Assembly: GCA_018667995.1 (NCBI GenBank)
Contig: JABIQT010000319.1
Location: 1 to 12,706, forward strand
Direction: 5' to 3'
Length of the DNA: 12,706 bases
Origin: Candidatus Latescibacterota bacterium
GTDB lineage: Bacteria > JAAXHH01 > JABIQT01
Below the pieces are notes generated by a model. It was not told the origin of the DNA and did no database searches. It saw only the letters and a list, made by a program, of their open reading frames with translations. Made by a program: the position numbers and the translations under genes. This document shows, one piece after another, positions 1 through 12,706 of this stretch. Numbering within the stretch: position 1 is the first letter of the stretch; every line of letters begins with the position of its first letter.

Positions 1-1644
1 AGCGCCGTACCAGACCATCTCTTCTCCGCCGGCCGAAAGAGAATCAGTGAAACTCCGCCCGGCCACAAACTGCACTTCGTGTTGCGTGGCACGCGAAGCT
101 ATGGTTGCATCAACGGCGAATACACGGTTGAAATCAGAGCTGGCATATCTCGGCACCGGAAGCACCAGCTTGTCACTGAGACCTGGATCGGGCTCTTTAA
201 ATGTGGCAATGAGGCCCACACTCGAGCGGGCCCCTATATCTTGCTTGACCCTGAATGCTTGCCAGTTGGTCATGGGCTCTATCTCGATAGTGGTGACGAC
301 GCTGTCGTTTTCTACATCCGTGGTCGGAAATGGTTTTTCTCGAGTCTGAACGTTAAGAAATCCGAGCGTGGTCCTGTTGATTTTTCCCGTGACTCGGAGT
401 CCCAAATCGATCGGAACCGCAGTACCGTCAGGAAGGCGTCGACCGATCCGCCTGCTAAAGAATATCTGGGGAATGTTGCTCGTTCTGGGTGGACCGCCCT
501 CATTGCTACGACGCGAGAGACTGAAGATATCCGACCGCTCCAGGAAGAAGGGGCGCTTCTCATCGAATCTGAACTCGAAGCGTGACAGATTTACAATCTG
601 GTCGTCGGCCTCCACCTGAGCAAAATCAGGATTAACGGTGGCGTTCAATGTAATGCCAGAAGTTATACTCCATTTAACATCCCCGCCCACCTGTCGCTGC
701 AAGTCATAATTGAAGCTGGTCTCCGCGATATTCCGTGAGCCGATGGCGCCCGTTTGCACGGATCGCGTAGCTTGTGTACCAAGGACCATGAACGGAAGAA
801 TCTGTATGCGACCTCCGGGCTTGATATTCTCAAGGCCCACAATGCGACCACCCTTGCCAAATCGATAGAGGGCCCGCCGACCGTCGGCTCGGGCCAGCGG
901 AACCCAAAATGAATCCTCTCTATTGCGCTGAATGCGCCGACCGAAATTGACGCTCCAGCGCTGTTCAGCGCCGGCGGGAAATCTGAGCACAGAGAAGGGG
1001 ATTACAAACTCAGCAGACCAACCAGCTTCGTGTATGCTCCCCGCGGCATTCCAATTTCCGTTCCAGTCGGTGTCAAAATTGGCACCTTCTTGACTTACAA
1101 AGCTATCGGCCCGAGCCCCGTTGGGATTGGTCTGAAAAGTGTAGGCCTCCCGTCCACCTTCGAGTGGTGCGATTACGACCTGAACCATATCATTGGAGAA
1201 TTCGATTCGAGCGTCCCGTGTCATGTCACGAGCAGAAATATCGTCGGGGTGGTCATCGTAACACATGAAGCCCACGTAGAGGTTCTCCTCATCGTACAAC
1301 ACCCTAACCTCCGTGGGCTGCGTCGCGGGAAACCCCTCAGCTGGCTGAAGCTGGTAGAAATCACCTGCAACGGCAGCTTGACCCCAGTCTGATTCCGTGA
1401 GCAGGCCGTCTAATTCTATCGACTGGGAGGTCCGCAACGCCTTCAGATCGTAATCTCCGGCTCTTAAGGAGCTATAATCAAATCGATTTGGCGGATTTGC
1501 AGCCGGTCTCTGAAATGGCAGGTTCTCCCTTACGACCCCATCACGCTGAGCCTCAGACTGGGAGAATACTGGTGTCCATCCGCCGTCTAACAGGATCCAC
1601 AAAGCACATAGGATCAGGCTGAGGGATGCTTCCCTATGTAACAT
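1..1644 (-). CDS. CBM9-like / DUF5916 family exported protein, 3' end beyond window
   Basis: The reverse strand reads open from an ATG at 1644 to the window edge (548 codons, no stop). The N-terminus (MLHREASLSL, then a hydrophobic stretch ending near VFSQS, about residue 30) looks like a signal peptide. Residues about 66-255 resemble the carbohydrate-binding family 9-like domain: an IELDGLLTESDW motif near 76, TEVRVLYDEENLYVGF at 111-126 and WSAEFVIPFSVLRFP at 209-223. From about 265 the DUF5916 region begins; its hallmark is NPDFAQVEAD at 338-347 and FDEKRPFFLER at 360-370. Whole family members are usually several hundred residues longer, so the C-terminal, probably beta-rich, part is missing here. 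The family is exported and often annotated as carbohydrate-binding or hydrolase-like, but no reaction is established to my knowledge. The Shine-Dalgarno site is weak (gagaga, 1655-1660). A paralogue starts at 12072 on the other strand. Family assignment is firm; function is not. Confidence 0.9.
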   Translation of the reverse strand, partial: MLHREASLSLILCALWILLDGGWTPVFSQSEAQRDGVVRENLPFQRPAANPPNRFDYSSLRAGDYDLKALRTSQSIELDGLLTESDWGQAAVAGDFYQLQPAEGFPATQPTEVRVLYDEENLYVGFMCYDDHPDDISARDMTRDARIEFSNDMVQVVIAPLEGGREAYTFQTNPNGARADSFVSQEGANFDTDWNGNWNAAGSIHEAGWSAEFVIPFSVLRFPAGAEQRWSVNFGRRIQRNREDSFWVPLARADGRRALYRFGKGGRIVGLENIKPGGRIQILPFMVLGTQATRSVQTGAIGSRNIAETSFNYDLQRQVGGDVKWSITSGITLNATVNPDFAQVEADDQIVNLSRFEFRFDEKRPFFLERSDIFSLSRRSNEGGPPRTSNIPQIFFSRRIGRRLPDGTAVPIDLGLRVTGKINRTTLGFLNVQTREKPFPTTDVENDSVVTTIEIEPMTNWQAFRVKQDIGARSSVGLIATFKEPDPGLSDKLVLPVPRYASSDFNRVFAVDATIASRATQHEVQFVAGRSFTDSLSAGGEEMVWYGA

Positions 1645-1769
1645 ACTCGTTTCTCTCTTTCGGTTCGAAGTCCGGTAGAATCCATCTGGCCACATGAAGC
1701 TATGTCGAGCATAGGTATCTGTAAACGAAAACCAGCGAATCGTATGATGTGGTTTTAGAGAGATTAGGA

Positions 1770-1798
1770 TTGACATTCTATATATGAATAGGTAATTT
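1770..1798 (+). promoter_or_regulatory. Candidate rightward promoter (TTGACA -35)
   Basis: A perfect TTGACA box lies at 1770-1775. After a 17-base spacer comes TAATTT (1793-1798), a weak match to TATAAT. TAATTTCA after the TTG at about 20 bases also loosely resembles the Bacteroidetes-type TAnnTTTG box. Transcription would start near 1805 and enter the hairpin series that ends at the 1940-1970 terminator. The -35 is convincing, the -10 is not. Confidence 0.35.
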
Positions 1799-1801
1799 CA
1801 A
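1775..1801 (-). promoter_or_regulatory. Candidate leftward promoter for the DUF5916 gene
   Basis: Read on the minus strand, TTGAAA (1801-1796) is followed after 15 bases by TAGAAT (1780-1775). Each box is one base away from the sigma-70 consensus, but the spacer is shorter than usual. It would give a leader of about 125 bases for the gene starting at 1644. It overlaps the rightward candidate almost completely. Confidence 0.3.
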
Positions 1802-1804
1802 GAG

Positions 1805-1970
1805 CTATTGTACAAAAACCCAGTTTGTTCAACAACAGATGAAGGGTGGGTTTAACAGAACGTGATTCCGATAAGAAGTAGGACTATCACACTGCCGGCG
1901 GAGTTCAATACGGATGACATCCTTAGTATTCGGATGAGGAAAGTGCACCTGCATAAGGTGCACTTTTTTT
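1805..1970 (+). ncRNA. Candidate small RNA or structured 5' leader
   Basis: Four consecutive inverted repeats can be drawn: AAACCCA/TGGGTTT (1816-1822 with 1847-1853); GTGAT-TCC with GGA-CT-ATCAC (1862-1890, CT bulged); AATACGGAT with ATCC-TTA-GTATT (1907-1930, TTA bulged); and the 10-base-pair terminator stem (1940-1966) with its T-run. A TTGACA box sits about 35 bases upstream of the proposed 5' end. No plus-strand gene precedes the terminator within the region, so it must end either a short independent RNA or an attenuated leader of the zinc-ribbon gene. I recognise no known RNA family. Hairpins this short arise by chance, so only the terminator is solid. Confidence 0.35.
1940..1970 (+). 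terminator. Strong intrinsic (rho-independent) terminator
   Basis: The arms AAAGTGCACC (1940-1949) and GGTGCACTTT (1957-1966) are perfectly complementary around a TGCATAA loop, and the T-run continues to 1970. The orientation is rightward. It lies 56 bases before the zinc-ribbon start with no plus-strand gene upstream in the intergenic region, so it either ends a small RNA or acts as an attenuator. Confidence 0.85.
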
Positions 1971-2026
1971 ATGGCAGCGACATCTGTCGCGGGAGCGTTT
2001 AGTAGACGTTCCGATTAGGAGGTGGC

Positions 2027-2752
2027 ATGCAGGAAAGTTTACAGACTCTGTTTCAGTTGCAGGTAATTGATCATGAAGTGCACGAACTGGAGCGTCTTAA
2101 GACCAGCATACCCGGGAAGATCAACGAACTAACCGGCGCGTTGTCCGATGCCAATGACATGTTGAAAGAGAGAGAGTCTCGGCTGGAGGAGCTGGAAAGG
2201 GATAACCGACAGCACGAGCGAGACACAGAAACAAATAATGATCAGATAGCCAAATACCAGGAACAGCTCCATTCCGTTAAAACCAACAAGGAGTATGACG
2301 CGCTCCAGCACGAGATTCAGGCCCAGAAGTTGCAGGTCAAGGCACATGAAGACGGTTCACTGGAATTAATGGCGGAATTAGAATCTCTCACAGAAGAGCT
2401 GGACCAATTGCGCATTGATGTCGCCAGCCAGGAAGAGCGCATCAACGAAGAGAGCAAGGAACTCAAGGACCAGCTTGCCGGTGTGGACGAAGACGTACTG
2501 GTTAAGAAAGATGAGCGACTGAGAGTGCAGATGCGGGTCGAAAAACGGGTCTTAACAGCCTACGATCGCATACGAAAAGGCAATAAAGGCAGCAAAGGCG
2601 GTGCTGTTGTGCCCTTGAAGAAGGGCGCCTGTGGAGGTTGTTTTCATACTATGCCACTGCAACAGGTCGCAGAGATCAAACAAATGAAGCGCCTTGTCAT
2701 CTGTGAAATCTGCGGAAGGATCCTCGTGGTGGATCCGAATGCTGAGCTGTAA
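2027..2752 (+). CDS. COG1579-type coiled-coil protein with C4 zinc ribbon
   Basis: This 241-residue protein has the usual size and layout of the C4-type zinc-ribbon family (COG1579, PF02591; CT398/HP0958-like). Residues about 8-180 form a long charged heptad-rich coiled-coil hairpin, containing the conserved VKTNKEYDALQHEI block at 84-97. A basic, glycine-rich linker (185-200) leads to the zinc ribbon, with C202-x2-C205 and C226-x2-C229. The start is well supported by AGGAGG at 2017-2022, four bases before the ATG. Members are presumed cytosolic and nucleic-acid- or protein-binding; HP0958 of Helicobacter is linked to flagellar gene expression, but no general role is settled. Position directly upstream of rnpB is an arrangement I recall from several diderm lineages. 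There is no terminator before rnpB, so the two may share a transcript. Confidence 0.92.
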   Translation: MQESLQTLFQLQVIDHEVHELERLKTSIPGKINELTGALSDANDMLKERESRLEELERDNRQHERDTETNNDQIAKYQEQLHSVKTNKEYDALQHEIQAQKLQVKAHEDGSLELMAELESLTEELDQLRIDVASQEERINEESKELKDQLAGVDEDVLVKKDERLRVQMRVEKRVLTAYDRIRKGNKGSKGGAVVPLKKGACGGCFHTMPLQQVAEIKQMKRLVICEICGRILVVDPNAEL

Positions 2753-2832
2753 TTTTCATCTGACTTACGAACATTTCCATGATCTTGCGTCAGTACCAAC
2801 ACGCACCGGCGCGATCTTCCAGTTGTTACAGT

Positions 2833-3231
2833 GGTGCGGTTCAAGCAGGACAGGTGATCGCATTCATTCGTATGGATGAATGAGGAAAGTCCGAGCACCT
2901 CAGGGCAGGATGCCTGCTAACGGCAGGGAGCAGCGATGCTACGGAAAGTGTCACAGAAAATACACGGCCGATCCCCGCTCGCGGGGAGGCAAAGGTGAAA
3001 TGGCGAGGTAAGAGCTCACCGCGGTTCAGGTAACTGAGCTGGCAGGATAAACCCCATCCGGTGCAAGACCAAATAGGAGAGGAGAGGCTGCCCGCCTCAT
3101 TTTCCACGTTTGTGGAAAACACTCTCGGGTAAGGTCGCTCGAGGCGCCTGGTGACAGGCGTCCCAGATAGATGATCATCGCCTTCATCCGAAGGTACAGA
3201 ACTCGGCTTATGGACTGCTTGAGACCGCACC
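2833..3231 (+). ncRNA. rnpB: RNase P RNA, type A
   Basis: This is the catalytic RNA that removes 5' leaders from precursor tRNAs together with the RnpA protein. Universally conserved segments are present in order: GAGGAAAGTCCGAGC (2882-2896), AGGTGAAATGG followed by GGTAAGAGCTCACCGCG, GGATAAACCCC, GCAAGACCAAATAGG, AGATAGATGATCATCG (3165-3180) and ACAGAACTCGGCTTAT (3196-3211). The ends are set by an unusually long P1: 2833-2848 pairs with 3215-3231 with about one bulge. P16 (3077-3081/3122-3126), P17 (3084-3088/3094-3098) and the P6 pseudoknot (GGGCA 2903-2907 with TGCCC 3089-3093) mark it as type A. An additional perfect helix at 3100-3119 is not in the E. coli RNA as I recall it. I see no promoter or terminator of its own, and recJ begins 34 bases later. 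Confidence 0.97.
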
Positions 3232-3265
3232 TATTACCAATTATCAGTAAAAGAGGATTCGCGCA

Positions 3266-4978
3266 ATGACCCAACGGTGGGTGTACTCCGAGCCGTCTGA
3301 CGAAACAGAAGCCTTAATGTCACTCATTAACGTGCCTCGGCCCATCGCTCAGATACTGCTCAACCGTGGTGTTCACACATTTGACCAGGCCCGGCTCTTT
3401 CTGAAGCCAACACTGGATGATCTCCACGATCCATTCCTGATGAAGGATATGGATACGGCAATTGATCGAATTGTGTCAGCGGTAGACAGTGGCGAATCGA
3501 TGATGGTCTTTGGTGATTATGACGTTGACGGTACGACCGCGACAACCCTCTTGTATCTGGTCCTCAGCTCACTGTCCGAGAAAGTCTCTTATTACATCCC
3601 GGACCGATTGAGTGAAGGCTATGGTCTATCTGATCAGGCAATGGGAGTGGCCAGGAAAAATGGGGTCTCGCTTATCATCTCTGTGGATTGTGGTATCACA
3701 GCCAACCGCGAGATTGAACTGGCCCAGAAGGAAGGTCTCGATGTAATCGTGGTAGATCATCACGTTCCTGGAGAAACACTGCCAGACGGATTTGCCATAA
3801 TCAATCCCAAAAGAGACGACTGTCCATATCCGTTCAAGGAGCTCTGCGGTGTTGGTCTTGCCTACAAGGTCTCGCAAGCCCTTGCTCATCGATTAGAACT
3901 TCACCCTGAAATCATCGATTCGCACCTTGACCTGGTTGCCCTTGGGACAACTGCGGACATCGTACCATTGCATGATGAGAATCGAGTACTGACAAAATTT
4001 GGCCTGTCCACACTCCATCAGACCGACAAAGTAGGACTGCAAGCGCTCATACGCTCTGCCGGCATGAAGGAAAGGGAGCTCTCAACGGGGCAGGTAGTTT
4101 TCGGACTGGCACCTCGAATCAACGCCGCAGGTCGCATGGGCGATGCAAATCGCGTGGTAAAACTGCTGACCACGGAGGACTGGACAGAAGCAGAAGCCTT
4201 GTCCGATGAGCTCAATGCCGAAAATGCCCGCCGACGGCAACAGGACTCCAGCGCGTTCGAGGAGGCAAAAAAGATTGTCGAGGCAGATCCGTTCCTGAAA
4301 GAGGCGGAGGGCATCGTACTATCCTCCGACCAATGGCACCCAGGCATAATAGGGATTGTGGCCTCTCGAATAGTGGAAACATACAGTCGACCGGCTGTTA
4401 TAATCGCTATAAACGGCGATACGGGTCGAGGCTCAGGCCGAACAATGGGAGATTTCCATCTCTACGATGCCTTGAAAGAGTGTGAAGATCTGCTCGAACA
4501 GTTTGGTGGGCACCATCACGCCGCAGGTCTCACAATCAAGACAGACAGGATTCCTGAATTTCGCCAGCGATTTCACGAAATCGTATCGCGCAGGGCCACC
4601 CCACTGGACTTCATCCCTACCCTGCCTGTCGACACAGAGATCGAATTCGAGGAAGTAAACCCAAGATTAATGCGCCTCCTCAAGATGCTTGCTCCATTCG
4701 GTCCCGAAAACCGGCATCCGGTCATGGTATCCAAGGATCTTTCGCTCGTAGGACAGCCCAGTGTCATCGGTAGTGAAAAACGGCACCTCAAGTTTCGCGT
4801 ACGACAGGGCGACCATGTTCTCGAGGCGATAGGGTTTGGCATGGCAGATCATGCCAAACAGCTACGCGCAAATCCTGACAAAGTCAGTCTGGCATATGCC
4901 CTTGAAGAGAACACCTGGAACGGAAAAACGAGTATCCAGCTTAGGATCAAGGATATCAAAGCCGGAGATTCCGCTTAG
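3266..4978 (+). CDS. recJ: Single-stranded-DNA-specific 5'-3' exonuclease RecJ
   Basis: RecJ degrades single-stranded DNA 5' to 3' in recombinational repair and mismatch repair, using manganese or magnesium held by DHH-superfamily motifs. At 570 residues it has the normal family length. The motifs are in order: GDYDVDGT (83-90, motif I), SVDCGI (139-144, motif II), VVDHH (162-166, the DHH signature) and GTTADIVPL (227-235, motif IV). The DHHA1 domain follows with the substrate-binding FGGHHHAAG at 413-421, then a C-terminal OB-fold-like region from about 455 (LPVDTEIEFEEV onward). All expected catalytic acids and histidines are present, so it should be active. The ATG at 3266 has AGAGGA at 3252-3257, eight bases upstream. 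It starts 34 bases after rnpB with no terminator between, which suggests read-through from the rnpB transcript. Confidence 0.97.
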   Translation: MTQRWVYSEPSDETEALMSLINVPRPIAQILLNRGVHTFDQARLFLKPTLDDLHDPFLMKDMDTAIDRIVSAVDSGESMMVFGDYDVDGTTATTLLYLVLSSLSEKVSYYIPDRLSEGYGLSDQAMGVARKNGVSLIISVDCGITANREIELAQKEGLDVIVVDHHVPGETLPDGFAIINPKRDDCPYPFKELCGVGLAYKVSQALAHRLELHPEIIDSHLDLVALGTTADIVPLHDENRVLTKFGLSTLHQTDKVGLQALIRSAGMKERELSTGQVVFGLAPRINAAGRMGDANRVVKLLTTEDWTEAEALSDELNAENARRRQQDSSAFEEAKKIVEADPFLKEAEGIVLSSDQWHPGIIGIVASRIVETYSRPAVIIAINGDTGRGSGRTMGDFHLYDALKECEDLLEQFGGHHHAAGLTIKTDRIPEFRQRFHEIVSRRATPLDFIPTLPVDTEIEFEEVNPRLMRLLKMLAPFGPENRHPVMVSKDLSLVGQPSVIGSEKRHLKFRVRQGDHVLEAIGFGMADHAKQLRANPDKVSLAYALEENTWNGKTSIQLRIKDIKAGDSA

Positions 4979-5060
4979 ACGACTTTTCAGTAACGGCGGC
5001 CGCCCTGCATAGGCGCCTGCCGGATTACGCTATCCTTCACCGTGCAATCGACTCACCACC

Positions 5061-6005
5061 ATGTCCACCTCCCTGATCGAGAGATTCCAGAACGGAAATA
5101 GACTGGCTCTGGCCCGTGTCATAACGCTGCTGGAGAACGATGCTACCCGTCGGGAATCACTCTTGAGCACATTGTACCCTCTCAGTGGCCAAGCCAGACG
5201 AATTGGCTTCACGGGGCCTCCCGGAGCAGGCAAGAGCACGCTCATCGATCGAATCGTGCGTGTGTTCCGCCTTCAAAACCAAACTGTGGGGGTGGTTGCA
5301 GTAGACCCTACCAGCCCTTTCACAGGCGGCGCTCTGCTTGGTGATCGTGTTCGGATGCAGAGCTCCTGGGACGACCCGGATGTCTTCACACGAAGTATGG
5401 CTGACAGGACGAGCACAAGTGGTCTCTCAGCGGCCACACCTGATGTGATTACGGCCCTTGATGCCTATGGTAAACAGGTTGTCATCGTTGAAACTGTGGG
5501 TGTGGGTCAATCTACGCTCGATATTGCCGAGATAACCGACACCACTGTAGTGGTACTTACCCCGGAATCCGGGGACAGTATTCAAGCAATGAAGGCCGGC
5601 CTCATGGAAATCGCCGATATACTCGTCGTTAACAAAGATGATCGGGACGGCGCTGGTACATTTTCAGCTGATTTACGCATGGTATTAGAAATGCGGCAAA
5701 ATATGGGAGATTGGCTACCACCAGTCGTTAGAACCAGTGCTCAGAACGGCTCTGGAATCGACGATCTACATGCCCGGATTCTTGAGCACCAAACCCATAT
5801 GAATACGAGTGGCCAGCTTGAGATACGACGCCTGCGACAGGGCAGAGCGGCCGTGACACGAGCGATCGATGAACGCGTGACCAATATCCTGTCTGGCGTC
5901 CATGAGTTTGAGTCCATTATGGGAGCGCTATCCAAACGTGTTGCAGGGCGAGATTTGACACCCATGGCCGCAGCCGATATAGTTCTGTCGAAGGTCGGAT
6001 TATAG
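5061..6005 (+). CDS. meaB: MeaB/ArgK-type G3E GTPase, methylmalonyl-CoA mutase chaperone
   Basis: MeaB binds GTP and gates cobalamin loading into, and protection of, B12-dependent acyl-CoA mutases. The 314 residues match the family. Seen are the P-loop GPPGAGKST (52-60), VDPTSPFTGGALLGDRVRM (81-99), the Mg/switch motif ETVGVGQS (144-151, with D154 in STLDIAEITD) and the base-recognition NKDD (191-194). The C-terminal helices (about 255-314) correspond to the dimerisation part. The stand-alone B12 subunit follows, which supports the mutase role over other G3E roles such as urease or hydrogenase maturation. The start is odd: no Shine-Dalgarno sequence precedes the ATG at 5061 (cgactcaccacc), unlike most neighbours. 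The function call is firm; the exact start is less so. Confidence 0.93.
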   Translation: MSTSLIERFQNGNRLALARVITLLENDATRRESLLSTLYPLSGQARRIGFTGPPGAGKSTLIDRIVRVFRLQNQTVGVVAVDPTSPFTGGALLGDRVRMQSSWDDPDVFTRSMADRTSTSGLSAATPDVITALDAYGKQVVIVETVGVGQSTLDIAEITDTTVVVLTPESGDSIQAMKAGLMEIADILVVNKDDRDGAGTFSADLRMVLEMRQNMGDWLPPVVRTSAQNGSGIDDLHARILEHQTHMNTSGQLEIRRLRQGRAAVTRAIDERVTNILSGVHEFESIMGALSKRVAGRDLTPMAAADIVLSKVGL

Positions 6006-6057
6006 ATGGGCCCAAGAGCCTAAAGGTCCTATCACTACTCGCTTGCTCCATGGCTTA

Positions 6058-6063
6058 TATAAT
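6058..6063 (+). promoter_or_regulatory. Consensus -10 box upstream of the B12-binding subunit gene
   Basis: TATAAT occurs exactly, 45 bases before the ATG at 6108, in the 102-base gap after meaB. The position 17 bases upstream (ctactc) is a poor -35 and there is no extended TGn. It may provide extra transcription of the mutase subunit, or be chance. Confidence 0.25.
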
Positions 6064-6107
6064 GTTACCACCTGCAAGATATTGAACACAAGACAGAGGA
6101 ATATCAC

Positions 6108-6524
6108 ATGACACAGAAAATCCGCGTCCTTGTCGCGAAACCAGGGCTGGACGGTCACGACCGTGGGGCGAAGGTTGTTGCAAGCGCACTCCGAGATGCA
6201 GGTATGGAAGTGGTCTATACAGGCCTGCGCCAGACCCCTGAGATGATCGTAGAAGCGGCCATACAAGAGGACGTCGATGTAGTTGCCTTGAGCATTCTCT
6301 CTGGCGCCCATATGACAATTATGCCCCGCGTCCTGGAACTAATCCGTGAGAACGATGCAGACCATATGCTGCTCACAGGCGGAGGGATAATTCCCAAGTC
6401 AGACATGGCCAAACTCGAAGACCTAGGCGTTGGAAAGCTCTTTGGTCCAGGTACGTCGACGCGAGATATAATCGCCTACATCCAGAATGAGGTGACTGAG
6501 CGGCGCAAACTCGTCGACGACTAG
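6108..6524 (+). CDS. Stand-alone cobalamin-binding subunit of methylmalonyl-CoA mutase (or a related acyl-CoA mutase)
   Basis: This 138-residue protein is just the B12-binding Rossmann domain. The base-off/His-on signature DxHxxG is D15-G-H17-D-R-G20 inside [11 protein letters not shown]62-x-L64 is the second element and GGG at 91-93 the third; H17 would be the lower cobalt ligand. The length and sequence match the small subunit of split mutases, where the roughly 550-residue substrate-binding TIM-barrel subunit is a separate protein. That partner is not in this window. The close homologues isobutyryl-CoA and ethylmalonyl-CoA mutase small subunits cannot be told apart here, because specificity lies in the large subunit. 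GAGGA at 6096-6100 sits seven bases before the ATG. It follows meaB in the same direction, consistent with GTPase and mutase working together in propionyl-CoA/succinyl-CoA conversion. Confidence 0.92.
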
Positions 6525-6644
6525 CGGCGCTCCCTTTGAGTGACGGGATGATTGCCACAGAGCATCATGGAAGAAGATATATAGATCAGGCACGCGCCAT
6601 CCTGGTGACAAGGTACAATCCTCGTTCCTTATGGCCCCTTTGTC

Positions 6645-6663
6645 AGGAGGTACTGATTATCGT
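6645..6663 (+). promoter_or_regulatory. Alternative ribosome binding site with TTG start, amidohydrolase gene
   Basis: A strong AGGAGG (6645-6650) stands 12 bases before an in-frame TTG at 6663. Use of that start would add 22 residues (MARPGPNAISH...) in front of the signal peptide. The spacing is long and the added residues would bury the signal sequence, so I prefer the ATG at 6729, but the motif is too good to ignore. Confidence 0.3.
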
Positions 6664-6718
6664 TGGCTCGTCCGGGTCCGAATGCAATCAGCCATGAATG
6701 CGATACCGAATTAAGCCT

Positions 6719-6724
6719 GGAGGA
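6719..6724 (+). promoter_or_regulatory. Ribosome binding site deciding the amidohydrolase start
   Basis: GGAGGA at 6719-6724 ends four bases before the ATG at 6729. That start opens directly onto a signal peptide (MQPRLNLAYALLSILIV...), so this site defines the preferred N-terminus. Confidence 0.75.
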
Positions 6725-6728
6725 AATC

Positions 6729-8450
6729 ATGCAGCCCCGATTGAACCTTGCTTACGCACTTCTTTCAATATTAATCGTATGCTTCTGTACCACTACTAAC
6801 GCGCAGGTCCGGCGGTCCACTGCGGATTTGGTACTAACGAACGGAACTATCCACACGCTGAATCCTGATCGACCTAAGGCACAGGCTGTGGCAATCATTG
6901 GAAACCAGATCGCGGTAGTCGGAACGAATGACGAGGTCATGCCATTTGTAGGGCCCGATACGCGTGTGATCGACCTGAAAAATCAGGCAGTCTATCCTGG
7001 TTTTAAGGAAAGTCACGGACATTTGATGGGGATTGGAACAGCGAAACTCCAGGTTAATCTGGTGGGTGTAAGCGGTTACAAGGAGTTGATTGAGAGAATC
7101 GTGACACGTGCCCAAAACGCCAAGCCAGGGGAGTGGATCACCGGACGGGGTTGGCACGAGGAGAAGTGGACAGACCGGAGTTCGTTAACAGTTCGCGGGT
7201 TCATGACGCATGACGACCTGACAAAAGCTGTACCTAATAATCCAGTCTGGGTGAGAAGAGCAGATGGCCACGCAGCCTTCGCAAATGCCAAGGCCATGGA
7301 GGTGGCGGGCGTCGACCGAAACACGGCATCTCCGGAAGGTGGAGCCATTATTATGGACGCTGACGGAAATCCGACAGGCGTATTTATAGATAGGGCTATG
7401 CGCCTTATCAAGTCGCCACCGTTGACAGAAAGCCAGAGGCGGCAGGCTCTTGAACTCGGTATTGAGGAGTGCCTGGCAAATGGAATAACCATGTTTGACG
7501 ACGCGGGCGTCAACGTCGGCACCATTGATCTTTACAAAGAATATGCCGATCAGGGAAAGCTGAACTTACGACTCTATGCGATGGCCGGCGGACTTAAAAC
7601 CATGCGAACGCTCGGCCAACCAATCATAGACTATGGAAATGGTTTCCTGAACGTGCGGGCGGTAAAACTGGTTGCTGATGGCGCTCTGGGATCCCGTGGC
7701 GCAGCCCTGTTAGAGGAGTACGAGGATGACCCCGGTAATTCCGGTTTCTTCACGACGCCTCCTGAAACTGTCTATACCGCGTCACAGTACGCCTTGCAGA
7801 ACGGCTGGCAGGTTGCCACACATGCCATAGGCGATAGAGCGAACCGAATGATGCTGGATATGTATGAAAAGGCCATGAAAGAGTTCCCACACGTAAAGGA
7901 TCATCGGTTCCGTGACGAACACACACAGATTCTAGATGAAGCGGATATAAAGCGATTCGCAAAACTCGGTATCATTGCTTCGATGCAAGGTATCCACGCG
8001 ACATCAGATCTATCCTGGGCCCCGAATCGCCTGGGAGTCCACAGGACTGAAGAAGGTGGGTACGTCTGGCAGAAGCTGCTCAAAGAAGGTGTAAAAATCA
8101 TCAATGGCACGGATGCTCCTGTCGAGGCGGTGGATCCCATTGCCTCGTACTATGCGTCAGTGACCCGGCAGAAAGAGAACGGTACGCCTGTTGGAGGAAT
8201 GTACGGCGATCAGAGAATGACGCGCCATGAAGCGCTCCGATCGTATACGTTGGATGCCGCGTACGGCTCCTTTCATGAAAACCAGGGCGGATCCATAGAA
8301 GTCGGTAAGCTCGCGGATTTCACGATCCTCACCAAAGACATCATGACGGTTCCGGAACAGGAGATTCTCGAATCGGAAGTGATGTACACCATCGTAGACG
8401 GCATAGTAAGGTACGAAAAAGGGAAACCGATGAAGCCCGCAATTCCCTGA
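6729..8450 (+). CDS. Exported YtcJ-like metal-dependent amidohydrolase (amidohydrolase family 3)
   Basis: A 573-residue member of the amidohydrolase superfamily (PF07969, YtcJ group), which hydrolyses C-N bonds of amides or related groups with active-site zinc; the substrate is unknown. A signal peptide (charged MQPR, hydrophobic core, cleavage likely after TNA near 25) sends it to the periplasm or beyond. The small beta-sandwich begins DLVLTNGTIHTLN. Metal ligands are visible: SHGH (H96, H98), HAIGDRAN (H365), DEHTQ (H398) and GTDAP (D462); KLVADGALGSRGA is the central family motif. The C-terminus (KLADFTILTKDIMTVP) is the standard end of the family, so the gene is complete. It follows the B12 subunit by 204 bases and ends before an intrinsic terminator. 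The first HxH lies in ESHGH where many relatives have DSHxH. Family call firm, substrate unassigned. Confidence 0.92.
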   Translation: MQPRLNLAYALLSILIVCFCTTTNAQVRRSTADLVLTNGTIHTLNPDRPKAQAVAIIGNQIAVVGTNDEVMPFVGPDTRVIDLKNQAVYPGFKESHGHLMGIGTAKLQVNLVGVSGYKELIERIVTRAQNAKPGEWITGRGWHEEKWTDRSSLTVRGFMTHDDLTKAVPNNPVWVRRADGHAAFANAKAMEVAGVDRNTASPEGGAIIMDADGNPTGVFIDRAMRLIKSPPLTESQRRQALELGIEECLANGITMFDDAGVNVGTIDLYKEYADQGKLNLRLYAMAGGLKTMRTLGQPIIDYGNGFLNVRAVKLVADGALGSRGAALLEEYEDDPGNSGFFTTPPETVYTASQYALQNGWQVATHAIGDRANRMMLDMYEKAMKEFPHVKDHRFRDEHTQILDEADIKRFAKLGIIASMQGIHATSDLSWAPNRLGVHRTEEGGYVWQKLLKEGVKIINGTDAPVEAVDPIASYYASVTRQKENGTPVGGMYGDQRMTRHEALRSYTLDAAYGSFHENQGGSIEVGKLADFTILTKDIMTVPEQEILESEVMYTIVDGIVRYEKGKPMKPAIP

Positions 8451-8477
8451 GCACGAAAATATCGGCAGCTATTCTAT

Positions 8478-8512
8478 CGGGGAGAGGAACGAATTGTTTC
8501 GCTCCCCGTTTT
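8478..8512 (+). terminator. Intrinsic terminator after the amidohydrolase gene
   Basis: CGGGGAG (8478-8484) pairs perfectly with CTCCCCG (8502-8508), and TTTT follows (8509-8512). A second internal pairing, GAAC with GTTTC, extends the hairpin. It lies 27 bases after the stop codon and separates the metabolic genes from the lolA-rimO-bamD group. Confidence 0.8.
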
Positions 8513-8558
8513 ATAGTTGGTAGTAGTATTCCAGAGCCCAATCGGCCTAAATAAGGCC

Positions 8559-8587
8559 TTGACCTATCTTGTTGTCTTTTACATATT
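8559..8587 (+). promoter_or_regulatory. Candidate sigma-70-like promoter for lolA-rimO-bamD
   Basis: TTGACC (8559-8564) and CATATT (8582-8587) are separated by 17 bases, with four to five consensus bases each. Transcription would start near 8594, about 20 bases before the ATG at 8614. A small inverted repeat, GGCCT-AAATA-AGGCC (8544-8558), abuts the -35 and could be an operator. The position just after a terminator supports it. Confidence 0.42.
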
Positions 8588-8603
8588 AAGCGGTCTGTTT
8601 GAC

Positions 8604-8609
8604 GAGGAA
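8604..8609 (+). promoter_or_regulatory. Ribosome binding site deciding the lolA start
   Basis: GAGGAA at 8604-8609 is four bases before the ATG at 8614. An in-frame TTG at 8599 would add five residues (MTRKS) but has no Shine-Dalgarno site and would include this one inside the coding sequence. Confidence 0.65.
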
Positions 8610-8613
8610 ATCC

Positions 8614-9252
8614 ATGTTTCACGCCTGCATAAACCTGCTAATTGTCTCCGGGGTGGTTGCGACTTACTCCAATAGCCAACCAACCGCTCAGGAAATAACA
8701 GAACACATGCATCGGCAGCTTGACAGTGTCATCACCCTGTCAGCTGATTTCATCATTGTCTCCCATTTCGGTGTCTTGGAGCAATCGGGTGAATCAACCG
8801 GGCGCCTGTTTCTGCAGAGAGCAAAGAACAAGTTTCGTCTTGAACAGGAAGATCAGACGGTGGTGTCGGACGGGGAAACAGTCTGGACTTTTATTCCCAG
8901 CAATAGACAGATAATAGTCAGCCCTATGGAAGACTCCGGAGGAATGCGTCCGGATGATTTCCTATTCTACTACTCCCGCCAATATAACTCCGAGCTTTTG
9001 AAAACGGAGAACACGAACGGTGGTCTTTTTTATGTGTTGGAATTGACGGCCGCGGACCTGTCGGCACAACTGGATAAAGTCACCATTTGGGTGGATAGCA
9101 AGAAGTGGCTTACCCAAAAAGTCCAGTACACCGATGATATGGATTCCTCCACCACCATTGAATTTACGGATATACAACTGAACCTAAGTCTCGTTGACAG
9201 CACCTTCGTGATGGATATCCCGAGTGATGTCGAAGTTGTAGATCTTAGATAA
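8614..9252 (+). CDS. lolA: LolA-like outer membrane lipoprotein carrier protein
   Basis: LolA carries lipoproteins through the periplasm from the LolCDE exporter to the outer membrane. This 212-residue protein has an N-terminal signal segment (MFHACINLLIVSGVVATYSNS) and the family's unclosed beta-barrel pattern: an EITEHMHRQLDSVITLSADF helix/strand, GRLFLQRAKNKFRLE, then VVSDGETVWTFIPSNRQIIV, which matches the well-known SDGKTLWxYxP motif. The later strands (LDKVTIWVDSKKWLTQKVQYTD, TTIEFTDIQLN) and the C-terminal DSTFVMDIPSDVEVVDL fit family ends. It lacks a lipobox, as expected for a soluble carrier. It is the first gene after a terminator and candidate promoter, and is followed 21 bases later by rimO. 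Other LolA-fold proteins exist, so the transport role is likely rather than certain. Confidence 0.85.
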   Translation: MFHACINLLIVSGVVATYSNSQPTAQEITEHMHRQLDSVITLSADFIIVSHFGVLEQSGESTGRLFLQRAKNKFRLEQEDQTVVSDGETVWTFIPSNRQIIVSPMEDSGGMRPDDFLFYYSRQYNSELLKTENTNGGLFYVLELTAADLSAQLDKVTIWVDSKKWLTQKVQYTDDMDSSTTIEFTDIQLNLSLVDSTFVMDIPSDVEVVDLR

Positions 9253-9273
9253 TAGTTTACGGACTGATAACGT

Positions 9274-10659
9274 ATGGAAGATCGCACTAAACGTAAAGTT
9301 GGGCTAGTCAGCCTCGGATGTTCAAAGAACCTTGTAGATTCCGAGGTTATGCTTGGACAGTTATCCCTGGGCGGATACGAAATTATCGATGGCCTGGCCG
9401 ATGCGGACGTTATCGTTGTAAACACCTGTGCTTTCATTGGCCCGGCCAAGGAGGAGTCGATCGAGACTATCCTCGACATGGTCCGATTTAAAGCAGAGGG
9501 ACAATGTTCTTCATTGATTGTAACCGGATGCATGGCGCAACGTTACTCCCGCGAACTCATCGAAGAAATCCCTGAGATTGATGCTGTTCTGGGTGTCAAT
9601 CAATATCCGCAGATTGCTGGATTGTTGAATGATCTACAAGGAGACACGCCTCAAGTACGCGACATACGAAGAATACCGCTTCCGACTGATTTCTCCTATC
9701 CACGCATTATCAAGACTCCCGCCCACTCGGTGTACTTGAAGATCGCCGAAGGGTGCGACAGGCGCTGTACGTTCTGCATTATTCCAGCGATACGCGGAAA
9801 ACAGGCCAGCCGAACGATTGATTCGTTGGTGAATGAAGCACGGGGACTCGTGGCTCAAGGCGCACTCGAGCTGAATCTGATATCTCAGGATACGACATGG
9901 TACGGCAAGGATCTTGAGACGCCTGCAAGCCTCCCACAGCTACTTCGTGCGTTGAATGAGGTGGATGGGCTTCGTTGGATCCGACCACTCTACAACCATC
10001 CAGTGCGTTTCACCGATGAGATTGTCGAGGCCATCGCCGAATTGGAGCATGTCTGCAATTACATCGACATGCCGCTGCAGCATATCTCTGACCGAATGCT
10101 GAAAAGTATGAACCGTGAAACCACCCGGAAAAACATTGAGTCACTGCTGGCAAAAGCCAGGAATACCATTCCCAATCTGACCTTCCGGACCACCTTTATT
10201 GTTGGTTTCCCGGGAGAGACCGACGACGACTTTGAACAGCTCTATGATTTCGTAGGTGAATCCCGATTTGATAGACTCGGTGTCTTTCAGTATTCACCAG
10301 AGGAACATACCCCGGCATATCGATATGGTAAGCCAGTGCCAGAAGAGTTGAAACAAGAGCGCCATGATCGGCTTATGGCACTTCAACGCGATATATCTCT
10401 TTCCAGAAACCAGTCTATAGTTGGAAAGGTCGTGGACGTCCTGGTGGACGAAGCAGGAAACGACGGTGTCCCGGCTATCGGTCGAACTGAAGCGGATGCA
10501 CCGGAAGTCGATAATGAAGTCCTTCTCTATAGTGACTCGGTTCAACAAGGCCAGTTCATTTCGGTCCTTATTTCGGACGCTCTGGAGTATGACCTTGTTG
10601 GTGATGTGATGCCGCATCAAAGCCATGCCCGCAAATCAATAGAACTATCAGGAGCCTGA
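9274..10659 (+). CDS. rimO: Ribosomal protein S12 methylthiotransferase RimO
   Basis: RimO is a radical-SAM enzyme that adds a methylthio group to the conserved aspartate of ribosomal protein S12. The 461 residues contain the N-terminal UPF0004 domain, whose second iron-sulfur cluster is held by C16 (VSLGCSKNLVDSE), C52 (VNTCAF) and C86 (VTGCMAQ). The radical-SAM cluster follows at C161-x3-C165-x2-C168 (EGCDRRCTFCIIPAIRG), and the C-terminal TRAM domain covers about 380-448 (VVDVLVDEAG...). The SLGCSKNLVDSEVMLG signature separates RimO from its paralogue MiaB. All six cysteines are present. The Shine-Dalgarno site is weak (cgga). It sits between lolA (21 bases) and bamD (5 bases), clearly in one transcription unit with them. 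Confidence 0.97.
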   Translation: MEDRTKRKVGLVSLGCSKNLVDSEVMLGQLSLGGYEIIDGLADADVIVVNTCAFIGPAKEESIETILDMVRFKAEGQCSSLIVTGCMAQRYSRELIEEIPEIDAVLGVNQYPQIAGLLNDLQGDTPQVRDIRRIPLPTDFSYPRIIKTPAHSVYLKIAEGCDRRCTFCIIPAIRGKQASRTIDSLVNEARGLVAQGALELNLISQDTTWYGKDLETPASLPQLLRALNEVDGLRWIRPLYNHPVRFTDEIVEAIAELEHVCNYIDMPLQHISDRMLKSMNRETTRKNIESLLAKARNTIPNLTFRTTFIVGFPGETDDDFEQLYDFVGESRFDRLGVFQYSPEEHTPAYRYGKPVPEELKQERHDRLMALQRDISLSRNQSIVGKVVDVLVDEAGNDGVPAIGRTEADAPEVDNEVLLYSDSVQQGQFISVLISDALEYDLVGDVMPHQSHARKSIELSGA

Positions 10660-10664
10660 TCCGA

Positions 10665-11543
10665 ATGAGCCTGTGCACCGAAAGACCAAAAAGGTATGTC
10701 TGGATTCAAAGAATCCTATGTAGCGTGATCCTCATCGCCCTGATAGGATGCGCACCTCCGAGCCCAACATCCGAGTGGCTTGTGGACGATCTATTCGAAT
10801 ACGGACAGCGTAACTACGAGGATGAGAACTATCTACGTGCCATGGAAGCGTTTCGTATTATCACGTTGAATTACACTACGAGCGATCTCATAGACGACGC
10901 CATGTTCAATCTTGGGGAAGCACACAGGCAGATGAAAGAGTATCCCATTGCAGCGGTAACATTCCGTCGTCTGATTCGCGATTTCCCTCAAAGCCCCTTC
11001 GCCGATGACAGTCAGTATAATCTGGCTCGATCGCTGTTTGAGCAATCCAGCGGTGTGGCACATACGCAGGACAAGACCTTCGAGGCCATTCGTGAATTGC
11101 AGATTTTTCTTGATGAATACCCCGACAGTGAGGTCGCTCCAGATGCTCAGGGCCTGTTGCAGGTTTGCCTCGACAAACTGGCAGAGAAAGACTATCAAAC
11201 CGGCCACCTCTATTTCAGACTACAAGACTGGGAGTCAGCACGTCTCTATTTCTCCGAACTGATGGACGAATTCCCCTCGAGCAAGTGGTCCATACCGGCT
11301 CGATATGAACTCAGCGAGAGCTACGTCAAGGAGGAGAGCTGGGACGATGCCGTTCTCAACTTACAGGTATTTCTCCAACTGTACCCTGAACATGAACTGG
11401 TTCCGGCCGTAAAGGAGATGCTCAAGGAGATCGTCCCGAAGTCTTCCAGCAACCCAACCAGGTCGGAAGAAACCAAGTCCCGCCTCACAAAGGACGGCGC
11501 AACTCGGACCTTGCCACGCCCAGCAGACTCCAACCAGCCTTAG
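10665..11543 (+). CDS. bamD: BamD-type outer membrane assembly lipoprotein
   Basis: BamD is the essential lipoprotein partner of BamA in folding beta-barrel proteins into the outer membrane. The 292-residue product has a type II signal peptide: basic start, hydrophobic VILIALIGC, lipidated cysteine C29. From about residue 36 come tetratricopeptide-like helices of the BamD/YbgF type: LFEYGQRNYEDENYLRAMEA, then DDAMFNLGEAHRQM, FADDSQYNLARSLF, VAPDAQGLLQVCLDKLAEK and WSIPARYELSESY. The last roughly 35 residues (SSSNPTRSEETK..., ADSNQP) are a polar, probably disordered tail longer than in E. coli BamD. The ATG is five bases after the rimO stop, with its GGAG (10651-10654) inside the end of rimO, so translation may be coupled. 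BamD-like paralogues that are not part of the Bam complex occur, so a small doubt remains. Confidence 0.9.
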   Translation: MSLCTERPKRYVWIQRILCSVILIALIGCAPPSPTSEWLVDDLFEYGQRNYEDENYLRAMEAFRIITLNYTTSDLIDDAMFNLGEAHRQMKEYPIAAVTFRRLIRDFPQSPFADDSQYNLARSLFEQSSGVAHTQDKTFEAIRELQIFLDEYPDSEVAPDAQGLLQVCLDKLAEKDYQTGHLYFRLQDWESARLYFSELMDEFPSSKWSIPARYELSESYVKEESWDDAVLNLQVFLQLYPEHELVPAVKEMLKEIVPKSSSNPTRSEETKSRLTKDGATRTLPRPADSNQP

Positions 11544-11896
11544 TAAGGCCTACCCAGATGCGGCATTTACAGCCACATCGTTGCAGTCTGACCACTTCAT
11601 GGGATTTCCCCCGTTCAGCTCGGTTGCGGTCCGCCTCCCTATCGCCTGATCGTATGAATTGGAGAGGTAGGATGTTCCCCACACGATGTTAGCGTCCTCT
11701 TTCAGTCGCAGAACCTCCGATACTAGCCCCATAATGAGACCTTCAGTACCAAGCGCCAAAATGAATATCCCTAGCGAAAATCCCTCGTATTGAACGCTTC
11801 GGCACCAAGTCCTCTAGTGTCGGGCCCCCGTTGCCTGTCGATTGTATATGGCCTCCGAACCAAAATCTCGAAGCAATTGTAAGCACGACGCCATAC

Positions 11897-11920
11897 CGGC
11901 ATAATGCCGACATATCGGCA
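11897..11920. repeat. Overlapping inverted repeats (candidate operator or RNA switch)
   Basis: CGGCAT (11897-11902), ATGCCGA (11904-11910) and TCGGCA (11915-11920) alternate in orientation. The middle copy can pair with the left (one-base spacer) or the right (CATA loop). They lie about 150 bases before the right-hand DUF5916 start and could bind a dimeric regulator. Confidence 0.45.
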
Positions 11921-12012
11921 CTAAGTCATGGTCCTGAGCATGCATTCCCCTTAGAACTCATTGAACTGTCTACCTTTACCAACTTCTAAGACACTGGCAC
12001 CGCTTGTGCAGT

Positions 12013-12034
12013 ATTCAGGTGCATCGCACTGAAT
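12013..12034. repeat. Imperfect inverted repeat upstream of the right-hand DUF5916 gene
   Basis: ATTCA-G-GTGC (12013-12022) faces GCAC-TGAAT (12026-12034) around ATC, giving nine pairs with one bulged G. It ends 37 bases before the ATG, where an operator or leader hairpin would lie. Confidence 0.4.
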
Positions 12035-12071
12035 CACTCACGAAACCACGGCACTAGTGGAGGCCAATCCT

Positions 12072-12706
12072 ATGAAATACCGAAGAATTTTGCTGTCGTT
12101 GGTGATGTCCTGGACGCTCCATATTGGCATTGCGGCGAGTCAGGAACGAGTAAATCTCGAGACACATGACTACAGCCAATATCGCCTGACTGCAGTCAGA
12201 TCGGATGATGGACTGAAGATTGATGGGAATCTTGACGATCCGGACTGGCTTCGCGCGCCCGTCGCCACCGGTTTTACCCAGTTCTCGCCAGACTACCTTG
12301 CTCCCGCGACAGAGAAGACGGAGGTACGCGTCCTGTACGACGATCCTTATCTCTATATCGGTGCCATGGCATACGACAGCAACCCTAGTGGCGTGATCGG
12401 CCGGGAAACGAGGCGCGACGCAGCAACATGGGATACGGACGACACCTTCGATGTATCGATCAGTCCTTTCCCCGATATGAGCAATGTCTTCTTTTTCAGC
12501 ACCACACCTCTTGGTCAACAGCGAGACAGTTTCATCGGGAACTTTGGCGAGAACTCCAATGGCAGCTGGGACGGTGTATGGAGTGTAAAAGCAAGACGGC
12601 ATGATCAGGGATGGACCGCGGAGATAGCCATACCCTTCAAGACCTTTCGCTTTCCCAGAGATGACATCCAGAACTGGGGAATCAATTTTCGACGGGCTAT
12701 CCGGAG
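12072..12706 (+). CDS. CBM9-like / DUF5916 family exported protein, 3' end beyond window
   Basis: The frame is open from the ATG at 12072 to the window edge (211 codons plus two bases). GGAGG at 12059-12063, eight bases upstream, supports the start. A signal peptide (MKYRRILLSLVMSWTLHIGIAAS, cleavage near residue 23) precedes a CBM9-like domain. Matching landmarks to the left-hand paralogue are KIDGNLDDPDW (49-59), KTEVRVLYDDPYLYIGAMAYD (82-102), DTDDTFDVSISP (121-132), WTAEIAIPFKTFRFP (181-195) and WGINFRRAIR (202-211). The DUF5916 part would lie beyond the edge, so that half of the name is inferred from the close resemblance to the paralogue. No catalytic activity can be assigned. Confidence 0.87.
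   Translation, partial: MKYRRILLSLVMSWTLHIGIAASQERVNLETHDYSQYRLTAVRSDDGLKIDGNLDDPDWLRAPVATGFTQFSPDYLAPATEKTEVRVLYDDPYLYIGAMAYDSNPSGVIGRETRRDAATWDTDDTFDVSISPFPDMSNVFFFSTTPLGQQRDSFIGNFGENSNGSWDGVWSVKARRHDQGWTAEIAIPFKTFRFPRDDIQNWGINFRRAIR

Follow-up and report, generated by a model that had tools for sequence, protein, structure and literature searches.

Why should an intrinsic terminator lie just upstream of a gene? This question is raised by the window (the whole 12,706-nt stretch of DNA analysed here, from a Candidatus Latescibacterota bacterium), where such a terminator precedes a gene of the COG1579 family. The original prediction offered two ideas: either the gene depends on read-through, or the element is an independent small RNA. 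We give a probability of roughly 0.68 to the reading that positions 1770–1970 drive the COG1579 gene as its promoter followed by an attenuated 5′ leader, an undescribed element of the rimP-leader kind. The locus would then comprise the following parts:

1770–1798, plus strand: predicted promoter, TTGACA (1770–1775), 17-nt spacer, TAATTT (1793–1798), recognised by comparison with relatives; predicted start near 1805
1805–1939, plus strand: leader body of about 135 nt without a stable fold of its own (fold z 0.06; missed by the covariance model of a sister genus)
1842–1849, plus strand: AAGGGTGG, a member of the motif AAGG[AG]TGG about 100 nt 5′ of the hairpin, found in 3/5 lineages of the order
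1940–1970, plus strand: intrinsic terminator and sequence-conserved COG1579 leader hairpin, arms AAAGTGCACCT/AGGTGCACTTT and T7, supported by conservation counts
1971–2026, plus strand: spacer with ribosome-binding site AGGAGG near 2016–2021 and no visible promoter
2027–2752, plus strand: gene for a COG1579/CT398/DUF164 zinc-ribbon protein of 241 aa, with CT398_CC and Zn_ribbon_9 above Pfam cut-offs
2842–3225, 3′ of COG1579: RNase P RNA (class A), rnpB, by Rfam match

In a repeat scan the terminator appeared as a perfect inverted repeat (1940–1950 and 1956–1966) with a 5-nt loop, closed by T7 at 1964–1970; the perfect stem and the T-run had been predicted correctly, and only the stem length changes, from 10 to 11 bp. 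As was also predicted, the terminator follows no plus-strand gene: the sole upstream gene encodes a DUF5916 protein and runs divergently on the minus strand from a start near 1644. The 171-nt stretch including the terminator was more stable than its shuffles (z −2.52). Between the end of the T run at 1970 and the ATG at 2027 are 56 nt, in which, in agreement with the earlier reading, no promoter-like site was visible; judged by eye, a weak promoter may nevertheless lie inside this gap. Due to the fact that the gap between terminator and start codon leaves little or no room for a promoter, COG1579 would depend on read-through. By eye, a second small inverted repeat, GCGACA-TC-TGTCGC (1977–1990), was seen right 3′ of the terminator and was not seen in relatives.

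The promoter of the window was identified through comparison with relatives from its order, where whole-genome searches gave 15 other genomes with COG1579 matches; the named copies come from MAGs that carry the labels Candidatus Latescibacterota, Gemmatimonadetes or Zixiibacteriota. In all 15 relatives the parts come in the same order, with a promoter, a leader of 120–160 nt, a terminator and COG1579. The upstream promoters read TTGACA (one TTGACT), 17 nt and TA[AT][CT]TT, and the terminators have TGCAC/GTGCA arms followed by 7–9 T and lie about 36–105 nt from the start codon (about 20–60 nt in many lineages outside the order). The sequence or gene upstream of the promoter varies between families of the order while promoter, leader, terminator and gene persist. 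The general arrangement of an attenuator leader, that is, a promoter before a terminator and a gene directly 3′ without a promoter of its own, was thereby found at the level of sequence.

The −10 element of the window, TAATTT, is weak by Escherichia coli standards, and the pattern TTGACA-N17-TAWYTT occurs in 23–41 copies per genome, compared with 0–4 for the reversed control (0–2 per strand); in the genomes of this order it has the appearance of a genuine class of promoters. In a sister genus represented by 12 genomes the −35 and −10 are almost invariant, and divergence, scaled to that at the fourfold-degenerate sites of COG1579, was 0 for the −35, 0.14 for the −10, 0.51 for the leader body and 0.23 for the terminator. 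In this genus the 17-nt promoter spacer also carries a near-palindrome, ATGCC-N3-GGCAT, kept among close relatives (L025–L035), which may be an operator or mere shared descent. With a predicted start near 1805, the RNA of the window would extend to 1970, about 165 nt, which matches the length originally estimated.

From this anatomy we infer the following course of events. RNA polymerase would initiate near 1805, and most transcription would end at the terminator after about 165 nt of RNA, while a fraction of polymerases would read through to give the COG1579 mRNA. Read-through would be regulated if something recognised or covered the hairpin, and candidate signals are a ribosome translating a leader ORF as far as the hairpin, antitermination of the Nus type, and a protein on the hairpin, possibly the zinc-ribbon protein itself.

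Terminators normally keep shape rather than letters. At this locus the letters themselves are kept: RTGCACN{3,11}GTGCAYTTTTT has exactly one copy per genome in the 15 genomes of the order, always at the COG1579 leader locus, and one stem change is compensated between genera (AAGTGCAC/GTGCACTT vs AAATGCAC/GTGCATTT). The hairpin is also single-copy in the genome of the window and its exact form is absent from viral contigs, by which a viral or multicopy origin was rejected. In genomes of other phyla, reached via their COG1579 loci, the hairpin is rare and nearly always at the COG1579 locus. The strict pattern AGTGCACN{3,12}GTGCACTTTTT matched 13 genomes in a set of 384 drawn from across Bacteria (the reversed control gave 0 matches), and the next gene was COG1579 in 12 of these 13. 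The lone exception, L157 (G233:C38:1495–1519), directly precedes a topA-like gene.

A slightly looser pattern was found in 29 of 82 genomes of one further phylum, 28 of the 29 before COG1579, counting L167, where the COG1579 profile match begins 369 nt downstream. A KSB1 MAG seems to belong to this phylum, since the leaders L115 and L188 are identical. In the phylum of Calditrichota-labelled genomes the hairpin was present in 3 of 40. Moreover, among loci gathered by protein similarity and not by pattern, the strict core was found in 20/59 terminators before COG1579 and in 1/89 other terminators of the same loci, counts that are not independent trials as the loci are mutually related, though they span several phylum-level groups. 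The hairpin core is retained between phyla while loop and flanks differ and the leader bodies are unrelated, and selection seems to act on the letters themselves and not on their pairing alone; thus something probably recognises or covers the hairpin, and read-through is likely to be regulated. The letters AGTGCAC..GTGCACT are not indispensable, judging from many Zixiibacteriota loci in which a terminator at the same place has other arms.

This tolerance of other arms would also be expected if the terminator were an unregulated, leaky remnant of an ancestral tRNA operon (tRNA-Met, tRNA-Val, terminator, COG1579, rnpB), with read-through giving a low constant level and the letters persisting by slow change of paired bases, a reading which we hold to be unlikely but still credible. 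It draws on the gene order: tRNA-Met(CAT), tRNA-Val(CAC) or both stand about 70–130 nt 5′ of the terminator in the majority of Zixiibacteriota and Calditrichota loci, and rnpB follows COG1579 in many loci, with recJ next in the window. However, no tRNA precedes the terminator in the order of the window, at L158, L161, L168–L171 and others, where the arms are nonetheless the same, and many genomes of the KSB1-containing phylum likewise lack a tRNA there, and slow change fits poorly with a core that survives between phyla despite changed loop and flanks and is nearly missing from the other terminators of the same loci. Because tRNA presence varies while terminator and COG1579 stay together, the terminator accompanies COG1579 and not the upstream RNA. 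In one relative, L037 (G006), the COG1579 stop codon and a TTGAAC-N17-TATATT promoter for rnpB seem by eye to overlap.

We also considered the leader body, for which three further inverted repeats in series had been claimed. This claim did not hold: without its terminator the body of the window folds like its shuffles, those of three other lineages fold no better than theirs (z 1.39, 0.01 and 0.77), and beyond the terminator arms the repeat scan gave nothing but short palindromes that overlap one another. The upstream stems of the window were therefore rejected as structured RNA, their stability being no better than that of shuffles, and the compensatory changes that were to support them were not found. 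The sister genus has a different, two-helix fold, in which CGUGCCC/GGGCGCG encloses GGUCCGA/UCGGACC, with one covarying pair (UG, AU, UA), besides one pair of the terminator stem changed on both sides. Its covariation score exceeded all 500 shuffles, as related sequences can do even without structure, and covariation gives modest support to the two-helix structure; folded alone, the aligned body was not exceptional (z −0.92). The covariance model of this genus matched a second genus of the same family exactly at the COG1579 leader locus (E 5e-4), but missed the window, the other family and a further genus; in direct comparison of bodies, that of the window was not recognisable in relatives either. 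Thus the ends are common to the order, and the body is matched only within part of one family.

These results bear on the second idea of the original prediction, an independent trans-acting RNA of about 165 nt that merely adjoins COG1579. Its own promoter and strong terminator would suit such an RNA, as would the one genus in which the body diverges at half the fourfold-degenerate rate and has the two-helix fold with a covarying pair. Yet the body is unrecognisable between families, whereas the two ends and the adjacent gene are conserved; the element always adjoins COG1579, and its terminator is the most conserved part, even in phyla with unrelated bodies. Moreover, Hfq was found in none of the 15 genomes of the order, all incomplete MAGs, and an Hfq-dependent RNA was rejected on this ground. 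We regard the independent RNA as improbable, and of the two ideas the attenuated leader is the best reading, with promoter, terminator and gene kept in order in relatives and a hairpin that tracks COG1579 across phyla. That the hairpin is a chance, functionless structure is hardly tenable, for although terminators in the window were no commoner than in shuffles in a generic scan, the hairpin keeps its position in each of the 15 other full-locus genomes of the order, with a compensatory stem change between genera, and this conservation refutes it. The same generic scan listed neither the promoter nor the terminator of the window, which shows the limits of such scans.

If the COG1579 leader is attenuated, what might control its terminator? 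A switch between antiterminator and terminator was rejected: no antiterminator pairing was found in the order, and in six leaders the longest upstream complement to the 5′ arm of the terminator was 5–7 nt, not longer than in shuffles. Translation up to the hairpin, i.e. leader-peptide attenuation, is possible outside the order of the window. In 81 independent leaders across phyla, 22 have an ATG ORF of at least 12 codons that ends at the hairpin, where dinucleotide shuffles predict 9.1, and 71 have one that reaches it (47 expected), for example L158, L171, L181, L183, L188, L191 and L192. Codon-level comparison of a few pairs gave only a weak coding signal. Within the order, an ORF ended at the hairpin in 2/5 leaders, with 1.4 expected, and the window itself has no convincing leader ORF. 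A Shine–Dalgarno-led leader peptide was rejected as a general feature (16 vs 12.0 expected, not clearly enriched), and so was a small protein of the sister genus, MDMSTSPIVCMVRLQLPLRTRGPVKPD followed by a stop, whose variable sites are spread 9/12/9 over codon positions without coding bias and whose well-placed ATG has disappeared from 3 of the 12 genomes.

Leader motifs were counted in the same leaders in which they were first noticed, which makes their p-values optimistic: AAGG[AG]TGG, which may be a start-codon context, occurs in 3/5 lineages of the order, where shuffles predict 0.12, and in the 29 independent leaders of the KSB1-containing phylum, AGG[AG]TG[AG] occurs in 8 (0.87 expected) and G[CT]TCTTT, 76–112 nt 5′ of the hairpin, in 16 (0.78 expected). 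The latter, a putative boxA by its likeness to the consensus, lies upstream of the hairpin in L161, L172, L173, L175–L177, L181–L184, L186 and L188–L194, and suggests involvement of Nus factors in that phylum; the leader of the window has no boxA-like site.

The third candidate signal is the product of the gene, a protein that is 46–54% identical within the order. In Helicobacter, COG1579/CT398 proteins have been connected with protection of sigma-54 and with binding of flaA mRNA (PMC3372290, PMC5947703), and HP0958, a COG1579 protein, binds this mRNA via its zinc ribbon (PMC5947703). The conserved hairpin could accordingly be a putative binding site of the zinc-ribbon protein, which would control termination in its own leader, a speculative proposal that we consider rather unlikely.

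No known RNA family had been recognised in the element, and this held in Rfam at gathering as well as permissive thresholds: no curated model of a riboswitch or other cis-element matched at the gathering threshold, and the permissive search gave weak chance matches only (E 1–4). A 6S RNA was rejected, as RF00013 did not match the element; weak, below-cut-off 6S RNA matches that span the whole model in two genomes of the order, L132 (G013:C42:5479–5664) and L133 (G014:C64:4407–4592), are possibly divergent 6S RNAs. ARAGORN found no tRNA, by which a tRNA or tRNA remnant was rejected; a weak similarity of the body to tRNA-Val (p about 0.03, uncorrected over 12 comparisons) was absent in other lineages.

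Among known systems the rimP-leader (Naville and Gautheret 2010, PMC2965389) comes nearest, a short terminator with conserved letters before rimP-nusA-infB and no larger conserved element, read by its authors as a transcription attenuator. The COG1579 leader shares the short, conserved-letter terminator, its specificity to the 5′ side of one operon and the want of a larger element, and on paper would work alike. It is not a member, because its arms (AGTGCACC/GGTGCACT) and its gene differ from GGGc..gCCC before rimP-nusA-infB; moreover, the phyla differ, and tRNA genes frequently precede the COG1579 element. The suhB mRNA leader, controlled by boxA and Nus factors (PMC5725501), resembles the boxA-like leaders described above, but its termination is Rho-dependent, whereas the COG1579 leader has an intrinsic terminator. 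The rplJL leader of Bacillus subtilis is an autogenous ribosomal-protein attenuator (PMC4538822), to which the COG1579 leader would be similar in that a product capable of RNA binding may control the terminator in its own leader, cf. HP0958 and flaA mRNA (PMC5947703); unlike attenuators of the rplJL type, it showed no mutually exclusive antiterminator, and binding here is putative. In the literature searched, which left most subscription journals outside, no attenuator or leader RNA for COG1579/DUF164 was described. For DUF164/FlgZ gene neighbourhoods, a figure legend already names tRNA-Met and the gene for RNase P RNA as neighbours of DUF164 genes, and leader RNA, promoter and terminator do not figure in the portion of the description considered here (PMC3372290).

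Letters that persist in several phyla, and almost always in front of a single gene family, point to specific control of COG1579, and as a signature specific to this gene the terminator suggests an undescribed on/off switch. The hairpin signature may be used for annotating the COG1579 leader in little-studied phyla, and a defined cis element offers a handle on what the widespread COG1579/CT398 protein responds to or binds. If the protein did bind the hairpin of its own leader, this would reveal a widespread autoregulatory RNA element and an RNA ligand for the CT398 family.
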